Positions 1-60,367 of a DNA stretch of 60,367 nt are shown piece by piece. Positions within the stretch are counted from its first letter, which is position 1. Every line of letters starts with the position of its first letter. The DNA is taken from assembly GCA_003220475.1 (NCBI GenBank), contig QHSO01000026.1:1-60367 (forward strand), in the 5' to 3' direction. Origin of the DNA: Candidatus Rokuibacteriota bacterium. Lineage in GTDB: Bacteria > Methylomirabilota > Methylomirabilia > Rokubacteriales > CSP1-6. The translations under genes and the position numbers were made by a program. Under the pieces are notes generated by a model. It was given only the letters and a program-made list of their open reading frames with translations, made no database searches and had not been told where the DNA came from.

Positions 1-221
1 GAGGTGGCGTCGATCTCGAAGACCAGCGGTAGCAGTCCGGCCTGGGTGAGCAGTTGCGCCTCGCCCACGTAGAGGACGGGCCGGCCCAGGTCGGTCGAGC
101 CGTCGGTCTTGATCGGCGTCATGACGCGCAGGGTGCCCACGCGCCGGTCGGTGATGACGTCCTCGCGGTAGAGGTTCGTCGCGTCCATGCGGGGCTCGCC
201 GGTTCGAATGTCAGGCGTCAT
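1..221 (-). CDS. hypothetical protein, N-terminal part only (runs off the window)
   Basis: About 73 codons from an ATG at 221 read through to the window edge, so the C-terminus is missing. The visible peptide includes NLYREDVITDRRVGTLRVM and RPVLYVGEAQLLTQAG, with no signal peptide or membrane segment, so it looks cytoplasmic. I do not recognise a characterised family. The start is 4 nt after the uppP stop and is preceded by TAGGGA as a weak ribosome site, so it is probably translated from the uppP message. A second in-frame ATG at 188 has no ribosome site and is less likely. Confidence 0.6.
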   Translation of the reverse strand, partial: MTPDIRTGEPRMDATNLYREDVITDRRVGTLRVMTPIKTDGSTDLGRPVLYVGEAQLLTQAGLLPLVFEIDAT

Positions 222-225
222 GTCC

Positions 226-1044
226 CTAACGATACCAGACGGCCACAATCACCGCGGCGAGCACGAGGCGATAGATCACGAACGGGACGAGCGAGCGGCG
301 CTTGAGATAGTTCACGAGGAACCACACCGCGAACCAGCCGCTGAGGAACGACACGAGGATGGCGATGAGGATCGGGCCCGCGTCGCCGACGTGCTCGCCG
401 GTGCGCAGCAGGTGCAACGCCTCCTTCATCCCCGCGCCCGCCGTGATCGGGATACCGAGCAGAAACGCATAGCGCGCGGCCGTTGCGCGGTCGAGACCCG
501 TCAGCAAGCCCGTGGTGATCGTGATGCCGGAGCGCGACGTGCCCGGGATCAGCGCCAGAGCCTGCGCGAAGCCGACGGCGATGCCTTGTCCCCAGCCGAC
601 GTGTTCGAGCGGATCGTCGGGCCGATCGCCGGGATTGGAATGCGTGCGCCGCGGCGCGGGCGACGGGCGCGCCTGCCGGTCGGCCAGCAGCATCACGAGG
701 CCCCAGAACGCGGTGGTGGCGGCGATCAGCAGCGGCCAGCGCACGTGCGCCTCGATGTACTTGCCGAACAGCAGGCCCGCGACCGCACCGGGAATCGTCG
801 CGAGCACGATGATCACGGCCAGTCGGCGATCGAGCGCACCGCTGATGAGCTCGATGATCTCGGCGCGGAAGTAGGCCAGGAGCGCGGCCAGCGTACCGAG
901 ATGCAGTGCAGCGTCGACGGCGAGACCCTGGTCGGGCCAGCCGAAGACGCGTGGCACCAGGATGAGGTGCCCGGACGACGAGACGGGAAGGAACTCGGTC
1001 AGGCCCTGGACGAGCCCGAGCACGAGCGCCTGGGCGTAGCTCAC
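226..1044 (-). CDS. uppP: undecaprenyl-diphosphatase UppP (BacA family)
   Basis: Integral membrane enzyme that dephosphorylates undecaprenyl diphosphate to recycle the lipid carrier for peptidoglycan and other envelope polymers; overexpression of the family gives bacitracin resistance. At 272 aa it has the usual family length. The two signature loops are intact: GLTEFLPVSSSGH at residues 14-26 and PGTSRSG at 167-173, embedded in many hydrophobic segments. The insertion around residues 125-148 is polar and proline-rich. The gene overlaps the upstream SDR gene by 4 nt (start inside its stop), so the two are translationally coupled, and it is followed directly by a partial gene. Confidence 0.96.
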   Translation of the reverse strand: MSYAQALVLGLVQGLTEFLPVSSSGHLILVPRVFGWPDQGLAVDAALHLGTLAALLAYFRAEIIELISGALDRRLAVIIVLATIPGAVAGLLFGKYIEAHVRWPLLIAATTAFWGLVMLLADRQARPSPAPRRTHSNPGDRPDDPLEHVGWGQGIAVGFAQALALIPGTSRSGITITTGLLTGLDRATAARYAFLLGIPITAGAGMKEALHLLRTGEHVGDAGPILIAILVSFLSGWFAVWFLVNYLKRRSLVPFVIYRLVLAAVIVAVWYR

Positions 1045-1859
1045 CCGACGATTTCTTCGCCGCCGTCCACGCCGATCACGTTGCCGGTGATCCAGTACGT
1101 GTCCGGGTGCGACAGGACGACGATCGCCTTCGCCACGTCCTCGGGTATCGTGAGCCGCCCGCTGGGATTGCGCCGCCGCGCCTCCGCCATGATCTGTTCA
1201 TTGCCGGGGATCTTCTGCAGCGCCGGCGTGTTGGTGACGCCGGCCCGGATGGAGTTGGCGGTGATGCCCCGCGGGCCCAGCTCGGCGGCGAGCTGGCGGA
1301 TGTTGGACTCGAGCGCGGCCTTCGCCGCCGACACCGGACCGTAGTTCGGCAGCACGCGCGCGCCGCCCGACGACGTCATGGCGAAGACGCGTCCACCGCG
1401 CGTCATCAGGCCGCGGCCCACCAGCTCCTGCGTCCAGTACACGAGGCTGTGCGCCATCACGTCGAGCGTCATGTCCATCTGTGACTGCGTGACGGCGTCT
1501 TTGATCGGATCGGCGATGAACAGCTTCAGGGTCCCGAACGCGAGCGAGTGCAGCAGCACGCGCACGCGACCGGTCTCGCCGCGCTGCTCGAGGACCTTCT
1601 GCATCTCGGCCGTGACCTCCGCACGCTTCTCGGCGTCGGCCGCGTTGACGTTGAAGAAGCGCGCCTCGCGTCCCCGCGCGGCGATCTCGCCCGTGATGCG
1701 CTCGACGTTGCCGAGCGTGGCCTTGCGGTCGAGGTGGACACCGAAGATGTTCATGCCCGCGCGCGCGAGCGCGACGCTGACGGCCTCGCCGAAGCCCGAC
1801 GAGGCGCCGAGGACGAGGGCCCAACCGTCGAGACGGAGCGGAGTGACGTCGTCGGGCAC
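1041..1859 (-). CDS. SDR-family oxidoreductase resembling enoyl-ACP reductase (FabI type)
   Basis: NAD(P)H-dependent short-chain dehydrogenase of 272 aa. The nucleotide-binding turn GASSGFG is at 18-24. The catalytic tyrosine and lysine are spaced Y-x6-K (Y173, K180), the arrangement of FabI enoyl-ACP reductases rather than the Y-x3-K of ordinary SDRs, and the C-terminal stretch around TGNVIGVDGG is typical of these enzymes. A role in fatty-acid elongation or reduction of another enoyl thioester is inferred from that spacing; sequence alone does not separate a housekeeping FabI from a specialised paralogue. It is first of a short minus-strand unit with uppP. Confidence 0.85.
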   Translation of the reverse strand: MPDDVTPLRLDGWALVLGASSGFGEAVSVALARAGMNIFGVHLDRKATLGNVERITGEIAARGREARFFNVNAADAEKRAEVTAEMQKVLEQRGETGRVRVLLHSLAFGTLKLFIADPIKDAVTQSQMDMTLDVMAHSLVYWTQELVGRGLMTRGGRVFAMTSSGGARVLPNYGPVSAAKAALESNIRQLAAELGPRGITANSIRAGVTNTPALQKIPGNEQIMAEARRRNPSGRLTIPEDVAKAIVVLSHPDTYWITGNVIGVDGGEEIVG

Positions 1860-1909
1860 GGCGTCAAGTCTAGCATCGGCGTCGACGGCGTCGTAGAATT
1901 CGCCCCGCC

Positions 1910-2638
1910 ATGCCGAAGACGGCCGGCATCATTCTCATCGGCAACGAAATCCTCTCCGGCAAGATCGAGGACGCGAACGCCGCCTATCTCTGTCGCGAGC
2001 TGCGCGAGCTCGGCGTGGAGGTGCGCCGCATCACCGTCATCCCGGACGAGGTCTCGCTGATCGCCGAGGAAGTGGCCACCTTCAGCAAGGCTTTCGATCT
2101 CGTCTTCACCTCGGGCGGCGTCGGTCCCACGCACGACGACGTGACGATCGAGGGCGTCGCGCGCGCGATGGGCGTTGCCGTCGTTCGCCATCCCACGCTG
2201 GTCGGGCTGCTCGAGCGCTACTATCGCGACACGCTGACCGACGCCGCGCTGCGGATGGCCGAGATTCCCGAAGGCGCGGAGCTGATCACCGGCAACGGCC
2301 TGCGCTTCCCCAACATCGCCATGCGCAACGTATACGTGCTGCCCGGCGTGCCGGAGATCTTCCGACGCAAGTTCGACGCCATGCGCGAGCGCTTCCGCGA
2401 CGCGCCCATCCATCTCAAGAACGTCTTCGTGCGCATCGGTGAGGGGACGCTCGCCGAGTACCTCAACCGGCTGCTCGGCGATTTCCCGCTGCTCCTGATC
2501 GGCTCCTATCCCGAGCTGTCGAATCCCGAATACCAGGTCAAGGTCACGCTCGAGTCGCGCGACCGCGGCTACCTCGAGCAGGCGCTTGCGGATTTCCTCG
2601 GGCGGCTGCCGAACGACGCGGTCGTGAAGGTCAGCTGA
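1910..2638 (+). CDS. cinA: CinA N-terminal/MoaB-like molybdopterin-binding domain protein
   Basis: A 242-aa stand-alone copy of the MoaB/MogA-like domain found at the N-terminus of CinA (competence/damage-inducible protein A). The signature SGGVGPTHDD is at residues 68-77, preceded by the GNEILSGKIEDAN stretch at 11-23. The C-terminal nicotinamide-nucleotide amidase domain of full-length CinA is absent, as in many bacterial and archaeal single-domain homologues; the actual reaction (ADP-ribose or nucleotide pyrophosphatase has been shown for relatives) is not certain here. The gene is divergent from the SDR/uppP unit, with TAGAAT at about 1894-1899, 10 nt before the ATG, a possible -10 box. 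Confidence 0.88.
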   Translation: MPKTAGIILIGNEILSGKIEDANAAYLCRELRELGVEVRRITVIPDEVSLIAEEVATFSKAFDLVFTSGGVGPTHDDVTIEGVARAMGVAVVRHPTLVGLLERYYRDTLTDAALRMAEIPEGAELITGNGLRFPNIAMRNVYVLPGVPEIFRRKFDAMRERFRDAPIHLKNVFVRIGEGTLAEYLNRLLGDFPLLLIGSYPELSNPEYQVKVTLESRDRGYLEQALADFLGRLPNDAVVKVS

Positions 2639-2653
2639 CGGGAACGCCGCCCG

Positions 2654-4381
2654 GTGCGCGGGATCCCCCTCGGCGTGGCCCTCGTCGCCGCCGCACTCTA
2701 TCTTCTGCGCCTGGGCGGGGCGCCGTTCATCGATCCTCCCGAGGGTTTCCACGCCGAGATCGCGCGCGAGATGACGCGGGTGGGCGACTGGATCACGCCC
2801 CACGCCAACGGTGTGCGCTACTTCGACAAGCCGCCGGTCCTCTACTGGCTCATGGCCGGCTCGTTTTCCGTCGCCGGCGTCGGCGAAGCGACCGCGCGCG
2901 TGTGGTCGGCGCTCGCCGCCGTCGGCATCGCCGTCGTCACCGCGCGGCTCGGCTTCATCCTCGGCGGCGCGCGCATCGCGCTGCTCGCCGGCCTGATCGT
3001 GATCGCGAATCTCGGAATGTACCTGTACGGGCGGCTCGTAAAGCCCGACATGGTGTTCATGCTCTGCATCGTGCTCGCCTACGCGGGCTTCGCCGTCGCT
3101 TACAAGGGCGCCGGCCGTTGGGGGCTCGCCGTCTTCTACGCCAGCCTCGGCGCGGCCACGATGACGAAGGACATCCTCGGCGCGCTCGGGCCGCTCGCGG
3201 TCGTTGCGATCTTCCTGGTGCTCACGCGCGAGCGCCCGTTGGCGCCCTGGGCGCCGTGGTGGGGCGTGCTGCTGCTGCTGGCACTGACCGTGCCGTGGTA
3301 CGCCGCGGTGGAGGTGCGCAATCCGGGCTTCCTCTGGTACACGCTCGTGGACAATCACGTGCTCAATTTCACCCGGCACCGTGTGTTTCCCGACGAAGAC
3401 GTGCCGCTCGGAACGCTGCAGTTTCTCGGCGTGACGCTGCTGGCATTTCTGCCGTGGTCGCTGAGCGCGCCCTGGGCGATCGCGCGCGCGCTGCGCCGCC
3501 CATGGGAGGACGCCACCGCGCGACTCTGGGTTCTCATCGCGCTCTGGCCGCTCGTGGTCATCGGCTTCTTCGCGCTCGCGCCCTTCAAGCTGCCTCACTA
3601 CGGCCTACCCGCCTTTCCGGCGCTGGCGCTGCTCGTCGCGCGCGTGTGGGACGACTCGATCGAGGCGGCGCCCGCCTCGCTGCGACCGCGCGCGCTGATC
3701 GTGCCGATCCTCGTGATCTTTGCGCTCTTCGACATCGCGGCCATCCTCGCGGCCATGGATCGGCTGGCGTTGCCGCCGGGTGTGCTCGCCAACCTGGATC
3801 TCGCCACCCGCAATCTCGCCGCGCGCGGACGGGTCGGCGCGAGCGCGCCGATGGCGGCGTACGTGCCGGCGCTGCGCAGCTGCGCGCTGATCTTCACCGC
3901 CGGCACACTCGTGCTCGCATGGGCGGCGTGGCGCCGCCTCCCGGGCCTCGGGGCGTGGGCGGCGCTGGCCGTCACGCTGGCGTTTCTGCCGATGGCCGGG
4001 GACGGAATGGCGACCTTCGCGCGCACCCGCTCGGCGCGAACCGTCACCGAGGCGCTGGTGTTTCGCCTGCAGCCCGGGGATCAGGTCGTGCACGAGGGAC
4101 CGCTCGAGAACAGCGGGTCGCTGCTGCTGGCCCTGGACCGCCGGGTGACCGTCGTCAACGGACGGGAGTCGAATCTCGCCTTCGGCGCCACCTTTCCCGA
4201 GGCGCGCGACCTGTTCTGGGATGGCACGCGGCTCGCGCAGGAATGGCCCAAGCCGGGCCGGCGCTTCCTGGTCACCAGCATCACGCCCGAGCGGAGCGTG
4301 GTGCGCACACTGCCGGCCGATTCGTACCGGCTCGTCGTGCAGGGCGGGGGACGCTGGCTCTACACGAATGTTGAAAAGTGA
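2654..4381 (+). CDS. GT39/ArnT-like glycosyltransferase, polytopic membrane protein
   Basis: A 575-aa protein of the PMT/ArnT superfamily (GT-C fold), enzymes that transfer a sugar from a polyprenyl-phosphate donor to lipid or protein acceptors on the outer face of the membrane. The N-terminal loop after the first membrane segment holds the acidic PPEGFHAEIAREM motif that corresponds to the catalytic DE loop of ArnT-type proteins, followed by about ten hydrophobic segments and a soluble C-terminal part. The GTG start at 2654 is 15 nt after cinA. The next gene, a methyltransferase, starts within its last 14 nt, and a GT2 polyprenyl-sugar synthase-like gene follows, a combination that fits envelope glycan or lipid modification. 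Acceptor and sugar are unknown. Confidence 0.85.
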   Translation: MRGIPLGVALVAAALYLLRLGGAPFIDPPEGFHAEIAREMTRVGDWITPHANGVRYFDKPPVLYWLMAGSFSVAGVGEATARVWSALAAVGIAVVTARLGFILGGARIALLAGLIVIANLGMYLYGRLVKPDMVFMLCIVLAYAGFAVAYKGAGRWGLAVFYASLGAATMTKDILGALGPLAVVAIFLVLTRERPLAPWAPWWGVLLLLALTVPWYAAVEVRNPGFLWYTLVDNHVLNFTRHRVFPDEDVPLGTLQFLGVTLLAFLPWSLSAPWAIARALRRPWEDATARLWVLIALWPLVVIGFFALAPFKLPHYGLPAFPALALLVARVWDDSIEAAPASLRPRALIVPILVIFALFDIAAILAAMDRLALPPGVLANLDLATRNLAARGRVGASAPMAAYVPALRSCALIFTAGTLVLAWAAWRRLPGLGAWAALAVTLAFLPMAGDGMATFARTRSARTVTEALVFRLQPGDQVVHEGPLENSGSLLLALDRRVTVVNGRESNLAFGATFPEARDLFWDGTRLAQEWPKPGRRFLVTSITPERSVVRTLPADSYRLVVQGGGRWLYTNVEK

Positions 4382-5096
4382 GCGGGCGACGTCGGATGAT
4401 GACGGTGTGAGCCTCGCGTCACGCTACACGCTCAAGGGCGACCCCTACAGCAGCCACTCGGTCATCCTCGACTGGCTCGGCGAGGGACGCGGGCGCCGGC
4501 TGCTCGACGTGGGCGCCGCCGACGGGCTGCTCGCACGCCTGCTGACGGAGCGCGGCTGGAAGGTCACCGGCATCGAGGCCGATCCCATCGCTGCAAAGGC
4601 GGGAGCGGTGCACTGCGAGCGGATGATCGTTGCCGACCTCGACGCGGGTGTGCCGCGGCTCGACGGCGAGTTCGACGCGATCGTCTGCGCGGACGTGCTC
4701 GAGCACCTGCGCGATCCCGCGAGCGCGCTTGCGGCGCTGCGGCGGTCACTGGCCGCGAGCGGCGAGCTCGTCGTCTCGATCCCGAACGTGGCACACGTGT
4801 GGGTGCGGTTGTCGCTGCTGGCCGGCCGCTTCGACTACGCCGAGCGCGGCATCCTCGACCGCACGCACCTGCGCTTCTTCACGCGCCGCACGCTCGCGGC
4901 GCTGGTGGCCGAGGCAGGCCTGCGCGTGGCACGCATGACCTCCACGCCGGTACCGCTCTATCAGGTGGTGCCGCCGCGCTGGCACGGCCGCGCGCTGGCC
5001 GCCGTCCACGCGCTGAGCGCCGGCAGCGCCCGCCTGCTGCCGCGCCTGCTGGCCTACCAGTTCGTCGTCGGAGCCACCCGGAATGCGGAACGGTAG
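4368..5096 (+). CDS. class I SAM-dependent methyltransferase
   Basis: A 242-aa Rossmann-fold methyltransferase. The SAM-binding glycine motif LLDVGAADGLLA is near residue 45, the acidic motif II IEAD follows, and VCADVLEHL is the post-II motif typical of the Methyltransf_11/23 families. The ATG at 4368 overlaps the end of the glycosyltransferase gene by 14 nt; an in-frame GTG at 4407 is an alternative. The C-terminal part is hydrophobic enough to associate with membranes. Methylation of a lipid-linked or glycan product is inferred from the neighbours only. Confidence 0.85.
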   Translation: MLKSERATSDDDGVSLASRYTLKGDPYSSHSVILDWLGEGRGRRLLDVGAADGLLARLLTERGWKVTGIEADPIAAKAGAVHCERMIVADLDAGVPRLDGEFDAIVCADVLEHLRDPASALAALRRSLAASGELVVSIPNVAHVWVRLSLLAGRFDYAERGILDRTHLRFFTRRTLAALVAEAGLRVARMTSTPVPLYQVVPPRWHGRALAAVHALSAGSARLLPRLLAYQFVVGATRNAER

Positions 5097-5168
5097 ATCG
5101 GGCGTGTCGGAGCCACTCGCATCTATCTCAGGCCACCCACGGCCCAAGCCGATCTCGCGGCCGCTACA

Positions 5169-5951
5169 ATGACCGTCCAGTCCAGAAACCGCGCGCCAAA
5201 GATCGTCGTCGTGATGCCGGCCTACAACGCCGGCCGGACGCTGCGCATGACCTACGAGGAGCTCCCGAAGGACGCGGTCAACCTCGTGATCCTCGTGGAC
5301 GACGGCTCGACCGACACGACGCTCGAAGTCGCGCGGCAGCTCGGGCTCGAGATCTTCGTGCACAACCGCAACTACGGCTACGGCGCCAATCAGAAGACGT
5401 GCTACGCGGAGGCGCTGCGCGCCGGCGCCGACATCGTCGTCATGGTCCACCCCGACTATCAGTACGACCCCACGCTCGTCCCACAGATCGTCGAGCCGAT
5501 CACGCGCGGCGAGGCGGACGTCGTCCTCGGCTCGCGGCTCAAGGGCGGCTCGGCGCTCGCGCAGGGCATGCCGTGGTGGAAATTCGTCGCCAACCGGTTC
5601 CTCACGTGGGTCGAGAATCGTGCGTTCGGGCTGCGCCTGTCCGAATACCACACCGGCTACCGCGCGTTCCGTCGTGAGGTGCTGGAGACCGTCAACTTCC
5701 GCGCGAACGCCGACGGTTTCATCTTCGACCAGGAGATCGTCGCGCAGGTCGTGGCGGCCGGCTTTCGCATCGCGGAGATCGCGGTGCCCACGCGCTACTT
5801 TCCCGAGGCCTCCTCGGCGTCGTTCGTCGCCTCGAGCGTCTACGGCCTGCGGATCCTCGCGGTCGTGTTCTGGTATCTCGTCAACAAGTGGGGGCTGCGG
5901 CGCTCGCGCCGCTTCGACAGCCTGCCCGCCCGTTACACGCGCCTGAGCTGA
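5169..5951 (+). CDS. GT2-family glycosyltransferase (dolichyl/polyprenyl-phosphate sugar synthase-like)
   Basis: A 260-aa family-2 glycosyltransferase. It has the N-terminal VVVMPAYNAGRTL fold start, the donor-binding VDDGSTDTT, and MVHPDYQYDP in the place of the usual DADLQHDP acceptor-site acidic motif. These enzymes make polyprenyl-phosphate mannose or glucose at the inner leaflet, which GT39/ArnT-type enzymes such as the upstream gene then use as donors. A hydrophobic stretch near residues 220-240 may tether it to the membrane. The 72 nt before it hold no other gene. Donor specificity cannot be read from the sequence. Confidence 0.88.
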   Translation: MTVQSRNRAPKIVVVMPAYNAGRTLRMTYEELPKDAVNLVILVDDGSTDTTLEVARQLGLEIFVHNRNYGYGANQKTCYAEALRAGADIVVMVHPDYQYDPTLVPQIVEPITRGEADVVLGSRLKGGSALAQGMPWWKFVANRFLTWVENRAFGLRLSEYHTGYRAFRREVLETVNFRANADGFIFDQEIVAQVVAAGFRIAEIAVPTRYFPEASSASFVASSVYGLRILAVVFWYLVNKWGLRRSRRFDSLPARYTRLS

Positions 5952-6007
5952 GCGGGCGTGCGCGATGGCGGCTGGGCGCCTCCGCCGCTCGCCGCTGACT
6001 CACCGGT

Positions 6008-6406
6008 TCACTCGGATGCCGCGCGGCCGAGCACGTGCGAGGCGTGGTGGTGGACCATGCGCCAGGCATCGCCGTCGCGCTCGAACACGTTCGTCGCGAG
6101 GATCGACGTGACGCCGACGCGGCCGTCGGTCTCGGACAGGATGTTCTCCGTGCAGGTGACCCACGCCAGCTCGTGCGTCTCCATCACCCGCACGTCGGTG
6201 AGCGTGAATCGCATCTCCTGCGTGTTGGCGAAGATCGTCTCCCACGAGGCGTGCACCGCGTCCCAGCCAGTGAGCAGCGGCCAGCCGGGATGCACGCACT
6301 TGACGTGCTCGCCGTGCGCCCAGACCTCGTCCATCGCGTGCAGGTCGAGCGCCTCGAAGGCGCGATAGAAGCCCGCGTTCGCCTGCGTTATTGTATCGAC
6401 GGCCAT
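6008..6406 (-). CDS. SnoaL/NTF2-like family protein
   Basis: A 132-aa protein of the NTF2-like alpha+beta barrel superfamily. It opens with NAGFYRAFEALDLHAMDEVW and contains HPGWPLLTGWDAVHASW and a C-terminal WRMVHHHAS strand, the pattern of the SnoaL_3 group of small ligand-binding or ketosteroid-isomerase-like proteins. No substrate is evident. It is convergent with the GT2 gene and lies downstream of the Rieske gene on the same strand with a 64-nt gap. Confidence 0.8.
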   Translation of the reverse strand: MAVDTITQANAGFYRAFEALDLHAMDEVWAHGEHVKCVHPGWPLLTGWDAVHASWETIFANTQEMRFTLTDVRVMETHELAWVTCTENILSETDGRVGVTSILATNVFERDGDAWRMVHHHASHVLGRAASE

Positions 6407-6470
6407 GCGTGCGGCTCGGGCCGTGGGTGGCCCGTTCGAGATGCGTCGTGGCTCCGCTCCGCGTTCACTG

Positions 6471-6824
6471 CTATGCGCAGGTGACGATGAGAGTGTCGCC
6501 GTCGCGGCGCAGGGGCAGGCGCGTCAGCGAGTCGCCGGCGCACGGGCCCGCCGTGCAATAGCCCGTGGCCGCTTCGTAGAGCGCGCCGTGCGTGGAGCAG
6601 ATGAGCGTGCGGCCGTCCTCGGCGAAGAAGTCGTTCGGCCAGAGATCGAGCGGTGTGCCGACGTGCGGGCAGCGGTTGACGTACGCGTGGTACTCGCCGT
6701 CGTGGTTGACGACGAATCCTTCTACGCCGCGGCCGCGACACCCCAGCCGGAATTTCGTCGTCCGGCCGGGCGGCAGCGCGGCGGCGGATCCGCGCCACTC
6801 CGCCGGGACCGTCATGCGCCGCAT
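6471..6824 (-). CDS. Rieske [2Fe-2S] domain protein
   Basis: Small stand-alone Rieske protein, about 117 aa from the ATG at 6824 (GTG at 6836 and ATG at 6815 are alternatives in frame). Both halves of the cluster motif are present: C-P-H in NRCPHVGTPLDL and C-x2-H in ICSTHGALY, the His2/Cys2 ligand set of Rieske centres. Such proteins act as soluble electron carriers, often for oxygenases, but no oxygenase lies nearby. Its 5' end almost abuts the divergent ABC transporter gene, so the two share a very short promoter region. Confidence 0.87.
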   Translation of the reverse strand: MRRMTVPAEWRGSAAALPPGRTTKFRLGCRGRGVEGFVVNHDGEYHAYVNRCPHVGTPLDLWPNDFFAEDGRTLICSTHGALYEAATGYCTAGPCAGDSLTRLPLRRDGDTLIVTCA

Positions 6825-6826
6825 GT

Positions 6827-6838
6827 TACCATTCACTC
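6827..6838 (+). promoter_or_regulatory. TACCAT box, putative leaderless -10 element of the ABC gene
   Basis: TACCAT at 6827-6832 fits TAnnnT and lies 6 nt before the ATG at 6839. There is no Shine-Dalgarno sequence, so transcription would begin at or next to the start codon. The same arrangement recurs at several other genes in the window. Confidence 0.45.
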
Positions 6839-7792
6839 ATGTCGTCGCCCGCCGCGTCCCTCGCCATCGACGCGCGCGAGGTGGCGAAGACGTTCCGCTC
6901 CGGATGGTTTCGCCCCCGCACGACGGAAGCGCTGCGCGGCGTGACGCTCGAGGTCCCACGCGGCGCGATCGTCGGCCTGCTCGGGCCCAACGGCGCGGGG
7001 AAGACGACGTTTCTCTCCATTCTCGCCACGCTACTCATCCCCGATCGGGGCAGCGCGCGCGTGCTGGGATTGGACGTCGTGCGCGACTCGCTCGCGCTGC
7101 GACGGCGTCTCAACATGGCGAGCGGGCGGCCGTCGTTCCTCTGGAGCCTCCGGGTCGCGGAGATCGTGGCGTTCTACGGACGGCTCTACGGACTGTCGGG
7201 TTCGGTATTGCGCGCGCGCGTGGACCGGCTGATCGAGGAGTACGAGCTGACCCCGTACCGGCGGGTGCCCTACAGCGAGCTCTCCACCGGTCTGAAGCAG
7301 CGCGTGGCGCTGGCGAAGTCGCTCGTCAACGATCCCGAGCTGCTCTTCCTCGACGAGCCTACGCTCGGACTGGACCCCGACGTGTCGGTGCGCGTGCGTG
7401 CGCACATTGCGGCGCTGCGCCGCGAGCGTGGCATGACGATCGTGCTGACGACCCACTACATGCGCGAGGCCGAAGAGCTGTGCGACGACGTGGCCTTCAT
7501 CAAGGCCGGCCGGATCCTGGACGCCGGTACGCCCGACGAGCTCAAGCGCCGCATCGGGCTCGGCGACGTCATCGCGCTGCGTCTGGAGCCGACGGCGCCG
7601 GCGTGGCTCGCGACGGCCGCGGGCGTGCTGCGCTGCACGACGAACGATGGGTGGACGGAGTGCACGGTGGACGAAGCGGAAAAGCGGCTGCCCGACCTGC
7701 TCGGTCGGCTGCAGGCCGAGGGCGTGACGGTGCGCAACGTCCGCGTGCGCGAGCCCGAGCTCGAGGAGGTCTTCGTTGAGCTGGCGCGCTGA
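6839..7792 (+). CDS. ABC-2-type transporter ATP-binding protein
   Basis: A 317-aa ABC ATPase that would energise the permease encoded next. Walker A GPNGAGKTT is at 49-57, the signature LSTGLKQR at 148-155 and Walker B with LLFLDEPT at 168-175, followed by the H-loop in LTTHYMREAEEL. The order and the C-terminal extension of about 90 residues resemble the DrrA/NodI/CcmA group of exporters of drugs, lipids or polysaccharides. The start ATG has no ribosome site but a TAnnnT box 6 nt upstream. Confidence 0.93.
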   Translation: MSSPAASLAIDAREVAKTFRSGWFRPRTTEALRGVTLEVPRGAIVGLLGPNGAGKTTFLSILATLLIPDRGSARVLGLDVVRDSLALRRRLNMASGRPSFLWSLRVAEIVAFYGRLYGLSGSVLRARVDRLIEEYELTPYRRVPYSELSTGLKQRVALAKSLVNDPELLFLDEPTLGLDPDVSVRVRAHIAALRRERGMTIVLTTHYMREAEELCDDVAFIKAGRILDAGTPDELKRRIGLGDVIALRLEPTAPAWLATAAGVLRCTTNDGWTECTVDEAEKRLPDLLGRLQAEGVTVRNVRVREPELEEVFVELAR

Positions 7793-8570
7793 CGCGCTCG
7801 CGGTGTGGGCCGTGGTCGTACGCAACGCGCTGATGGCGTCGCGCAACGTCTTCTTCTTCTTCGAGCTGCTGTTCTGGCCGATCGTCGGCGTGCTGTCGAT
7901 CGGACTGATGACGAGGTTCCTCGGCCTCACCCCGGCGCAGACCTCGTTCGTGCTGATCGGCACCATCGCGCTCTCGGTCGTCAACGTCTGTCAGCTCGAG
8001 GTCGCCTACGCGGTGCTCATGGACGTGTGGGCGAAATCGATCAAGCACCAGTTCCTCGCGCCGATCGGGATCCGTCACCTGACCATCGGCTCCTGGCTCG
8101 TCGGCATGGTACGCGGTGTCGCGCTCTTCACGCTGCTGGCCGTCCTGGCCTGGTGGGCGTTCGGCTTTCGCGTGTTCGCGGCCGGCGGGGGCCCGGTGGC
8201 CGTGTTCCTGATCGGCTGCTTTCTCAACGCCTGGATCGTCGGCGTCTTCGTCTGCGCGCTCATCACGCTGTTCGGCAACCGCGCCGAGGCGTTCGCGTGG
8301 GCCAGCGTGAACCTGGTGCTGGTGCTCGCCGGTATCTACTATCCCGTGTCGGTGCTGCCCCCGCCGGCCGCCGCCATCGCGCGGGCGATCCCGCTCACGT
8401 ACTTCCTGGACGCGTACCGCGCGCACTTCGGCTTCACCTCGGAGTTCGCGGCGCCGATCGCGACCGGCCTCGGGCTGTCGGTCGTGTACGCGGCGCTCGC
8501 GCACCTGGCCTTCTACAGCTGCGTGCAGCGCGCGCGGCGCACCGGGCTTCTCCTCAAAATGTCGGAGTGA
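7776..8570 (+). CDS. ABC-2-type transporter permease
   Basis: A 264-aa membrane protein with about six hydrophobic segments in the ABC-2 permease pattern, including the IYYPVSVLPPPAAAIARAIP region that is conserved between the last membrane helices of this family. It pairs with the upstream ATPase to form an exporter (two permeases plus two ATPases). The start is a TTG at 7776, 17 nt inside the ATPase gene, and is fixed by a strong ribosome site GAGGAGGT at 7763-7770, five nt before the TTG. The substrate is unknown. Confidence 0.9.
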   Translation: MSWRADALAVWAVVVRNALMASRNVFFFFELLFWPIVGVLSIGLMTRFLGLTPAQTSFVLIGTIALSVVNVCQLEVAYAVLMDVWAKSIKHQFLAPIGIRHLTIGSWLVGMVRGVALFTLLAVLAWWAFGFRVFAAGGGPVAVFLIGCFLNAWIVGVFVCALITLFGNRAEAFAWASVNLVLVLAGIYYPVSVLPPPAAAIARAIPLTYFLDAYRAHFGFTSEFAAPIATGLGLSVVYAALAHLAFYSCVQRARRTGLLLKMSE

Positions 8571-8572
8571 TC

Positions 8573-9184
8573 ATGGACAGCGCCTACGCCAAGATTTCGC
8601 CGTGCACCTTCGCCGAAGTCGTCACGCGTGATCGCGTGATGGATCCCGCCATCCGGCCGCTGTGGGAGCCGATCCCGCGCGTGGCCGGTCCCGCGTATCC
8701 GGTCGCGTGCCCGGCCGGCGACAACCTGATGCTGCACGTGGCGATCCATCGTGCCCCCGCGGGCTCGGTGATCGTGTGCGCGGCCGGCGACTCCAACTGG
8801 GCCATGGCGGGCGGCAACGTCTGCGCGTACGCGCAGCAGCGGGGGATCGCCGGATTCGTCGTCGACGGCGTCATCCGCGACATCGCCGAGACGCGGAAGA
8901 ACAAGTTTCCCGTCTTCGGCCGCGGCGTGATCCCGATTCCCGGCGTGCGCAAGACGGCGGGGCTCATCGACGTCCCGGTCGTGTGCGGCGGCGTCACCGT
9001 GGCGCCGGGCGACGTCGTCGTCGCGGACGAAGAGGGCATCGTGGTGCTGCCGAGGGCGCAGGCGGCCGATCTACTGAGCCGTGCGCAGATGCGGGCCAAG
9101 AAGGAAGAAGAGACGACGCTCGAGCAGTGGGTGAAGAATCACAAGGAGCGGATCGACGAGGTCGTCAAGACGCTGGGGATTTAG
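8573..9184 (+). CDS. RraA-like/4-hydroxy-4-methyl-2-oxoglutarate aldolase family protein
   Basis: A 203-aa member of the RraA fold family, which includes class II HMG/CHA pyruvate aldolases and the RNase E inhibitor RraA. Visible marks are the GDSNWAMAGGN segment, DGVIRDIAETR (acid residues that bind the divalent metal in aldolases) and PGDVVVADEEGIVVLP near the C-terminus. In the family the G-x3-D-x-RD arrangement signals aldolase or decarboxylase activity, which is more likely than RNase E regulation in this setting. The ATG at 8573 is 3 nt after the permease stop with GGAG upstream. It is convergent with trxA, overlapping by 4 nt. Confidence 0.85.
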   Translation: MDSAYAKISPCTFAEVVTRDRVMDPAIRPLWEPIPRVAGPAYPVACPAGDNLMLHVAIHRAPAGSVIVCAAGDSNWAMAGGNVCAYAQQRGIAGFVVDGVIRDIAETRKNKFPVFGRGVIPIPGVRKTAGLIDVPVVCGGVTVAPGDVVVADEEGIVVLPRAQAADLLSRAQMRAKKEEETTLEQWVKNHKERIDEVVKTLGI

Positions 9185-9498
9185 GCCCCCAGCGCCTTGT
9201 CGATCTTCGCGTCGAGCGTGGCGCGCGGCACGGCGCCGATCACCTTGTCGACGATCTGGCCGGCCCGCACGAACAGGATGGTCGGGATCGACTGGATCTG
9301 GTAGCGGCCCGCGAGGGCCGGCTCTTCGTCCACGTTCACCTTCGCCACGCGAACGCGGCCGCCGCGATCGCGCTCCAGCGCCTCGAGCACGGGGCCGATG
9401 GCACGGCAGGGCCCGCACCAGGGTGCCCAGAAATCCACGAGCAGCAGCTCGTCGGTCGTCGCCAGCGTCTCGTCGAACGTCGCCTCGGTCAGCGTCAT
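9181..9498 (-). CDS. trxA: thioredoxin
   Basis: Classical single-domain thioredoxin, 105 aa from the ATG at 9498, which is the right start because AGGAGGAGA lies about 6 nt before it. The dithiol active site WCGPC is at residues 27-31 inside VDFWAPWCGPC, and the cis-proline loop is IQSIPTILF. It acts as a cytoplasmic protein-disulfide reductase and would be reduced by thioredoxin reductase (not in the window). The 3' end overlaps the RraA-like gene on the other strand by 4 nt. Confidence 0.96.
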   Translation of the reverse strand: MTLTEATFDETLATTDELLLVDFWAPWCGPCRAIGPVLEALERDRGGRVRVAKVNVDEEPALAGRYQIQSIPTILFVRAGQIVDKVIGAVPRATLDAKIDKALGA

Positions 9499-9560
9499 CG
9501 GCAATCTCCTCCTCTCGCATTGGGATGCGGGGAAAGCGGGGAGGGATGCCGGCGTGTGCC

Positions 9561-10550
9561 TCAGTCGGAGCCGGCGACGGTCAGCGTGGCTTCCACGTCC
9601 TGCGGCGCGAAGCCGTTGAGCTCAGAGAACACGATCCGGATCGGAATCTCCGCGTAGCGCGTCTCCTCGGGGAACGGCAGCTCCGTGAACCACGCCCGCT
9701 GGTGACCGGGCGGGATCCTGCCGAACAGCATCTCGCGCCCGTTCAGCTCCGCGAGCGGGCTCTGCAGCGTTCCCCGCAGCTGCGCGGTCGCGCCCGCGCC
9801 GCGGTTGGTGATCTCCACGACGAGCAGCTTGCCGTCGACGCGAACGTCGACGCCCGTCTGCGGCGGAGCGCCGGGCGTGTGGGGCGACATGTCGACGCCT
9901 TTCAAATAGAGCGCACGCGCCGTGTCGAGGTCGAGGCGGAAGGCCTTCTCGTCGCGCTCTGTCGCCGTGGCCGTGGAGACGGCGACGTTGAGCGCATCGC
10001 GCGGATAGGTCGGCAGGCGTGCGATCTCGTCCGCGAGGTTGACGCTCACGACGCCGGCGTCGTCGGCGACGATCCAGCGCGAGACGGCATTGTCGATGTC
10101 GATCGTCACCGCGCCTGCCTTCCAGGGCTCGACGATCTCCTGCGTCTCGGACGTGCGGCGCGGCTCGCTCCGAACCCGCTTGGTGCCGAGCACCGTCGAT
10201 TCGAGACCGGTGAGGGCGCCGGCCAGGCGTTCGGGCTGTGTGAGCAGCCGCAGCCCTTCGCCGAAGAGCGTGTCGAAGAGGAAGGCGATCGGCCGCGTCG
10301 GGTCGAAGTTGACCTCGGTCGCCACCTCGTCCGTCTCCTCCGCTTCGTAGACCGGCGCCTGAACTTTCCGCGCGACCTGGATCTTCAGCGTTGGATCGGT
10401 CACGGTTGGCGTGGCGGCCAGGCTGATGACGGGTGCGACGCGGACAGGGGCCTTCTGGTCGACGAACTGGACCTTGCCGGCCGGCGAGTTGACCGTGTAC
10501 GTGCACCCGGACGCCACCACGCACAACAGCAGAAGCTGAAGATATCGCAT
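9561..10550 (-). CDS. putative lipoprotein of unknown function
   Basis: A 329-aa exported protein. From the ATG at 10550, which has GGAGGC upstream, the N-terminus MRYLQLLLLCVVASGC is a type II signal peptide with its lipobox cysteine at residue 16. The mature part is beta-rich with no catalytic motif that I recognise. It contains FDPTRPIAFLFDTLFGEGLRLL and, toward the C-terminus, a segment resembling an Ig-like or DUF4384/FxLYD-type domain (KLLVVEITNRGAGATAQLRG). An envelope location is therefore supported, but no function. It is not obviously in an operon with its neighbours. Confidence 0.65.
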   Translation of the reverse strand: MRYLQLLLLCVVASGCTYTVNSPAGKVQFVDQKAPVRVAPVISLAATPTVTDPTLKIQVARKVQAPVYEAEETDEVATEVNFDPTRPIAFLFDTLFGEGLRLLTQPERLAGALTGLESTVLGTKRVRSEPRRTSETQEIVEPWKAGAVTIDIDNAVSRWIVADDAGVVSVNLADEIARLPTYPRDALNVAVSTATATERDEKAFRLDLDTARALYLKGVDMSPHTPGAPPQTGVDVRVDGKLLVVEITNRGAGATAQLRGTLQSPLAELNGREMLFGRIPPGHQRAWFTELPFPEETRYAEIPIRIVFSELNGFAPQDVEATLTVAGSD

Positions 10551-10663
10551 CCGTGCCTCCCGGCGGCTAGAGTCAGTCCTTAATATCACGGCGCTGTCGA
10601 CGCGCCCACCCGTCGCCGGCCACGTCGGCGGCGCCGAGCGGGCGCGCGGACGCCGTCGACCTA

Positions 10664-11155
10664 CTACTTCTCGAACACGGCGACGTTGTTCGTCGGCTTG
10701 CCCTCGGCGTTCGTGCCCTTCGAGGTCGCGGTCATCGTCTTGCCGTCGGCCGAGACCACGCGCCTGATGGTGACGACCGGCTTGCCGTCCTTCTTGTCGA
10801 TGCGCTCGGTCGTGCGGGCATCGATGCGCTTGAGCGAGACTTTGTCGGCGCCGAGCGCGGAGCCGGTGAGGGGATAGTCCTTGCCGTCGAAATTGGCCGT
10901 GTACGTGACCGTCACTTTCTTGCCGTCCGCCGTCACCGTCTCGGAGGTGACCTTTTCACCCTTGCCGACCGCATCGACCTTCAGCGTCTGGCTCTGAGGC
11001 GGCGGACCCGGGTCGTACTTCGACTTGGCGACATTGAGCTTCCACGTGCCGACGCGTGGGTCCTTGGACTGCGCCGACAGCTGCGCGACGTCCGCAGCCA
11101 CGATCACGAAGAAAACGACGAGTGCGAGAGTCACCGCACGTCGGATCGAGTGCAT
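10664..11155 (-). CDS. secreted hypothetical protein
   Basis: A 163-aa protein with a clear N-terminal signal peptide (MHSIRRAVTLALVVFFVIVA, cleavage probably after LSAQ). The mature part begins SKDPRVGTWKLNVAKSKYDPG and is rich in T, K and V with repeated beta-strand pattern, suggesting a small periplasmic beta-barrel or sandwich. Homologues with the VGTWKLN-KSKY opening are common as uncharacterised exported proteins in soil bacteria. The start at 11155 is supported by GGGGGAGGAG just upstream; a longer reading from 11233 would cover this ribosome site and is rejected. Confidence 0.65.
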   Translation of the reverse strand: MHSIRRAVTLALVVFFVIVAADVAQLSAQSKDPRVGTWKLNVAKSKYDPGPPPQSQTLKVDAVGKGEKVTSETVTADGKKVTVTYTANFDGKDYPLTGSALGADKVSLKRIDARTTERIDKKDGKPVVTIRRVVSADGKTMTATSKGTNAEGKPTNNVAVFEK

Positions 11156-11284
11156 TCGTACTCCTCCCCCTTTGAGTGAGCTGCATCGATAGCGCCGCGG
11201 CTCGATCACCTCCCTCGCGGGTCCGGTACACACTGCGCCGAACGGACTCGCTGCGCAATGGCCTGTGAAGCAGCGCTCGGAGCG

Positions 11285-12004
11285 CTAACCAACGAGGCCG
11301 ATCCTCACGCGGCGGTTGTGGCGGCCCTTGTTGTCGATCTTGAGGATGCGCACGGCGCGTGAGCGGCCGGTGGACGCCAGATGCGTGCCCCCGCACGCCT
11401 GGCGGTCGAGCCCGACGATCTCGACGACGCGTACGCTGCCATCGGGCGCCGGCGGCGGCGCCACCGAGCGGCATCGGATCAGCCCGGGCTCAGTGCCGAT
11501 CGCCTCGGCCGGCACCCACTCGAAGCGCAGAGGCAGGTCCTGGCGGATCACGTCGTTGAGCTGTGGCTCCAGCGCGCGTAGCCGGTCGTTGTCGACGTCG
11601 GGCAGGTCGAAGTCCGTCCGCGCCGTCCCGTCGTCGTTCAGCTGCGCGCCGGTGATCAGCGCGCCCTGGAAATGCTGGAAGACGAGCGCGTTGAGGACGT
11701 GCGCGTTGGTATGCAGCTCCGTCTGCAGCGCCCGGAACGCCGGATCGACCGCCGCCTGCACGACACCGTCCGCTTCGACGGCATCGGTGAGAAGGTGCCA
11801 GACGCGGCCATCGGCGGCGATCTCGAAGCCCGTAATCGCCGTCTCGCCGGAGCGCCAGCTCAGGCGCCCTCGGTCGGGAAGTTGACCGCCGCCGCCGGGA
11901 TGGAACGGGCTGCACTCGAGCACGACCGCACCCGGCCGCGCGTCGACCACGCGCGTCTCGAGCGTCAGGACATCGGGTTGGTCGTGGCAGAAATAGCGCG
12001 ACAC
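11285..12004 (-). CDS. AlaX-type alanyl-tRNA trans-editing protein
   Basis: A 239-aa free-standing editing domain homologous to the second additional domain of alanyl-tRNA synthetase, which hydrolyses Ser- or Gly-mischarged tRNA-Ala. The four zinc ligands can be placed: H98 and H102 in ELHTNAHVLNAL and C204 and H208 in QACGGTHLA. The N-terminal glycine-rich motif PFHPGGGGQLPD (33-44) is typical of AlaX-M/AlaRS editing modules. Length fits AlaX type II. It begins with GTG, 7 nt after the NIPSNAP stop, with GGAGG upstream, so the two are co-transcribed. Confidence 0.92.
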   Translation of the reverse strand: MSRYFCHDQPDVLTLETRVVDARPGAVVLECSPFHPGGGGQLPDRGRLSWRSGETAITGFEIAADGRVWHLLTDAVEADGVVQAAVDPAFRALQTELHTNAHVLNALVFQHFQGALITGAQLNDDGTARTDFDLPDVDNDRLRALEPQLNDVIRQDLPLRFEWVPAEAIGTEPGLIRCRSVAPPPAPDGSVRVVEIVGLDRQACGGTHLASTGRSRAVRILKIDNKGRHNRRVRIGLVG

Positions 12005-12010
12005 GGCCGC

Positions 12011-12319
12011 TCAGCCTCCGAGTGTCATGCGATCCTCGATCGAGCCCACGAGGTCGCCGTGCTGGGCGCTCGTCGCGCGCTTGATCTCTTTCCATTCGCC
12101 GTCCGCCATGAACTTCGTCCATGCCGCCTGCTTCGTCGCCTCATCGGGCCACGTCAGCAGGTAGACGAACTCCGTGCGACGGTCGCTCTTGGCCTCCCAC
12201 ATCGCCAGGATGCGGAAGCCGTATGACTTCATGATTCGCGCGGCGTGATCGCGGAAGCGCTCGTGAAAGGCCGACTTGTTGTGCTCGAAGATCTCGTAGG
12301 CGCGCAGCTGATGGATCAT
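12011..12319 (-). CDS. NIPSNAP family protein
   Basis: A 102-aa ferredoxin-like (dimeric alpha-beta barrel) protein of the NIPSNAP family. It has the characteristic start MIHQLRAYEIFEHNK followed by FHERFRDHAARIMKSYGF and the WPDEATKQAAWTKFMADGEW segment. These proteins are small, often metabolic or stress-related; no biochemical role can be given. It precedes the AlaX gene on the same strand with a 6-nt gap and follows the collapsed transketolase remnant. Confidence 0.87.
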   Translation of the reverse strand: MIHQLRAYEIFEHNKSAFHERFRDHAARIMKSYGFRILAMWEAKSDRRTEFVYLLTWPDEATKQAAWTKFMADGEWKEIKRATSAQHGDLVGSIEDRMTLGG

Positions 12320-12322
12320 GGT

Positions 12323-12512
12323 CTATCGGCCGAGAAACTTGGCCACGCTCCGCGCGATGCCGTCCGGATCGAAGCCGCCGAGTGATTCTCCACGGTCACC
12401 ACGTGGCCGGTCTTGGCGGCCGACCCGGTTGGCCCGACCCCGCGTGCGCCAGCATCCGAATGATCTGGACACGGCAGGCGCGCGCGATCGCCGGCAGTCG
12501 GGGGTCAGCCAC
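12323..12512 (-). pseudogene. collapsed remnant of transketolase gene(s)
   Basis: Three short pieces of transketolase lie back to back. From a GTG at 12512 the reading RACRVQIIRMLAHAGSGQPG matches the start of transketolase (N-terminal thiamine-diphosphate subunit, usual form ...ILRMLHEAGSGHPGG). It runs into KTGHVVTVENHS, which is the beginning of the C-terminal transketolase domain (VVTVENHS). After a frame change comes LGGFDPDGIARSVAKFLGR and a stop at 12323, the usual end of that domain. Some 1.5 kb of coding sequence that should separate these parts is absent. The GTG overlaps the stop of the upstream pmbA-like gene, so it was the next cistron of that operon. Whether this is a true deletion or a bad join in the assembly cannot be told here. 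Confidence 0.6.
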
Positions 12513-13913
12513 TGGAGTCCTCGACGTGGGCGATGGCGTCGATGCGGACGTCGCGGACCGAATCATATAAGAATCCGCGGTGACCGTACAGGTGAAATCG
12601 CCCGCGCGCAGTCCGTTGATCGGGTACGTGTACCAGATGCGGCCGACGTAGAGCCCGTTGCCGACGCGGCGGAACAGCTCGTCACGATCGAGGGGCTCGG
12701 CGCCCTCGACGACGACGTTGGTGGCCGCGATCGACGGTCGGCTGGCGAACTGGCGTCCACCGCCGGCGCCGAAGCGAAAGCCGTTGCGCGGCACCAGTGC
12801 GGCCGCCCGTACGGCGTCGTCGGCCCCGCCGAGCTTGTCGGCGCGCTGCGGGTCGCGCATCAGCCGCTCGGTCTCGTACCAGCACGACAGGCAGCCGGTG
12901 AGCACACCCTCGCGGATGAGATCGGTGCGGCCCGTCGGCAGGCCCTCGCACGTGATGCCCTTGGAGCCCATCATCCCGGGCATCGCGCCGTGGTCGTAGA
13001 TCGACAGCGCGGACGACGCCACGCGCCGGCCGAGGCGGCCGAGAAACGGCGACGCCGAGGCGTAGAACGTCTCCGCGTTGCAGGCCGGCAGGACGAGGTC
13101 ATTCAGGATGTCGGCCACCGGCTGGCGGCCGAAGACGACCGTGTAACGGCCCGAGGGCACGCGCGTGCCACCGAGGGCGGCGATAGCCGCCCGCGCTGCC
13201 TCACCGCCCGCTTCGTCGCTGAAGTCGTCGAGGCGCGTGCCCGTCGACCATCCCGAGCCCTTGGCCGCGTGGGCCTCGACCATGGACGTCACGAACGACG
13301 TGATCAGCGTCGTCTCGTCCGTTTGGACGTGCGGCATCGCCGTCGACGCGATGGCCATGCGCTCCTGGATCATCGTCACGTCGCCGCTGATGATCAGCCC
13401 CAGCCGGCGCAGCGCCTCTTCGCCGTCGGCCAGATCGGCCAGACGCGACGACGCCAGGAAGGTCCGGAGCGCGCCACCGATGATCGTCCATCCTGCCTCG
13501 ACGAGGCGCTCGTCGCTCACGCGCATGAGCGCGGGATCGTGATAGTCGCTCAGCGTCCGCGGCGCGGCCAGCGGGCGCGGCAGCGAGACGAAGTCCGGGT
13601 CCGCCACCGCGGCGCGCCGCGCTTTGTCGAACGCGCGCTCGATGCCGGACACGGAGAGGTCGTTCGGCTCGCTGCCGAAGCCCAATCGCCGGCCGCCGGG
13701 CGCGTCCAGGACGATCTGCAGACCGATGCCGTACGACTCGACCGACTTCGGCTCCTCCACGCCGTTGCAGGGGATGTGCGAGGTGTAGTTCAGGCGCGTG
13801 AGGAGCGCGGCGTTGGCCGAGACGAACGCCTCCACCTCGCTCACGCCCGGCTGGGCGCGCGCCCAGCCCAGCGCCTGCTCCGCTGCGCGGCTCAACTCGC
13901 CGAGATCGCGCAT
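12505..13913 (-). pseudogene. PmbA/TldE-like protein with disrupted C-terminus
   Basis: Second subunit-type member of the TldD/PmbA family, which with TldD forms the heterodimeric protease that processes modified peptides (microcin B17, CcdA, PQQ-like RiPPs). The protein starts MRDLGELSRAAEQALGWARA at 13913, one nt after the UGA-rhodanese stop, and is recognisable up to DFTCTVTADSYMIR near 12558. As expected for PmbA it lacks the HExxxH site of TldD. After that point the frame runs into unrelated sequence to 12396, but another frame gives VRDVRIDAIAHVEDSSG and a stop at 12505, which looks like the real C-terminus. About 50-60 residues between the two are missing. Confidence 0.75.
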
Positions 13914-13914
13914 G

Positions 13915-14337
13915 TCAGTGCTTGGGCGTGTCGCTGATGTTCGTGCCCTCGACCGGGTAACCCTTCGCGTGCCAGCCGGGAAGCCCTTCCTCGAGCACGC
14001 GCTGATTGCGCCAGCCGAGCACGTGGAGGACATTGCTGGCCCCACGGGACAGCGCGTGGGGACACGTTCAGTAGAAGACGACGAGCCCGGTCTTGCGGAT
14101 CTCCGACGCGCGGCGCTCCACGCTACGCAGCGGCATCGAGCGCGCGCCGCGAATGTGCATCTCGACGTAGGCGTCCCAGTTGCGGACGTCGATGATGTCC
14201 GCCTTCTCGCCGCGATCGAGCGCCGCCTTCAGCTCGTCCACCTTGATGAAGTTGACGGGCGCATCGGGCGGCGCGGCCGGGGCCGCGCCGAGCAGCACGA
14301 TCGCGGTGGCGAGCGCCGGCACCATCGCTCGGCGCAC
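13915..14337 (-). CDS. exported rhodanese with selenocysteine at the catalytic loop (UGA at codon 90)
   Basis: Read with UGA as selenocysteine, this is a complete 140-aa rhodanese. A GTG at 14337 with GGAGG seven nt upstream starts a signal peptide (MRRAMVPALATAIVLLGAAP), followed by the CH2A motif IIDVRNWDAYVEMHIRGA. The active-site strand is GLVVFY-U-TCPHALSRGAS (UGA at 14070-14068), and then the normal rhodanese end VLHVLGWRNQRVLEEGLPGW follows, with a stop at 13915. Read conventionally, the protein would end just at the catalytic loop. The UGA replaces the first cysteine of the Y-C-x-C-P motif seen in relatives. A hairpin fitting a bacterial SECIS element begins 6 nt after the UGA. The gene sits between tldD-like and pmbA-like genes, 3 nt and 1 nt apart, so it is expressed with them. 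Sulfur transfer or thiol redox in the periplasm is inferred. Confidence 0.82.
14040..14061 (-). promoter_or_regulatory. putative bacterial SECIS hairpin of the rhodanese gene
   Basis: On the minus strand CCCCACG (14061-14055) pairs perfectly with CGTGGGG (14046-14040), leaving an 8-nt apical loop CGCTGTCC that contains GU. It begins 6 nt after the in-frame UGA, and the loop lies at about the distance seen in E. coli SelB-dependent SECIS elements. Confidence 0.6.
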
Positions 14338-14340
14338 GGC

Positions 14341-15903
14341 TCAGCCTCCGAGCACGCGGGCGCGGCTGCGCATCGTCGGGCCTCCGTTGCCGAGCTTCTT
14401 GCTCTGCATCGGCTGTCCCTTGCCGCAGTTCGGGATGGGATAGAGACGGAAGTCGCGGCCGACCGCGTCGACGTTCATCAGATAGGCGCGCGTGTCCGCG
14501 GCGATGCCTCCGTCGCGGTAGAGTCGCGTGAGCTCGCCGCGCTCGATCGCATAGACCTTGCGCGCGGAGATGCGGAAGTTCTCGCGGCTCTCCGCGATCG
14601 ACGGAATCCGATGGCCGACCATGTAATAACCGCGATCGACGTCGCCGACGATCCGCGCGGGATCGGCGTCGCCGCCGTCGAAGACCGTGTTCGACATCCG
14701 GATCAGCGGTACCAGCGCGGCACTGGTCGCCTTGAAGTGCCCGTTGGGCTCGCCGCCGAACACGGCCGCCGTCTGGCGGCTGTTCATGAAGCCACGGAAG
14801 ATGCCGCGCTCGATGTGGGTCACGCGCCGGGCGGGCGTGCCCTCGTGATCGTAGGCGTAGTGACCGTAGCCCGGAAGCGCGGGGTCCGAGTACGCGGTCA
14901 CCAGCGGAGATGCGATCCGCTGGCCGACCTGATGGGCGTCGAGATCGGCGAGCAGCCACGAGCGGCCGGCATACGCCGTCTCCATCTTGAGCGCGCGGTC
15001 GAGCTCGGCCGGGTGACCGACGATCTCGTGGGAGACGAGGGTGTTGTAGTGCGGATCCGTCACCACGACGACCTCGCGCTCGGAGCTCGGCAGCGGCGGC
15101 GCCGCCGCGAGCTCGGCGGCGTCGTGCGCGAGAGCCAGCGCGAAGTCGCGAAACGGTGGGAAGGCGAGCAGGGGATCGTCGACGCCGCCGGCGATGACCT
15201 CCCAGCCGCGCTGGTGGCCCATGACGTCGTACAGCTCCTGGCTCGTCTCGGCGCCGACGGCGACGACCGAGGCGGCGCCCTGCGTGAGCGCGAACGCCTG
15301 ATCGATCACGGCGCCCTCCGTGGAGGCGAACAGCTCGCGCGTGAGCTGCGTGAGCAGCGGAATCCAGTTGTAGCGCACGCTCGGCTCGGCGGCGGCGATC
15401 GCGCGCGAGACGTCGACCGCGGCCGCGACCATGTCGCCGAGCGGAACGCTGCGCGGATCGATCCGATAGACGGCGGGGACGACGTCGCGGCGGACGTCGA
15501 CCGTGTAGAGTTTCAGCTCGGCCAGCGTCGCGCCCAGCGGCCCGAACTTCTCGCGCGCGGTCGCTTTGTGCTCGGCGTTCGCCATCGCGCGGCGGTACGC
15601 GCGCTCGAGCGCCTCCCGCAGTCGCGCCTCGAGATCCGCGACATCGGCGGCGCCGAGGACGATCCCGAGCCACCCCGGCGCCACGCTCCGATCGCCGGCC
15701 AGCACCCGGACGCCGGCGGTGCACGCGTAGTCGTCGCCCGACGAGCGCTCGGCGCCGTTCTCGGCGATCGCGTGGCGACTCTCGGTGACCTCGAGGCGCA
15801 GGTCGGCATAGGCCAGGTGGGGCAGTCGCCGGCGCGCGTCGGCCAGCAGCGCGGGTACGTTCTCGCGCGCGCGATCGATCAGATCGACGGTGATGGCGGC
15901 CAT
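14341..15903 (-). CDS. TldD-family zinc metalloprotease
   Basis: A 520-aa TldD homologue. The family's zinc-binding HExxxH appears as HEIVGH at residues 292-297 within TLVSHEIVGHPAELDRAL; the downstream GIFRGFMNSRQTA and the TRAYLMNVDAVGRDFR part of the C-terminal barrel are also typical. TldD pairs with PmbA/TldE to form a heterodimeric peptidase for unfolded or modified peptides, and a pmbA-like gene is encoded two cistrons downstream. The selenocysteine-type rhodanese lies between them. It begins 2 nt after the moeA stop, so moeA, this gene, the rhodanese and the pmbA-like gene form one operon. Confidence 0.92.
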   Translation of the reverse strand: MAAITVDLIDRARENVPALLADARRRLPHLAYADLRLEVTESRHAIAENGAERSSGDDYACTAGVRVLAGDRSVAPGWLGIVLGAADVADLEARLREALERAYRRAMANAEHKATAREKFGPLGATLAELKLYTVDVRRDVVPAVYRIDPRSVPLGDMVAAAVDVSRAIAAAEPSVRYNWIPLLTQLTRELFASTEGAVIDQAFALTQGAASVVAVGAETSQELYDVMGHQRGWEVIAGGVDDPLLAFPPFRDFALALAHDAAELAAAPPLPSSEREVVVVTDPHYNTLVSHEIVGHPAELDRALKMETAYAGRSWLLADLDAHQVGQRIASPLVTAYSDPALPGYGHYAYDHEGTPARRVTHIERGIFRGFMNSRQTAAVFGGEPNGHFKATSAALVPLIRMSNTVFDGGDADPARIVGDVDRGYYMVGHRIPSIAESRENFRISARKVYAIERGELTRLYRDGGIAADTRAYLMNVDAVGRDFRLYPIPNCGKGQPMQSKKLGNGGPTMRSRARVLGG

Positions 15904-15905
15904 CG

Positions 15906-17108
15906 TCAGAGCGCTTCGAAGGGCTCGACGGTCACGCGCTCACCGGCCGCGACGTCACCGCGCGCCTCCTCGAGCACGACGAAGCAGTTGCCGGCGACCA
16001 TGGACGAGAGAATGCCCGAGCCCTGCGGCCCCGTCGTGCAGACGTCCCAGTCGCCGTCGCGGAACGCGAGGATGCCGCGCTTGTACTCGGTACGGCCGGT
16101 CTTCTTCCGCATCGGCTCCAGCGCGCGCGCCTGCCACGTCGGCGGAAAGATCCGGCGACGTCCCGCCAGCTTGTAGAGCGCCGGGCGAACGAACAGCATG
16201 AACGACAGCAGCGACGCCACCGGGTTGCCCGGCAGGCCGAAGAACAGCGCGCCGTCGATGTGGCCCACGGCGAACGGGCGGCCGGGCTGCATCGCCACCT
16301 GCCAGAAATCGATGGCCCCGACCTCCTGCAGCACGTCCTTCACGAGGTCGTACACGCCCACCGACACACCGCCGGAGGTGACGACGACGTCGGCGGCGCG
16401 CGCGGCGTCGCGCAGCGCGTCGCGTAGCGTCTCGCGCACGTCGGGAACGATGCCGAGATCGCTCACGTCGCCGCCGCACTGCTCGATCGAGCCGCGCAGC
16501 GTGAAGCGATTGGCGTCGTAGATCTGACCGGGACGCCGCGGCGTGCCGGGCTCGGCCACCTCGTCGCCGGTCGACATCAGCGCGACGCGCGGCCGACGGC
16601 GCACCGACACCTGCCAGGCCCCGAGCGAGGTCATCAGGCCGATCTCCTGCGGCCGCAGCACGGTGCCGGCCTCGATGACCGTCTTCCCCGCGGCGACGTC
16701 CTCGCCGGCACGCCGCACGTTGGCGCCCTTGTCGATGGGGCCGACGCGGACGCGGTCAGCCTCGCGCTGCACGATTTCTTGGGGGTAGACGGTGTCGGCG
16801 CCGGCGGGCATCGGCGCGCCGGTCATGATGCGCAGGGCCTGCCCGGCGCCGAGCGCGCGCTCGAAGACCGCGCCCGCGGCGAGGTCGCCGATCACGACGA
16901 GGTCGCGCGTGGCGCGCGGCGGAATATCGGCGCCGCCCACGGCGTAGCCGTCGACCGCGGAGTTGTCCGCGGGCGGTACGTCGAACGGCGCGGCGAAATC
17001 CTCGCTGAGCACGCGCGCCAGCGCGCGTGTCAGCGGCACCAGCTCGGCCGCGAGCGGCACGCCGATGCGGGCGAGAATCTGCGCTTGCCCGTCGCGCACC
17101 GAGATCAT
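15906..17108 (-). CDS. moeA: molybdopterin molybdenumtransferase MoeA
   Basis: A 400-aa enzyme that inserts molybdate into adenylylated molybdopterin, the last common step of molybdenum cofactor synthesis. Domains run as usual: an N-terminal region with DVPPADNSAVDGYAV, the RIMTGAPMPAGADTVYPQE segment, a central MogA-like domain with TSGGVSVGVYDLVKDVL and GLPGNPVASLL, and a C-terminal beta-barrel. It supports the molybdenum hydroxylases encoded 27 kb away. The ATG at 17108 lacks a ribosome site; a perfect TATAAT ends 7 nt before it, suggesting a leaderless message. It is divergent from the RDD gene. Confidence 0.95.
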   Translation of the reverse strand: MISVRDGQAQILARIGVPLAAELVPLTRALARVLSEDFAAPFDVPPADNSAVDGYAVGGADIPPRATRDLVVIGDLAAGAVFERALGAGQALRIMTGAPMPAGADTVYPQEIVQREADRVRVGPIDKGANVRRAGEDVAAGKTVIEAGTVLRPQEIGLMTSLGAWQVSVRRRPRVALMSTGDEVAEPGTPRRPGQIYDANRFTLRGSIEQCGGDVSDLGIVPDVRETLRDALRDAARAADVVVTSGGVSVGVYDLVKDVLQEVGAIDFWQVAMQPGRPFAVGHIDGALFFGLPGNPVASLLSFMLFVRPALYKLAGRRRIFPPTWQARALEPMRKKTGRTEYKRGILAFRDGDWDVCTTGPQGSGILSSMVAGNCFVVLEEARGDVAAGERVTVEPFEAL

Positions 17109-17126
17109 GCGCGTATTATACGCGCC
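17109..17126. promoter_or_regulatory. palindromic bidirectional -10 region between moeA and the RDD gene
   Basis: The 17-nt sequence GCGCGTATTATACGCGC is a near-perfect palindrome spanning almost the whole 18-nt gap. On the minus strand it offers TATAAT 6 nt before the moeA ATG, and on the plus strand TATTAT 7 nt before the RDD ATG. Neither gene has room for a Shine-Dalgarno site, so both would be leaderless. The palindrome could also be an operator. Confidence 0.55.
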
Positions 17127-17666
17127 ATGAACGGCGCGCCGGGCGACGCGACGCACCCCGCGGGCTTCTGGATCCGGTTCGTCGCCTTCGTCATCGATCT
17201 CGTGGTCATCATCCTCGCGCAGTTCATCCTGAAGATCGTCGCGGTCGCGCGCTTCGGCTCGGGCGGCGCCCCGGGGGCCGTCGGATTCTTCACCTTCGTG
17301 TTCGCCGTCGCGTACCCGACGGTGCTGCACGCGCTCACCGGCCAGACGCTCGGCAAGGTGCTCACGCGCGTGCGCGTCGTCGCGCTGGACGGCGAGGCGT
17401 TGCCGTTCGGCGCGGCCTTGCTGCGCGCCGTCGTGTTCTGGGCCGCGCTGCCGCTCACGCTCGGCATCGGCCACATCGTCGGCGGATTGCGCAAGGACAA
17501 GCGCGCGTTCCACGATCTGATCGCCGGCAGCCGTGCCGAGCGCGTGCCGTATGTGACGCGCGTACGTCGTCTGTCACGCGCGCCGGTGTCGCCGCTCGGC
17601 GCGTCGATGGTGGGGCGCAGCCCGTTGCCACCGACGGCGGAGTCGGATCCGCGCTCGGGCGGGTGA
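17127..17666 (+). CDS. RDD family membrane protein
   Basis: A 179-aa integral membrane protein with three hydrophobic segments. The family pattern is visible: FWIRFVAFVIDLVV with the R..D of the first helix, the LTGQTLGKVLTRVRVV loop, and the C-terminal DKRAFHDLIAGS in place of the usual DxxxxRP.HD. RDD proteins are uncharacterised or act as small transporters (Na+/H+ antiport has been shown for some). The stop overlaps the GTG of the DUF309 gene. Confidence 0.88.
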   Translation: MNGAPGDATHPAGFWIRFVAFVIDLVVIILAQFILKIVAVARFGSGGAPGAVGFFTFVFAVAYPTVLHALTGQTLGKVLTRVRVVALDGEALPFGAALLRAVVFWAALPLTLGIGHIVGGLRKDKRAFHDLIAGSRAERVPYVTRVRRLSRAPVSPLGASMVGRSPLPPTAESDPRSGG

Positions 17667-18229
17667 TCCGCACCCTGCCGCTGCCACTACGCAACCGCTT
17701 GGCGGCGACGATTCTCGAGGCGGTGAGCGACGCGCGGGCGCGGCGCGCGCTGGCCGCGGTGGCGGAGGCGCCCGACACGTGGCTAGGGGTGGACGAGCGA
17801 CACTGGGCGCCGTTGCTCGCGGCGCGCGCGCGGCGGGCGAGCGACGCGCTGGCCACGCTGCCGCCGGCGACGACGCGTGGACTCGATGCGGTGCTGGACA
17901 CGGCGGCGCGGCTCTACGAGGCCGGGCTGTACTTCGAAGTGCACGAGTGGCTCGAGCCGCACTGGATGGCGGCGAGCGGCGAGACGCGCGAGGCGTTGCA
18001 GGGCGTGATCCAGGCGGCGGTCGGCTGGCAGCACCTCGCCAACGACAACGTCGCCGGGGCGCGCTCGCTCCTGCTGGACGGGGCGACGCGCCTGCACGGA
18101 CAGCGGCTCGGCGCGCGGGACTTCGACGGCTTCGCGCGGGCGACGGCAGCGGCATCCGCGCGCGTGCCGTCTGCGGCGCCGCCGCCGTTTCCGTGTCGCG
18201 ACGCGAGGGAGAGAGAGGAGAGCGTATGA
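17663..18229 (+). CDS. DUF309 domain protein
   Basis: A 188-aa helical protein. The DUF309 core is clear in YEAGLYFEVHEWLEPHW and the following LQGVIQAAVGWQHLANDN, where conserved E, H and Q residues suggest a metal or nucleic-acid site; the N-terminal 70 residues are an arginine/alanine-rich helical region. No function is established for the family. GTG start at 17663 lies inside the RDD stop (GTGA overlap), and its own stop overlaps the next SDR start (ATGA), so the three genes form an operon. Confidence 0.85.
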   Translation: MIRTLPLPLRNRLAATILEAVSDARARRALAAVAEAPDTWLGVDERHWAPLLAARARRASDALATLPPATTRGLDAVLDTAARLYEAGLYFEVHEWLEPHWMAASGETREALQGVIQAAVGWQHLANDNVAGARSLLLDGATRLHGQRLGARDFDGFARATAAASARVPSAAPPPFPCRDAREREESV

Positions 18230-19020
18230 ACCTGGAGCTGACCGACAAGGTCGTGGTGGTGACGGGCGCCAGCCGTGGCATCGGCCGCGCGATCGCGCTG
18301 GGCATGGCGAGCGAGGGCGCGCGCGTGGTGGCGGTGGCCCGCGACAAGGCCGCGCTCGACAAGCTGGCCGGCGAGGCGCGCGACCGCAGCAAGCGGGAGG
18401 CGGTGGCGATCGGCGCCGATCTCTCGCGGCTCTCGGAGGTCGAGCGCGTCGTGGACGAGGTCCGGCGCGCGTGCGGCCGTATCGACGTCCTCGTCAACAA
18501 CGCCGGCGCCATCCGCGGCGGAGGCTTCCTCGAGATCCCCGACGCCCAGTGGCTCGACGACTGGAGCCTCAAGCTCATGGGCTACATCCGCATGGCGCGC
18601 GCGGTCTTTCCGCTCATGAAGGCGCAGGGCGGCGGACGCATCGTCAACGTCGTCGGCGCGGCGGCGCGTAATCCGACCGCGACCTATCTCGCCGGCGGCG
18701 CCGCGAACGCCGCGCTCGTGAACTTCACGAAGGGACTCGCCGACCTCGGCGCCGAGTGCGGGGTTCTCGTCACCGCCGTTTCGCCGGCGGCGACGCGGAC
18801 CGAGCGCTGGGATCAGCTGATGGAGCAGCAGGCGAAGGCGGCGGGAAAGACGGTGGACGAGATTCGCGCGGCATCGCAGGCGCCCTACAAGCTCGGCCGC
18901 ATCGCGACGCCCGAGGACATCGCCGACGTCGTCTGCTTCCTGGCCTCCGCGCGCGCGTCGTTCATCACCGGCATCTGCATCACCGTCGATGGCGGAGCCA
19001 CGCGCGGCGTGTACGCGTGA
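18226..19020 (+). CDS. SDR-family oxidoreductase lacking the catalytic lysine
   Basis: A 264-aa short-chain dehydrogenase fold with intact cofactor motif TGASRGIG (14-21), LVNNAGAI and a C-terminal TVDGG. In the active-site helix the usual Y-x3-K reads TYLAGGAANAALVNF: the tyrosine is kept but the lysine position is glycine. The same GG-AN-AAL pattern is found in a recognisable subgroup of SDRs, so it is probably a family trait rather than an error, but the standard catalytic dyad is absent and the activity is open. GAGAGAGGAG upstream supports the ATG at 18226. Confidence 0.85.
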   Translation: MNLELTDKVVVVTGASRGIGRAIALGMASEGARVVAVARDKAALDKLAGEARDRSKREAVAIGADLSRLSEVERVVDEVRRACGRIDVLVNNAGAIRGGGFLEIPDAQWLDDWSLKLMGYIRMARAVFPLMKAQGGGRIVNVVGAAARNPTATYLAGGAANAALVNFTKGLADLGAECGVLVTAVSPAATRTERWDQLMEQQAKAAGKTVDEIRAASQAPYKLGRIATPEDIADVVCFLASARASFITGICITVDGGATRGVYA

Positions 19021-19033
19021 GCCGGACCCATCC

Positions 19034-19063
19034 TTGACATGCGTCGCCTCCTGTCATTATCTT
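19034..19063 (+). promoter_or_regulatory. sigma-70-type promoter of the RRM gene
   Basis: A perfect TTGACA at 19034-19039 is followed after 18 nt by TATCTT (19058-19063; TTATCT with 17 nt is an alternative). It lies about 60 nt before the RRM gene start, with a leader containing an AGGAGG ribosome site. Confidence 0.6.
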
Positions 19064-19126
19064 TCCGTAGCGCTGGGCTGGGGTTCCCTATCTCGCCGCT
19101 TCCACCGAGGGCAGGAGGTTCGCGCG

Positions 19127-19459
19127 ATGGCGGCAAAACTGTTCGTCGGCAACCTTTCCTTCCAGGCCACAGAAGAAGACCTGCGCGAGCTCTTTGCGCA
19201 GGCGGGGACCGTGGAGACCGTGCGGATCATCACCGATCAGTTCACCGGACGTCCGCGCGGCTTCGGCTTTGTCGAGATGGCGACGAAAGAAGAGGCGACG
19301 AAAGCGGTGGAGATGCTCAACGGCCGACTCTTTCGCGACCGTAACCTCGTCGTGGACGAGGCGCGGCCGCAGCCGCAGCGCGGCGCCGGCGGCGGCGGCG
19401 GTCCACGCGGCGATCGCGGCGGGCGTCCCGGCGGAGGAGGCGGCGGCTGGCGGCGCTGA
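19127..19459 (+). CDS. RRM-type RNA-binding protein with glycine-rich tail
   Basis: A 110-aa protein with one RNA-recognition motif: RNP2 KLFVGNL at 4-10 and RNP1 RGFGFVEM at 44-51, followed by a 30-residue tail of GGGG/RGDRGG repeats. This is the build of the cyanobacterial and proteobacterial Rbp proteins, often cold-induced, that bind single-stranded RNA. The start is supported by GCAGGAGG at about 19111-19118 and by a good promoter upstream, so it is transcribed on its own. Confidence 0.93.
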   Translation: MAAKLFVGNLSFQATEEDLRELFAQAGTVETVRIITDQFTGRPRGFGFVEMATKEEATKAVEMLNGRLFRDRNLVVDEARPQPQRGAGGGGGPRGDRGGRPGGGGGGWRR

Positions 19460-19467
19460 AGCGCGAG

Positions 19468-21609
19468 CTAGAACAAGCTTAGCTGCGACGACTCCGGTGC
19501 GTCGTCGACATACGGCACGAGACCGTCGTGCTCGGTGAAGCGGCGGAAGCGCTCCCACGTCTCGAGCACCTTGGACTGGTAATACTCCACGTTCTCGTCC
19601 GGCCGCGCGGGATCCCAGAGCGTCGCCAGCTTCGCGACGTCGGTGACGGCGACACGCGCCGTGCGTCCCGCGACGTAGTACGAGATCTGATCCCCAGGCT
19701 GCACCGGCCGGGCGCTCGCCGTCGCCAGCTCGTACGCGGCGGAGGTGGGCCGCAGCCCCGCGGTGACGCGCTCGCGATAGACTTCAAGTGATTCTTGAAG
19801 TGTCTCGGTCCGCGCGAAGTCGCGTACGGGCACGCGATGCGCGGCGAACTCGCCGAGCCAGCGATCGACCACGGCCTTGGCGTCGGTGCGCCGCCCGCGC
19901 AGCAGCAGGCCGACGAGCTCGTCGATCAGCCGTCGCTGGAAGGGCTCGAGCCCTCGGGAGCGGAACGCCGAGCCCTTGAGCGTGACGCGGCCGCGGTCGT
20001 CCAGCAGCGCGTAGGTCTTCATCTTGTACGAGAACATCGCCGGATAGCGCCCGTCGAGCTCCAGCGTGATGCCGGGCGGCAGCTTCTCGGCGACCATCGC
20101 GAGCAGCCGCGCGTCGTCCTCGGCGCGGTGACCGGGCGGTGGCGTGAAATACACGCCGTCGGTGTCCGCCTCCACCGGCGTGGCGCCGAGCGTCCGCAGC
20201 CGCTCGACGATCGAGGTGACGACCGCGCGCCCCTCGGTGGTGACGCGGTTGGCCGCCTCGAAGTCGTTCCAGTGCGCGGAGGAAAAGCCGAGATATCCAT
20301 AGAAGGAGTTGATGAGGATCTTGAACGACTGTGACAGCGCCAGCTGGTGGCGGCGCTCCTCTTCCGTGTCCGCCGCCTGGGCCTGACGCTTGGCGGCCAC
20401 GCGCACGTCGCGCAGGTGGGTGAGGAGGTCGAGGAAGACGCCGAGCTCGTCGCACGCCGGGGCCACGCGCCCGCCGATCATCAGCGAGGGATAGAGCGAC
20501 GTGACGTCGACGTGCAGCACCGGCGCCGCCACGCCCTGCTGCCAGATGGCGGTGAGGCCGCCGCCGACGGACTGGCCGGGACGCGGTCGCGGCACGGCGC
20601 GGCCCGCTCTCAGATACTCGCGCAGCAGCAGCGCGTCGACCTTGGCCGCCGAGCCGCGCAGCGTCGTGGACTGGTAGTCGAACGGCACCAGCCGCGCCTG
20701 CGCGAAGAACGGCGGCGAGAGGATCGCCGAGATCGCGAGCGTCTCCAACGCGTCGTCGCCGGCGTAGGCCATGAGGCGGTCGGCGTCCTCGGCGAGCTGG
20801 CGCGCGACGTTCGACGCGTCGACGTAGGTGCGGCCGGTGGCGGCCACGCCGAGATGGCGCGCGATGTCCTTGAGCCCGAACGACGGCAGGTCACGCGCGC
20901 CGACGTCGTGCAGCTGCGCGAGCATCCACGTGTCGACGATGTGCCGGCCGGCGACGTCGTAGCGGCGAAAGCCGATCGCCCGCTCGGCGACCTGCAGCCG
21001 CGCGGGCCGGCCGCGCAGCGCGCTGCCATCGCGTCCCCACGCGAGCGTGACGCCGTGACGCCGCGCGCGGGCCTCGAGGTATTCCAGGTCGAAGCGGAAG
21101 ATGTTGTGTCCCTCGAGCACGTCGGGATCGCGCTCGCGAATGAGCCGCCCACACTCCGCGAGCAGCGCCGCCTCGTCGAGACGATCGCCGCGCAAGACCC
21201 GACGAAATCCCGTCGAGTCGGCCAGCGCGATGGCCACGATGCGATCGCTTTCGCGCGCCGCCGACGGAAACTCGTAACCCTCACCGGTCACGACCTCGAT
21301 GTCGAGCGCCAGGCGCCGCAGGTCGTCGAAGCGGAGACTGCCGAACGACGTGCGGCCCGCGAGCATCAGATACTGGTGCACGGGATCCGGAAAGAATCGG
21401 TAGGGCGCCTCCGCGGCGTTGGCGGGAAGGCCTGTGGCGGCGCGGCAGCGCTCGCGCGCGGCCAGCGCCGCGCCCCAGCCGTCGAAGCGCGCCAGCCACC
21501 GAAGCTCGCCCGCACCCTGAAGCCGCGTGAGCGCCACGAGCCCGGGCGCGTCGCCGACGAGCGTGGCATCCGCGGCGAGCAGAAACGGCTCGAACGGAAC
21601 GCGCTCCAC
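19468..21609 (-). CDS. family-B DNA polymerase with 3'-5' exonuclease and beta-clamp-binding tail
   Basis: At least 713 aa. Exonuclease motifs are D103-I-E105, N169..FD174 and Y282-x3-D286. Polymerase motif A is DVTSLYPS (368-375), motif B KILINSFYGYLG (430-441) and motif C ADTDGVYF (481-488). The protein ends SSQLSLF, a close match to the QLSLF motif that tethers polymerases to the beta sliding clamp. In-frame sequence upstream of this GTG (LLFGADPTPGLVAAAL and on) continues the family's N-terminus for about 40 codons without any ATG/GTG/TTG. A CTG at 21729 overlapping the dsbA-like stop, with GAGGAA eight nt before it, may be the true start. Role: damage-tolerant or repair synthesis, by analogy with bacterial Pol II. 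The gene is convergent with the RRM gene. Confidence 0.92.
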   Translation of the reverse strand: MERVPFEPFLLAADATLVGDAPGLVALTRLQGAGELRWLARFDGWGAALAARERCRAATGLPANAAEAPYRFFPDPVHQYLMLAGRTSFGSLRFDDLRRLALDIEVVTGEGYEFPSAARESDRIVAIALADSTGFRRVLRGDRLDEAALLAECGRLIRERDPDVLEGHNIFRFDLEYLEARARRHGVTLAWGRDGSALRGRPARLQVAERAIGFRRYDVAGRHIVDTWMLAQLHDVGARDLPSFGLKDIARHLGVAATGRTYVDASNVARQLAEDADRLMAYAGDDALETLAISAILSPPFFAQARLVPFDYQSTTLRGSAAKVDALLLREYLRAGRAVPRPRPGQSVGGGLTAIWQQGVAAPVLHVDVTSLYPSLMIGGRVAPACDELGVFLDLLTHLRDVRVAAKRQAQAADTEEERRHQLALSQSFKILINSFYGYLGFSSAHWNDFEAANRVTTEGRAVVTSIVERLRTLGATPVEADTDGVYFTPPPGHRAEDDARLLAMVAEKLPPGITLELDGRYPAMFSYKMKTYALLDDRGRVTLKGSAFRSRGLEPFQRRLIDELVGLLLRGRRTDAKAVVDRWLGEFAAHRVPVRDFARTETLQESLEVYRERVTAGLRPTSAAYELATASARPVQPGDQISYYVAGRTARVAVTDVAKLATLWDPARPDENVEYYQSKVLETWERFRRFTEHDGLVPYVDDAPESSQLSLF

Positions 21610-21725
21610 GCACGTGAGGGCGCCGTCGCGGATCCAGAGGCGGATGGCGTGACCGTCGTCGGCGAGGGCGGCGGCGACGAGCCCGGGCGTGGGATCGGCG
21701 CCGAAGAGCAGCGGGGGCGGGGCGC

Positions 21726-22340
21726 TCAGCCGGCGGCTTCCTCGACCGCGGCGCGATACATGGCAGCATCCACGAGGCCGACCAGCACTCGGCCGGTCTG
21801 CGGCACGATCACCGTCGGGATCGAGCGGATGCCTTCGGCGACAGCCGCTTCGTAATCCTTCACAACCCCCTCGCGTCCGGCACCGGACTCGAGGTCGGCG
21901 TGAACGCGCGTCATGTCCGCCCCCTCGGCGGCGACGATCTCGGCGATCACGCGCGGGTCCGCGATGTTGAGACTCCGCGTGAAGTACGCCTCGTACAGGC
22001 GCGGATGCACGCGCTCGAAGAGGTCGTCACCCTGGCGGGCGACGCACTTGGCCGCTTCGAGCGCGGGCATGCTCCAGTTCGGCATCGTCGCGTGCGGCCA
22101 CGGCGTGAACGTGATGCCGTCGGCCGCGGACATCGCGCCGCAGCGCTGCCATCCCGCCTCGCGATACGTGCCCTTGAACGGCACCGGCTCCACAGGAGCG
22201 GGTCGCAGCGGAAACGCGCGGTGCTCGACGACGAGCGAGGGCCCGTATTCGTCTTGAAGTCGCCGGAGGCGGACCGCCGCCGGATAACACCACGGTCAGA
22301 GATAGTCGCTGTAGACGACGAGACGGACGTCCGATGCCAT
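21726..22340 (-). CDS. DsbA/FrnE-like thioredoxin-fold protein with selenocysteine (UPWC active site)
   Basis: Read through one UGA, this is a full-length 204-aa DsbA-family (FrnE/HCCA isomerase-like) protein. From the ATG at 22340 the sequence is RLVVYSDYL-U-PWCYPAA, with UGA at codon 15 (22298-22296) exactly where the family has the first cysteine of CPWC. The rest follows without a break: FKGTYREAGWQRCGAMSA, helical insert, cis-proline loop GIRSIPTVIVP. The conventional reading starts only at residue 50 and loses the active site. A SECIS-like hairpin lies 12 nt downstream. There is no signal peptide, so it acts in the cytoplasm as a thiol/selenol oxidoreductase. A TAGAAT box 6 nt before the ATG suggests leaderless transcription. 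The polB gene is coupled downstream. Confidence 0.85.
22263..22283 (-). promoter_or_regulatory. putative bacterial SECIS hairpin of the DsbA-like gene
   Basis: Minus-strand CCGGCGGCG (22283-22275) pairs with CGCCTCCGG (22271-22263) with one C-T mismatch, leaving the apical loop GTC. The stem starts 12 nt after the UGA, close to the 11-nt spacing of the E. coli fdhF element, and the loop carries the GU needed by SelB. Confidence 0.6.
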
Positions 22341-22352
22341 GCACGGATTCTA
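22341..22352 (-). promoter_or_regulatory. TAGAAT box, putative leaderless -10 of the DsbA-like gene
   Basis: TAGAAT on the minus strand (22352-22347) ends 6 nt before the ATG at 22340; no Shine-Dalgarno sequence is present. Confidence 0.45.
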
Positions 22353-22370
22353 TACCTGAACGTGACGGTA

Positions 22371-22383
22371 TATGCTCGGACGC
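22371..22383 (+). promoter_or_regulatory. TATGCT box, putative leaderless -10 of the hydrolase gene
   Basis: TATGCT (22371-22376) fits TAnnnT and is 7 nt before the ATG at 22384; no ribosome site is visible. It is back to back with the divergent box of the DsbA-like gene. Confidence 0.4.
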
Positions 22384-23226
22384 ATGACCCGCCCCGCGCT
22401 GCTGCTCGCTGCGCTGCTGCTCGCGGGTTGTGCGACCGGTCGGGTCTCCTTCGACAACGTCACCCCCGGCGCGCCGGTGCGCGTGCGCGCCGAGGCGTTT
22501 CGTCCGGACGGCGCGGGGCCGTTTCCCGCCGCCGTGCTCATGCACGGCTGTCACGGCGTCTCGCGGTCCACGCACGACTGGGCGCGGTGGTTCCGCGAAC
22601 GCGGCTACCTCGCGCTGGTCGTGGACTCGTGGACGTCACGCGAGCTCGGCGAGCAATGCTCGCCCGGCGAGGACCTGCCGAACACCGCGCGCTTCGACGA
22701 CGCGATCGGCGCACTGCGCTGGCTGCAGGCACAGCCGGAGGTCGATCGCGAGCGCATCGGCATCATCGGCTGGTCCAACGGTGGCGCGTTCGCGCTCTCC
22801 GCCGTCAACGGTCCGACGGCCGAGCGCGCGAAGCGCCGCGGCGTCGAGATCTCGCCCCCGGGCTACCGCGCCGCCGTCGGCGTGTACCCCGGCGCCTGCC
22901 CGTCGCTGAGCAACGAGCTGTCGGTGAGGCCCGTGCTGATCCTCATCGGGTCGGACGACGATTGGACGAACCCCGCCGAGTGCGAGGCGCTCGCGGCGCG
23001 GCAGCGCGCGAAGGGCGCCGACGTGACGATCGTCGTCTATCCGGGCGCCGTCCACTATTTCGACGTCGAAGGACAGCCGCGGGTGTTCCTGGCCGAGGTG
23101 GAGAACCACAACGCCGCCGGCGGCCGCTGCTGCGGCGCCACCGTCGGCTTCGACGCCTCCGCCAACGCGGATGCGCATCGTCGCGTCGGCGAGTTCTTCG
23201 CGCGCCACCTCGGCGGACGGCCCTGA
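22384..23226 (+). CDS. dienelactone-hydrolase-family lipoprotein
   Basis: A 280-aa alpha/beta hydrolase. From the ATG at 22384 the N-terminus MTRPALLLAALLLAGC is a textbook lipoprotein signal; the upstream ATG at 22372 would spoil it. The oxyanion region is VLMHGCHGVS, the nucleophile elbow GWSNGG, and the acid and histidine are likely in LIGSDDDWTNP and YPGAVHYFD. Family members act on dienelactones, carboxylesters or other small esters; as an outer-envelope lipoprotein this one probably hydrolyses an exogenous ester. Its last base is shared with the ATG of the HtrA-like gene (tgATGg), so the two are co-transcribed. Confidence 0.87.
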   Translation: MTRPALLLAALLLAGCATGRVSFDNVTPGAPVRVRAEAFRPDGAGPFPAAVLMHGCHGVSRSTHDWARWFRERGYLALVVDSWTSRELGEQCSPGEDLPNTARFDDAIGALRWLQAQPEVDRERIGIIGWSNGGAFALSAVNGPTAERAKRRGVEISPPGYRAAVGVYPGACPSLSNELSVRPVLILIGSDDDWTNPAECEALAARQRAKGADVTIVVYPGAVHYFDVEGQPRVFLAEVENHNAAGGRCCGATVGFDASANADAHRRVGEFFARHLGGRP

Positions 23227-24128
23227 TGGACGTCTCGGTCGAGTTCGCACGCCACCTGCTCGGCGCCGTGGTGAACCTGCACGCGCTCGTCCCGAAGGCG
23301 CACCCGTCCTCGCGCATCCTCGGCAACGAGCGCATGGGCAGCGGCGTCGTCGTCGACGCCTCCGGCCTCATCCTCACCGTCAACTACGTCGTGATGGGCG
23401 CCCAGACCGTCGACGTCGGCTTCCTCAAAGGCCGCCGCGTCAAAGCCGAGGTGGTCGCACAGGACTTCGACGTGGGACTCGCCCTCGTTCGCGTCAAGCG
23501 CCAGGGGCTGACTGCGGTGCCGCTCGCCGATGGCGACGTCTCGTGCGGCGATCCCGTGATCGCCGTGGCGTCCACGGGGCCACAGGAGCGGCGCATCGGC
23601 GGCGGGCTCGTGACCTATCTCGGCGAGTTCGAGGCGTACTGGGAGTACTTGCTCGATCGCGGGATCGTGAGCAGCGCGCCGAATCCCGGGTTCGGGGGCG
23701 GCGGTCTCTTCTCGATGACCGGCGCGATCCTCGGGGTCGTCTCGCTGAACCTCAACGAGATCGTGCGCTGCTCGCTCGCGATTCCCGTCGACAACTATCG
23801 CGAGCACGCGAGCGAGATGCTGCGTTACGGCCGCGTGATGAGCCGGCCCAAGCGCGCCTGGCTCGGCGTCTTCGCGCACGCGGTCGAGGAGGGCGTGGTC
23901 ATCGCCGGGATCGTGCCCGAGGGGCCGGGCGACCGTGGTGGGCTGCAGGAGGGCGACGTCATCGTATCGCTCAACGCCGAGGAGGTGCCGAGCCGCAAGG
24001 AGCTCTATCTCTCGCTGTGGCGGCACGGCCCCGGCGAGAAGCTCACGCTCGAGGTAATGCGCGACAACCGGCTGCGCCGCCTGGAGGTCACGACGGGCGA
24101 CCGCGCGGAATTCTTCAAGCAAATCTAG
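23226..24128 (+). CDS. HtrA/DegP-like protein with PDZ domain, catalytic triad lost
   Basis: A 300-aa S1C-type protease fold plus one C-terminal PDZ domain (about residues 210-290). All three catalytic positions are substituted: the histidine of the TNxHV motif is Y54 (ILTVNYVVMG), the aspartate before L-A-L is G84 (FDVGLALVRV), and the GNSGGP serine is G157 (NPGFGGGGLFS). It also lacks a signal peptide or membrane anchor. The fold and PDZ are well kept, so it is more likely a binding or chaperone-type pseudoprotease than a decayed gene. It follows the hydrolase gene with a 1-nt overlap. Confidence 0.85.
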   Translation: MDVSVEFARHLLGAVVNLHALVPKAHPSSRILGNERMGSGVVVDASGLILTVNYVVMGAQTVDVGFLKGRRVKAEVVAQDFDVGLALVRVKRQGLTAVPLADGDVSCGDPVIAVASTGPQERRIGGGLVTYLGEFEAYWEYLLDRGIVSSAPNPGFGGGGLFSMTGAILGVVSLNLNEIVRCSLAIPVDNYREHASEMLRYGRVMSRPKRAWLGVFAHAVEEGVVIAGIVPEGPGDRGGLQEGDVIVSLNAEEVPSRKELYLSLWRHGPGEKLTLEVMRDNRLRRLEVTTGDRAEFFKQI

Positions 24129-24156
24129 CCGACCCGCCATATATAGAGGAGACCCC

Positions 24157-24936
24157 ATGGACCTGGGACTGCGCGGCAAGGTGGCGCTGGTGACGGCGGC
24201 GAGCAAGGGCATGGGCAAGGCGTGCGCGCTCGAGTTCGCGCGCGAGGGCGCGAAGGTGGCGATGTGCGCGCGCACCGAGAGCGATCTCAAGACCGCAGCC
24301 GACGAGGTCCGAGCCGCGACCAAGGCCGACGTGCTCGCCATGCCCGCCGACGTCACCAAGAAAGACGACGTGCAGGCGTTGACGCAGCGGGTGTCGTCGC
24401 AGTGGGGCGGGGTGGACATCCTCGTCGCCAACGCCGGCGGGCCCGCGCGCGGCTTCTTCGAAGAGATGAGCGACGAGCAATGGCAGCAGGCCTTCGAGCT
24501 TTCGCTGCTGTCCGTCGTGCGCCTGGTGCGCGGGGTGCTGCCGGGAATGCAGGCGAAGAAGTGGGGCCGGGTGCTCACGATCCAGTCCGTGTCGGTCAAG
24601 CAGCCGCTGCCCGATCTCCTGCTGTCCAACGCCGTGCGCCCCGGCACGCACGGCATGATCAAGACGCTCGCGCTGCGCTACGCCAAGGACAACATCACGT
24701 TCAACACCGTCTGCCCCGGCCGGATCCTGACGGACCGGCTGATGGGCGGTCTGAAGGCTTCGGGCCTCTCTCGCGAGCAGTACATCGCGCAGCTCGGCGA
24801 CGAGATCCCGATCGGCCGCGTGGGCACGCCGGAGGAGTTCGCCAACGTCGTCGTCTTCCTGGCCTCCGAGCGTGCCTCGTACGTGACGGGCACGGCCATC
24901 CAGGTGGACGGAGGCCTGGTGCGCGGCCTGTTCTGA
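24157..24936 (+). CDS. SDR-family protein with degenerate active site
   Basis: A 259-aa short-chain dehydrogenase fold. The nucleotide motif is TAASKGMG (13-20), with VANAGGPARGFF and a C-terminal QVDGG. At the active site the S of SVSVKQPLP is kept, but the Y-x3-K position reads LLLSNAVRPG, with no tyrosine or lysine. A subgroup of SDRs with SVSVKQP and SNA-R is common in soil bacteria, so the pattern looks conserved. Catalysis by the normal mechanism is doubtful. AGAGGAGA upstream supports the ATG. Confidence 0.85.
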   Translation: MDLGLRGKVALVTAASKGMGKACALEFAREGAKVAMCARTESDLKTAADEVRAATKADVLAMPADVTKKDDVQALTQRVSSQWGGVDILVANAGGPARGFFEEMSDEQWQQAFELSLLSVVRLVRGVLPGMQAKKWGRVLTIQSVSVKQPLPDLLLSNAVRPGTHGMIKTLALRYAKDNITFNTVCPGRILTDRLMGGLKASGLSREQYIAQLGDEIPIGRVGTPEEFANVVVFLASERASYVTGTAIQVDGGLVRGLF

Positions 24937-24943
24937 GCCGCGC

Positions 24944-25753
24944 GTGATGCTCGCCATCCGCGGCGCGTTTTCGCGCTTCTTCGCGGAGAGCGGCTTTTTC
25001 CTGGCGGCGGGACTGGCGTTCTTCTTCCTGATCTGCTGCATCCCGCTGACGCTGCTCGGCGTCTCCACGCTGGGCTTCGTGCTCTCCACCGAGCGCGCCG
25101 CGGACGAAGTGGTGGGGCAGCTCGCGCGCAACTTTCCCGTCTACCGCCGCGAGATCGCCATGGTGCTGATGCGCATCGTCGAGACGCGCGCGCTCTCGGG
25201 CATTGCGGGCACGCTGGTGCTCGTCTTCTTCTCCACGCCGCTGTTCGGCGCCTCGCGCCTCGTCCTGCACCGCATGCTCGGCGTGAAGGGTGTCGGCCAC
25301 TACCTGCGCAATCTCGCGCTCGACGCCGGTCTCGTGCTGCTGCTGACGATGCTGCTGTTCCTCGCCTCCGTGATGACCGCGATCTTCCAGTGGTTCCAGG
25401 AATTCTTCCTGGAGGCCATGGGCGTGCCGTGGCAGTGGCTGTACTGGACGGCGGTGGCCTTCAGCCTGTCGCTGTCCACCGCGATGTTCTACTTCGTCTA
25501 CCGCTACGTGCCGCGCCGGCAGCCCGCACGCATCGCCGCGCTCCCGGGCGCCATCCTGACCGCGCTGTTGTGGGAGGTCGCCAAGCAATTGTTCCGCCTC
25601 TACATCCGCCGTGTCGGCGTCTACGACCAGATCTACGGGCCGCTCGGCGTGCTGATCGCCTTCGTGATGTTCGTGTACTACACGTGCCTCGTGTTCGTGT
25701 TCGGCGCGGCGTACGTGGCGGCGCTGGGCGCGCGGCGCGCGGGCCGGGAGTGA
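24944..25753 (+). CDS. YihY/BrkB family inner-membrane protein
   Basis: A 269-aa polytopic protein of the YihY/virulence factor BrkB family (often mis-named ribonuclease BN). About six hydrophobic segments are visible, with the family loop LPGAILTALLWEVAKQLFRLYI and the following YDQIYGPLG. The family is widespread, and no activity is proven. Start is GTG 24944 or ATG 24947, 7 nt after the SDR. Bases 25228-25650 of this gene reappear in inverted orientation within the next gene. Confidence 0.9.
   Translation: MMLAIRGAFSRFFAESGFFLAAGLAFFFLICCIPLTLLGVSTLGFVLSTERAADEVVGQLARNFPVYRREIAMVLMRIVETRALSGIAGTLVLVFFSTPLFGASRLVLHRMLGVKGVGHYLRNLALDAGLVLLLTMLLFLASVMTAIFQWFQEFFLEAMGVPWQWLYWTAVAFSLSLSTAMFYFVYRYVPRRQPARIAALPGAILTALLWEVAKQLFRLYIRRVGVYDQIYGPLGVLIAFVMFVYYTCLVFVFGAAYVAALGARRAGRE
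25228..25650 (+). repeat. 423-nt segment of yihY, source copy of an inverted repeat
   Basis: This stretch is repeated as its reverse complement at 26351-26773; the 140 encoded residues are identical in the two copies. Confidence 0.85.
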
Positions 25754-25816
25754 GCGGATGACGCGGTGTGATATCGTCTCGTCCGTTTCGCACTCGGGTC
25801 CCGAAGGGAGCGCGCC

Positions 25817-27037
25817 ATGATGCTCAAGGGCAAGTCGGTGGTGATTACGGGAGCCGGCCGCGGCATCGGTCGGGAGATCGCGCTGCTGATGGCCAAGGAG
25901 GGCGCGCGTGTCGTCGTGAACGACTACGGCGGCACCGCCGCCGGCACCGGGGGCGAGAAGGGGCCCGCCGAGGAGGTCGTCAACGACATCCGCAAGGGCG
26001 GGGGCGAGGCGGTGCCGAACTACGACTCGGTGGCGACGATGGCGGGCGGGCAGGCGATCGTGAAGACCGCCGTCGAGGCCTTCGGCCGCGTGGACGTGGT
26101 CGTCAACAACGCCGGCATCCTGCGTGACCGGATGATCTTCAACATGAGCGAGGAGGAGTGGGACGCCGTCATCAATACGCACCTGAAGGGGACCTTCGCG
26201 GTGACGCGGGCGGCGGCGCCGCTGATGCGCGAGCAGAAGTGGGGTCGCGTCATCAACATGACGTCCACCTCCGGCCTGATCGGCAACGTCGGCCAGGCCA
26301 ACTACGCGGCGGCCAAGCTCGGCATCTTCGGACTCACGAAGGCGACCGCGACGCCGAGCGGCCCGTAGATCTGGTCGTAGACGCCGACACGGCGGATGTA
26401 GAGGCGGAACAATTGCTTGGCGACCTCCCACAACAGCGCGGTCAGGATGGCGCCCGGGAGCGCGGCGATGCGTGCGGGCTGCCGGCGCGGCACGTAGCGG
26501 TAGACGAAGTAGAACATCGCGGTGGACAGCGACAGGCTGAAGGCCACCGCCGTCCAGTACAGCCACTGCCACGGCACGCCCATGGCCTCCAGGAAGAATT
26601 CCTGGAACCACTGGAAGATCGCGGTCATCACGGAGGCGAGGAACAGCAGCATCGTCAGCAGCAGCACGAGACCGGCGTCGAGCGCGAGATTGCGCAGGTA
26701 GTGGCCGACACCCTTCACGCCGAGCATGCGGTGCAGGACGAGGCGCGAGGCGCCGAACAGCGGCGTGGAGAAGGTCAAGCGCATGGGTCCCGAGCACATC
26801 GCGCCCGTCGCGGTCTTCCTCGCGTCGGACGCCGCCAAGGACGTCACCGGCCAGGTGTTCGGCGTGCGCGGCAAGGAGATCATGCTGTTCGGCCACGAGC
26901 GGCCGATCATGCGCGTGCACAACGCCGAAGGATGGACGCCCGAGCGCATCGCCGACATGTTTCCCGGGACGCTGCAGCACCATCTCGTACCGCTCGTGAC
27001 CTCCGGCCAGTACTTCAACTACGACCCGCTCGTTTGA
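25817..27037 (+). pseudogene. SDR (hydroxyacyl-CoA dehydrogenase-like) interrupted by an inverted piece of yihY
   Basis: The N-terminal 178 codons encode a good SDR: GAGRGIG cofactor motif, NDYGGTAAGTGGEKGPAEEV insertion typical of HSD17B4/FOX2-like enzymes, NNAGI and an intact Y-x3-K in ANYAAAKLGIFGLTKA. At 26351 the sequence switches to 423 nt of inverted yihY. At about 26774 the SDR resumes with VKRMGPEHIAPVAVFLASD and runs to FNYDPLV, stop at 27037. About 50 SDR residues are missing under the insert. GGGAGCGCGCC precedes the ATG at 25817. As given, the gene would yield a truncated protein ending TATPSGP. Confidence 0.82.
26351..26773 (-). repeat. inverted copy of 423 nt of yihY inside the SDR gene
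   Basis: Reverse complement of 25228-25650. Just outside the left junction, a further 12 nt (26334-26345) also match the reverse complement of 25656-25667, then 5 nt are mostly different, so the switch occurs next to a short natural homology. It carries no transposase, no terminal repeats of its own and no target duplication. Confidence 0.85.
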
Positions 27038-27125
27038 CGGGCGTTTGACGGGCGCGCCGAACACGACGAGATACACTTCCGCGCCGGCGGCGATCTGGTA
27101 CTCTGCTCGGGCTTCGGAGGGACAG

Positions 27126-27998
27126 ATGAGCATGGTGCGACGCGCATGGGCGGGCCGGCGAAGAGGCCTGCGCCGCGTTCTGCTCATCGCCCTCGCCGTC
27201 GCGGTCACCGGCTGCGCGCAAGGCCGGACCGTCGTCCCGGTGCGGATGCAACCCGCGGCGAGCCTGCCGTCGCCGATCATCCCCGATCTCTCGTCGTACG
27301 AGGCCACCGTGCGCACGATCGCCGGCGTCATCACGCGCGATATCGGCTTGCCGCTGCCCGACACGGTGATGGTGTACGTCTACTCGTCGCGCGAGGTCTT
27401 CGAGCAGGGGCTCGTGGCCGACGGCCAGGTCTCGCGGATGCGGGCCGCGGAGCTCAGCGACTTCGCGATCGGCGTCGGCAAGCGTCGGCAGCTGCTGCTG
27501 CACCACGAGCGCAACGTCGCGAGCACCGAATGGGTGCGGCTGGTCGCGCACGAGCTGGCGCACGTATCGCAGATCGAGATGGCGGAAGGCGAGGGGCGCG
27601 CCGAGCAGTGGCTGGCCGAGGGCATGGCGGAGTGGGTCTCCTTCCGCGTGCTCGAGCGCCTCGGCGTGGACACCGTCGCGCGCCGCCGCTGCCTCGCCAT
27701 CGCCACCATTCGCGATCACGCGCCCATCCTCGCGCGGCGCCTCGACCTGGAAACCCTCGGCACGTCGCCCGGCTTCACCGCGCGTCATCTGCGCGAGGGC
27801 TCGCAGGCGACGTACCAGATGAGCTACCTGCTCGCGGACTACCTGATCGCACGCGAGGGCTTCGGGAGCCTCGTCGAGTACTTCCGATCGTTCGCGCGGC
27901 GCGCGGATCGGCGCGCCAACTTCCAGACCGCCTTCGGGCAACCGCTGCGTGAGTTCGAGCAGGAGGCCGTCGTCCATCTGGCGAAGTTCAGGCAGTAG
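27126..27998 (+). CDS. HExxH metallopeptidase-like lipoprotein
   Basis: A 290-aa exported protein. From the ATG at 27126, preceded by GGAGGGACAG, the N-terminus has a long arginine-rich n-region and a hydrophobic segment ending LAVAVTGC, a lipobox. The zinc site is HELAH in RLVAHELAHVSQIE with a third ligand probably in LAEGMAEWVSF, as in gluzincins of the peptidase MA family (DUF2268/tetratricopeptide-linked kinds). Function: unspecified envelope protease. The PhoD-like gene begins inside its last 50 nt. Confidence 0.82.
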   Translation: MSMVRRAWAGRRRGLRRVLLIALAVAVTGCAQGRTVVPVRMQPAASLPSPIIPDLSSYEATVRTIAGVITRDIGLPLPDTVMVYVYSSREVFEQGLVADGQVSRMRAAELSDFAIGVGKRRQLLLHHERNVASTEWVRLVAHELAHVSQIEMAEGEGRAEQWLAEGMAEWVSFRVLERLGVDTVARRRCLAIATIRDHAPILARRLDLETLGTSPGFTARHLREGSQATYQMSYLLADYLIAREGFGSLVEYFRSFARRADRRANFQTAFGQPLREFEQEAVVHLAKFRQ

Positions 27999-29340
27999 GC
28001 GGGCCGCCGCCGCCCTCGTCATTCTGCTCGGCGTCGCCGTTTCGCTTGCGGCCGCCGAGATCTCGCTGCTCGTGGCGACCGGCGACGTCACGTCGACGCG
28101 CGCGGTCGTGTGGGCGCGCGGGGTCCATCCGGGGACGCTCGACGTCGTCGTCGGCGCCGTCGGCGGCGCGTCGTCGACTCGACATTCGCTGCCGGTCACG
28201 CCCGCGCGCGATCTCACCGGCAAGCTGACGCTGACCGGGCTTGCGCCTGCGACGCGTTACGCCGTGCGCGTCAGCCAGGGCGACGCGCGCGCCGAGGCCG
28301 AGTTCGTCAGCGCGCCGGCGCCGGACGTCCCCGCGCGCGTGGCATTTCTCTGGTCCGGCGATCTCGGCGGCGGCGGGTGGTGCCGGCCGCTGGACGGCGG
28401 CTATCGCGTGTTCCGCCCGATGCTGGAGCGCCGCGCCGACTTCTTCCTGTTCGTGGGCGACACGATCTACGCGGACGTGCCGTGCGGCAAGCCGGGCGTG
28501 GCGCCGGGCGCGGACTTCCGTGCGCGCACGCTCGCGGAGTATCACGCGCGTCACCGCTACCAGCGCGAGGACCCACCGCTGCAGGCGCTGCTCCGCGCGA
28601 CGTCCGTGTACGCGATCTGGGACGACCACGAGGTCCGCAACGACTTCTCCGGTCCCCACGATCCATTGATGCCGACCGGACGTCAGGCGCTGCTCGACTA
28701 CTGGCCGATCGCGCCGCCGGACGACGAGCCGACGCGGCTCTATCGACGGTTCCGCTGGGGACGGCTGCTCGAGGTCTTCATCCTGGACACGCGTCAGTAC
28801 CGCAGCCTGAACAGCGAGAGCGACGGGCCACGCAAGACGATGCTCGGCGCCGCGCAGAAGCGCTGGCTCCTCGACGCCGTCACGTCGTCCGCCGCCGTGT
28901 GGAAGGTCGTCGTCACGAGCGTGTCGCTGTCGATTGCGACGGGCCGGCCGGAGGCGCGCGATTCCTGGACCGGTGTGTCGCCCTTCGGGCTTCCCATGGA
29001 CGGCGCGGGATTCGTCGCCGAGCGGGACGCCATCCTCGAGCAGTTGCGCAAGCACGACGTGAAGAACCTCGTGTTCGTCACGGCGGACGTCCACCATGCT
29101 GAAGTCATCCGTCACGAGCCGACGCCGGGCTGGTCGTTCCACGAGCTCGTCGCCGGGCCGCTCTCGGCGACGATGGGGCGGCCGCGGCCGCTCGACCTCA
29201 CGCTGAATCCCCGCTCGCTCTTCGGCCGCGGCGGCGTCTTCAACTTCGGCGAGATCGTCGTCGAGCCTGCCGGCTTCACGGTCCGCCTGATCGACGACAG
29301 CGGCGCCGTCATGTTCACGCACACCTTAAAGCCCAACTAA
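27949..29340 (+). CDS. PhoD-like alkaline phosphatase D family protein
   Basis: A 463-aa exported metallophosphoesterase. After a basic N-terminus and hydrophobic segment (ALVILLGVAVSLAAAE), a fibronectin-like domain precedes the catalytic part. Metal-binding motifs are FVGDTIYAD, IWDDHEVRNDF and VTADVHHAEV, as in PhoD/PhoD-like phosphodiesterases that need Ca and Fe. The only in-frame start that keeps the signal peptide is the GTG at 27949, which lies 50 nt inside the preceding gene. It would release phosphate from extracytoplasmic esters or teichoic-acid-like polymers. Two Tat-like arginine pairs are visible but no full twin-arginine motif. Confidence 0.88.
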   Translation: MSSSRRPSSIWRSSGSRRAAAALVILLGVAVSLAAAEISLLVATGDVTSTRAVVWARGVHPGTLDVVVGAVGGASSTRHSLPVTPARDLTGKLTLTGLAPATRYAVRVSQGDARAEAEFVSAPAPDVPARVAFLWSGDLGGGGWCRPLDGGYRVFRPMLERRADFFLFVGDTIYADVPCGKPGVAPGADFRARTLAEYHARHRYQREDPPLQALLRATSVYAIWDDHEVRNDFSGPHDPLMPTGRQALLDYWPIAPPDDEPTRLYRRFRWGRLLEVFILDTRQYRSLNSESDGPRKTMLGAAQKRWLLDAVTSSAAVWKVVVTSVSLSIATGRPEARDSWTGVSPFGLPMDGAGFVAERDAILEQLRKHDVKNLVFVTADVHHAEVIRHEPTPGWSFHELVAGPLSATMGRPRPLDLTLNPRSLFGRGGVFNFGEIVVEPAGFTVRLIDDSGAVMFTHTLKPN

Positions 29341-29393
29341 ATTAAACGTGATGACGGGGTGAGCGCAGCCACGCGAATCTAGACCAGGCCACC

Positions 29394-29409
29394 CTCGGCT
29401 CGAGCCGAG
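29394..29409. promoter_or_regulatory. 16-nt perfect palindrome upstream of the HbpS-like gene
   Basis: CTCGGCTCGAGCCGAG is self-complementary over its full length and sits 32 nt before the ATG. It could be an operator for a dimeric regulator or part of the terminator of the phoD-like gene; no T-run follows it. Confidence 0.4.
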
Positions 29410-29440
29410 CACGCGCCGTCGCTACAAAGGAGACGAACGC

Positions 29441-29851
29441 ATGATCGACCTGACTCTCAAGACCGCAGAAACCGCGCTCAAGGCCGCTCAGGCCAAGGCG
29501 AACGCCCTGGGTTCGCCGATGACGGTGACCGTGGTGGACGAAGCGGGACGCCTGGTGCTCAGCGCACGTGGTGACGGCACCGGCTTCCTCACGCCGGAGA
29601 CCTCACGCGCCAAGGCGACGGCCGCGGCGGCGTTCCGGCGGAGCACGGCCGAGCTGACGACGATGGGCGCAAAAGGCTGGGGCTTCTGGCAGGTGATGCC
29701 GATCGTCGCGCAGGGCGAAGTCCTCCCGACGCTCGGCGGATCGCCGATCGTCGTCGGTGGTCGCGTGATCGGCGGCATCGGGTGTGGCGGCGGCACCGGC
29801 GAGCAAGACCAGGAGTGCGCCGATGCGGGCGCGGCGGCCGTGAAGGGCTAG
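29441..29851 (+). CDS. GlcG/HbpS family heme-binding-like protein
   Basis: A 136-aa protein of the GlcG/HbpS fold (PduO C-terminal-like). The family core is visible as ALGSPMTVTVVDEAGRLVLS, the TPETSRAKATAAAAF helix, and GGSPIVVGGRVIGGIGCGGG toward the C-terminus. Relatives bind heme or cobalamin or act in glycolate and propanediol metabolism. AAAGGAGACG precedes the ATG. Its TAG stop shares the tetranucleotide CTAG with the stop of the convergent membrane-protein gene. Confidence 0.88.
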   Translation: MIDLTLKTAETALKAAQAKANALGSPMTVTVVDEAGRLVLSARGDGTGFLTPETSRAKATAAAAFRRSTAELTTMGAKGWGFWQVMPIVAQGEVLPTLGGSPIVVGGRVIGGIGCGGGTGEQDQECADAGAAAVKG

Positions 29852-31746
29852 CGGCTCTTCAACGCGGCGGCGGCCCACGCGACGAGCGCCGCTGCGCTGA
29901 GCGCGAGGCCGGCGAGCTCGGGGCCGCCGGCCGCGTAGCGCAGCGTCACGGTCTGCGTCGCACGCGTGAGACGAACCTCGAGCAGCCCATCGTCGCCCCG
30001 GCGCGTGTCGAGCGCCGCGCCGTCGGCCTCGGCGCGCCAGAGCGGGTAATAGGCGACGCGCGCCGACGTCCAGCCGCCGGCCTCGCCGGCGAGCGCCACG
30101 CGCCACACGCCCTCGCGCGCCGCCGGCACCGCGACGGCAGTTTCGCGCGCGAACACGACGAACGGCGCAAGGAGGAGTCGGCGGCGGAACGGCGTGCCGT
30201 CGAGCCAGCCGAGCAGGTTGACGTCGTCGTCGAGTGCAACGACGGCGACGATGCCGAGTCGGTCGGCGCGTTCGTTGAACTGGCTGGGGGCGAGCGAGTC
30301 GAGCGGCTCACCGAAGAGCGTATGGCCGTCGTGCCGCTCGGTGAGCTCGGTGATCGGCTCGTCGTCGGCATCGCCACGGTAGACGAGCGCGGCGATCGGC
30401 GAGGGGTGGGTGAACGTGCCGTGCACGATATCGCGCCCGCTCTCCGCCGGCGCCAGCGCGGTCACGTGCGTGTGCGGGCGCCACCAGTTGGCGCCGTAAA
30501 CGAGCGGGACGCCCGAGCGTGTGAACAGCATCCGGCCCTCCGGCAGCCGACTGAGCAGACTCCAGAAATCCGGCAGCCGCAGACCACGCTCGATGGAAAT
30601 CAGCGACGGCCAGTCGGCCGGACGCGGCCTCAGGAGCAGCGTCTCGCTGCCGATCGAGAGCAGCGCGAACGCGACCGCCGTGCCGAGGCCGACCGCCGGC
30701 GCACGCAGCGCAACCGCGACGCGTGGCATGAACGGCACGGCCTCCAGCCGGCGCGCCAGCCGTGCCGCGCCGACGCCGCCGGCCACGACGAGCGCCATCC
30801 ACGCGCCATCGACGACGCGATCGGCCGGCAGCCAGTACAGGCCGAGCGGCTCGGCCGCGAAGCGATCGAGCGCCGTCACGACGATCATGGCCGGCAGCCA
30901 CCAGAGCGCCAGCCGCGCTCCGGCGCTCATCGGCGCACGGTCGACGACGGCCGCCACGGCGAGCGCGCCGAGGACGAGCGGCAGCGGGCGCACGACGTCG
31001 TCGAGGGTCAGCGCGCCCCACGCGAGCGCGCGTGTCTCCGCCAATCGGGCGAGCAGCGGCAGCGTCCAGAACGCGGTCAACGCCGCCGCCAGCGCGAGCG
31101 CGCGGAGGGCTTCGCGTGCGCGCGCCTGCCACGGCACGCCGAGGGCGACGGCCAGCGCCAGCAGCGCGACCGCGGCCGGCAGCTGAGCGGGATGCAGCAG
31201 GGTGATGGCGGCGAGCAGCGGCGCCATCGCCGACGACAGCGGTCGCGGCTCGTCGAGCCAGCGCGCGAGCAGCGCGAGCAGCACCGGCAACAACGCCCAC
31301 GCCAGCCGCGCGCCGACCATGCCGATCCGAACGCCGCCGTTCACCCCGCTCGCGAGGCTCGCCGAGAGCGTGAGCGCGACGAAGGCGGCCGGCAGCGACA
31401 GCCAGCGCTGCCCCGTGAGCCGCACCATGACCACGTACGTCGTGATGCCGGGCAGCAGATAGGCCAACCAGAGCAGCGCCTGATACACGGCGCGCACGTC
31501 GAAGACCCCGGTCGTTACCGACGCGAGCAGCGCGCCCAGATACGCGAAGCCGGGCGGATAGAACTGCAGCTCCGGATAGCCCGCCCACCAGCCACGGTCC
31601 CACGCCCACGGCGCCGGTCCGTACGTGAGCACATGCCAGAGCCGATAGAGCTGGCCGGGATGGTCGTCGAATCCGAGCATCGCGCCGCCGAGCGTCGCGG
31701 CGGCGAACGCGACGCCGAAGCCGAGCAGCAGCACGAGCGGCAGCAC
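29848..31746 (-). CDS. large polytopic membrane protein, 6-pyruvoyl-tetrahydropterin synthase-related type (GT-C-like)
   Basis: A 632-aa protein with about 12 membrane segments in the first two thirds, a soluble C-terminal domain and a final hydrophobic helix (ALVAWAAAAL). The first loop FDDHPGQLYRLWHVL and the GYPELQFYPPGFAYL segment match the PTPS-related/YfhO-like membrane proteins thought to be GT-C glycosyltransferases. The acidic pair D-D-H in that loop is a plausible catalytic site. Start is the GTG at 31746; the open frame extends far upstream but only as antisense to the thrC-like gene. A role in surface polysaccharide or lipid glycosylation is inferred. Confidence 0.8.
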   Translation of the reverse strand: MLPLVLLLGFGVAFAAATLGGAMLGFDDHPGQLYRLWHVLTYGPAPWAWDRGWWAGYPELQFYPPGFAYLGALLASVTTGVFDVRAVYQALLWLAYLLPGITTYVVMVRLTGQRWLSLPAAFVALTLSASLASGVNGGVRIGMVGARLAWALLPVLLALLARWLDEPRPLSSAMAPLLAAITLLHPAQLPAAVALLALAVALGVPWQARAREALRALALAAALTAFWTLPLLARLAETRALAWGALTLDDVVRPLPLVLGALAVAAVVDRAPMSAGARLALWWLPAMIVVTALDRFAAEPLGLYWLPADRVVDGAWMALVVAGGVGAARLARRLEAVPFMPRVAVALRAPAVGLGTAVAFALLSIGSETLLLRPRPADWPSLISIERGLRLPDFWSLLSRLPEGRMLFTRSGVPLVYGANWWRPHTHVTALAPAESGRDIVHGTFTHPSPIAALVYRGDADDEPITELTERHDGHTLFGEPLDSLAPSQFNERADRLGIVAVVALDDDVNLLGWLDGTPFRRRLLLAPFVVFARETAVAVPAAREGVWRVALAGEAGGWTSARVAYYPLWRAEADGAALDTRRGDDGLLEVRLTRATQTVTLRYAAGGPELAGLALSAAALVAWAAAALKSR

Positions 31747-31809
31747 GTGGCGAGCATACCGCCTTGTATTTCCCTCTGGATATGCTTTAGTAAGCGAAAT
31801 ATCTTGCTG

Positions 31810-31847
31810 TCGGTGCAGTAAGACTCGGGGCTCAATTCCCCTACCGA
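31810..31847 (+). promoter_or_regulatory. leader hairpin upstream of the threonine-synthase-like gene
   Basis: TCGGT (31810-31814) pairs with ACCGA (31843-31847), and inside it GGGG (31827-31830) pairs with CCCC (31838-31841) around the loop CTCAATT. The inner arm resembles a tRNA T-arm, but no complete tRNA can be folded. Being directly before the ribosome site, it could modulate translation of the downstream gene. Confidence 0.35.
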
Positions 31848-31857
31848 TGGAGACGCC

Positions 31858-33010
31858 ATGGGCACGCTGAAGGGCTTGAAGTGCCGGGAGTGCGGCCGTC
31901 ACTATCCGGCAGCCCCCGTTCACGTCTGCGAGTTCTGTTTCGGTCCCCTCGAAGTCGATTACCAGTACGACGCGCTCAAGGGCGTGGTCACGCGCGAGTC
32001 GATCGCCGCCGGCCCCCCGAGCATGTGGCGGTACAAGGATCTGCTGCCGATCGAGGGCGACATCGCGGTCGGTCATCACGTCGGGTTCACGCCGCTGATC
32101 CGCGCGCACAACCTCGCGGACGAGCTTGGGTGTCGCGAGATCTGGATCAAGAACGACTCCGTGTGTCACCCGACGTGGTCGTTCAAGGATCGGGTGGTGG
32201 CGGTGGCGGTGACGAAGGCACGCGAGTTCGGCTTCGACACCGTCGCGTGTGCGTCCACGGGCAACCTCGCCAACTCGGTGGCCGCGCACGCCGCGGAAGC
32301 CCGGTTGAAGTCCTACATCTTCATCCCGGCCGATCTCGAGCAGGGCAAGGTGCTGGCGACGCTCGTGTACAACCCGACGCTGGTCGCCGTGCACGGCACG
32401 TACGACGAGGTCAACCGCCTGTGCTCGGAGATCGCCGACAAGTACCGCTGGGCATTCGTGAACGTGAACTTCCGTCCGTACTACTCGGAAGGCTCGAAGT
32501 CGTACGGCTTCGAGATCGTCGAACAGCTCGGCTGGCGCACGCCGCAGCACATCGTCGTGCCATGCGCGGGTGGCTCGCTGATCACGAAGATCTGGAAGGC
32601 GATCAAGGAGCTCACGATGCTCGGCCTGCTGGACGGGCCAGTGAAGACGCGGATGCACGCCGCGCAGGCGCTGGGCTGCGGGCCCATCGTCACGATGAAC
32701 CAAGGAGTCGGGCGGCTTCGGCGAGCACGCCACGGATGCCGAGATCGTCGAGGCGATGCTGCTGCTGGCGCGGACGGAAGGCATCTTCACCGAGACGGCG
32801 GGCGGCGTGACGGTGGCCGCCACCAAGAAGCTGATCGAGACGGGCGTCATTCCGCGCGGCGAGTCCGTGGTGATCTGCATCACCGGCAACGGGCTCAAGA
32901 CGCCGGACGCGCTCTACGACCGGCTCGACGCCCACGTCAAGATCAAGCCCGCGCTCTCGGCGTTCGACCGCGCGCTGGCCGACCTCAAGAATCAGACGCA
33001 GACGAAATGA
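31858..33010 (+). pseudogene. threonine synthase-like PLP enzyme, frame broken near 32703
   Basis: Threonine-synthase family (or a sulfhydrylase of that fold). The N-terminus has the zinc ribbon CRECGRHY...CEFC; the PLP lysine is in CHPTWSFKDRVVAVAV, and the phosphate loop ASTGNLANSVAAHA is present. Frame 1 is good to about PIVTMNQG (32703); the C-terminal part SGGFGEHATDAEIVEAMLLL to the stop at 33010 is in another frame. Some 35-45 residues normally lying between are missing, so this is an internal loss with frameshift, not a point indel. GGAGACGCC supports the ATG. The next genes encode a MoaD-like sulfur carrier and a NIL protein, hinting at amino-acid sulfhydrylation rather than threonine synthesis. 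Confidence 0.85.
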
Positions 33011-33034
33011 CGGCAGTGCGGCCATTCGGATATC

Positions 33035-33052
33035 GTGGGGCTGGGGCCCCAC
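33035..33052 (+). terminator. short GC hairpin between the thrC-like and moaD-like genes
   Basis: GTGGGGC (33035-33041) and GCCCCAC (33046-33052) form a 7-bp stem with a TGGG loop. There is no T-run, so it may be an attenuator or RNA-stabilising hairpin rather than a strong terminator. Confidence 0.35.
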
Positions 33053-33091
33053 CGTCCGAGGCGAGCGAATGAACAAGGCAAGGAGATGACG

Positions 33092-33370
33092 ATGCCGGTG
33101 ACGGTTCGCATTCCCACCCCGCTGCGCCAGGTCACGAAGGGCAATGCCGAGGTCTCGGCCAAGGGGGCAACCGTGGACGACCTCGTGGCCGACCTCGAGC
33201 GCCAGTTTCCCGGTCTGAAAGAGCGGCTGGTGGACGAGAGCGGTGAGCTGCGGCGCTTCATCAACATCTACGTGAACGAGGAAGACATCCGGTTCATGGA
33301 CGGCCGCAAGACGACGCTGAAGGACGGCGACGCGGTCTCGATCGTGCCGGCCATCGCGGGAGGCCGATAA
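33092..33370 (+). CDS. MoaD/ThiS-family sulfur carrier protein
   Basis: A 92-aa ubiquitin-like protein. The beta-grasp pattern ends IVPAIAGGR, so a diglycine is present but followed by one arginine. Activation as a C-terminal thiocarboxylate would need removal of that residue, as with CysO/QbsE-type carriers trimmed by JAMM proteases. The ATG at 33092 is chosen because AGGAG lies six nt before it; ATG 33086 overlaps that site. Located between a threonine-synthase-like PLP gene and a NIL gene, it probably carries sulfur for cysteine or homocysteine synthesis rather than for molybdopterin; that is inference. Confidence 0.9.
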   Translation: MPVTVRIPTPLRQVTKGNAEVSAKGATVDDLVADLERQFPGLKERLVDESGELRRFINIYVNEEDIRFMDGRKTTLKDGDAVSIVPAIAGGR

Positions 33371-33384
33371 GGAGCGTGTTGACA

Positions 33385-33624
33385 ATGACCCGCACGCGCG
33401 TGCGGCTGACATTTCCGCCGAACCTCATCCAGGAGCCGATTCTCTACCGCCTGGTGAAGGACTTCGACATCGTCATCAACATCCGGCGCGCCGACGTGAA
33501 GGAAGACTACGGTTGGGTCGCGCTGGAGATGGAGGCGGGCGAGGACACCCTCGCGCGTGGCGTGCGCTGGCTGAAGGACAAGGGCGTCCAGGTCGATCCG
33601 ATCGAGCGTGACGTGATCGCGTGA
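33385..33624 (+). CDS. NIL domain protein
   Basis: A 79-aa stand-alone NIL domain (named after its N-I-L motif; here PILYRLVKDFDIVINIRRADV). The domain is found in MetN methionine transporters and in ferredoxins of the homocysteine-forming HcyS/HcyF pathway and may bind sulfur amino acids. The ATG at 33385 lies 10 nt after AAGGAG; GTG 33376 and TTG 33379 are also possible. Its stop overlaps the GTG start of the aminotransferase. The neighbours make a sulfur-amino-acid role likely. Confidence 0.87.
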   Translation: MTRTRVRLTFPPNLIQEPILYRLVKDFDIVINIRRADVKEDYGWVALEMEAGEDTLARGVRWLKDKGVQVDPIERDVIA

Positions 33625-34796
33625 CCGGCATCTCCACGCGCGTCCAGGGCTTCACCGAATCGGTCATCCGCGAGATGACGCGCGTGGTGAGCCAGCTCGG
33701 CGGCGTCAACCTCGCCCAGGGCATGCCCAACTTCCCGCCGCCGAAGGCGCTGCTCGAGGCCGCCCACCGCGCGATCGACGGCGACTTCCACCAGTACGCG
33801 ATCACGTGGGGGACGCCGAGCCTGCGCCGCGCCATCGCCGACAAGTACCGCGCGTTCTACGGCATGGACGTCGATCCCGAACGCCACGTGACCGTGTGCT
33901 GCGGTGCGACCGAGACGATGCTCTCGACGCTCCTCGCGGTGCTGAACCCCGGCGACGAGGTCATCATCTTCGAGCCGTTCTATGAGAACTACGGGCCCGG
34001 CTGCATCATCTCGGGCGCGACGCCGGTGTGGGTGCCGCTCGAGCCGCCGGATTTCGGCTTCGATCCCGACCGGCTGCGCCGCGCGGTGTCGGCGCGCACG
34101 AAGGCCATCGTCTTCAACAGCCCCAACAATCCCTCGGGCAAGGTATTCTCGCGCGCCGAGCTTGCCACGATCGCCGAGGTGTGCCTGCAGCACGACCTGC
34201 TCGCGATCACCGACGAGATCTACGAGCACATCGTCTACGACGGCCACGGGCACACGCCCATCGCGACGCTGCCCGGCATGGCCGAGCGCACGATCACGAT
34301 CTCGGGGATCTCGAAGTCGTACTCGGTCACCGGCTGGCGCGTCGGCTATGCGGTGGCGCCGCCCGAGCTCTCGGTCGGCATTCGGCGCGCGCACGACTTC
34401 GTCACCGTCGGCGCGCCGCACCCGTTGCAGGAGGCGGCGGTCACCGCGCTGCGATTCCCCGAGCGATATTACGTCGAGCTACGCGAGGGTTACCAGAAGC
34501 GGCGCGACCTACTCTGGCGCTACATCGAGAGCGCGGGCTTCGTGGCCTGGAAGCCCGGCGGCGCGTACTACATCCTCACCGACGCCGCGCACTTCATGAA
34601 GGCGGCGGGCGTCGACGACGATTACGCCTTTGCGATGTGGCTGATCAAGGAGTGCGGCGTCGCCACTGTCCCGGGCTCGTCGTTCTATGCCCACGCCGAG
34701 CTCGGCCGTACCAAGATCAGATTCTGCTTCCCGAAGACCGACGACATGCTGCAGGAGGCAGGGGAGCGACTCCAGAAGCTCCGCCGATTTGCATGA
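33621..34796 (+). CDS. PLP-dependent class I/II aminotransferase
   Basis: A 391-aa fold-type I aminotransferase of the aspartate/kynurenine-glutamine transaminase K group. PLP-anchoring lysine is in ISGISKSYSVTGWRVGYA; other marks are NSPNNPSGKVFSRAEL, ITDEIYEHIVYD and the substrate-carboxylate arginine in RTKIRFCFP. Substrates may include methionine/keto-methylthiobutyrate or aspartate; gene context with sulfur carriers favours a sulfur amino acid. GTG start overlaps the NIL gene stop. Confidence 0.92.
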   Translation: MTGISTRVQGFTESVIREMTRVVSQLGGVNLAQGMPNFPPPKALLEAAHRAIDGDFHQYAITWGTPSLRRAIADKYRAFYGMDVDPERHVTVCCGATETMLSTLLAVLNPGDEVIIFEPFYENYGPGCIISGATPVWVPLEPPDFGFDPDRLRRAVSARTKAIVFNSPNNPSGKVFSRAELATIAEVCLQHDLLAITDEIYEHIVYDGHGHTPIATLPGMAERTITISGISKSYSVTGWRVGYAVAPPELSVGIRRAHDFVTVGAPHPLQEAAVTALRFPERYYVELREGYQKRRDLLWRYIESAGFVAWKPGGAYYILTDAAHFMKAAGVDDDYAFAMWLIKECGVATVPGSSFYAHAELGRTKIRFCFPKTDDMLQEAGERLQKLRRFA

Positions 34797-36072
34797 AGCC
34801 TCCCGCGCCGATGCCCGCGCGATCTGGCGGGCGGCGCTCGGCGCGGGCAACGTCGGTCCGCTCGTCGATCGCGCGCTTCAGCGCCTGAGCGTCGACCCGA
34901 CCCATCCCTCCTGGCGCCATGTGTTCGTCTTCGGCTGCGGCAAGGCCAGCGGCGCCATGGCCGCCGCGTTCGAGCGCGCGCTCGGCCAACGCATCACCGA
35001 GGGGCTCGTGGTCGTCAAGGACGGCTACACGGTGCCCACGCGGTGCATCGTGCTGCGCGAGGCCGGTCATCCCGTGCCCGACGCGCGCGGCCAGGCGGCA
35101 GCCGAGGCGATGGTCCACCGCGTGCGCTCGGCGGGCGCCGAGGATCTCGTCGTGTTTCTCGTCTCGGGCGGCGGCTCGGCGCTGACGCCGGCTCCGGTAC
35201 GCCCCATCACGCTCGCCGAGAAACAGGAGACCACGCGGCTACTGCTCGGCGCCGGCGCCACGATCAACGAGCTGAACGCGGTGCGCAAGCACCTGTCGCT
35301 CTTCAAGGGCGGGCAGTTCGCGCGCGCGGCGGCGCCGGCCCCGCTCATCGCGCTCATCTTGTCGGACGTCATCGGCGATCCGCTCGACGTGATCGCCTCG
35401 GGCCCGACCGCGCCCGACCCCACGACGTTCGCCGATGCGCTGACGGTGCTGCAGCAGCGCGGCGTGGCGTATCTCGTGCCGACCGCCGTGCGCGCGCGAC
35501 TGGAGGCGGGCGCGCGGGGCGAGGTCGAGGAGACGCCCAAGGCCGGCGATCCCGCGTTCGAGCGCGTGACCAACGTCGTCATCGGCAACAACGCGCTGGT
35601 GGTGGATGCGGCCGCCGCCGAGGCCGCGCGGCTCGGCTATCGCGCCGAGGTGCTCACGCGCGGACTGCAGGGAGAGGCGCGCGAAGTGGCGCGTGAGCTC
35701 GTCGCACGCGCGCGCGCGCTGCCGCAACGCGCGTGTCTTATCGCCGGCGGCGAGACGACGGTGAGAGTTCAGGGCAAGGGCAAGGGCGGGCGCTGCCAGG
35801 AGTTCGCGCTCGCCGCGGCGCTCGAGCTCTCAGCCGCCGATCGTCTCGTCGCGCTCGCCGCGGGGACCGACGGCACCGACGGCCCGACGGATGCCGCCGG
35901 CGCCATCGTCGACGCGAGCACCGTCGCGCGAGGAGAGCGCGTCGGACGCGCCGCGCGCGCGGCCCTCGACGACAATGACGCCTACACGTTTCTCTCCGGC
36001 GCGGGCGATCTGCTCGTCACGGGTCCGACCAATACGAATTTGCTGGATGTGTACCTCTTGCTTCGAGATTGA
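34789..36072 (+). CDS. glycerate 2-kinase (GckA/TtuD type, MOFRL family)
   Basis: A 427-aa kinase that phosphorylates D-glycerate to 2-phosphoglycerate. Recognisable segments: FVFGCGKASGAMAAAFE, VFLVSGGGSALTPAP, LNAVRKHLSLFKGG, ILSDVIGDPLDVIASGPT and the C-terminal MOFRL-type GKGKGGRCQEFALAAAL followed by AAGTDGTDGPTDAAG. The start is set at the TTG 34789, which gives the usual N-terminus (LHEASRADARAIWRAAL) and overlaps the aminotransferase by 8 nt. It feeds glycerate from serine, glycolate or hydroxypyruvate into glycolysis. Confidence 0.9.
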   Translation: MHEASRADARAIWRAALGAGNVGPLVDRALQRLSVDPTHPSWRHVFVFGCGKASGAMAAAFERALGQRITEGLVVVKDGYTVPTRCIVLREAGHPVPDARGQAAAEAMVHRVRSAGAEDLVVFLVSGGGSALTPAPVRPITLAEKQETTRLLLGAGATINELNAVRKHLSLFKGGQFARAAAPAPLIALILSDVIGDPLDVIASGPTAPDPTTFADALTVLQQRGVAYLVPTAVRARLEAGARGEVEETPKAGDPAFERVTNVVIGNNALVVDAAAAEAARLGYRAEVLTRGLQGEAREVARELVARARALPQRACLIAGGETTVRVQGKGKGGRCQEFALAAALELSAADRLVALAAGTDGTDGPTDAAGAIVDASTVARGERVGRAARAALDDNDAYTFLSGAGDLLVTGPTNTNLLDVYLLLRD

Positions 36073-36161
36073 GCGGCGGAATTCGCCGACGCTGCTCATC
36101 GCGTAGGCGAAGCGCTCTAAGTGATCGACATCGTATGGACGGACTGGAATTCGCCACATGG

Positions 36162-36237
36162 TTATCCACGGCTCGTTCACGATTTCGGTGGATAGTCACT
36201 GGTAGGATTTTCTACGCGCGTAGGAGTTTCTACGTGC
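36162..36237. repeat. DnaA-box-like pair and tandem 18-nt iterons in a non-coding gap
   Basis: The 177-nt gap after the glycerate kinase holds no gene. TTATCCACG (36162-36170) and GGTGGATAG (36187-36195) form an inverted pair close to the DnaA box TTATCCACA. Directly after come two adjoining 18-nt repeats (36202-36219 and 36220-36237) identical at 16 positions, each with GTAG...CTAC at its ends. Such iterons usually bind a protein; origin function is not supported by other evidence. Confidence 0.4.
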
Positions 36238-36249
36238 CACGCGGGTCGA

Positions 36250-36606
36250 TCAACGCGAGGTGCTGCTCGAACCTCCCACGACGCTGGTGCCGAGCAAATC
36301 GGTCGAGCCCGTCGTGCTCGTCCCCTGTGTCGACGGACTGCCGATCGCCCCGGTCGTCGAACCACCGGAGTTGAACGGCGCGCTGCCGAGCGTGCCGGGA
36401 ATCCCACCGGTCGTCGAGCTGCCGGTCGTGGGCGTGCCGCCTAGAGTGCCGGGGATGCCGCCGGTCATGGAGCTGCTGACGCCCGGACTCACCATCGTCG
36501 GGCTCGAAGCGCCGCTGAAGGCGCGACCGCGCGCTTGCGCCAGCGCCGGCCCCGCGACGAACGCCTGGGCAACGAGGATCGCGACGAGAAAACCGAACAA
36601 CCGCAT
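36250..36606 (-). CDS. small secreted Ser/Thr/Gly-rich repeat protein
   Basis: A 118-aa protein with a clear signal peptide (MRLFGFLVAILVAQAFVAGP, cleavage after ALAQA). The mature part is low-complexity, rich in S, T, G and P, with two copies of TGGIPGTLG and further STTG repeats. No cysteine or catalytic motif is seen. It may be a surface or matrix protein; no family is recognised. GGGAGG six nt before the ATG supports the start. It is divergent from rlmN. Confidence 0.65.
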   Translation of the reverse strand: MRLFGFLVAILVAQAFVAGPALAQARGRAFSGASSPTMVSPGVSSSMTGGIPGTLGGTPTTGSSTTGGIPGTLGSAPFNSGGSTTGAIGSPSTQGTSTTGSTDLLGTSVVGGSSSTSR

Positions 36607-36668
36607 GGTGTTCCTCCCGAAGAGTTGATGCTGATATGAGGGTCGGCGGGGGCCGCCGGTTACAGTGT

Positions 36669-36681
36669 TATTCTTCGTCCG
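36669..36681 (+). promoter_or_regulatory. TATTCT box, putative leaderless -10 of rlmN
   Basis: TATTCT (36669-36674) lies 7 nt before the rlmN ATG, which has no ribosome site. Confidence 0.45.
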
Positions 36682-37704
36682 ATGACCGTCCGGAACCTCG
36701 TCGGAATGTTGCCCTCCGAGCTCGAAGACCTCTCGGTCGAGCTCGGCGCCTCCCGCTATCGCGGTCGGCAACTTGCCACGTGGATCTATCGCAAGGGCGT
36801 CGTCGATCTGGAGGCGATGACCGATCTGCCGAAGGACTTCCGCACGGCACTCGCCGGGCGCGCGGTCGTCGCGCTTCCCGAGGTCGAGCGTGAGACGCCG
36901 TCGCAAGACGGCAGTCGTAAGCTCGTGTTCCGCCTCGCCGATGGCGGTCGGGTGTCGAGCGTGCTCATGCCGGATGAGGGGCGGGTCACGCTGTGCCTGT
37001 CGACGCAGGTCGGCTGCGGCTATGCGTGCGCGTTCTGCCTCACGGGAACGATGGGACTGTCGCGCAATCTCACGGCGGCCGAGATGCTCGGCCAGGTGCT
37101 GCGCGCGAACGCCCTCGAGCACGCGACGCACCTGGTCTTCATGGGCATGGGCGAGCCGCTCGCGAACTATGCCGAGGTCGTGAAGACGCTGAGGATCCTC
37201 ACCGACGCCAAGCTCGGCCTCGGCTACTCTCCGCGCCGGATCACCGTCTCGACGGTCGGTCTCGTGACGGGCATCGAGAAGCTCGGTCGCGAAGACCTCA
37301 AGGTCAACCTCGCGATCTCGCTGCACGCCGCCTCCGACGAGATCCGCTCGCGCCTCATGCCGGTGAACCGCGCGTGGAACCTCGAGGCGCTGATGGCCGC
37401 CGTGCGGCGCTATCCGCTGGCGCCACGGCAGCGCGTGTTCTTCGAGTACGTGCTGCTCGACGGCGTGAACGACGGCCCCGACGATGCCCGGCAGCTGGCA
37501 CGCCTGCTGCGAAACGTGCGCGCAAAGGTGAACCTGATCCCGTTCAACGACTGGCCGGGCGCGGAATTCCGGCGACCGCCGCTTGCACGCATCCTGGCGT
37601 TCCAGTCGATCCTGCTCGAGGCCGGCATCACCACGACCGTGCGCTGGAGTAAGGGCGAGGACATCGGCGCTGCGTGCGGCCAGCTCAAGGAAGCGGTGGC
37701 GTGA
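36682..37704 (+). CDS. rlmN: dual-specificity rRNA/tRNA adenine C2-methyltransferase RlmN
   Basis: A 340-aa radical-SAM methyltransferase that methylates C2 of A2503 in 23S rRNA and A37 in some tRNAs. The iron-sulfur ligands are in CGYACAFC (C-x3-C-x2-C), the SAM motif is MGMGEPLANY, and the methyl-carrying cysteines are C-terminal GAACGQL and the mid-chain LVFMGMG context. Length is normal. The stop overlaps the GTG of the next radical-SAM gene (GTGA). Confidence 0.96.
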   Translation: MTVRNLVGMLPSELEDLSVELGASRYRGRQLATWIYRKGVVDLEAMTDLPKDFRTALAGRAVVALPEVERETPSQDGSRKLVFRLADGGRVSSVLMPDEGRVTLCLSTQVGCGYACAFCLTGTMGLSRNLTAAEMLGQVLRANALEHATHLVFMGMGEPLANYAEVVKTLRILTDAKLGLGYSPRRITVSTVGLVTGIEKLGREDLKVNLAISLHAASDEIRSRLMPVNRAWNLEALMAAVRRYPLAPRQRVFFEYVLLDGVNDGPDDARQLARLLRNVRAKVNLIPFNDWPGAEFRRPPLARILAFQSILLEAGITTTVRWSKGEDIGAACGQLKEAVA

Positions 37705-38889
37705 CGCGCGTCGCCTTCGCCACGCTGGGCTGCCGCCTGAACCAGGTGGACAGCCAGCAGCTGCAGGCGGCGCTCGAGGCGCGCGGCTTCTCGACCGTCC
37801 CGTTCGGCGCGGCCGCCGACGTCGTGGTCGTCAACACCTGCACGGTGACCGCGCGCGCGGAGGTCTCCGACCGGCAGGCGATTCGCCGCGCCCGCCGGGC
37901 CAATCCCGACGCGCGTGTCGTGGTCACCGGTTGCTGGGCGCAGACGAGCGCGGCTGAGGTCGCGCGCCAGCCCGGCGTGGACCTCGTGGTCGGCAACGCC
38001 GACAAGGCCCGCCTGCCCACGCTGCTCGACGACCTGTTGAAGATCTCGCGCGGTCCGACGCGCGTCGAGGTCGGCGATATCGCGACGGCGCGCGTGGTCG
38101 ACGTCGATCTGCCGACGCGGGTGCCCGGCCGCTCGCGCGCGTTCGTGAAAGTCCAGGACGGCTGCCAGCACCGCTGCGCGTTCTGTATCGTGCCGCGCGC
38201 GCGGGGCGCCAGCCGCAGTCTCGAGCCCGCGCGCGTCGTCGATGATCCGCGGGCTGCGCTGGCTGCGGCTGTCGTCGGTGCTGCCGGCGTATTTCACCGA
38301 TGAGCTCTTCGAGGTGTTGACCGGCGCTCCCGCGATCGCGCCGCACTTCCACGTCCCGCTGCAGAGCGGCAGTGACCGCGTGCTGCGCACGATGCGGCGC
38401 CCGTACAGCGTGCGCATGTATCGCGCGATCGTCGAGCGCCTGGCCGCGGCCATGCCCGTGCTCGGCCTCGGCGCGGACGTCATTGCCGGCTTCCCCGGCG
38501 AAACCGCCGACGATGCGGCGGCGACCGAGGCGCTGATCGAGGCGCTGCCGTTCACCTATCTGCATGTCTTTCCGTATTCCGACCGGACCGGCACCGAGGC
38601 GGCCGCGCGGTCGGGTCACGTGGACCGCGCGACGATCGCGCGGCAGGCCGCACGCCTGCGTGCGCTCGGCGCGGCCAAGGCGCTGGCGTTCCGGCGCGCG
38701 CTCGCCGACCGAATCGAGGACGTCCTCGTGCTGGAGACTCGCGATCCTGCGACGCGCGCGCTGGTCGGCCTCACCGGCCACTATGTCGAAGTGCCGTTCG
38801 ACGGGCCCGATGCGCTGATGCGTCGGACGGCACGGGTGCGGATCGGGCCGGCCGGGCGCGGCGAGTTACTCGAAGGACTGCCGCAATGA
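37701..38889 (+). pseudogene. MtaB-like tRNA methylthiotransferase, internal segment missing
   Basis: MiaB/RimO/MtaB-family radical-SAM enzyme that converts t6A37 to ms2t6A37. The N-terminal cluster-binding domain (TLGCRLNQVDSQ, VVNTCTVTARAE, TGCWAQ) and the SAM-cluster motif VQDGCQHRCAFCIVPRARG are in one frame up to about ARVVD (38240). The rest, from GLRWLRLSSVLPAYF through HVPLQSGSDRVLRTMRR to the TRAM-like end at 38889, is in another frame. About 60 residues that normally lie between are absent. The start GTG overlaps rlmN. The final part overlaps mtnP by 4 nt. Confidence 0.85.
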
Positions 38890-39776
38890 CGGAGGGCGCG
38901 GTCGGTGTCATCGGCGGCAGCGGGCTCTACGAGCTCGAAGGCCTGACGAATGTCCGCTGGCGCCGCGTGCGCACGCCGTTCGGCGATCCCTCCGACGAAT
39001 TTTGCACCGGCGAGCTCGAGGGCAGGCCGGTGGTCTTTCTGCCGCGCCACGGCCGCGGCCATCGGCTGACGCCGACGGAGCTGAACTTCCGCGCGAACGT
39101 CTGGGGCCTGAAGTCGCTCGGCGTCGAGTGGATCGTCTCGGTCTCCGCCGTCGGAAGCATGAAGGAGGACATCCGGCCGCTCGACCTCGTGATCCCCGGC
39201 CAGTTCATCGATCTCACGAAGCGGCGCGCCTCGTCGTTCTTCGGTGAGGGCATCGTCGCCCACGTCCCAATGGCCGATCCCGTGTGCGGACCGCTGGGCG
39301 ACGTGCTCGACAAGGCCGCGCGCGCCACCGGCAGCCGCGTGCACCGCGGCGGCACCTACGTGTGCATCGAGGGGCCGCAGTTCTCGACCCGCGCGGAGTC
39401 GCGCGTGTACCGCTCGTGGGGTGTCGACGTCATCGGCATGACGAACATGCCGGAGGCGAAGCTCGCGCGCGAGGCCGAGCTCTGCTACGCGACGCTGGCG
39501 CTGGCGACCGACTACGACGTCTGGCACGACACGCACGCGGCGGTGAGCGTCGAGGTGGTCGTCGCCAACCTCATGAAGAATGTCGCGACGGCGAAGGACG
39601 TGCTTCGCCGCGTAATCCCGGCCATCGGCGGCGCGCGCCTGTGCGAGTGTCCGCGCCTGCTCGAGAACGCCGTGATCACGAGCCCGCCGGCATTTCCGCA
39701 CGCGACGCGGCGGCGGCTCGATCTGCTGATCGGTAAGTACTTTCCGCTCGATCGAAAGAAGGCGCGGCGTGGCTGA
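38886..39776 (+). CDS. mtnP: S-methyl-5'-thioadenosine phosphorylase
   Basis: A 296-aa purine nucleoside phosphorylase of the MTAP type, splitting methylthioadenosine (from polyamine and radical-SAM/ms2 chemistry) to adenine and methylthioribose-1-phosphate. The start GVIGGSGLYELEG, the phosphate-binding RHGRGHRLTPTELN, EGPQFSTRAES, GMTNMPEAKLAREAEL and the D of ATDYDVWHD are all diagnostic. It overlaps the mtaB-like gene and the next kinase gene, indicating an operon. The pairing with a PfkB nucleoside-kinase-like gene suggests purine salvage. Confidence 0.95.
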   Translation: MTEGAVGVIGGSGLYELEGLTNVRWRRVRTPFGDPSDEFCTGELEGRPVVFLPRHGRGHRLTPTELNFRANVWGLKSLGVEWIVSVSAVGSMKEDIRPLDLVIPGQFIDLTKRRASSFFGEGIVAHVPMADPVCGPLGDVLDKAARATGSRVHRGGTYVCIEGPQFSTRAESRVYRSWGVDVIGMTNMPEAKLAREAELCYATLALATDYDVWHDTHAAVSVEVVVANLMKNVATAKDVLRRVIPAIGGARLCECPRLLENAVITSPPAFPHATRRRLDLLIGKYFPLDRKKARRG

Positions 39777-40770
39777 CCTCGGCCCCGAGGAACTCGACGT
39801 GATCGGCGTCGGTAACGCCCTCGTGGACGTGCTGTGCCACGAGAGCGAGGCGTTTCTCGAGCGCCAGGGTCTCGTGAAAGGCGCCATGCAACTGGTAGAC
39901 GAGGCGCGCGCGCGGGAGATCTACGACGCCATGGGCCCGGCCGTCGAGATCTCGGGAGGCTCGGCCGCCAACACGATCGTCGGGGTTGCCTCGTTCGGCG
40001 GACGCGCCCACTACGTCGGCAAGGTGCGGAACGACCAGCTCGGCGAGGTGTTCGCCCACGATCTGAGGTCGGTGGGCGTCCGCTACACCACGGCCATGGC
40101 GACGAGCGGCCCGGCCACGGGGCGGTGCCTGATCGTGATGACGCCGGACGCGCAGCGGACGATGAGCACGTACCTCGGCGCCTCGACGCTGCTCGGAGCC
40201 GCGGACGTCGACCCGGGCCTCATCAAGCGCGGCCGCATCCTCTATCTCGAGGGTTATCTGTTCGATCCGCCGGCCGCGCAGGAGGCGTTCCGCGTGGCGG
40301 CCGAGGCGGCGCACGCGGCCGGCCGCAAGGTCGCGCTCACACTGTCCGATCCGTTCTGCGTCAATCGGCACCGCGAGGCGTTCGTCGAGCTCGTCGAGCA
40401 TCACGTCGACGTCCTGTTCGCGAACGAGCTCGAGATCTGCGCGCTCTACCAGGCCAACGACTTTTCGGGCGCGGCCGCGCGCGTGCGCCGGCACTGCGAG
40501 GTCGCCGCGCTGACGCGGAGCGAGCGCGGCTCCGTCGTCGTCGGCGGCGACGAGATCTACGTCGTCGACGCGCATCCCGTCGACGCGGTGATCGACACCA
40601 CGGGCGCAGGCGATCTCTACGCCGCCGGGTTCCTCTTCGGCTTGAGCCGCGGGCTCGGGCTGGCCATCTGTGGCCGCCTCGGGGCGCTGGCGGCGGCGGA
40701 GGTTATCTCCCACGTTGGCGCGCGCCCGGTGGCCTCGCTCGCCGGCGTGGCGGGGCGGCTGCTGGCATGA
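39769..40770 (+). CDS. PfkB-family carbohydrate/nucleoside kinase (adenosine kinase-like)
   Basis: A 333-aa ribokinase-fold kinase. Motifs: SGGSAANTIVGVASFGG near residue 63 and the catalytic DTTGAGDLYAAGFLFGL with the base aspartate. The N-terminus (DVIGVGNALVDVLCHESEAFL) matches adenosine-kinase-like bacterial PfkB proteins. Its stop ends in the larE ATG region (TGA overlapping ATG), and it overlaps mtnP, so purine salvage and the lar genes share a message. Substrate adenosine is likely but not proven. Confidence 0.9.
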   Translation: MADLGPEELDVIGVGNALVDVLCHESEAFLERQGLVKGAMQLVDEARAREIYDAMGPAVEISGGSAANTIVGVASFGGRAHYVGKVRNDQLGEVFAHDLRSVGVRYTTAMATSGPATGRCLIVMTPDAQRTMSTYLGASTLLGAADVDPGLIKRGRILYLEGYLFDPPAAQEAFRVAAEAAHAAGRKVALTLSDPFCVNRHREAFVELVEHHVDVLFANELEICALYQANDFSGAAARVRRHCEVAALTRSERGSVVVGGDEIYVVDAHPVDAVIDTTGAGDLYAAGFLFGLSRGLGLAICGRLGALAAAEVISHVGARPVASLAGVAGRLLA

Positions 40771-41600
40771 GCCCGGCGCTCGAGGCGAAGTATGCGCAGC
40801 TGCTCGCGGCCCTGCGCGAGCTCGAGAGCGTCGTCGTCGCGTTTTCGGGCGGCGTCGATTCCACGCTGCTCGCGCGCGCCGCGAAAGACGCGCTCGGGGA
40901 GCGCGCGGTGCTCGTGACCGCGGACTCAGAAACCTATCCCGAGGGCGAGCTGGCCGAGGCGAAGCGGCTGGCGGCGCTGATCGGCCTGCGCCACGTCGTC
41001 GTCCGCACCGCGGAGCTGGCCAACCCGGAGTACGCGAAGAATGCCACCAACCGCTGCTTCTTCTGCAAAGAGGAGCTGTTCACTCAGCTCGCGCCGATCG
41101 CCGAGCGCGAAGGCTGCCGCGCGCTGGTGTACGGCGCGAACGTCGACGATCTCGGCGACCACCGGCCGGGCATGCAGTCCGCGAAGCAGCGCGGCGTGCG
41201 CGCGCCGATGATCGACGCCGGGCTCACCAAGCAGGAGATCCGCGAGCTCTCGCGCGCGCTCGGACTGCCGACGTGGGACAAGCCCGCGTTCGCCTGCCTG
41301 TCCTCGCGCTTCCAGTACGGCGACCCCATCACGGCGGAGAAGCTGCGGCGCATCGACGCCGCCGAGGCCTTCATGCGCTCGCTCGGCTTTCGGCAGTTCC
41401 GCGTGCGTCACCACGAGCGGCTCGCGCGGCTGGAGATCGCGCACGACGAGATGGCGCGGCTCTGGGAGGATGGGCGCCACGACAACATCGTCGCGCGCCT
41501 GCGCGAGCTGGGCTACGTCTACGTCACCGTCGATCTCGCCGGCTTTCAGTCCGGCTCGGCGAATCTGCTACTGAAGCTGGGACGCGCCAGTGGATCGTGA
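40767..41600 (+). CDS. larE: LarE, ATP-dependent sacrificial sulfur transferase
   Basis: A 277-aa PP-loop enzyme that adenylates and sulfurates the biscarboxylated pyridinium nucleotide in making the nickel-pincer nucleotide (NPN) cofactor. The PP-loop AFSGGVDST is at residues 25-33. The cysteine of KPAFACLSSRF aligns by context with the sacrificial cysteine of Lactobacillus LarE (C176 there), so this is the self-sacrificing type. Two further cysteines are in NRCFFCKEEL. The ATG overlaps the kinase stop, and its 3' end overlaps larB by 11 nt. Confidence 0.94.
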   Translation: MSPALEAKYAQLLAALRELESVVVAFSGGVDSTLLARAAKDALGERAVLVTADSETYPEGELAEAKRLAALIGLRHVVVRTAELANPEYAKNATNRCFFCKEELFTQLAPIAEREGCRALVYGANVDDLGDHRPGMQSAKQRGVRAPMIDAGLTKQEIRELSRALGLPTWDKPAFACLSSRFQYGDPITAEKLRRIDAAEAFMRSLGFRQFRVRHHERLARLEIAHDEMARLWEDGRHDNIVARLRELGYVYVTVDLAGFQSGSANLLLKLGRASGS

Positions 41601-42348
41601 GGCGCTGAAGATCCTTCTCGACGCCGTGGCCGCGGGTCGGCTGAGCGCCGACGACGCGGCGGCTCGCTTGCGCGATCTGCCCTATGCCGACCTCGGGTTC
41701 GCGAAGGTCGACTTGCACCGCGCGCTGCGCGCCGGCGGGGCCGAAGCGGTCTTCTGTCCTGGCAAAACGCCGGCGCAGGTGGTGGCGATTCTCAAGACGC
41801 TGGTGGTGGACCACGTCAACGTCCTGGCCACGCGCGCGGACGACGCGATCGTCGCGGCCGTCGCGGCCGCCGGACTGCCGCACGCGTGGCATCCGCTGGC
41901 GCGGCTGATCGTCGCGCGGCCCGAGCCGCGCGACGGCATCGGTCTGGTCGTCGTCGCCGCGGCCGGCACCGGGGATCTGCCCGTTGCCGAGGAGGCGGCG
42001 GTGGTGGGGGAGGCGCTGGGCAATCGCGTGGAGCGCGTCATCGATTGCGGCGTCGCCGGTCTTCACCGCCTGCTCGCGCATCGCGAGCTGCTGGGCGAGG
42101 CCAACGCGATCATCGCCGTCGCCGGCATGGAGGGCGCCCTGCCGAGCGTGATCGCGGGGCTCGTCGATCGCCCTGTGATCGCCGTGCCGACGAGCATCGG
42201 CTACGGCATGTCCCTCAATGGGCTCGCCGCGCTGCTCGCGATGCTCAACTCGTGCGCCCCTGGCGTCTCCGTCGTCAACGTGGACAACGGCTACGGCGCG
42301 GCGCATCAGGCGAGCCAGATCAATCATCTCGTCGCGAAAATCCGCTGA
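41590..42348 (+). CDS. larB: LarB, pyridinium biscarboxylate synthase
   Basis: A 252-aa protein with a PurE-like domain (AIR carboxylase family) that carboxylates and hydrolyses nicotinic acid adenine dinucleotide, the first step to NPN. Visible are the N-terminal helical region LRDLPYADLGFAKVDLHRALR, FCPGKTPAQV, and the PurE-like CGVAGLHRLLAHRELL and GMEGALPSVIAGLVDRPVIAVPTSIGYG. GTG start within larE. It is followed by 107 nt without a supported gene and then larC. Confidence 0.94.
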   Translation: MDREALKILLDAVAAGRLSADDAAARLRDLPYADLGFAKVDLHRALRAGGAEAVFCPGKTPAQVVAILKTLVVDHVNVLATRADDAIVAAVAAAGLPHAWHPLARLIVARPEPRDGIGLVVVAAAGTGDLPVAEEAAVVGEALGNRVERVIDCGVAGLHRLLAHRELLGEANAIIAVAGMEGALPSVIAGLVDRPVIAVPTSIGYGMSLNGLAALLAMLNSCAPGVSVVNVDNGYGAAHQASQINHLVAKIR

Positions 42349-42455
42349 CGCGATGCCGATGAGCGTCGCATGACTTCGTTGGCCTCGGCCGCCTCGTCCT
42401 GCTCGCTCCTCGGCGCCGCGTCATTCGCCGCGATGCGCGGCGTGAAGGACGGCTG

Positions 42456-43646
42456 ATGGCGCGCATTGCGTATTTCGACTGTCCGAGCGGGGCGGCGGGA
42501 GACATGATCATGGCGGCGCTGGTCGATGCCGGCGCGCCGTTCGAAGCGCTGCGTGACGGATTGCACGGGCTCGACCTCGGCGGCTGGGAGCTCGTGCGTC
42601 ACGAGGTCCGCCGCGGCGCGTTCCGCGCCACCAAGGTCGACGTCGAGATCGACGCCGCCGCGCATCAGCACCACCGCACGCTCGGCGACATCCTCGCGAT
42701 CCTCGAGCGCAGCCGGCTGCCGGCACCGGTGGCCGAGCGTGCGTGCCGCATCTTCGAGCGGCTCGCGGCCGCGGAAGCGCGCGTGCACGGCACGACGCCC
42801 GAGCGCGTGCACTTCCACGACGTCGGCGCCGTCGATGCGATCGTCGACGTCACGGGCGGCGCGCTCGGTCTGCATCTGCTGGGCGTCGGCAGCGTGTACG
42901 TCTCGCCGCTGCCGCTCGGCGGCGGCTTCGTCGAGGGCGCACACGGCCGGATGCCGATTCCAGGCCCCGGGACCGCGGAGCTGTTGCGCGGCTTTCCCGT
43001 CGTCGACACGGGCGTGCGGTTCGAGCTCGTGACGCCAACGGGCGCGGCGATCCTGACGACGCTGGCGCGGCCCGCGGTGCGGCCGCCCGCGATGACGCTG
43101 GCCGCCGTCGGTTACGGCGCCGGCACGCGGGACCTGCCCGACACGCCGAACGTGTTGCGTTGTTTCGTCGGCGAGCCCGCGGACGCGGGCGGCGCGACCG
43201 AGACGATCGTGCAGGTGGAGACGACGATCGACGACATGTCGCCGCAGCTCTACGAGCCGCTCGTCGATCGTCTCTTCGAGACGGGCGCGCTCGACGTGTT
43301 CCTCACGCCGGTGGTGATGAAGCGGAGTCGGCCCGGCACGGTGCTCACCGCGCTGTGCGCACCCGACCGGGTGGGCGACCTGAGCCGCGTGCTGTTCGAA
43401 GAATCCTCCACCATCGGCGTGCGCTGGTCCGAGTGGCGCCGCGCGGTCCTGCCGCGCGAGATGGTGACGCTGACGACGACCTACGGCCCCATCCCGTTCA
43501 AGGTCTCCCGGCTCGAGGGCCGCGTCGTGACGGTCACGCCGGAATTCGCCGACGTCGCGCGCATCGCGCGCGAGAAGTCGCTGCCCGTGCGCGAGGTGCT
43601 GGACCAGGCGCGCGCGGAAGGCCGCCGGCTCCTGGCCGGGCGTTGA
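42456..43646 (+). CDS. larC: LarC, nickel insertion protein for NPN
   Basis: A 396-aa CTP-dependent cyclometallase that inserts nickel into the pincer nucleotide. It is one unbroken frame, unlike Lactobacillus where larC needs a ribosomal frameshift (LarC1/LarC2). Family marks: IAYFDCPSGAAGDMIMAAL at the N-terminus, histidine cluster AAHQHHRTLGDI, RVHFHDVGAVDAIVDV, and VETTIDDMSPQLYEPL. With larE and larB the whole cofactor pathway is present, but no LarA racemase lies in the window. Confidence 0.95.
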   Translation: MARIAYFDCPSGAAGDMIMAALVDAGAPFEALRDGLHGLDLGGWELVRHEVRRGAFRATKVDVEIDAAAHQHHRTLGDILAILERSRLPAPVAERACRIFERLAAAEARVHGTTPERVHFHDVGAVDAIVDVTGGALGLHLLGVGSVYVSPLPLGGGFVEGAHGRMPIPGPGTAELLRGFPVVDTGVRFELVTPTGAAILTTLARPAVRPPAMTLAAVGYGAGTRDLPDTPNVLRCFVGEPADAGGATETIVQVETTIDDMSPQLYEPLVDRLFETGALDVFLTPVVMKRSRPGTVLTALCAPDRVGDLSRVLFEESSTIGVRWSEWRRAVLPREMVTLTTTYGPIPFKVSRLEGRVVTVTPEFADVARIAREKSLPVREVLDQARAEGRRLLAGR

Positions 43647-43705
43647 CAGGGCCGGGGCGGCGTCTTACCCTCTCACGCGCCGAGGTCATACCCAGGAGGT
43701 CCTGC

Positions 43706-44182
43706 GTGAAGCACTCAGTCAAAATGACGATCAACGGACAGACCCAGAGCCACGAGGTCGAGCCGCGCCTCCTGCTCGTGCACTACATCCGCGAGACGGT
43801 CGGCCTCACCGGCACGCACGTCGGCTGCGACACGAGCCAGTGCGGCGCTTGCACGATTCTGATCAACGGGCAGGCGGTGAAATCGTGCACCGTCTTCGCC
43901 GTGCAGGCGGACGGCGCCAAGATCACGACCATCGAGGGGCTCGCGAAGAACGGCGACCTGCATCCCATCCAGCAGGGCTTCTGGGAAAAGCACGGGCTGC
44001 AGTGCGGCTTCTGCACGCCTGGCATGATCCTGGCCGCGTATCAGATGCTCGAGCGCTATCCGAAACCGTCGGAAGAGCAGATCCGTCACCAGCTCGATGG
44101 CAACCTCTGCCGGTGCACCGGCTACCACAACATCGTGAAGGCGATTCAGTGGGCCTCGGAGCACATGGCCGGAGCGAAGTGA
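43706..44182 (+). CDS. molybdenum hydroxylase 2Fe-2S subunit (CoxS-like)
   Basis: A 158-aa subunit of a xanthine dehydrogenase/CO dehydrogenase-type heterotrimer. It binds a plant-type cluster through GCDTSQCGACTILI and a second one through CGFCTPGMILA and CRCTGYHNIVKA. The GTG at 43706 is certain because AGGAGGT ends five nt before it. It passes electrons from the molybdenum site in the large subunit to the FAD subunit. First gene of the small-large-medium operon. Confidence 0.95.
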   Translation: MKHSVKMTINGQTQSHEVEPRLLLVHYIRETVGLTGTHVGCDTSQCGACTILINGQAVKSCTVFAVQADGAKITTIEGLAKNGDLHPIQQGFWEKHGLQCGFCTPGMILAAYQMLERYPKPSEEQIRHQLDGNLCRCTGYHNIVKAIQWASEHMAGAK

Positions 44183-44191
44183 GGTAGCGCC

Positions 44192-46558
<2,367 letters not shown>

Positions 46559-46571
46559 AGGAGAGAGGACC

Positions 46572-47435
46572 ATGTATCCAGCCGCGTTCGAGTACCACGC
46601 TCCGGCCAGCGTCGCGGATGCTCTCAAGCTGCTCGGCAAGCTCGACGACGCCAAGATCCTCGCCGGCGGTCACAGCCTGATTCCGATGATGAAGCTCCGC
46701 CTGGCCCAGCCCAAGCACCTCATCGACCTGCGCAAGGTGGCCGGATTGACGGGAATCAAAGAAGACAAGGGCATGATCGCCATCGGCGCGATGACGACGC
46801 ACTGGGAAGTCGAATCGTCGAAGGTGCTCAAGTCGAAGTGCCCCGTCGTGTCCGAGACGGCGGCGATGATCGGCGATCCCGCCGTGCGCAACAAGGGCAC
46901 GATCGGCGGCTCGCTCGCGCACGGCGATCCAGCCGCCGACATGCCGGCGACGGTCATCGCGCTGGGCGCCGAGTTCGTGTGCCAGGGCAAGAAGAAGCGC
47001 ACGGTGAAGGTCGACGACTGGTTCAAGGGAATCATGGAGACGGCGCTGGGCGAGGACGAGCTGCTCGTCGAGATCCGCGTGCCCGCGCTGGCCAAGGGCA
47101 CCGGCGCCGCCTATCTGAAGTTCCCGCACCCCGCGTCGCGCTTCGCGGTTGTCGGCGTGGCCGCGGTCGTCACGCTCGACAAGGAAGGCAAGTGCACCAA
47201 GGCGGGCGTCGGCGTCACCGGCGCCGGCACGCACGCGGTGCGGGCCAAGGGCGTCGAGGCGGCGCTCAGCGGCAAGAAGCTCGACGCCGCCGCGATCGAG
47301 GCCGCGGCCGCGAAGGCCGCCGACGGTGTCGACGTGCAGGCCGACCTGCAGGGCTCGGAGGAGTACAAGGCGCACCTCTGTCGCGTGTTCGCCAAGCGCG
47401 CGATCGAGGCCGCGGTCAAGCGCGCGCACGCGTAA
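46572..47435 (+). CDS. molybdenum hydroxylase FAD-binding subunit (CoxM-like)
   Basis: A 287-aa FAD subunit. The two FAD loops are AGGHSLIPMMKLRL near the N-terminus and NKGTIGGSLAHGDPAADMPA in the middle. It is the third subunit of the heterotrimer and donates electrons onward to a quinone or soluble acceptor. GGAGAGAGGACC precedes the ATG. The unusual lysine/alanine-rich C-terminal region (KAADGVDVQADLQGSEEYK) is normal for this family. A strong hairpin follows the stop. Confidence 0.94.
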   Translation: MYPAAFEYHAPASVADALKLLGKLDDAKILAGGHSLIPMMKLRLAQPKHLIDLRKVAGLTGIKEDKGMIAIGAMTTHWEVESSKVLKSKCPVVSETAAMIGDPAVRNKGTIGGSLAHGDPAADMPATVIALGAEFVCQGKKKRTVKVDDWFKGIMETALGEDELLVEIRVPALAKGTGAAYLKFPHPASRFAVVGVAAVVTLDKEGKCTKAGVGVTGAGTHAVRAKGVEAALSGKKLDAAAIEAAAAKAADGVDVQADLQGSEEYKAHLCRVFAKRAIEAAVKRAHA

Positions 47436-47445
47436 GTCATCGACG

Positions 47446-47473
47446 GCGGGCGCGGGCCCGGTCCCGCGCCCGC
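47446..47473 (+). terminator. 11-bp GC hairpin between FAD-subunit gene and mocA
   Basis: GCGGGCGCGGG (47446-47456) pairs with CCCGCGCCCGC (47463-47473) around a CCCGGT loop. No T-run follows, so it may act as an attenuator or end-stabilising structure and not as a full terminator. Confidence 0.45.
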
Positions 47474-47480
47474 GCTCACC

Positions 47481-48068
47481 GTGATCGCCGCGATCGTTCT
47501 CGCCGCCGGGCTGGCCCGGCGCATGGGCCGCCAGAAGCTCCTCCTCGATCTCAAGGGCAAACCGGTCATTCGCTGGAGCATCGAAGGCGTCCTCCCGCAC
47601 GTCGACGACTGCATCGTCGTAACCGGTCGAGACGACGCCGCGTTGCGCACGGCGCTGCGTGACCTGAGCGTGCGCTTCGCCGTCAATCCACGGCCGCAGG
47701 ACGGGCAGGGCTCCTCCATCGCGGTCGGCGCGGCGGCGCTGGAGCCATCGACGGCGGCCGCGCTCGTCGTGCTCGGCGACCAGCCGCTCACGCCGCCGAG
47801 CGTGATTCCCGCGCTGCTCGCCGCGCAGCAGGCCAGTGGAAAGGCCATCGCGGCGCCGTCGTACCGCGGCACGCGCGGCACGCCGGTGCTCTTCGCCGCC
47901 TCCGTGTTCGCGGAGCTCCGAGCGCTCGCCGGTGATTCCGGCGCACGTGCCGTCGTCCAGGCCCGATCGGACCGCGTCGAAATCGTCGACGTCGACGTCG
48001 CGATGCCGGCGGACGTCGACACGCCGGAGGACTTCGCGCGCCTGCATGGCGTCGGGGAAGGCTTGTGA
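47481..48068 (+). CDS. mocA: MocA-type molybdenum cofactor cytidylyltransferase
   Basis: A 195-aa nucleotidyltransferase that converts Mo-molybdopterin to the cytosine dinucleotide form used by xanthine-dehydrogenase-family enzymes. Nucleotide-binding motif LAAGLARRMGRQKLLLDL at the N-terminus (LAAGxSxRMGxxK type), DGQGSSIAVGAAAL and LGDQPLTPPSVIPALL follow; the C-terminal DVDTPEDFARL is typical. GTG start. It serves the adjacent hydroxylase. Confidence 0.92.
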   Translation: MIAAIVLAAGLARRMGRQKLLLDLKGKPVIRWSIEGVLPHVDDCIVVTGRDDAALRTALRDLSVRFAVNPRPQDGQGSSIAVGAAALEPSTAAALVVLGDQPLTPPSVIPALLAAQQASGKAIAAPSYRGTRGTPVLFAASVFAELRALAGDSGARAVVQARSDRVEIVDVDVAMPADVDTPEDFARLHGVGEGL

Positions 48069-48076
48069 GGCGAGGC

Positions 48077-48089
48077 TAGAATAGACGCC
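48077..48089 (+). promoter_or_regulatory. TAGAAT box, putative leaderless -10 of the MoxR gene
   Basis: TAGAAT (48077-48082) lies 7 nt before the ATG at 48090; no ribosome site is present. Confidence 0.45.
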
Positions 48090-48977
48090 ATGCGCGACGA
48101 GATCCGGAAGATCCAGCAGCTGATGGAGGCCGCCGACTATGTGACCGACGCCCCGGTGGCGACGTCGGTGCATCTGGCGACGACGTTGCGGAAGCCGCTT
48201 CTGATCGAGGGCCACGCCGGGGTCGGCAAGACCGAGATCGCGAAGGTCATGGCGCGCATGCTCGGCACGAACCTGATCCGCCTGCAATGCTACGAAGGCC
48301 TCGACGCCGCGGTGATGCTCTACGAGTGGAACTACCAGAAGCAGATTCTCCACATCAAGCTGCACGAGACGTCGGGACGCACCGCTTCGGAGGAAGAGCG
48401 CGAGATCTTCTCCGAGCCGTTTCTGCTGCGGCGACCGCTGCTCCAGGCGATCACGCAGATCGACCAGCCGCCCGTCCTGCTCGTCGACGAAGTCGACAGG
48501 TCGGATGAAGAGGCGGAAAGTTTCATGCTCGAGGTCTTCTCCGACTGGCAGGTGACGATCCCGGAGATCGGCACGATCAAGGCGACGCACCCGCCACACG
48601 TCGTGCTCACCTCCAATCGCACGCGCGAGCTGTCCGACGCCCTCCGCCGCCGCTGCCTCTATCTCTGGATCGACTACCCGGACTTCGACAAGGAAGTCCG
48701 GATCGTGCAGCTGAAGGTGCCGCAGATCAACCAGGCGCTCGCGCGCGAGGTGACGCGGTTCATGGAGTCGCTGCGCCGCATGCGCCTGGCCAAGGTGCCC
48801 GGGGTCGCCGAGACGCTCGACTGGGCCCACGCGCTGGCCGCGCTGCACGCCGATCACCTCGACGAGACGCTGGTGAGCGAGACGATCGGTACGGTGCTGA
48901 AGGATGCCGACGACATCAAGCGCTTCCGCGCGGAGGTTGCCAAGTCCGGTCTCGGCCCACTGCTCGCCACCCCCTGA
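48090..48977 (+). CDS. MoxR-family AAA+ ATPase (CoxD-like)
   Basis: A 295-aa MoxR-type AAA+ ATPase. Walker A GHAGVGKTEIA, Walker B VLLVDEVDRSDEEAESFMLEV and sensor 1 VVLTSNRTRELSDALRRRC are intact. In CO dehydrogenase clusters the equivalent CoxD acts with the VWA protein CoxE to mature the molybdenum-copper site or activate the enzyme; here the VWA gene follows 2 nt later. It probably matures the hydroxylase encoded upstream. Confidence 0.93.
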   Translation: MRDEIRKIQQLMEAADYVTDAPVATSVHLATTLRKPLLIEGHAGVGKTEIAKVMARMLGTNLIRLQCYEGLDAAVMLYEWNYQKQILHIKLHETSGRTASEEEREIFSEPFLLRRPLLQAITQIDQPPVLLVDEVDRSDEEAESFMLEVFSDWQVTIPEIGTIKATHPPHVVLTSNRTRELSDALRRRCLYLWIDYPDFDKEVRIVQLKVPQINQALAREVTRFMESLRRMRLAKVPGVAETLDWAHALAALHADHLDETLVSETIGTVLKDADDIKRFRAEVAKSGLGPLLATP

Positions 48978-48979
48978 CC

Positions 48980-49973
48980 GTGAGCCGCAGTCTCGGCGCC
49001 GCGATGGTCCGCTTCGCTGCGGCGCTACGCCGGCACGGCGTGCCCGTCACGCCGGAGCACGTCACCGACGGCGTGCGCGCGCTCGAGCACCTCGATCTGG
49101 CCGACCGCGACGAGGTCCGCACCGGATTGCGCGCCGTCTTCGCGGGCCGGCCCGAGGACTTCACGATTTTCGACCGGGTCTTCGACGCGTTCTGGCGCGT
49201 CGCCACCGAGGCCGATCGCGTAGCCGAGGCGCTCGCGCCGCCGGCCCTGCCCGAGCACGCGCCGCCGGGCCTCGAGCGCGCCGGCCGCGAGACGCTGGCG
49301 CTGGAAGCGTGGCAAGACGACGGTGACGGTGACGCCGGCGACGAGCCCGTCGGCGTGCCCGCGGCCTCGGAGCTCGAGGCGCTGGCCGCGCGTGATTTCT
49401 CGACGTTCTCGCCGGACCAGCTGGAGGAGGTCTTGCGGGTGACCTTGAAGATCGCCCGGCGCCTCGCGCGGCGCATCAGCCGGCGCCGGCGGCCGTCCGC
49501 GCGACGCGGGCGCATCGATCTGCGGCGCACGCTGCGCGCCAACCTCACGCGCGGCGAGCTGATCGATCTGCGCTACCGGCGGCGCAAGCGCAAGAAGGTG
49601 CGGCTCGTGCTGCTGTGCGACGTGTCGGGCTCGATGGATCTCTACAGCCGCTTTCTGCTGGTCGGGCGGCACGAAGATCGGCGAGTCGCTCGCCGAGTTC
49701 AATCGCGGCTGGCCCGCACTGGTCGATCGCCGCACGATTGTGATCATCCTCTCCGACGGCTGGGACACCGGCGACCCGGACGTGCTGGCCGCCGAGCTGC
49801 TGCGCATCAAGCGCCGGGCGGGCCGCGTCATCTGGCTCAATCCACTGCTCGGCAATCCGTCGTACGAGCCGCTCACGCGGGGGATGGCCGCCGCGCTGCC
49901 GCTCGTGGACCGGTTCGCGGCCGCTCATAACCTGGCCGCCCTGCGCGACCTCGCCGGATCGCTGTCGCTCTGA
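48980..49973 (+). pseudogene. VWA-domain CoxE-like protein, internal segment missing
   Basis: Partner of the MoxR ATPase. Frame 1 from the GTG at 48980 encodes the helical N-terminal domain, the basic region RRRRPSARRGRIDLRRTLR and the MIDAS metal site LLCDVSGSMDLYSRFLL to about 49660. The C-terminal half, from SGGTKIGESLAEFNRGW through IILSDGWDTGDP to ALRDLAGSLSL and the stop at 49973, is in another frame. About 45 residues between (rest of the MIDAS half of the VWA domain) are missing. Start overlap with moxR is minimal, and co-expression is clear. Confidence 0.85.
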
Positions 49974-50103
49974 GCCGCGCGGCGGTCGCCGAGCGTCGCG
50001 GTCCGCTGCAGAGAGTCCGCGACGGGCTGCGGGACTTCTGCAACGCGCTGCATGATTCGCCTCCGGTCAGTGGTGCATCGCCGCGATTTTGCGAGGGTCC
50101 GCC

Positions 50104-50119
50104 TGGCTTCGTGCTTGCA
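50104..50119 (+). promoter_or_regulatory. sigma-54 promoter (-24/-12)
   Basis: TGGC-N7-TTGCA (50104-50119) has GG and GC at the required 10-nt interval and matches the consensus TGGCAC-N5-TTGCA except at the two bases after TGGC. The predicted start of transcription is close to 50130, just before the ATG at 50136. Confidence 0.6.
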
Positions 50120-50135
50120 CTTCCCACAAACCGGC

Positions 50136-50327
50136 ATGAGAAAGATCATCGCGCCGGTAATGCTGCTGCTCCTCGCGGTGGTGCACGGACCGACGCAGGC
50201 GCAGGCGCTCGTCTCGTCCCTCTTCCCGAGCGTTTTCCCGCTGGCGACGAGCGAGCCGGCGATGCTGTTCCTCACTGGCTTAGCGCTTCTCAGTCTCTCT
50301 TCGGTCGGCCGCGGTCGCACGCGCTAG
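50136..50327 (+). CDS. 63-aa secreted protein with PEP-CTERM-like sorting signal
   Basis: From the ATG at 50136 the protein has a signal peptide (MRKIIAPVMLLLLAVVHGPT, cleavage after AQA) and ends SEPAMLFLTGLALLSLSS followed by VGRGRTR. That ending copies the architecture of PEP-CTERM exosortase signals (VPEP, hydrophobic helix, arginine cluster), with SEP in place of PEP. The middle is only about 15 residues. A sigma-54 promoter lies directly upstream, a known mode of control for PEP-CTERM genes. No exosortase or PrsK/PrsR lies in the window. The frame extends upstream, but without a better start. Confidence 0.6.
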   Translation: MRKIIAPVMLLLLAVVHGPTQAQALVSSLFPSVFPLATSEPAMLFLTGLALLSLSSVGRGRTR

Positions 50328-50373
50328 CGTCGCCGCCGGGCGACGTTCGATTTCGTTTTCCCGCCACCGAGCG

Positions 50374-50387
50374 TATGATTGAGTGCC
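50374..50387 (+). promoter_or_regulatory. TATGAT box, putative leaderless -10 of xdhC
   Basis: TATGAT (50374-50379) lies 8 nt before the GTG at 50388; no ribosome site is seen. Confidence 0.45.
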
Positions 50388-51455
50388 GTGGCGGAACTCT
50401 TCGATCACATTGACGAATTGCGGCGCGCTGGCGGGCGCGTCGCCGTCGCCACCCTCGTCAACACCCGCGGCACCACTCCGCGCAAAGAAGGCGCCAAGAT
50501 GCTGGTGGGCGAGGGCGGCCGCGTGCTGGGCTCCGTCACCATCGGCGGCTGCGTCGACGCCCAGGTGATCGAGGAATCCGAAGACGTTCTGAGCACGATG
50601 CGCCCGCGCCTGCTCGAGATGAACCTGGGCGACGAGGACGCGTGGGAGATCGGCCTCACGTGCGGCGGGACCATCGAGGTGTTCGTCGAGCCACTCGCGC
50701 TCGACGGCTCGCCCGACGTCGGCGCGCGCATATACGAGCGCGTGCGCGAGCACGCGCGCCGCGGTGGACACGGCGCGATCGTGACTCGCCTCGACGGCCC
50801 CGGCGGCAAGCTGCTGGTCCTGGACGACGGCACCGGCGAGGGCACGCTGGGCGACGCGTTCCTCGACGAGCGCTTCGCCGCCGAAGCGCGCGACGCCATC
50901 ACGCGCGGAGCCTCAGGGGCGCTGTTCCTCGAATCTGTGCGCGGCTTCGTGGAAGTCATCGCGCCGCCGTCCCTGCTGCTCGTGGTCGGCGCCGGTCACG
51001 TCGCCATGCCGCTCACCTCGCTGGCGCGGGTCCTCGGCTACCGCACCGTGGTCGTGGACGGCCGACCGCGGTTCGCGACCAAGGAACGCTTTCCCGACGT
51101 CGACGAGCTCAAGGTCGGCATCCCGTCCGAGCTCATTCGCGACTACCCGCTGGTGCCATCCACCGCGCTCGTGCTCGTCGCGCATGACTACAAGTACGAC
51201 CTGCCGGTGCTCACGCACGCGCTGAGCACGGACGTCGGTTACATCGGCATGCTGGGCTCCTCGCGACGCGGCACGACGATCCTGCATCACCTCGCTGAGG
51301 ACGGCGTCACGCCCGAGGCGCTCGCGCGTGTGCACGTGCCGATCGGCCTCGATCTCGGTGCGCGCTCCGCACCCGAGATCGCGCTCGCGATCCTGGCCGA
51401 GATCCAGATGGTGCGCGGCGGCGGCAGCGGGCGCTTCCTGAGCCGGCGAACGTGA
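50388..51455 (+). CDS. xdhC: XdhC/CoxF-family maturation protein
   Basis: A 355-aa member of the XdhC family, which binds molybdenum cofactor, promotes its sulfuration and inserts it into xanthine-dehydrogenase-type enzymes. N-terminal XdhC_CoxI domain: ATLVNTRGTTPRKEGAKMLV, GCVDAQVIEE and LTCGGTIEVFVEPL (the conserved CGG). C-terminal Rossmann domain begins LLVVGAGHVAMPL and ends with GYIGMLGSSRR. The GTG at 50388 is preferred over the in-frame TTG 50379. It overlaps the next gene by 4 nt. Confidence 0.93.
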   Translation: MAELFDHIDELRRAGGRVAVATLVNTRGTTPRKEGAKMLVGEGGRVLGSVTIGGCVDAQVIEESEDVLSTMRPRLLEMNLGDEDAWEIGLTCGGTIEVFVEPLALDGSPDVGARIYERVREHARRGGHGAIVTRLDGPGGKLLVLDDGTGEGTLGDAFLDERFAAEARDAITRGASGALFLESVRGFVEVIAPPSLLLVVGAGHVAMPLTSLARVLGYRTVVVDGRPRFATKERFPDVDELKVGIPSELIRDYPLVPSTALVLVAHDYKYDLPVLTHALSTDVGYIGMLGSSRRGTTILHHLAEDGVTPEALARVHVPIGLDLGARSAPEIALAILAEIQMVRGGGSGRFLSRRT

Positions 51456-52423
51456 AGGCGGTTGCACAGCGCCGCGACGGCGCGACGAGCGACGTGCTCG
51501 TCGGCAAGGTCCTCTGCCACGACGTGCGCGACGCCGCCGGCAAGGTCGCGCTCGCCAAGGGCGCCCGGCTCGACGCCGAGGCGGCGCACGCGCTGCTGGC
51601 GTTGCCCTGGGACGAGGTCCATCTGCTCGCGCTCGAGCCCGGTGATCTGCACGAGGAAGACGCGGGGCGACGGCTCGCCGCCGCGGTCGCCGGCGACGGC
51701 GTCGAGGTCAAGGGGTACACCGGCGGCCAGTGGACACTGACCGCGACGCGCCGCGGATTGGTCCGCGTGGACACGGCGCGGCTGGCCGGCGTGAACGTGC
51801 ATCAAGGCATCGCCGTCTTCACGCTGTTCGACCGCCAGCCGGTCGATCGCGGCGAGTCCGTCGCGAAGGCGAAAGTGACGCCGCTGGCGATCGGCGGCGA
51901 CACGGTGAGCGGGGTCGAGCAGGCGGCGCGCGGGGGTGCGGTCAGCGTGGCCGCCTTCCGCCCCGCCGCGCTGGGCACGGTCGCCCGCGAAAGCCTCGAG
52001 CCCAAGCAGCGCGCGCGGTTCGAGGGCGCGCTGAAGACGAAGATCGACTGGCTCGGCGGACGGCTGCTACCGGTGCGCTTCGCCGGCGCCTCGCCGCGGG
52101 CCGTCGCCGACGAGCTGAGCGCGCTGCGTGCCGAGGGCGCCGACGTGCTGATCGTCGCCGGCGCGAGCGCGCTCGATCCGCTCGATCCGGTGTTCGGCGG
52201 GCTCACCCTGCTCGGCGCGCGCATGGAGCGTCACGGTGCGCCGGCGCATCCGGGCAGCCTGCTGTTCCTCGCGCGGTGGCAGGATCTGCCCGTGCTCGGG
52301 ATGCCGACGTGCGGCATGTTCTCGCAGGCGACGACGTTCGACCTCGTCCTGCCGCGTCTCCTGGCGGGGGAAGTGATCGGCAACCAGGAGATCGCCGCCC
52401 TCGGCCACGGGCTTCCGCGGTGA
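51452..52423 (+). CDS. molybdopterin-binding (MoeA/MogA-like) domain protein
   Basis: A 323-aa protein with an N-terminal region recalling the MoeA entry domains (LVGKVLCHDVRDAAGKVALA) and a MogA-like fold in the second half (ADVLIVAGASALDPLDPVF, GMPTCGMFSQATTFDLVLPRLL, with G-M-P in the place of the GLPG motif). Such fused proteins occur with XdhC and MocA in molybdenum hydroxylase clusters and probably handle MCD or Mo-cofactor. The last residues IAALGHGLPR look truncated: relatives run on beyond GHGG, and the sequence passes at once into the inside of a SufU-like gene. Confidence 0.82.
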   Translation: MKAVAQRRDGATSDVLVGKVLCHDVRDAAGKVALAKGARLDAEAAHALLALPWDEVHLLALEPGDLHEEDAGRRLAAAVAGDGVEVKGYTGGQWTLTATRRGLVRVDTARLAGVNVHQGIAVFTLFDRQPVDRGESVAKAKVTPLAIGGDTVSGVEQAARGGAVSVAAFRPAALGTVARESLEPKQRARFEGALKTKIDWLGGRLLPVRFAGASPRAVADELSALRAEGADVLIVAGASALDPLDPVFGGLTLLGARMERHGAPAHPGSLLFLARWQDLPVLGMPTCGMFSQATTFDLVLPRLLAGEVIGNQEIAALGHGLPR

Positions 52424-52721
52424 GCTGCCGGGCGCGACCGCGACGGCCGAGGACGTCAATCCGCTCTGCGGCGACCGCGTCCGGATGCAGGTGAAGCTCG
52501 ACGGCGGGCGCGTGAGCGCGGCGCGCTTCGCCGGTGACTCGTGTGCGATCTGCACCGCGTCAGCCGACGTGCTGTCGGAAATGGTCGAGGGGCGCTCGCG
52601 CGCGGAGGCGGCGGCGCTCGGTGCCGGCGACGTCCTCGGCGTGCTGCAGGCCGACGTGCGGCCGACACGCATGCGCTGCGTGACGCTGCCGATCACCGTG
52701 CTCGCAAAGGCGCTGGGATGA
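52419..52721 (+). pseudogene. sufU: SufU-like iron-sulfur scaffold, N-terminus missing
   Basis: SufU is a zinc-dependent sulfur acceptor for SufS. The coding signal begins abruptly inside the protein at RGELPGATATAEDVNPLCG and continues with FAGDSCAICTASADVLSEMV to RPTRMRCVTLPITVLAKAL; the three cysteine ligands are present. The first 20 or so residues (usual form ..LYREVILDHYRNPR..) and any start codon are absent; an ATG at 52485 could start only a partial protein. The previous gene ends at the same point, so a block spanning both gene ends seems lost. Its stop overlaps the sufS ATG. Confidence 0.78.
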
Positions 52722-53929
52722 CGCTGGACGCGCAGACTCGCGGCGACTTTCCGATCCTCGAGCGCACCGTCAACGGTCGTCCGCTCGTCTACCTCGACTC
52801 TGCCGCCTCGAGTCAAAAGCCGCGGACCGTCATCGAGGCGATGACGCGCTACTACGAGACCTCGCACGCCAACGTCCACCGCTCCATCCACACGCTCGGC
52901 GAAGAGGCCACCGAGCTCTACGAGCTCGCGCGCGACCGCGTGCAGCGCTTCATCGGCGCCGCCGCGCGTGAGGAAGTGGTCTTCACGCGCGGCACCACCG
53001 ACGCGATCTCGATCGTGGCCGAGGCCATTGGCCGCACGCTGAAGCCCGGCGACGAGATTCTCGTCACGGACATGGAGCACCATTCGAACCTCGTGCCCTG
53101 GCAGGTGGCGGCACGGGATCGGGGCGTGCGGATCCGCTCGGTGCCCCTGATCGGCGAGGGCACGCTGGACCTTGCGGCCGCCGAGCGCCTGCTCAACGAG
53201 CGCACACGCCTCTTCGCATTCGCGCACGTCTCCAACGTCCTGGGCACCATCAACCCCGTGGCCGACCTCGTGGCGCGCGCCCGCCGGGTGGGCGCGTTGA
53301 GCCTCGTCGACGGGGCTCAGGCTGTGCCTCATCTGCCGCTCGACATGTCCGTGCTGGAGTGTGACTTCTACGCGTTCTCAGCGCACAAGATGCTGGGCCC
53401 GACCGGGCTCGGCGTCCTGTACGGCCGCCGTCCTGTGCTGGAGGCGCTGGAGCCGGCGCGCGGGGGGAGCGAGATGATCAAGGAAGTCTGGGTGGACCGC
53501 GCGACGTGGAACGATTTGCCCTGGCGCCTCGAGCCCGGCACACCGCCGATCGCCGAGACCGTCGGGCTCACCGCGGCGATCGAGTATCTCGAGAAGCTCG
53601 GCATGGAGCGCGTGCGCGAGCACGAGCAGGCGCTCGCCACGCAAGCGGTCGAGGTGCTGAGCGCGATCCCCAGCGTGCGGGTCTACGGGCCGCGGCGCGA
53701 GCGTGCCGCCGTCGTCGCGTTCGCCGTCGACGGCTGGCATCCCCACGACGTCGCCGCCGCGCTCGACGCCGAGGGCATCGCCGTGCGCGCCGGCCATCAC
53801 TGCGCGCAGCCGCTGATGCGCTGGTGCGGCGTGGTCGGCACGAGTCGCGCGAGCTTCTCCGTCTACAACTCGTCCGAGGAGGTCGCGCTGCTCGCGCACG
53901 CGGTGGCCTCGCTCGGCGGGGCGCCCTGA
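52718..53929 (+). CDS. sufS: cysteine desulfurase SufS
   Basis: A 403-aa class II (SufS/CsdA) cysteine desulfurase delivering sulfur for iron-sulfur clusters. It starts FPILERTVNGRPLVYLDSAA, has the conserved ILVTDMEHHSNLVPWQ, the PLP lysine in AFSAHKMLGPTGLGVLYG and the catalytic cysteine in RAGHHCAQPLM. The ATG overlaps the sufU-like stop (GGATGA), so the two are translated together, the usual SUF arrangement of Gram-positive type. Confidence 0.95.
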   Translation: MTLDAQTRGDFPILERTVNGRPLVYLDSAASSQKPRTVIEAMTRYYETSHANVHRSIHTLGEEATELYELARDRVQRFIGAAAREEVVFTRGTTDAISIVAEAIGRTLKPGDEILVTDMEHHSNLVPWQVAARDRGVRIRSVPLIGEGTLDLAAAERLLNERTRLFAFAHVSNVLGTINPVADLVARARRVGALSLVDGAQAVPHLPLDMSVLECDFYAFSAHKMLGPTGLGVLYGRRPVLEALEPARGGSEMIKEVWVDRATWNDLPWRLEPGTPPIAETVGLTAAIEYLEKLGMERVREHEQALATQAVEVLSAIPSVRVYGPRRERAAVVAFAVDGWHPHDVAAALDAEGIAVRAGHHCAQPLMRWCGVVGTSRASFSVYNSSEEVALLAHAVASLGGAP

Positions 53930-53933
53930 GCCG

Positions 53934-54893
53934 ATGAGCGAGCCGACGTCGCCGAAGAAGCCGCTACAGGTACCGCGCAACCCGTTCCAGTCGCCGCGGT
54001 TCGGCCAGATCGCAACCTTCATGCTGCTGCCGGCGGCGGACGTCGAGGGTCTGGACGTCGCGCTGCTCGGCGTGCCGTATGACGGCGGGACGTCATACCG
54101 CACGGGCGCGCGGTTCGGGCCGCGTGCCGTGCGCGAGCAGTCCTCGCTGATCCGCACGTGGAACCCGGTGCTGAAGGTGCATCCGTTCGAGCGGCTGCGC
54201 GTGGCCGACTGCGGTGACGTGGACGTGGTGCCGATCTCGATCGAGCGCACGTTCGAGGCCATCGAGCGGCGGATCGACGGCGTCGTGCAGGCCGGGGCCA
54301 TGCCCCTCTGCATCGGCGGCGATCACTCGATCTCGCTGCCGATTCTGCGCGCGTTGGCGCGCCGCCACGGTCCGCTCGGGGTCGTGCACTTCGACGCGCA
54401 TCCCGACACGTGGGACGAATATTTCGGCAGCAAGTTCTTCCACGGCACGCCGTTTCGCCGCGCCATCGAGGAAGGCGCGGTGGATGGACGCCGCATGATC
54501 CAGGTGGGCATCCGCGGGCCGCTGTACGGGCCGGAGGACTTCGCGTTTCACGACGAGCGGGGGCTCGAGGTGTTGCGCATCGAAGCGGTGAAGGAGCACG
54601 GTACCGCGTGGGCGGCCGAGCGGCTGGCGCGACTGCGCGGCGGGCCGGTGTACTGCTCGTTCGATATCGATGCGGTCGATCCGGCCTATGCGCCGGCCAC
54701 CGGCACGCCGGAGGTCGGCGGGCTGACGTCGTTCGAGGCGCTCACGCTCGTGCGCGCACTGGCGGGTCACACGCTGGTCGGCGCCGACATCGTGGAAGTC
54801 TCGCCACCCTACGATGGTCCCGGCCAGATCACCGCGCTGCTCGCCGCGAACCTCATGTTCGAGCTCGTGAGCGTACTCGCGCTCGCGCGATGA
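53934..54893 (+). CDS. agmatinase/ureohydrolase family protein
   Basis: A 319-aa arginase-superfamily enzyme binding two Mn ions. Ligands are in [21 protein letters not shown] and [23 protein letters not shown]. The N-terminal [23 protein letters not shown] and length fit agmatinase (SpeB) or a guanidinobutyrase relative, releasing urea in polyamine synthesis or guanidino-compound breakdown. It starts 4 nt after sufS, and the nfeD start overlaps its stop. Confidence 0.92.
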
Positions 54894-56200
54894 GACGTCG
54901 CCCTCAGGGCCTTGTTGCGCTGACCCTTCTCGTTCTGCTCGCCGCGCCGGCGGCCGCGGCGCCGACACCGGCGCCGGTGGCTACTGTCGTCGTCGACGGC
55001 GTCATCAGTCCCGTGACGCTGCGCCTGGTCGAGAGCGCTCTCGCGCACGCAAAGGCCGGCGGTGCGCAGGCACTCGTGATCCAGCTCGACACGCCCGGCG
55101 GCCTCGAGCGCTCGATGCGCGCGATCTGCCAGCGACTGCTCAACGCCGAGATCCCGGTCATCGTCTGGGTGGGACCGACGGGCGCGCGCGCCGCCTCCGC
55201 CGGCGTCTTCATCACGATGGCCGCCCACGTGGCGGCCATGGCCCCGGCCACGAACATCGGCGCCGCGCATCCGGTCGCCGTCGGGGGCAGCATCGACAAG
55301 GAGAGCATGCGCAAGATCGAGAACGACGCGGCCGCGTTCATCCGCACGATCGCCGTCGAGCGTGGCCGCAATGCCGACTGGGGCGAGAAGGCCGTACGCC
55401 AGTCGGTGTCGGTGACCGAGCGCGAGGCCGTGCGCCTGAAGGTCGTGGACTTCGTCGCCGACTCCATTCCCGATCTTCTCTCGAAGCTGGACGGGCGCAC
55501 GGTGAAGACATCGCGCGGACCGGTGACGCTCGCCACGCGCCAGGCGGTCGCGAAACCCATCGAGATCGGCTTCCGCGATCGCGTGCTGGCGATCATCACC
55601 GATCCGAACGTCGCGTACGTCTTGATGATGCTCGGCACGCTCGGCCTCATCTTCGAGCTTTCCACGCCGGGCGCAATCCTGCCCGGCGTCATCGGTGGCA
55701 TCTCGCTGATCCTGGCGTTCTTCGCATTTCAGAGCCTGCCGATCAACTTCGCCGGCCTGCTGCTGATCCTGTTCGCGATCGTGCTCTTCATCGCCGAGGT
55801 CACGGTGACGAGCCACGGCGTGCTCGCCATCGGGGGCATCGTGTCCATGGCCCTGGGCTCGCTGATGCTCTACGATGCGCCGGAGGCCGGCTTTCGCGTG
55901 TCCTGGCGCGTGATGGCACCGACCGTCGCCCTCACCGCCGGCTTCTTCCTCTTCGCGCTCACGCTCGGCGTCCGCGCGTTTCGTCGCCGGCCGCTACTCG
56001 GGGTGAGCGGTCTCGTCGGGCAGAGCGGCGTCGCGCGCGGCGCGCTCGAGCCCGAGGGCCAGGTGAGCGTGCACGGCGAGATCTGGCGGGCCGTCGCCGA
56101 CCGGCCGCTGGCCGACGGGACGCGGGTCACGGTGGTCGATGTGCAGGGACTGACCCTGAAGGTAGTGGGCAGCGACACTGCGGGGGGAGGGACACGATGA
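54890..56200 (+). CDS. NfeD-family membrane serine protease (NfeD1b)
   Basis: A 436-aa protein: signal peptide ([17 protein letters not shown]), ClpP-like serine protease domain with [14 protein letters not shown], nucleophile in [15 protein letters not shown] and the lysine base in the [15 protein letters not shown] region, then four membrane helices (residues about 220-340) and a C-terminal OB-fold domain ([21 protein letters not shown]). Such proteases cleave the hydrophobic C-terminus of partner stomatin-type proteins. The stomatin/slipin gene follows with a 4-nt overlap, the standard pairing. Confidence 0.94.
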
Positions 56201-57000
56201 TCTCGATGGATTCGGCGCTCATCTTCGTGGTCGTGATCGCTGCGGTGATCTTCATCGGCTCCTACGCCAAGATCCTGCGCGAATACGAGCGCGGCGTCAT
56301 CTTCCGTCTCGGACGCAACGCCCGCGCGCTGCTCAATCCCGGCGGCACCGGCAACGGGCCGGGCCTCGTGCTGCTCGCGCCCTTCATCGACCGCATGGTG
56401 AAGGTCAGTATGCAGACGGTCGCTCTCGACGTGGCGCCGCAAGACGTGATCACGCGCGACAACGTCTCGCTCAAGGTCAGCGCGGTGATCTACTTCCGCG
56501 TCATCGATCCCGTGAAAGCCGTGATCGCCGTGCAGGACTATCTCTACGCGACGTCGCAGATCGCGCAGACCACGCTGCGCAGCGTGCTCGGCCAGGTCGA
56601 GCTCGACGATCTGCTGTCCGCGCGCGACAAGATCAACCAGCAGCTGCAGCGCATCATCGACGAGCACACCGAGCCCTGGGGCATCAAGGTCGCCAACGTC
56701 GAGGTCAAGCAGATCGATCTGCCGCAAGACATGCAGCGCGCCATGGCCAAGCAGGCGGAGGCCGAGCGTGAACGGCGCGCCAAGGTCATCAACGCCGAGG
56801 GCGAGTTCCAGGCGTCCGCGAAGCTGGGCGAGGCGGCGGAGGTCCTCACGCGCTTTCCGGTGGCGGTGCAGCTGCGCTATCTGCAGACGATGCGCGAGAT
56901 CGCGTCCGAGCGGAACACGACGACGTTCTTTCCGCTGCCGATGGATCTTCTCGGACTCTTTCAGACGATCCGCGGCAAGGACGGCGGCGAGACGAAATGA
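56197..57000 (+). CDS. slipin/stomatin-like SPFH protein
   Basis: A 267-aa prohibitin-homology protein with one N-terminal membrane helix ([18 protein letters not shown]) and the SPFH domain ([58 protein letters not shown]) and a C-terminal coiled coil. It forms ring-shaped membrane assemblies and is the NfeD partner and substrate. GGGGGGAGGG upstream fixes the ATG at 56197. Confidence 0.94.
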
Positions 57001-57009
57001 CGCGCGGGG

Positions 57010-57038
57010 TTGGAGGCCTCGCGGATCGCGTGTAAGAT
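57010..57038 (+). promoter_or_regulatory. promoter of tRNA-Ala
   Basis: TTGGAG (57010-57015) and TAAGAT (57033-57038) are 17 nt apart, a good housekeeping promoter layout, and lie 17 nt before the mature tRNA 5' end. Confidence 0.55.
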
Positions 57039-57055
57039 ATCTGGGTTTTTGACGC

Positions 57056-57131
57056 GGGGGCGTAGCTCAGTTGGGAGAGCGCGGCGTTCGCAACGCCGAG
57101 GTCGAGGGTTCGACTCCCTTCGCCTCCACCA
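57056..57131 (+). tRNA. tRNA-Ala (anticodon CGC)
   Basis: A 76-nt cloverleaf with CCA encoded. Acceptor GGGGGCG pairs with CGCCTCC; D-arm GCTC-loop-GAGC; anticodon stem CGGCG/CGCCG with loop TTCGCAA (anticodon CGC, codon GCG); T-arm GAGGG-TTCGACT-CCCTT; discriminator A. A strong hairpin follows as terminator. Confidence 0.97.
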
Positions 57132-57147
57132 ATCCACCAGACGGAAC

Positions 57148-57173
57148 GAGGGCCGGGACCAACCCCGGCCCTC
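57148..57173 (+). terminator. tRNA-Ala terminator hairpin
   Basis: GAGGGCCGGG (57148-57157) pairs with CCCGGCCCTC (57164-57173) around ACCAAC, followed by TCGCTTT. Confidence 0.7.
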
Positions 57174-57202
57174 TCGCTTTGCGGGGACGGCGGGAGGCAG
57201 AC

Positions 57203-57724
57203 ATGAAGGTAGAAGACAAGCTCGCGAAGCTCGGGCTCGAGTTGCCGAGCCTCGAAGACCTGTATCGCAGCAATGTCTCGGGCGCGCATTACATCTCTCA
57301 CTTCCCCGTCCAGAACCTGCTCTATCTGTCGGGCACCACGCCGCGCAAGAACGGACAGACGTACCTGCCGGGCGTCGTCGGCAAGGACCTGACCTTGGAG
57401 CAGGGCCGTGAGGCGGCGCGGTATGCCGCGATCACGACGCTGGCGGCGGTGAAGTACGCGCTCGGTGATCTCGATCGCGTTCAGCAGATCGTGCACATGC
57501 TCGGCTTCGTGAACTCCGCGCCCGGCTTCAACGACCAGCCGCGCGTGATCAATGGCGCCGCGGATCTGCTGGTCGAGCTGTTCGGGGAGCGCGGAAAGCC
57601 GACGCGCGCGGCTATCGGCTGTCAGGGCCTCGGCGGGGGTGCCTCCGTCGAGATCATCGTGACCTTGCTGTTCTCCGGCAGCGATGTGCGACCGCCACTG
57701 GCGCGCGACCACTTCGTGAAGTAA
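57203..57724 (+). CDS. RidA/YjgF-family protein
   Basis: A 173-aa member of the Rid family (enamine/imine deaminase or related). N-terminal extension with ELPSLEDLYRSNVSGAHYIS, then the barrel strands NLLYLSGTTPRKNGQTYLPG, VQQIVHMLGFVNSAPGFNDQ and GKPTRAAIGCQGLGGGASVEI. The catalytic arginine of the RidA group would be in KPTRAAIG, consistent with imine hydrolysis, but the protein is longer than the usual 130 aa. GGGAGGCAG precedes the ATG. Confidence 0.9.
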   Translation: MKVEDKLAKLGLELPSLEDLYRSNVSGAHYISHFPVQNLLYLSGTTPRKNGQTYLPGVVGKDLTLEQGREAARYAAITTLAAVKYALGDLDRVQQIVHMLGFVNSAPGFNDQPRVINGAADLLVELFGERGKPTRAAIGCQGLGGGASVEIIVTLLFSGSDVRPPLARDHFVK

Positions 57725-57726
57725 CC

Positions 57727-58116
57727 GTGCGTCGCGCGCTTGCCGGCGTCGCTGCCGTGCTGCTCCTCGCGGGGTGTCACGCGGCGACGCGCGGGGTCAC
57801 GTTCGTCGCGAGCGTGCCGTGTCTGCCGCCCGGCGTCAGCGGTGATTTCTTCGGCTGGCCCGTCGTCGCGTTCGAGCCGATCGTGCTCCACCAGGAAGAA
57901 GGCGACGATGTCGAGGCGCGCGTGGTCCGCTATCAGCGCGCCCACGAGGCCGTGACCGTCGTGTGGGTGGGGGCGGATCTCGTCGTCGTCGATCCGAGTC
58001 CCGATACTGCGGAGCCCGACTGGGTCGACGGCTCGCTCGTGATCGACGACGAGCTCAGGTTGCGCGCGCGGGCCGAGGCGCCATGTCAGTGGCGGCGCCA
58101 TCGCGCGCCGGCCTGA
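57727..58116 (+). CDS. putative small lipoprotein
   Basis: A 129-aa protein starting with GTG, 2 nt after ridA. The N-terminus MRRALAGVAAVLLLAGC is a lipoprotein signal with the cysteine at residue 17. The mature part has no recognised domain: acidic (EEGDDVEARVV) with WVGADLVVVDPSPDTAEPDW. Function unknown. Confidence 0.65.
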   Translation: MRRALAGVAAVLLLAGCHAATRGVTFVASVPCLPPGVSGDFFGWPVVAFEPIVLHQEEGDDVEARVVRYQRAHEAVTVVWVGADLVVVDPSPDTAEPDWVDGSLVIDDELRLRARAEAPCQWRRHRAPA

Positions 58117-58134
58117 CGAGACGCCGCGTCGTGC

Positions 58135-58248
58135 TCAGGACTTCGTGGCGGGACGCGTGGGGCAGGACTTGTGATACCACGTGACGCCGAGCTTCACGTG
58201 GTTGCCATTCTTACGGATGCGCAGCTTGCACTTCGGACACGTACCCAT
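58135..58248 (-). CDS. 37-aa zinc-ribbon-like microprotein
   Basis: ATG at 58248 with AAGGAG about 8 nt upstream starts a 37-codon reading frame: MGTCPKCKLRIRKNG, then VTWYHKSCPTRPATKS. C-P-K-C at residues 4-7 and H-x2-C near 28-31 form a plausible zinc knuckle. TATAAT on the minus strand at about 58290 would serve as its -10 and overlaps the divergent promoter of the HIT gene. The family is not one I can name. A role in nucleic-acid binding is speculative. Confidence 0.65.
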   Translation of the reverse strand: MGTCPKCKLRIRKNGNHVKLGVTWYHKSCPTRPATKS

Positions 58249-58317
58249 GCTCGTGCTCCTTATCGTCGAAGCGATTCGGTGAACGCCGTATTATAGCAGC
58301 AGCGTTCGGGAGGCTTC

Positions 58318-58659
58318 GTGACCGACTGCGTGTTCTGTCGCATCGTCGCCCGCCAGACCGCCGCCGACATCGAGTACGAGGACGATCACGTGCTGGCGTT
58401 CAAGGACATCTACCCGAAGGCCCCCGTGCACATCCTGATCGTGCCCAAGCGCCACATCGCCTCGATCGCGCAACTCAGCGATGGCGATGCCGACCTCATC
58501 GGCCGCTGCGTTCTCGCGGCGCGGCGGCTCGGGGAGACGAAGGGGTTCGCGGAGAAAGGGTACCGGATCAGCGTGAACACCGGACCCGAGGGCGGCCAGG
58601 TCGTGTACCACGTCCACTTCCACTTCACGGCCGGACGCCAGCGCGGCGCCGGTGCCTAG
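58318..58659 (+). CDS. HIT-family (HINT-like) nucleotide hydrolase
   Basis: A 113-aa histidine-triad protein of the HinT branch, hydrolysing purine-nucleoside phosphoramidates. It opens CVFCRIVARQTAADIEYEDD (C-x2-C), has HILIVPKRHIASI and the triad HVHFH near the C-terminus. GTG start with GGGAGG seven nt upstream. Its stop TAG shares CTAG with the stop of the convergent protease-rhodanese gene. Confidence 0.95.
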   Translation: MTDCVFCRIVARQTAADIEYEDDHVLAFKDIYPKAPVHILIVPKRHIASIAQLSDGDADLIGRCVLAARRLGETKGFAEKGYRISVNTGPEGGQVVYHVHFHFTAGRQRGAGA

Positions 58660-60113
58660 GCCTTCGCTTCCAGCGGGAGTCCTGCGTTGGCCCACGATCC
58701 GAGACCGCCCTTAAGGATGCGCACGTCTCGAAATCCGAGCTGTCGTAAGCGCAGCGCCACACGGGCGCTCGTCATCTCGTCGGGTCACGTGCAGTAGGCG
58801 ACGACGGTCCGTGACGGATCGGCGGGCACGGTCGCCGCGCCGTCCGCGAGCGAGTCGAGGGGCAGGTGCAGTGAACGCGGGATCCGCACGGGACTGCGCG
58901 CATAGGCATCGGAGGCGCGGACATCGAGGATGATCGGTGGGTCGGGCCCGTCGACGAGCCGCATGACCTCGGCGGGTGGGATGCGAAATCGGTTGCGCTG
59001 GCGGCGTCGCATGAGGAGCACCGCCCAGCCGGTCGCGCTCACAGCGAGCATTCCGATCGCGACCCAGGTCCACGGCAGCAGGGGCTCGCGCTTGAGACGC
59101 TCGTCGTTCTCCATCGTCACTCGCCGCACGTCCGGCAGCTCGGGTAGCAGTCGGTTCGCCTCTGCCAGCTCCGCCCGGGCACGGCGGTGGTTGCCGGCGA
59201 AGTAATCTCGGAGCCCCGCGTACCACGCCGCGTTGAATCGACTCGGCTCGTCACGCCGAACCGACGTGCCCTCGAGGAACTTCACGACCGCCGCCGCTGG
59301 AATGACGAAGTTGAAGCCCTGCACGATATCGGCTTGCGCGTCCGATGAGAGCGTGACGAACGTCAGCACGCCGACGACCTCGCCGGCGTCGTTCACGGCG
59401 GGTCCGCCGCTGTTGCCCCAGGCCGCGGCGGCGTCGGTCTGGATTACCGGCTGGTTGGCGCGATCCTGTTTGAAGCCCGAGATCGCGCCGCTCGTGATGG
59501 AGGCCTCCATCTTGGCCGACGAGTTCAAGAGCTCGTGGCTCAACACCACGCCGGGAAACCCGATGATGTGCATGCGATCGCCGATCCGCGTCTTTGCGGA
59601 ATCCGCGAGCGCCAGCGTCGGCATGTCGGCCGCCTCGAGCTTGAGCAACGCGAGATCCTGGCCGGACATCGCTTCACCGGCAACGGGCGGGCTGTACTTG
59701 ACGACGCTCGCAGGCAGCCGCACGCCGTTGGCGATCAGCACGGAGATCGACGGCTCGAGCCTGGCGCGGCCCGTGCCGCTGCGATCACCGCAGACCTGTT
59801 TGATCGCCTTCTGCGTTTGCTCCCGAACCAGCCATTCGGGTGGACGATATGCCGGCGAGACGACGTGGCCGTTGGTGATGAGCCAGCCCGAGGACGCGAT
59901 GAACCAGCCGGTGCCCGTTTCGCGGAAGGGCGCGGGCGTCACCGTCGTCTCTGCACCCGCGCCGCAGCGCACCGCGACGTCGCCCGCGACCTCCGAGATC
60001 ACCAGAGCCACGGCGGGTTTCGCGCGGAGCAACGCCTCCTGAAGCGATGGCGACTGAGCCGACGCGAGCGCGGGAGCGAGTACCAACAGCAGCGCACCAA
60101 CGACACTGCGCAC
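58656..60113 (-). CDS. trypsin-like protease with transmembrane helix and C-terminal rhodanese carrying selenocysteine (UGA at codon 443)
   Basis: Read through one UGA, this gives a 485-aa protein. Order: signal peptide (SVVGALLLVLAPALASA) after a GTG at 60113; S1C trypsin domain with ITNGHVVSP (His), SGQDLALLKLE (Asp) and AAWGNSGGPAVN (Ser), all intact; a membrane helix (PWTWVAIGMLAVSATGWAVLL); and a rhodanese domain (IILDVRASDAYARSPVRI). The active-site strand is RTVVAYCT-U-PDEMTSARVAL, the UGA (58787-58785) standing for the second cysteine of Y-C-x-C-P-[DH]-E. The frame then completes the domain (RQLGFRDVRILKGGLGSWAN) to a stop at 58656. A SECIS-like hairpin follows the UGA. Trypsin lies outside; the rhodanese follows the helix, so by the signal-peptide topology it would face the cytoplasm. 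Confidence 0.82.
58753..58769 (-). promoter_or_regulatory. putative bacterial SECIS hairpin of the protease-rhodanese gene
   Basis: AGCGCC (58769-58764) pairs with GGCGCT (58758-58753), loop CGTGT containing GU. The stem starts 15 nt after the UGA at 58787-58785. Confidence 0.55.
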
Positions 60114-60138
60114 GAGCGCGATTGTAACGGAAAACGAA

Positions 60139-60168
60139 AGGCTCCAGGAGGTTGCCCTCCTGGAGCCT
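60139..60168 (-). terminator. Rho-independent terminator of the gene at the window end
   Basis: A perfect 13-bp stem (60139-60151 with 60156-60168), loop TTGC on the plus strand, followed on the minus strand by TTTCGTTTT. It terminates the gene at 60194-60367 and insulates the protease-rhodanese gene, whose start lies just beyond it. Confidence 0.85.
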
Positions 60169-60193
60169 CGCGACCTCAACGTTGGCGAGCGAG

Positions 60194-60367
60194 TTACTTC
60201 ATCACCGCCAGAGCCGCCTCGGCCTTGGCCTTCGCCGTCGCCATATCACCCTTCGCGCAAGCGGCCTCGGCTTCCTTCACGAGGTTGAAGGCCTTGCTGC
60301 TTGTCGCCTTCGACCCGGCGAGCGAGCGGGGCGCCTGCACATCCTGACCACGCGGGGCCTGCACATC
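60194..60367 (-). CDS. C-terminal part of an alanine/lysine-rich protein (runs off the window)
   Basis: The last 57 codons of a gene entering from the right edge. The visible part has two copies of DVQAPR (first followed by GQ, second by S), then FNLVKEAEAACAKGDMATA and KAKAEAALAVMK before the TAA. This predicts a short helical, possibly periplasmic tail of the kind seen in small exported proteins; the start is not in the window, so no function can be given. Confidence 0.55.
   Translation of the reverse strand, partial: DVQAPRGQDVQAPRSLAGSKATSSKAFNLVKEAEAACAKGDMATAKAKAEAALAVMK

Follow-up and report, generated by a model that had tools for sequence, protein, structure and literature searches.

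We predict that the gene at positions 13915-14337 on the reverse strand of the window (the whole 60,367-nucleotide stretch of DNA from a soil bacterium, Candidatus Rokuibacteriota, that was analysed) encodes an exported single-domain rhodanese with selenocysteine (Sec) at residue 90. The enzyme would handle persulfide, its synthesis would depend on SelB, tRNA-Sec and an in-frame bSECIS, and its place in an operon would reflect shared expression only. We assign this reading a probability of roughly 70%. That the in-frame UGA at codon 90 (14068-14070, reverse strand) is read as selenocysteine is strongly supported by sequence comparison.

The coding sequence starts with GTG and ends with TGA (13917-13915). 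The earlier note claimed that a full exported rhodanese is recovered only by reading through the internal UGA, and this was borne out: the product is a 140-residue protein in one frame, and the Pfam Rhodanese domain (PF00581) matches across the UGA (residues 33-125, 7.2e-14, 52.5 bits versus 22.2). With the UGA read through, the active-site loop is F-Y-U-T-C-P-H-A-L, so that the codon occupies the catalytic Cys position of an intact rhodanese domain, as had also been claimed. The C-P-H-A-L context is invariant in the family alignment, including the Cys two residues after Sec (Cys92, codon at 14062-14064, reverse strand), which makes the pair U-x-C. By inspection, the N terminus (14272-14337, reverse strand) reads as a putative cleavable signal peptide, with RR, a hydrophobic core and APA-A; LLxGAAPAAPPxxPV is conserved in the family alignment, and the complete N termini of family members likewise start with basic residues, followed by hydrophobic ones and mostly by A-P-A-A. 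The AlphaFold model (pLDDT 87) has the rhodanese-like proteins 3nhv and 2kl3 as its closest solved structures (Foldseek, E ~1e-8). Both sequence and fold match those of rhodanese-like domains, with the active-site loop at a strand end. According to the model, the fold is that of an ordinary rhodanese; the oddity lies in the catalytic Sec, followed two positions later by an invariant Cys. Two candidates for a second Sec-rhodanese in the genome were rejected: in C225 the UGA simply ends the gene, and at window 58644-58961 the one frame that was translated contained no rhodanese. An Rfam scan of the window returned a tRNA-Ala as its sole match.

From the fold and the active-site residues we infer a sulfurtransferase acting on thiosulfate or persulfide, and the substrate, reductant, compartment and chemistry proposed here are inferred likewise. 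SelB and tRNA-Sec would insert Sec90 at the UGA, directed by an in-frame hairpin at 14053-14035, and the protein would act outside the cytoplasm, in the envelope. There, Sec90 would accept sulfane sulfur from persulfide, polysulfide or thiosulfate, Cys92 would resolve the Se-S intermediate with sulfide being released or sulfur handed on, and an envelope thiol system would re-reduce the Se-S bond.

The rhodanese gene lies between a tldD-like gene (14341-15903) and a pmbA-like gene (12396-13913), with moeA (15906-17141; PF03453/PF00994/PF03454) 2 nt upstream of tldD, all on the reverse strand. The gaps of 3 and 1 nt reported previously are exact: 3 nt separate the tldD stop from the rhodanese GTG, and 1 nt separates the rhodanese stop from the pmbA ATG. 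The TldD-like metalloprotease (PF19289, 4.5e-36) has an intact metal site, with HEIVGH at residues 292-297 and Cys493 in C-G-K, and the PmbA/TldE-like subunit has no HExxxH. The two thereby show the features of the characterised TldD/TldE (PmbA) protease, namely HExxxH and C-x-K in TldD and a partner lacking HExxxH (PMC5810440), although a rhodanese is not mentioned as part of that protease (PMC5810440). Relative to the same-genus genome G008 (L156), the pmbA of the window is missing about 55 codons near the C terminus and terminates in a different frame (12396-12560, reverse strand), which is either biological or an assembly fault. A second TldD/PmbA-type pair is present elsewhere in the genome, on contig C55.

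We then weighed the earlier claim of a working link to the protease, in which the rhodanese would load, strip or protect sulfur on the modified peptide that TldD/PmbA cleaves. In its favour, besides the intact TldD metal site, the tldD-rhodanese-pmbA order that was to be looked for in related genomes is indeed conserved, with near-zero spacing, in 36 of the 39 Sec-rhodanese loci across the whole family, usually with moeA upstream (in almost every locus that extends far enough to include that position); one locus is cut by a contig end. Nevertheless, we consider this link unlikely. The putative signal peptide of the rhodanese, together with the lack of any recognisable one, by inspection, at the start of TldD or PmbA, suggests separate compartments, and the pmbA of the window is itself altered. 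Each side also survives apart. About a dozen genomes among the matches listed, a count based on the pmbA matches and the gaps shown, carry tldD-pmbA without the rhodanese, including outgroups (e.g., G084 and L142) and scattered family members. In G022 (L141), the rhodanese domain has been cleanly deleted between tldD and pmbA at a short direct repeat, leaving a remnant in which the signal peptide is joined to the last few rhodanese residues. Conversely, L048 and L049 (two assemblies with identical rhodanese proteins) are without tldD, and the locus L167/L168, where tldD and the greater part of pmbA have been lost, keeps a Sec-rhodanese, with its UGA and hairpin, beside moeA, genes that we named patatin-like and YkgJ-like by eye, and a 71-codon pmbA stub. 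The L167 and L168 matches agree in position and identity although the two assemblies belong to different genera, which points to a binning fault in one assembly. Furthermore, no peptide-modifying enzyme was recognised among the neighbouring genes inspected. A stricter version, in which the Sec-rhodanese is a dedicated TldD/PmbA partner on an exported S- or Se-modified peptide and losses of either side track loss of the peptide, seems to us no less doubtful.

In the TldD tree, the genomes with the rhodanese are scattered across the family, which requires about seven state changes, at least six of which are forced by well-supported branches. This distribution would be explained most simply by a single insertion on the stem and several later losses, while transfer may provide an alternative history. 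The tldD-pmbA pair is apparently older than the rhodanese insertion, and the three-gene order is old and common but loosely coupled, as both kinds of separation occur. The rhodanese gene thus appears to have stayed between the two protease genes during most of the family's history, with no clear dependence on them. In L131, L134 and L136, an enoyl-CoA hydratase-like gene follows tldD in the place of the rhodanese. Among the neighbours of the Sec and Cys relatives from outside the phylum, no common partner was found.

The earlier note had also pointed to molybdenum cofactor, given that moeA is first in the operon. A role in the delivery of this cofactor, or of selenium, fits moeA being the usual upstream neighbour and the weak scores given by MoeB/MoeZ rhodanese domains, but the moeA-tldD pairing occurs equally without the rhodanese, and moeA generally lies upstream of tldD whether the rhodanese is there or not. 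Further, sulfuration of molybdenum cofactor is a cytoplasmic process, whereas the N terminus of the present protein looks, on inspection, like a signal peptide, and a MoeB-type adenylation domain is missing. We therefore regard such a role as very improbable. We prefer an envelope rhodanese that handles persulfide, for which the position in the moeA-tldD-pmbA operon would bring shared expression, not a shared reaction; the long-lived gene order could nevertheless reflect a functional tie.

Several lines of evidence bear on the reading of the UGA. Orthologues with the UGA, all belonging to Candidatus Rokubacteria/Rokuibacteriota, were present in 39 of the 57 genomes of the family (Rokubacteria) and absent from the other families of the phylum, as tallied by hand from the order and phylum surveys. 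All 39 loci have TGA at this codon and none has Cys; a TGC or TGT, named beforehand as the observation that would count against Sec, did not turn up, with TGA being found in independent relatives as well. The Cys/Sec alternation that had been proposed as a check is seen in other phyla, where distant relatives have either UGA (L183 and L185) or Cys (L184, L186, L187 and L188), while the 39 family loci have Sec only. Cys is also found at this codon in the phylum's own remoter relatives (L070, L071 and L111-L113). The recurrence of the UGA with an open frame beyond it in 39 genomes is beyond chance. Against the nearest genome, G008, dN/dS was 0.19 for the codons preceding the UGA and 0.11 for those following it. 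This analysis covered ten pairs. Some close ones gave noisy ratios, as high as 1.26 on 30 codons, and the L033/L034 value before the UGA is meaningless, since the alignment had not been adjusted for a one-residue insertion. The region 3' of the UGA is under purifying selection.

The source genome (4.8 Mb, 329 contigs, 92% complete) carries all four of selA, selB, selC and selD, so that the absence of selB or selC, which would have spoken against Sec, did not occur. SelB (369 bits, above cut-off), SelA (588.9 bits) and tRNA-Sec (69.7 bits) are encoded within 5 kb on contig C124 (11791-16492), and the anticodon of the tRNA is TCA, i.e., tRNA-Sec(UCA), according to ARAGORN. SelD is encoded on C102 (335.5 bits) and is itself a Sec form (L026:1501-2451), with UGA in the motif CAG-U-ASK, at the catalytic position of SelD. 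In addition to the rhodanese, the genome therefore codes for at least one selenoprotein of a familiar type. Across the phylum, SelA was present in 83 of 95 genomes.

The candidate bSECIS is the hairpin GCUGUCCCGUGGGGCCAGC at 14053-14035 (reverse strand), with G-U of the apical loop at 14045-14044. At codons +6 to +11 after the UGA, fourfold-site identity reaches 0.88, compared with 0.53-0.56 elsewhere, and none of the other windows among the 53 is as extreme; as the pairs compared are related by descent, the figure should be read as an effect size and not as a p-value. Within this stretch, Leu is CTG, Gly +9 is GGG and Ser is AGC in 30 of 30 sequences each, and Arg is CGT or CGG and never CGC; outside it, the same genes have mostly GGC for Gly and mostly CGC for Arg. 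The frozen stretch has the consensus UG[G/U]CC-N-G-[G/U]-N-N-GG[C]CA. The published bSECIS model specifies a small apical loop with G followed by G/U (N1-G-[G/U]-N-N2), a spacing of 16-37 nt and a minimum free energy of at most -7.5 kcal/mol (PMC13188914). Here, the UGA-to-loop spacing is 21 nt with a five-base loop (C-G-U-G-G), or 22 nt if the C-G pair is counted as closed, and the energy is -9.8 kcal/mol for a 28-nt piece, with two relatives just short at -7.4. The predicted hairpin fits the model in loop, spacing and energy. It is kept in the Sec relatives outside the phylum, L183 and L185, where the loop is AGUCU and the closing pair changes from C-G to A-U. Covariation is weak, with one pair altered on both sides, and solely when other phyla are included, because the protein sequence keeps the stem nearly constant; we dropped covariation as proof of the hairpin, as there is too little variation.

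The earlier note had described a different element, a perfect 7-bp hairpin after the UGA. This hairpin (CCCCACG/CGTGGGG, 14061-14040) does exist in the window, yet about half of the relatives cannot form two of the seven pairs. We rejected it as the SECIS since its pairing is complete only in a minority of the relatives. It overlaps the hairpin at 14053-14035, which is the better conserved of the two. When 43 nt of the window were folded, the 14061-14040 hairpin was the more stable, so that we based our choice on conservation and the synonymous lock rather than on energy.

As regards the UGA as a true stop, leaving a pseudogene or an 89-residue regulator, the standard code does give a stop codon there. 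However, the UGA and the open downstream frame persist in 39 genomes with the signs of purifying selection and a SECIS footprint, and relatives have Cys at this codon, which makes such a stop most improbable. Reassignment of UGA to an ordinary amino acid, or a sequencing error, for which no supporting point was found, is refuted in practice: UGA ends both the rhodanese gene and tldD in the window and is therefore not generally reassigned in this genome, tRNA-Sec and selAB are present, and the same UGA recurs across independent assemblies. Selenocysteine remains the preferred reading, with the marks of a bacterial selenoprotein apparent at the level of sequence, namely a UGA where homologues have Cys, sel genes in the genome and a predicted bSECIS.

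Five forms of rhodanese selenoprotein have been listed, with the motifs UxxS, UxxG, CxU, UxxG and UxxxxU (PMC13188914). Forms 1, 2 and 4 (UxxS, UxxG and UxxG) have Sec in PF00581, as here, and are set apart from U-x-C-P by their listed motifs alone (PMC13188914). Form 3 (CxU; NF041203, rhodanese_LYCAU) resembles the present protein in being small, with a two-Cys active-loop motif and one Sec (PMC13188914), and NF041203 is its best NCBIfam match (6.3e-13). In that form, however, Sec comes second (C-x-U), whereas here it comes first (U-x-C-P-H), and with 48.5 bits against a cut-off of 115 the present rhodanese is not a member. The TsoB rhodanese/DsbD fusion selenoprotein (NF045694) also has a Sec rhodanese domain with a likely role in envelope redox, but it is a large two-Sec fusion, and the present rhodanese scores just 26.2 bits against 805.

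The rhodaneses of the phylum show all four pair states, i.e., C-x-C, U-x-C (the present gene), C-x-U and U-x-U. The C-x-U rhodaneses (L074, L075, L077, L079, L119 and L122) have YC[T/S]-U, the mirror of U-x-C (e.g., LYCT-U-PNEATSARVA), and where scored, on the partial L077 and L079 sequences, they are near but below the NF041203 cut-off. The double-Sec form U-x-U, encoded as UGA-ACN-UGA, occurs in seven loci (L114-L118, L120 and L121; e.g., L118:3012-3314) from two other families of the phylum; its motif, [FL]Y-U-T-U-P, falls outside the five listed forms. When 35 domains were placed in a tree, sequences sharing a state mostly grouped together, and the deep branches had weak support.

In the literature searched, we found no paper linking TldD/PmbA with a selenoprotein rhodanese, and the U-x-C-P-H form, the tldD-rhodanese-pmbA locus and the double-Sec U-x-U form were absent from the searchable literature. 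According to PMC13188914, which cites it, the groundwater survey of Deng et al. predicted 63 selenoproteins in one Methylomirabilota genome, and the present rhodanese may already be included among them. As the U-x-C pair fits no listed motif, lies below the NF041203 cut-off and may figure in that survey, we treat it as a variant within the known rhodanese selenoproteins, to which U-x-C-P-H adds another form. Gene prediction with the standard code would end the gene at codon 90 throughout the group and so hide the enzyme. Together, C-x-C, U-x-C, C-x-U and U-x-U in one phylum provide a natural series of sulfur and selenium at each position of the active-site pair, with which the role of selenium at the attacking versus the resolving position becomes testable.

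Follow-up and report, generated by a model that had tools for sequence, protein, structure and literature searches.

The window analysed here, the whole 60,367-nucleotide stretch of DNA from a Candidatus Rokuibacteriota bacterium, encodes on its minus strand a membrane-spanning protease-rhodanese which is quite probably a selenoprotein, with the incorporation of selenocysteine (Sec) at an in-frame UGA directed by a downstream hairpin and with Cys441 and Sec443 most likely acting as a redox pair. Rokubacteria, placed in Methylomirabilota by GTDB, are soil and groundwater bacteria. The frame (58656-60113, minus strand) begins with GTG at 60113, an alternative start being possible at the upstream TTG at 60179, and ends with TAG at 58658-58656; it comprises 485 amino acids if its single interruption, the UGA at 58787-58785 (residue 443), is read as Sec. 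Translation by the standard table 11 halts at this codon and yields a protease with a broken rhodanese. The preliminary description had proposed that an intact trypsin domain, a membrane helix and a rhodanese are fused in one protein, and that the rhodanese is complete only if the UGA is read as an amino acid. The first point was borne out by the Pfam domains, the catalytic triad and a hydrophobic stretch, the second by the read-through frame, and the positions given for the codon were correct. The protein of a separate genome (G043) matches residues 1-485 at 85% identity and its gene carries the same TGA, which speaks against a sequencing error in one genome.

The N-terminus (residues 1-22, 60048-60113) is hydrophobic and resembles a signal peptide, as assigned by inspection of Kyte-Doolittle windows above 1.5. 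The protease domain (residues 67-249, 59367-59915) is of the Trypsin_2 or HtrA type, scoring 94.7 bits with Pfam Trypsin_2, above the cut-off, and its triad of H83, D153 and S235 is invariant across 29 aligned rows. Two cysteines of the protease, C50 and C108, are also invariant in 29 rows and could form a disulfide. The structure alignments comprised 28 of the 32 named loci together with the window sequence (A1) and 25 of the 32 named loci (A3). The Pfam scan of the full protein contained no PDZ domain. Between the protease and the membrane helix, the structure model places helices at 292-305, 309-322 and 327-342, which form a helical hairpin (residues 292-342, 59088-59240) that appears TPR-like by eye; the sole profile match of this region is a sub-threshold one to HemY_N (17.6 bits, cut-off 31). 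The second hydrophobic stretch (residues 349-369) lies in a predicted transmembrane helix (348-374 in the model, 58992-59072) ending in RRRQRNR, and is followed by the rhodanese domain (PF00581, residues 380-476, 58686-58976; 45.1 bits, cut-off 22.2) with the motif Y-C441-T-U443-P-D-E-M-T-S-A-R.

The model of the whole protein has a mean pLDDT of 85.4. Since Foldseek with this model retrieved proteases, with DegQ, DegS and DegP as the best among the matches listed, the rhodanese was modelled apart. The resulting model (mean pLDDT 88.5) matches solved rhodaneses over its own whole length, including 3tp9_A (Z 15.1, rmsd 2.0, 101 residues aligned) and 3ilm_A (Z 14.0, rmsd 2.0, 102 aligned), and its solved structural neighbours include GlpE, mercaptopyruvate sulfurtransferase and YgaP. 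According to the positive-inside rule of membrane protein topology, the signal peptide-like start and the RRRQRNR sequence after the helix predict a periplasmic protease and a cytosolic rhodanese, in agreement with the two-sided layout suggested earlier, in which the protease lies outside and the rhodanese follows the helix.

Relatives were found at E values up to 1e-20 in 60 of the 95 genomes of the class, and the phylum-level search covered the same 95 genomes. The 32 loci in named genomes all belong to Candidatus Rokubacteria or Rokuibacteriota, the scan being one that finds close relatives only. Among the matches listed, 95 rows reach the rhodanese; matches covering only the protease or only the N-terminus were left out, as was that of genome G044, whose contig ends at residue 412. 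The rows fall into a short form (58 rows), ending 42-70 residues past the site except for one row that is truncated at 33 where its contig stops, and a long form (37 rows) with at least 143 further residues after the site. Among these listed matches, the short form has TGA at the position of residue 443 in 52 of 58 rows, with Cys in two (TGC and TGT), Ser in two, Glu in one and Ile in one, while the long form has no TGA in any of its 37 rows, Ser being encoded in 32 (AGC 28, AGT 3, TCC 1) and Thr in five. The gene behind one short row (L142) is spread over more than one frame in the assembly; L102 and L149 are incomplete. The pattern of a conserved in-frame UGA with Cys-aligned homologues, as expected of a selenoprotein, is therefore present, and the frame of both Cys versions (L098 and L147) is open straight through. 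No relative ending naturally at this codon, a case considered in the preliminary description, was seen, TAA or TAG occupying the site in 0 of the 95 rows among the matches listed. Each of the 52 TGA rows among the matches listed has Cys at the position of C441.

The codons past the UGA are, on these comparisons, under purifying selection. Mean pairwise pN/pS for codons +13 to +38 is 0.357 (72% amino acid identity) versus 0.572 (58%) for the protease, figures that serve as comparisons rather than rates because synonymous changes are near saturation. In codons +1 to +12, which contain the hairpin, pS is 0.320 versus 0.49-0.54 elsewhere.

The candidate SECIS hairpin (58754-58768, minus strand) consists of GCGCC (58768-58764), the loop CGTGT (58763-58759) and GGCGC (58758-58754). 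The pattern GCGCC-N5-GGCGC lies exactly 16 nt past the UGA (nt 20-34) in 52 of 52 TGA rows versus 2 of the 43 others among the matches listed. When the comparison is confined to the non-Sec rows whose amino acids permit the hairpin, 2 of 17 have it (Fisher p 2e-13, a value that ignores relatedness, among the matches listed). These two rows, L096 (Glu, GAA) and L147 (Cys, TGT), look like recent Sec losses which still carry the hairpin. In each of the 52 TGA rows the stem encodes its Ser, Ala and Ala with AGC, GCC and GCG, codons whose share for the respective residue is 29, 50 and 44% in the upstream part of these genes. The loop occurs as CGGGT, CGTGT, AGTGT, AGGAT or AGTAT, with G at position 2 in all five variants. 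A bacterial SECIS is by consensus a hairpin that follows the UGA closely and carries a G near the start of its apical loop; both the position and the loop G of the present hairpin fit this description. The sequence AGCGCCMGKRTGGCGC occurs twice in the whole genome, in the protease-rhodanese gene and in a second Sec rhodanese, and its reversed control has zero occurrences there. A single-sequence RNA fold of the 46 nt from the UGA was no better than shuffles (z -0.55); as the stem is invariant, it offers no compensatory changes, and the support for the hairpin is comparative. Glu encoded by GAA at the Sec site together with an intact hairpin was observed in L096 and L068 (Rokubacteria CSP1-6), reflecting either a recent replacement or an assembly error.

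The genome (4.8 Mb in 329 contigs) contains all of the components of the Sec machinery looked for in a selenoprotein producer. The genes for tRNA-Sec (selC, anticodon tca, 69.7 bits), selA (588.9 bits) and selB (369 bits) are located on one contig, and selD (335.5 bits; 8784-9734 of contig C102, L156) has an in-frame TGA of its own, so that SelD is probably itself a selenoprotein. Among the 46 draft genomes with the TGA form, selC was not found in 10, three of which have selB. The co-occurrence of selC with the TGA form does not discriminate, since selC is present in 36 of these 46 genomes versus 43 of the 49 others of the class. The conserved TGA, the hairpin, the purifying selection and the machinery together support the earlier proposal that the UGA is translated as Sec, and on this comparative evidence the codon at 58787-58785 almost certainly encodes Sec.

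In a tree of 92 of the 95 rows, from which shorter fragments were omitted, TGA rows are spread over several deep clades and extend to a second family of the class (f5). Those non-Sec short rows whose place is known stand singly or as one pair amid TGA clades; L150 groups with the long form, but its branch is very long and unsure. Most of the long form makes up one clade, with two long rows and one f5 row located elsewhere. Ser in the long form is encoded mostly by AGC or AGT, which are a single step away from Cys codons but more distant from TGA, and this suggests that the long form probably passed through Cys. The prevalence of Ser at the Sec site in these paralogues (32 of 37 among the matches listed) indicates that the fold does without Sec there. 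A long paralogue from the same genome (contig C67, L011:2783-4750, minus strand) has the order protease-helix-rhodanese-cNMP, with a cNMP-binding domain scoring 76.5 bits, and contains Y-D-T-T-P, so that both active residues are missing; Asp occupies the Cys site in 3 of 37 long paralogues, this one included, among the matches listed. The gene neighbourhood contained nothing pointing to function; in its clustering, many shadow frames ended up together in a single large group. In 18 of 33 sources there is a convergent HIT-family gene, and M16 peptidases and adenylosuccinate lyase were encoded near some of the loci.

In the proposed mechanism, SelB and tRNA-Sec would read the UGA as Sec under the direction of the hairpin. 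The product would be a periplasmic HtrA-type serine protease with a helical hairpin in the place of PDZ, one membrane helix and a cytosolic rhodanese fold, in which the catalytic Cys441 would be paired with Sec443 as C-x-U. In sequence alignments, C441 corresponds to the Cys of YC-R in 3tp9 and to the Cys of 6mxv, which is the catalytic Cys position of rhodaneses; C441 is thus the nucleophile by position, and U443 is an added residue two positions further on. The loop after C441, T-U-P-D-E, is acidic, and E446, T448 and S449 are invariant in 29 rows. Ordinary sulfurtransferase loops have basic or glycine residues after the catalytic Cys, so the replacement of the usual basic residues by D-E makes redox or persulfide chemistry of the C-x-U motif seem more probable than sulfurtransferase activity towards thiosulfate. 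The C-x-U arrangement is that of a thiol-selenol pair. Provided that the Sec assignment is right, a reaction in which C441 carries the persulfide or disulfide and U443 resolves it is the reading to which we lean with modest confidence. C441 would take up a persulfide or disulfide, U443 would resolve the C441 adduct via a selenenyl-sulfide, and a cytosolic thiol reductant would reopen the latter. The membrane tether would place this chemistry on the same molecule as the envelope protease. It is conceivable, if speculative, that the protein operates as a selenium-dependent transmembrane switch, in which the redox or persulfide state of C441-U443 is passed via the helix and the hairpin to the protease, or the reverse; a cytosolic sulfur or electrophile signal would then set envelope proteolysis. 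The link between envelope stress sensing and sulfur or persulfide chemistry put forward in the preliminary description is equally speculative.

A conventional sulfurtransferase using thiosulfate or 3-mercaptopyruvate as donor, with Sec443 merely tuning the reactivity of Cys441, is possible but not likely. The rhodanese fold and the catalytic Cys position are kept, and GlpE, mercaptopyruvate sulfurtransferase and YgaP are among the structural neighbours; however, P-D-E stands where basic or glycine residues are the general rule, and the separation of Sec from the catalytic Cys by one residue is that of a redox pair. Plain thiosulfate or mercaptopyruvate transfer has a low probability also when Sec itself is taken as given. 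It is doubtful, and rather improbable, that the rhodanese chiefly serves the protease as a structural or ligand-sensing module, its chemistry being secondary. The long paralogues with Ser at the Sec site or Asp at the Cys site, and the cNMP-binding domain of the same-genome paralogue, would agree with such a role, but the Cys of the short form is kept in all 52 TGA rows among the matches listed, and Sec, a costly residue, is retained over deep splits. If the UGA were a true stop, the gene would encode an anchored protease with a truncated rhodanese, and the downstream frame would be a remnant. Standard reading by table 11 gives this product, and neither selC nor selB was found in 7 of the 46 TGA-form draft genomes; nevertheless, with the frame past the UGA at 72% amino acid identity and pN/pS of 0.36, other stop codons absent from all 95 rows among the matches listed, the hairpin tied to TGA rows and Cys versions that read straight through, a true stop is extremely unlikely. 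Readthrough by another route, in which suppression would insert Trp or another residue without selenium, is hardly credible, as purifying selection downstream, which alone would fit any readthrough, is accompanied by complete Sec machinery and by a hairpin spaced as a SECIS would be, and two relatives have Cys at the site.

The predicted Sec-containing protease-rhodanese shares the protease fold and the H-D-S triad with the HtrA-type proteases DegS, DegQ, DegP and MucD, and DegS resembles it in having a single membrane anchor. Unlike these enzymes, it has no PDZ domain, its anchor lies after rather than before the protease, and a rhodanese lies across the membrane; the HtrA/Do-family model TIGR02037 scores 77.6 bits, below its cut-off of 416.2. 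YgaP of E. coli, a membrane-tethered rhodanese, is similar in fold (5hbl; Z 13.3, rmsd 2.3, 102 aligned) but to our knowledge contains neither a protease nor Sec. The best rhodanese-type NCBIfam match is NF041203, rhodanese_LYCAU (67.9 bits, E 6.5e-19), which has the rhodanese fold and C-x-U in common with the protein; however, the match does not reach the curated cut-off of 115, and the model comprises 126 positions, whereas here a periplasmic protease, a helical hairpin and a membrane helix are located in front. The accessible part of a review lists 119 prokaryotic selenoprotein families or subfamilies, including rhodanese form 3 (NF041203, CxU), and the protease-rhodanese fusion is absent from that list (PMC13188914, Table 1). 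TsoB (NF045694, rhodanese/DsbD fusion-like), another Sec rhodanese in a larger fusion, differs in having UxxxxU with two Sec according to the same accessible part (PMC13188914), and its model leaves the protein unmatched at E 0.01. The GOS survey, in its accessible part, predicted selenoproteins named “trypsin-like serine protease” and “secreted serine protease MucD” (PMC2398784), which likewise bear a serine protease name or domain; their Sec is located inside the trypsin domain (COG5640) or in a MucD-type CxxU, whereas here it belongs to the fused rhodanese. Fusions of DedA (VTT) and rhodanese are known, the link between the two domains having been called unclear (PMC10127716); these are also membrane proteins with a C-terminal rhodanese, but their membrane part is a DedA/VTT domain rather than a protease and a single helix.

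The literature searched contained nothing relevant linking Rokubacteria to selenocysteine or selenoproteins, and no HtrA-type protease-rhodanese fusion; Deng et al. (2026, Cell Rep) and Haft & Tolstoy (2025, mSystems), which lay outside the search, may list the gene. The accessible part of the review cites a genome from the Methylomirabilota for which 63 selenoprotein genes were predicted (PMC13188914), and the protease-rhodanese family may be among them. With this family, the known selenoproteins would gain a conserved protease-rhodanese that spans the membrane and contains Sec. Its active site exists naturally in versions with Sec, Cys, Ser, Thr, Glu and Asp, and single genomes pair several of these, so that the role of Sec in rhodaneses is directly testable.

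Other putative Sec rhodaneses are encoded by the same genome. At the start of contig C251 (L012:1-240) there is a rhodanese with Y-C-S-U-P and the same hairpin as the protease-rhodanese gene. Rhodaneses of this type gave 12 matches in 10 of 30 genomes, its own included, with TGA in all, and the hairpin is present in all six loci read. In one relative (L161) the partner is a DedA/VTT domain, and the DedA/VTT-rhodanese relatives L157-L162 have Y-C-S/T-U-P with the same hairpin; a DedA-rhodanese selenoprotein is absent from the accessible part of Table 1 of PMC13188914. The occurrence of the same Sec-rhodanese module and hairpin on DedA suggests that this lineage has a Sec redox module which is tethered to the membrane and can be reused. 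An exported rhodanese with Y-U-T-C-P is encoded in the window itself (13918-14340, minus strand; UGA at 14070-14068), and comparison with Y-C-T-U-P confirms the earlier remark that the UGAs of the two genes take partner positions of the motif. Its UGA is kept in 14 of 15 matches in 30 genomes, its own included, with a hairpin that differs by eye.
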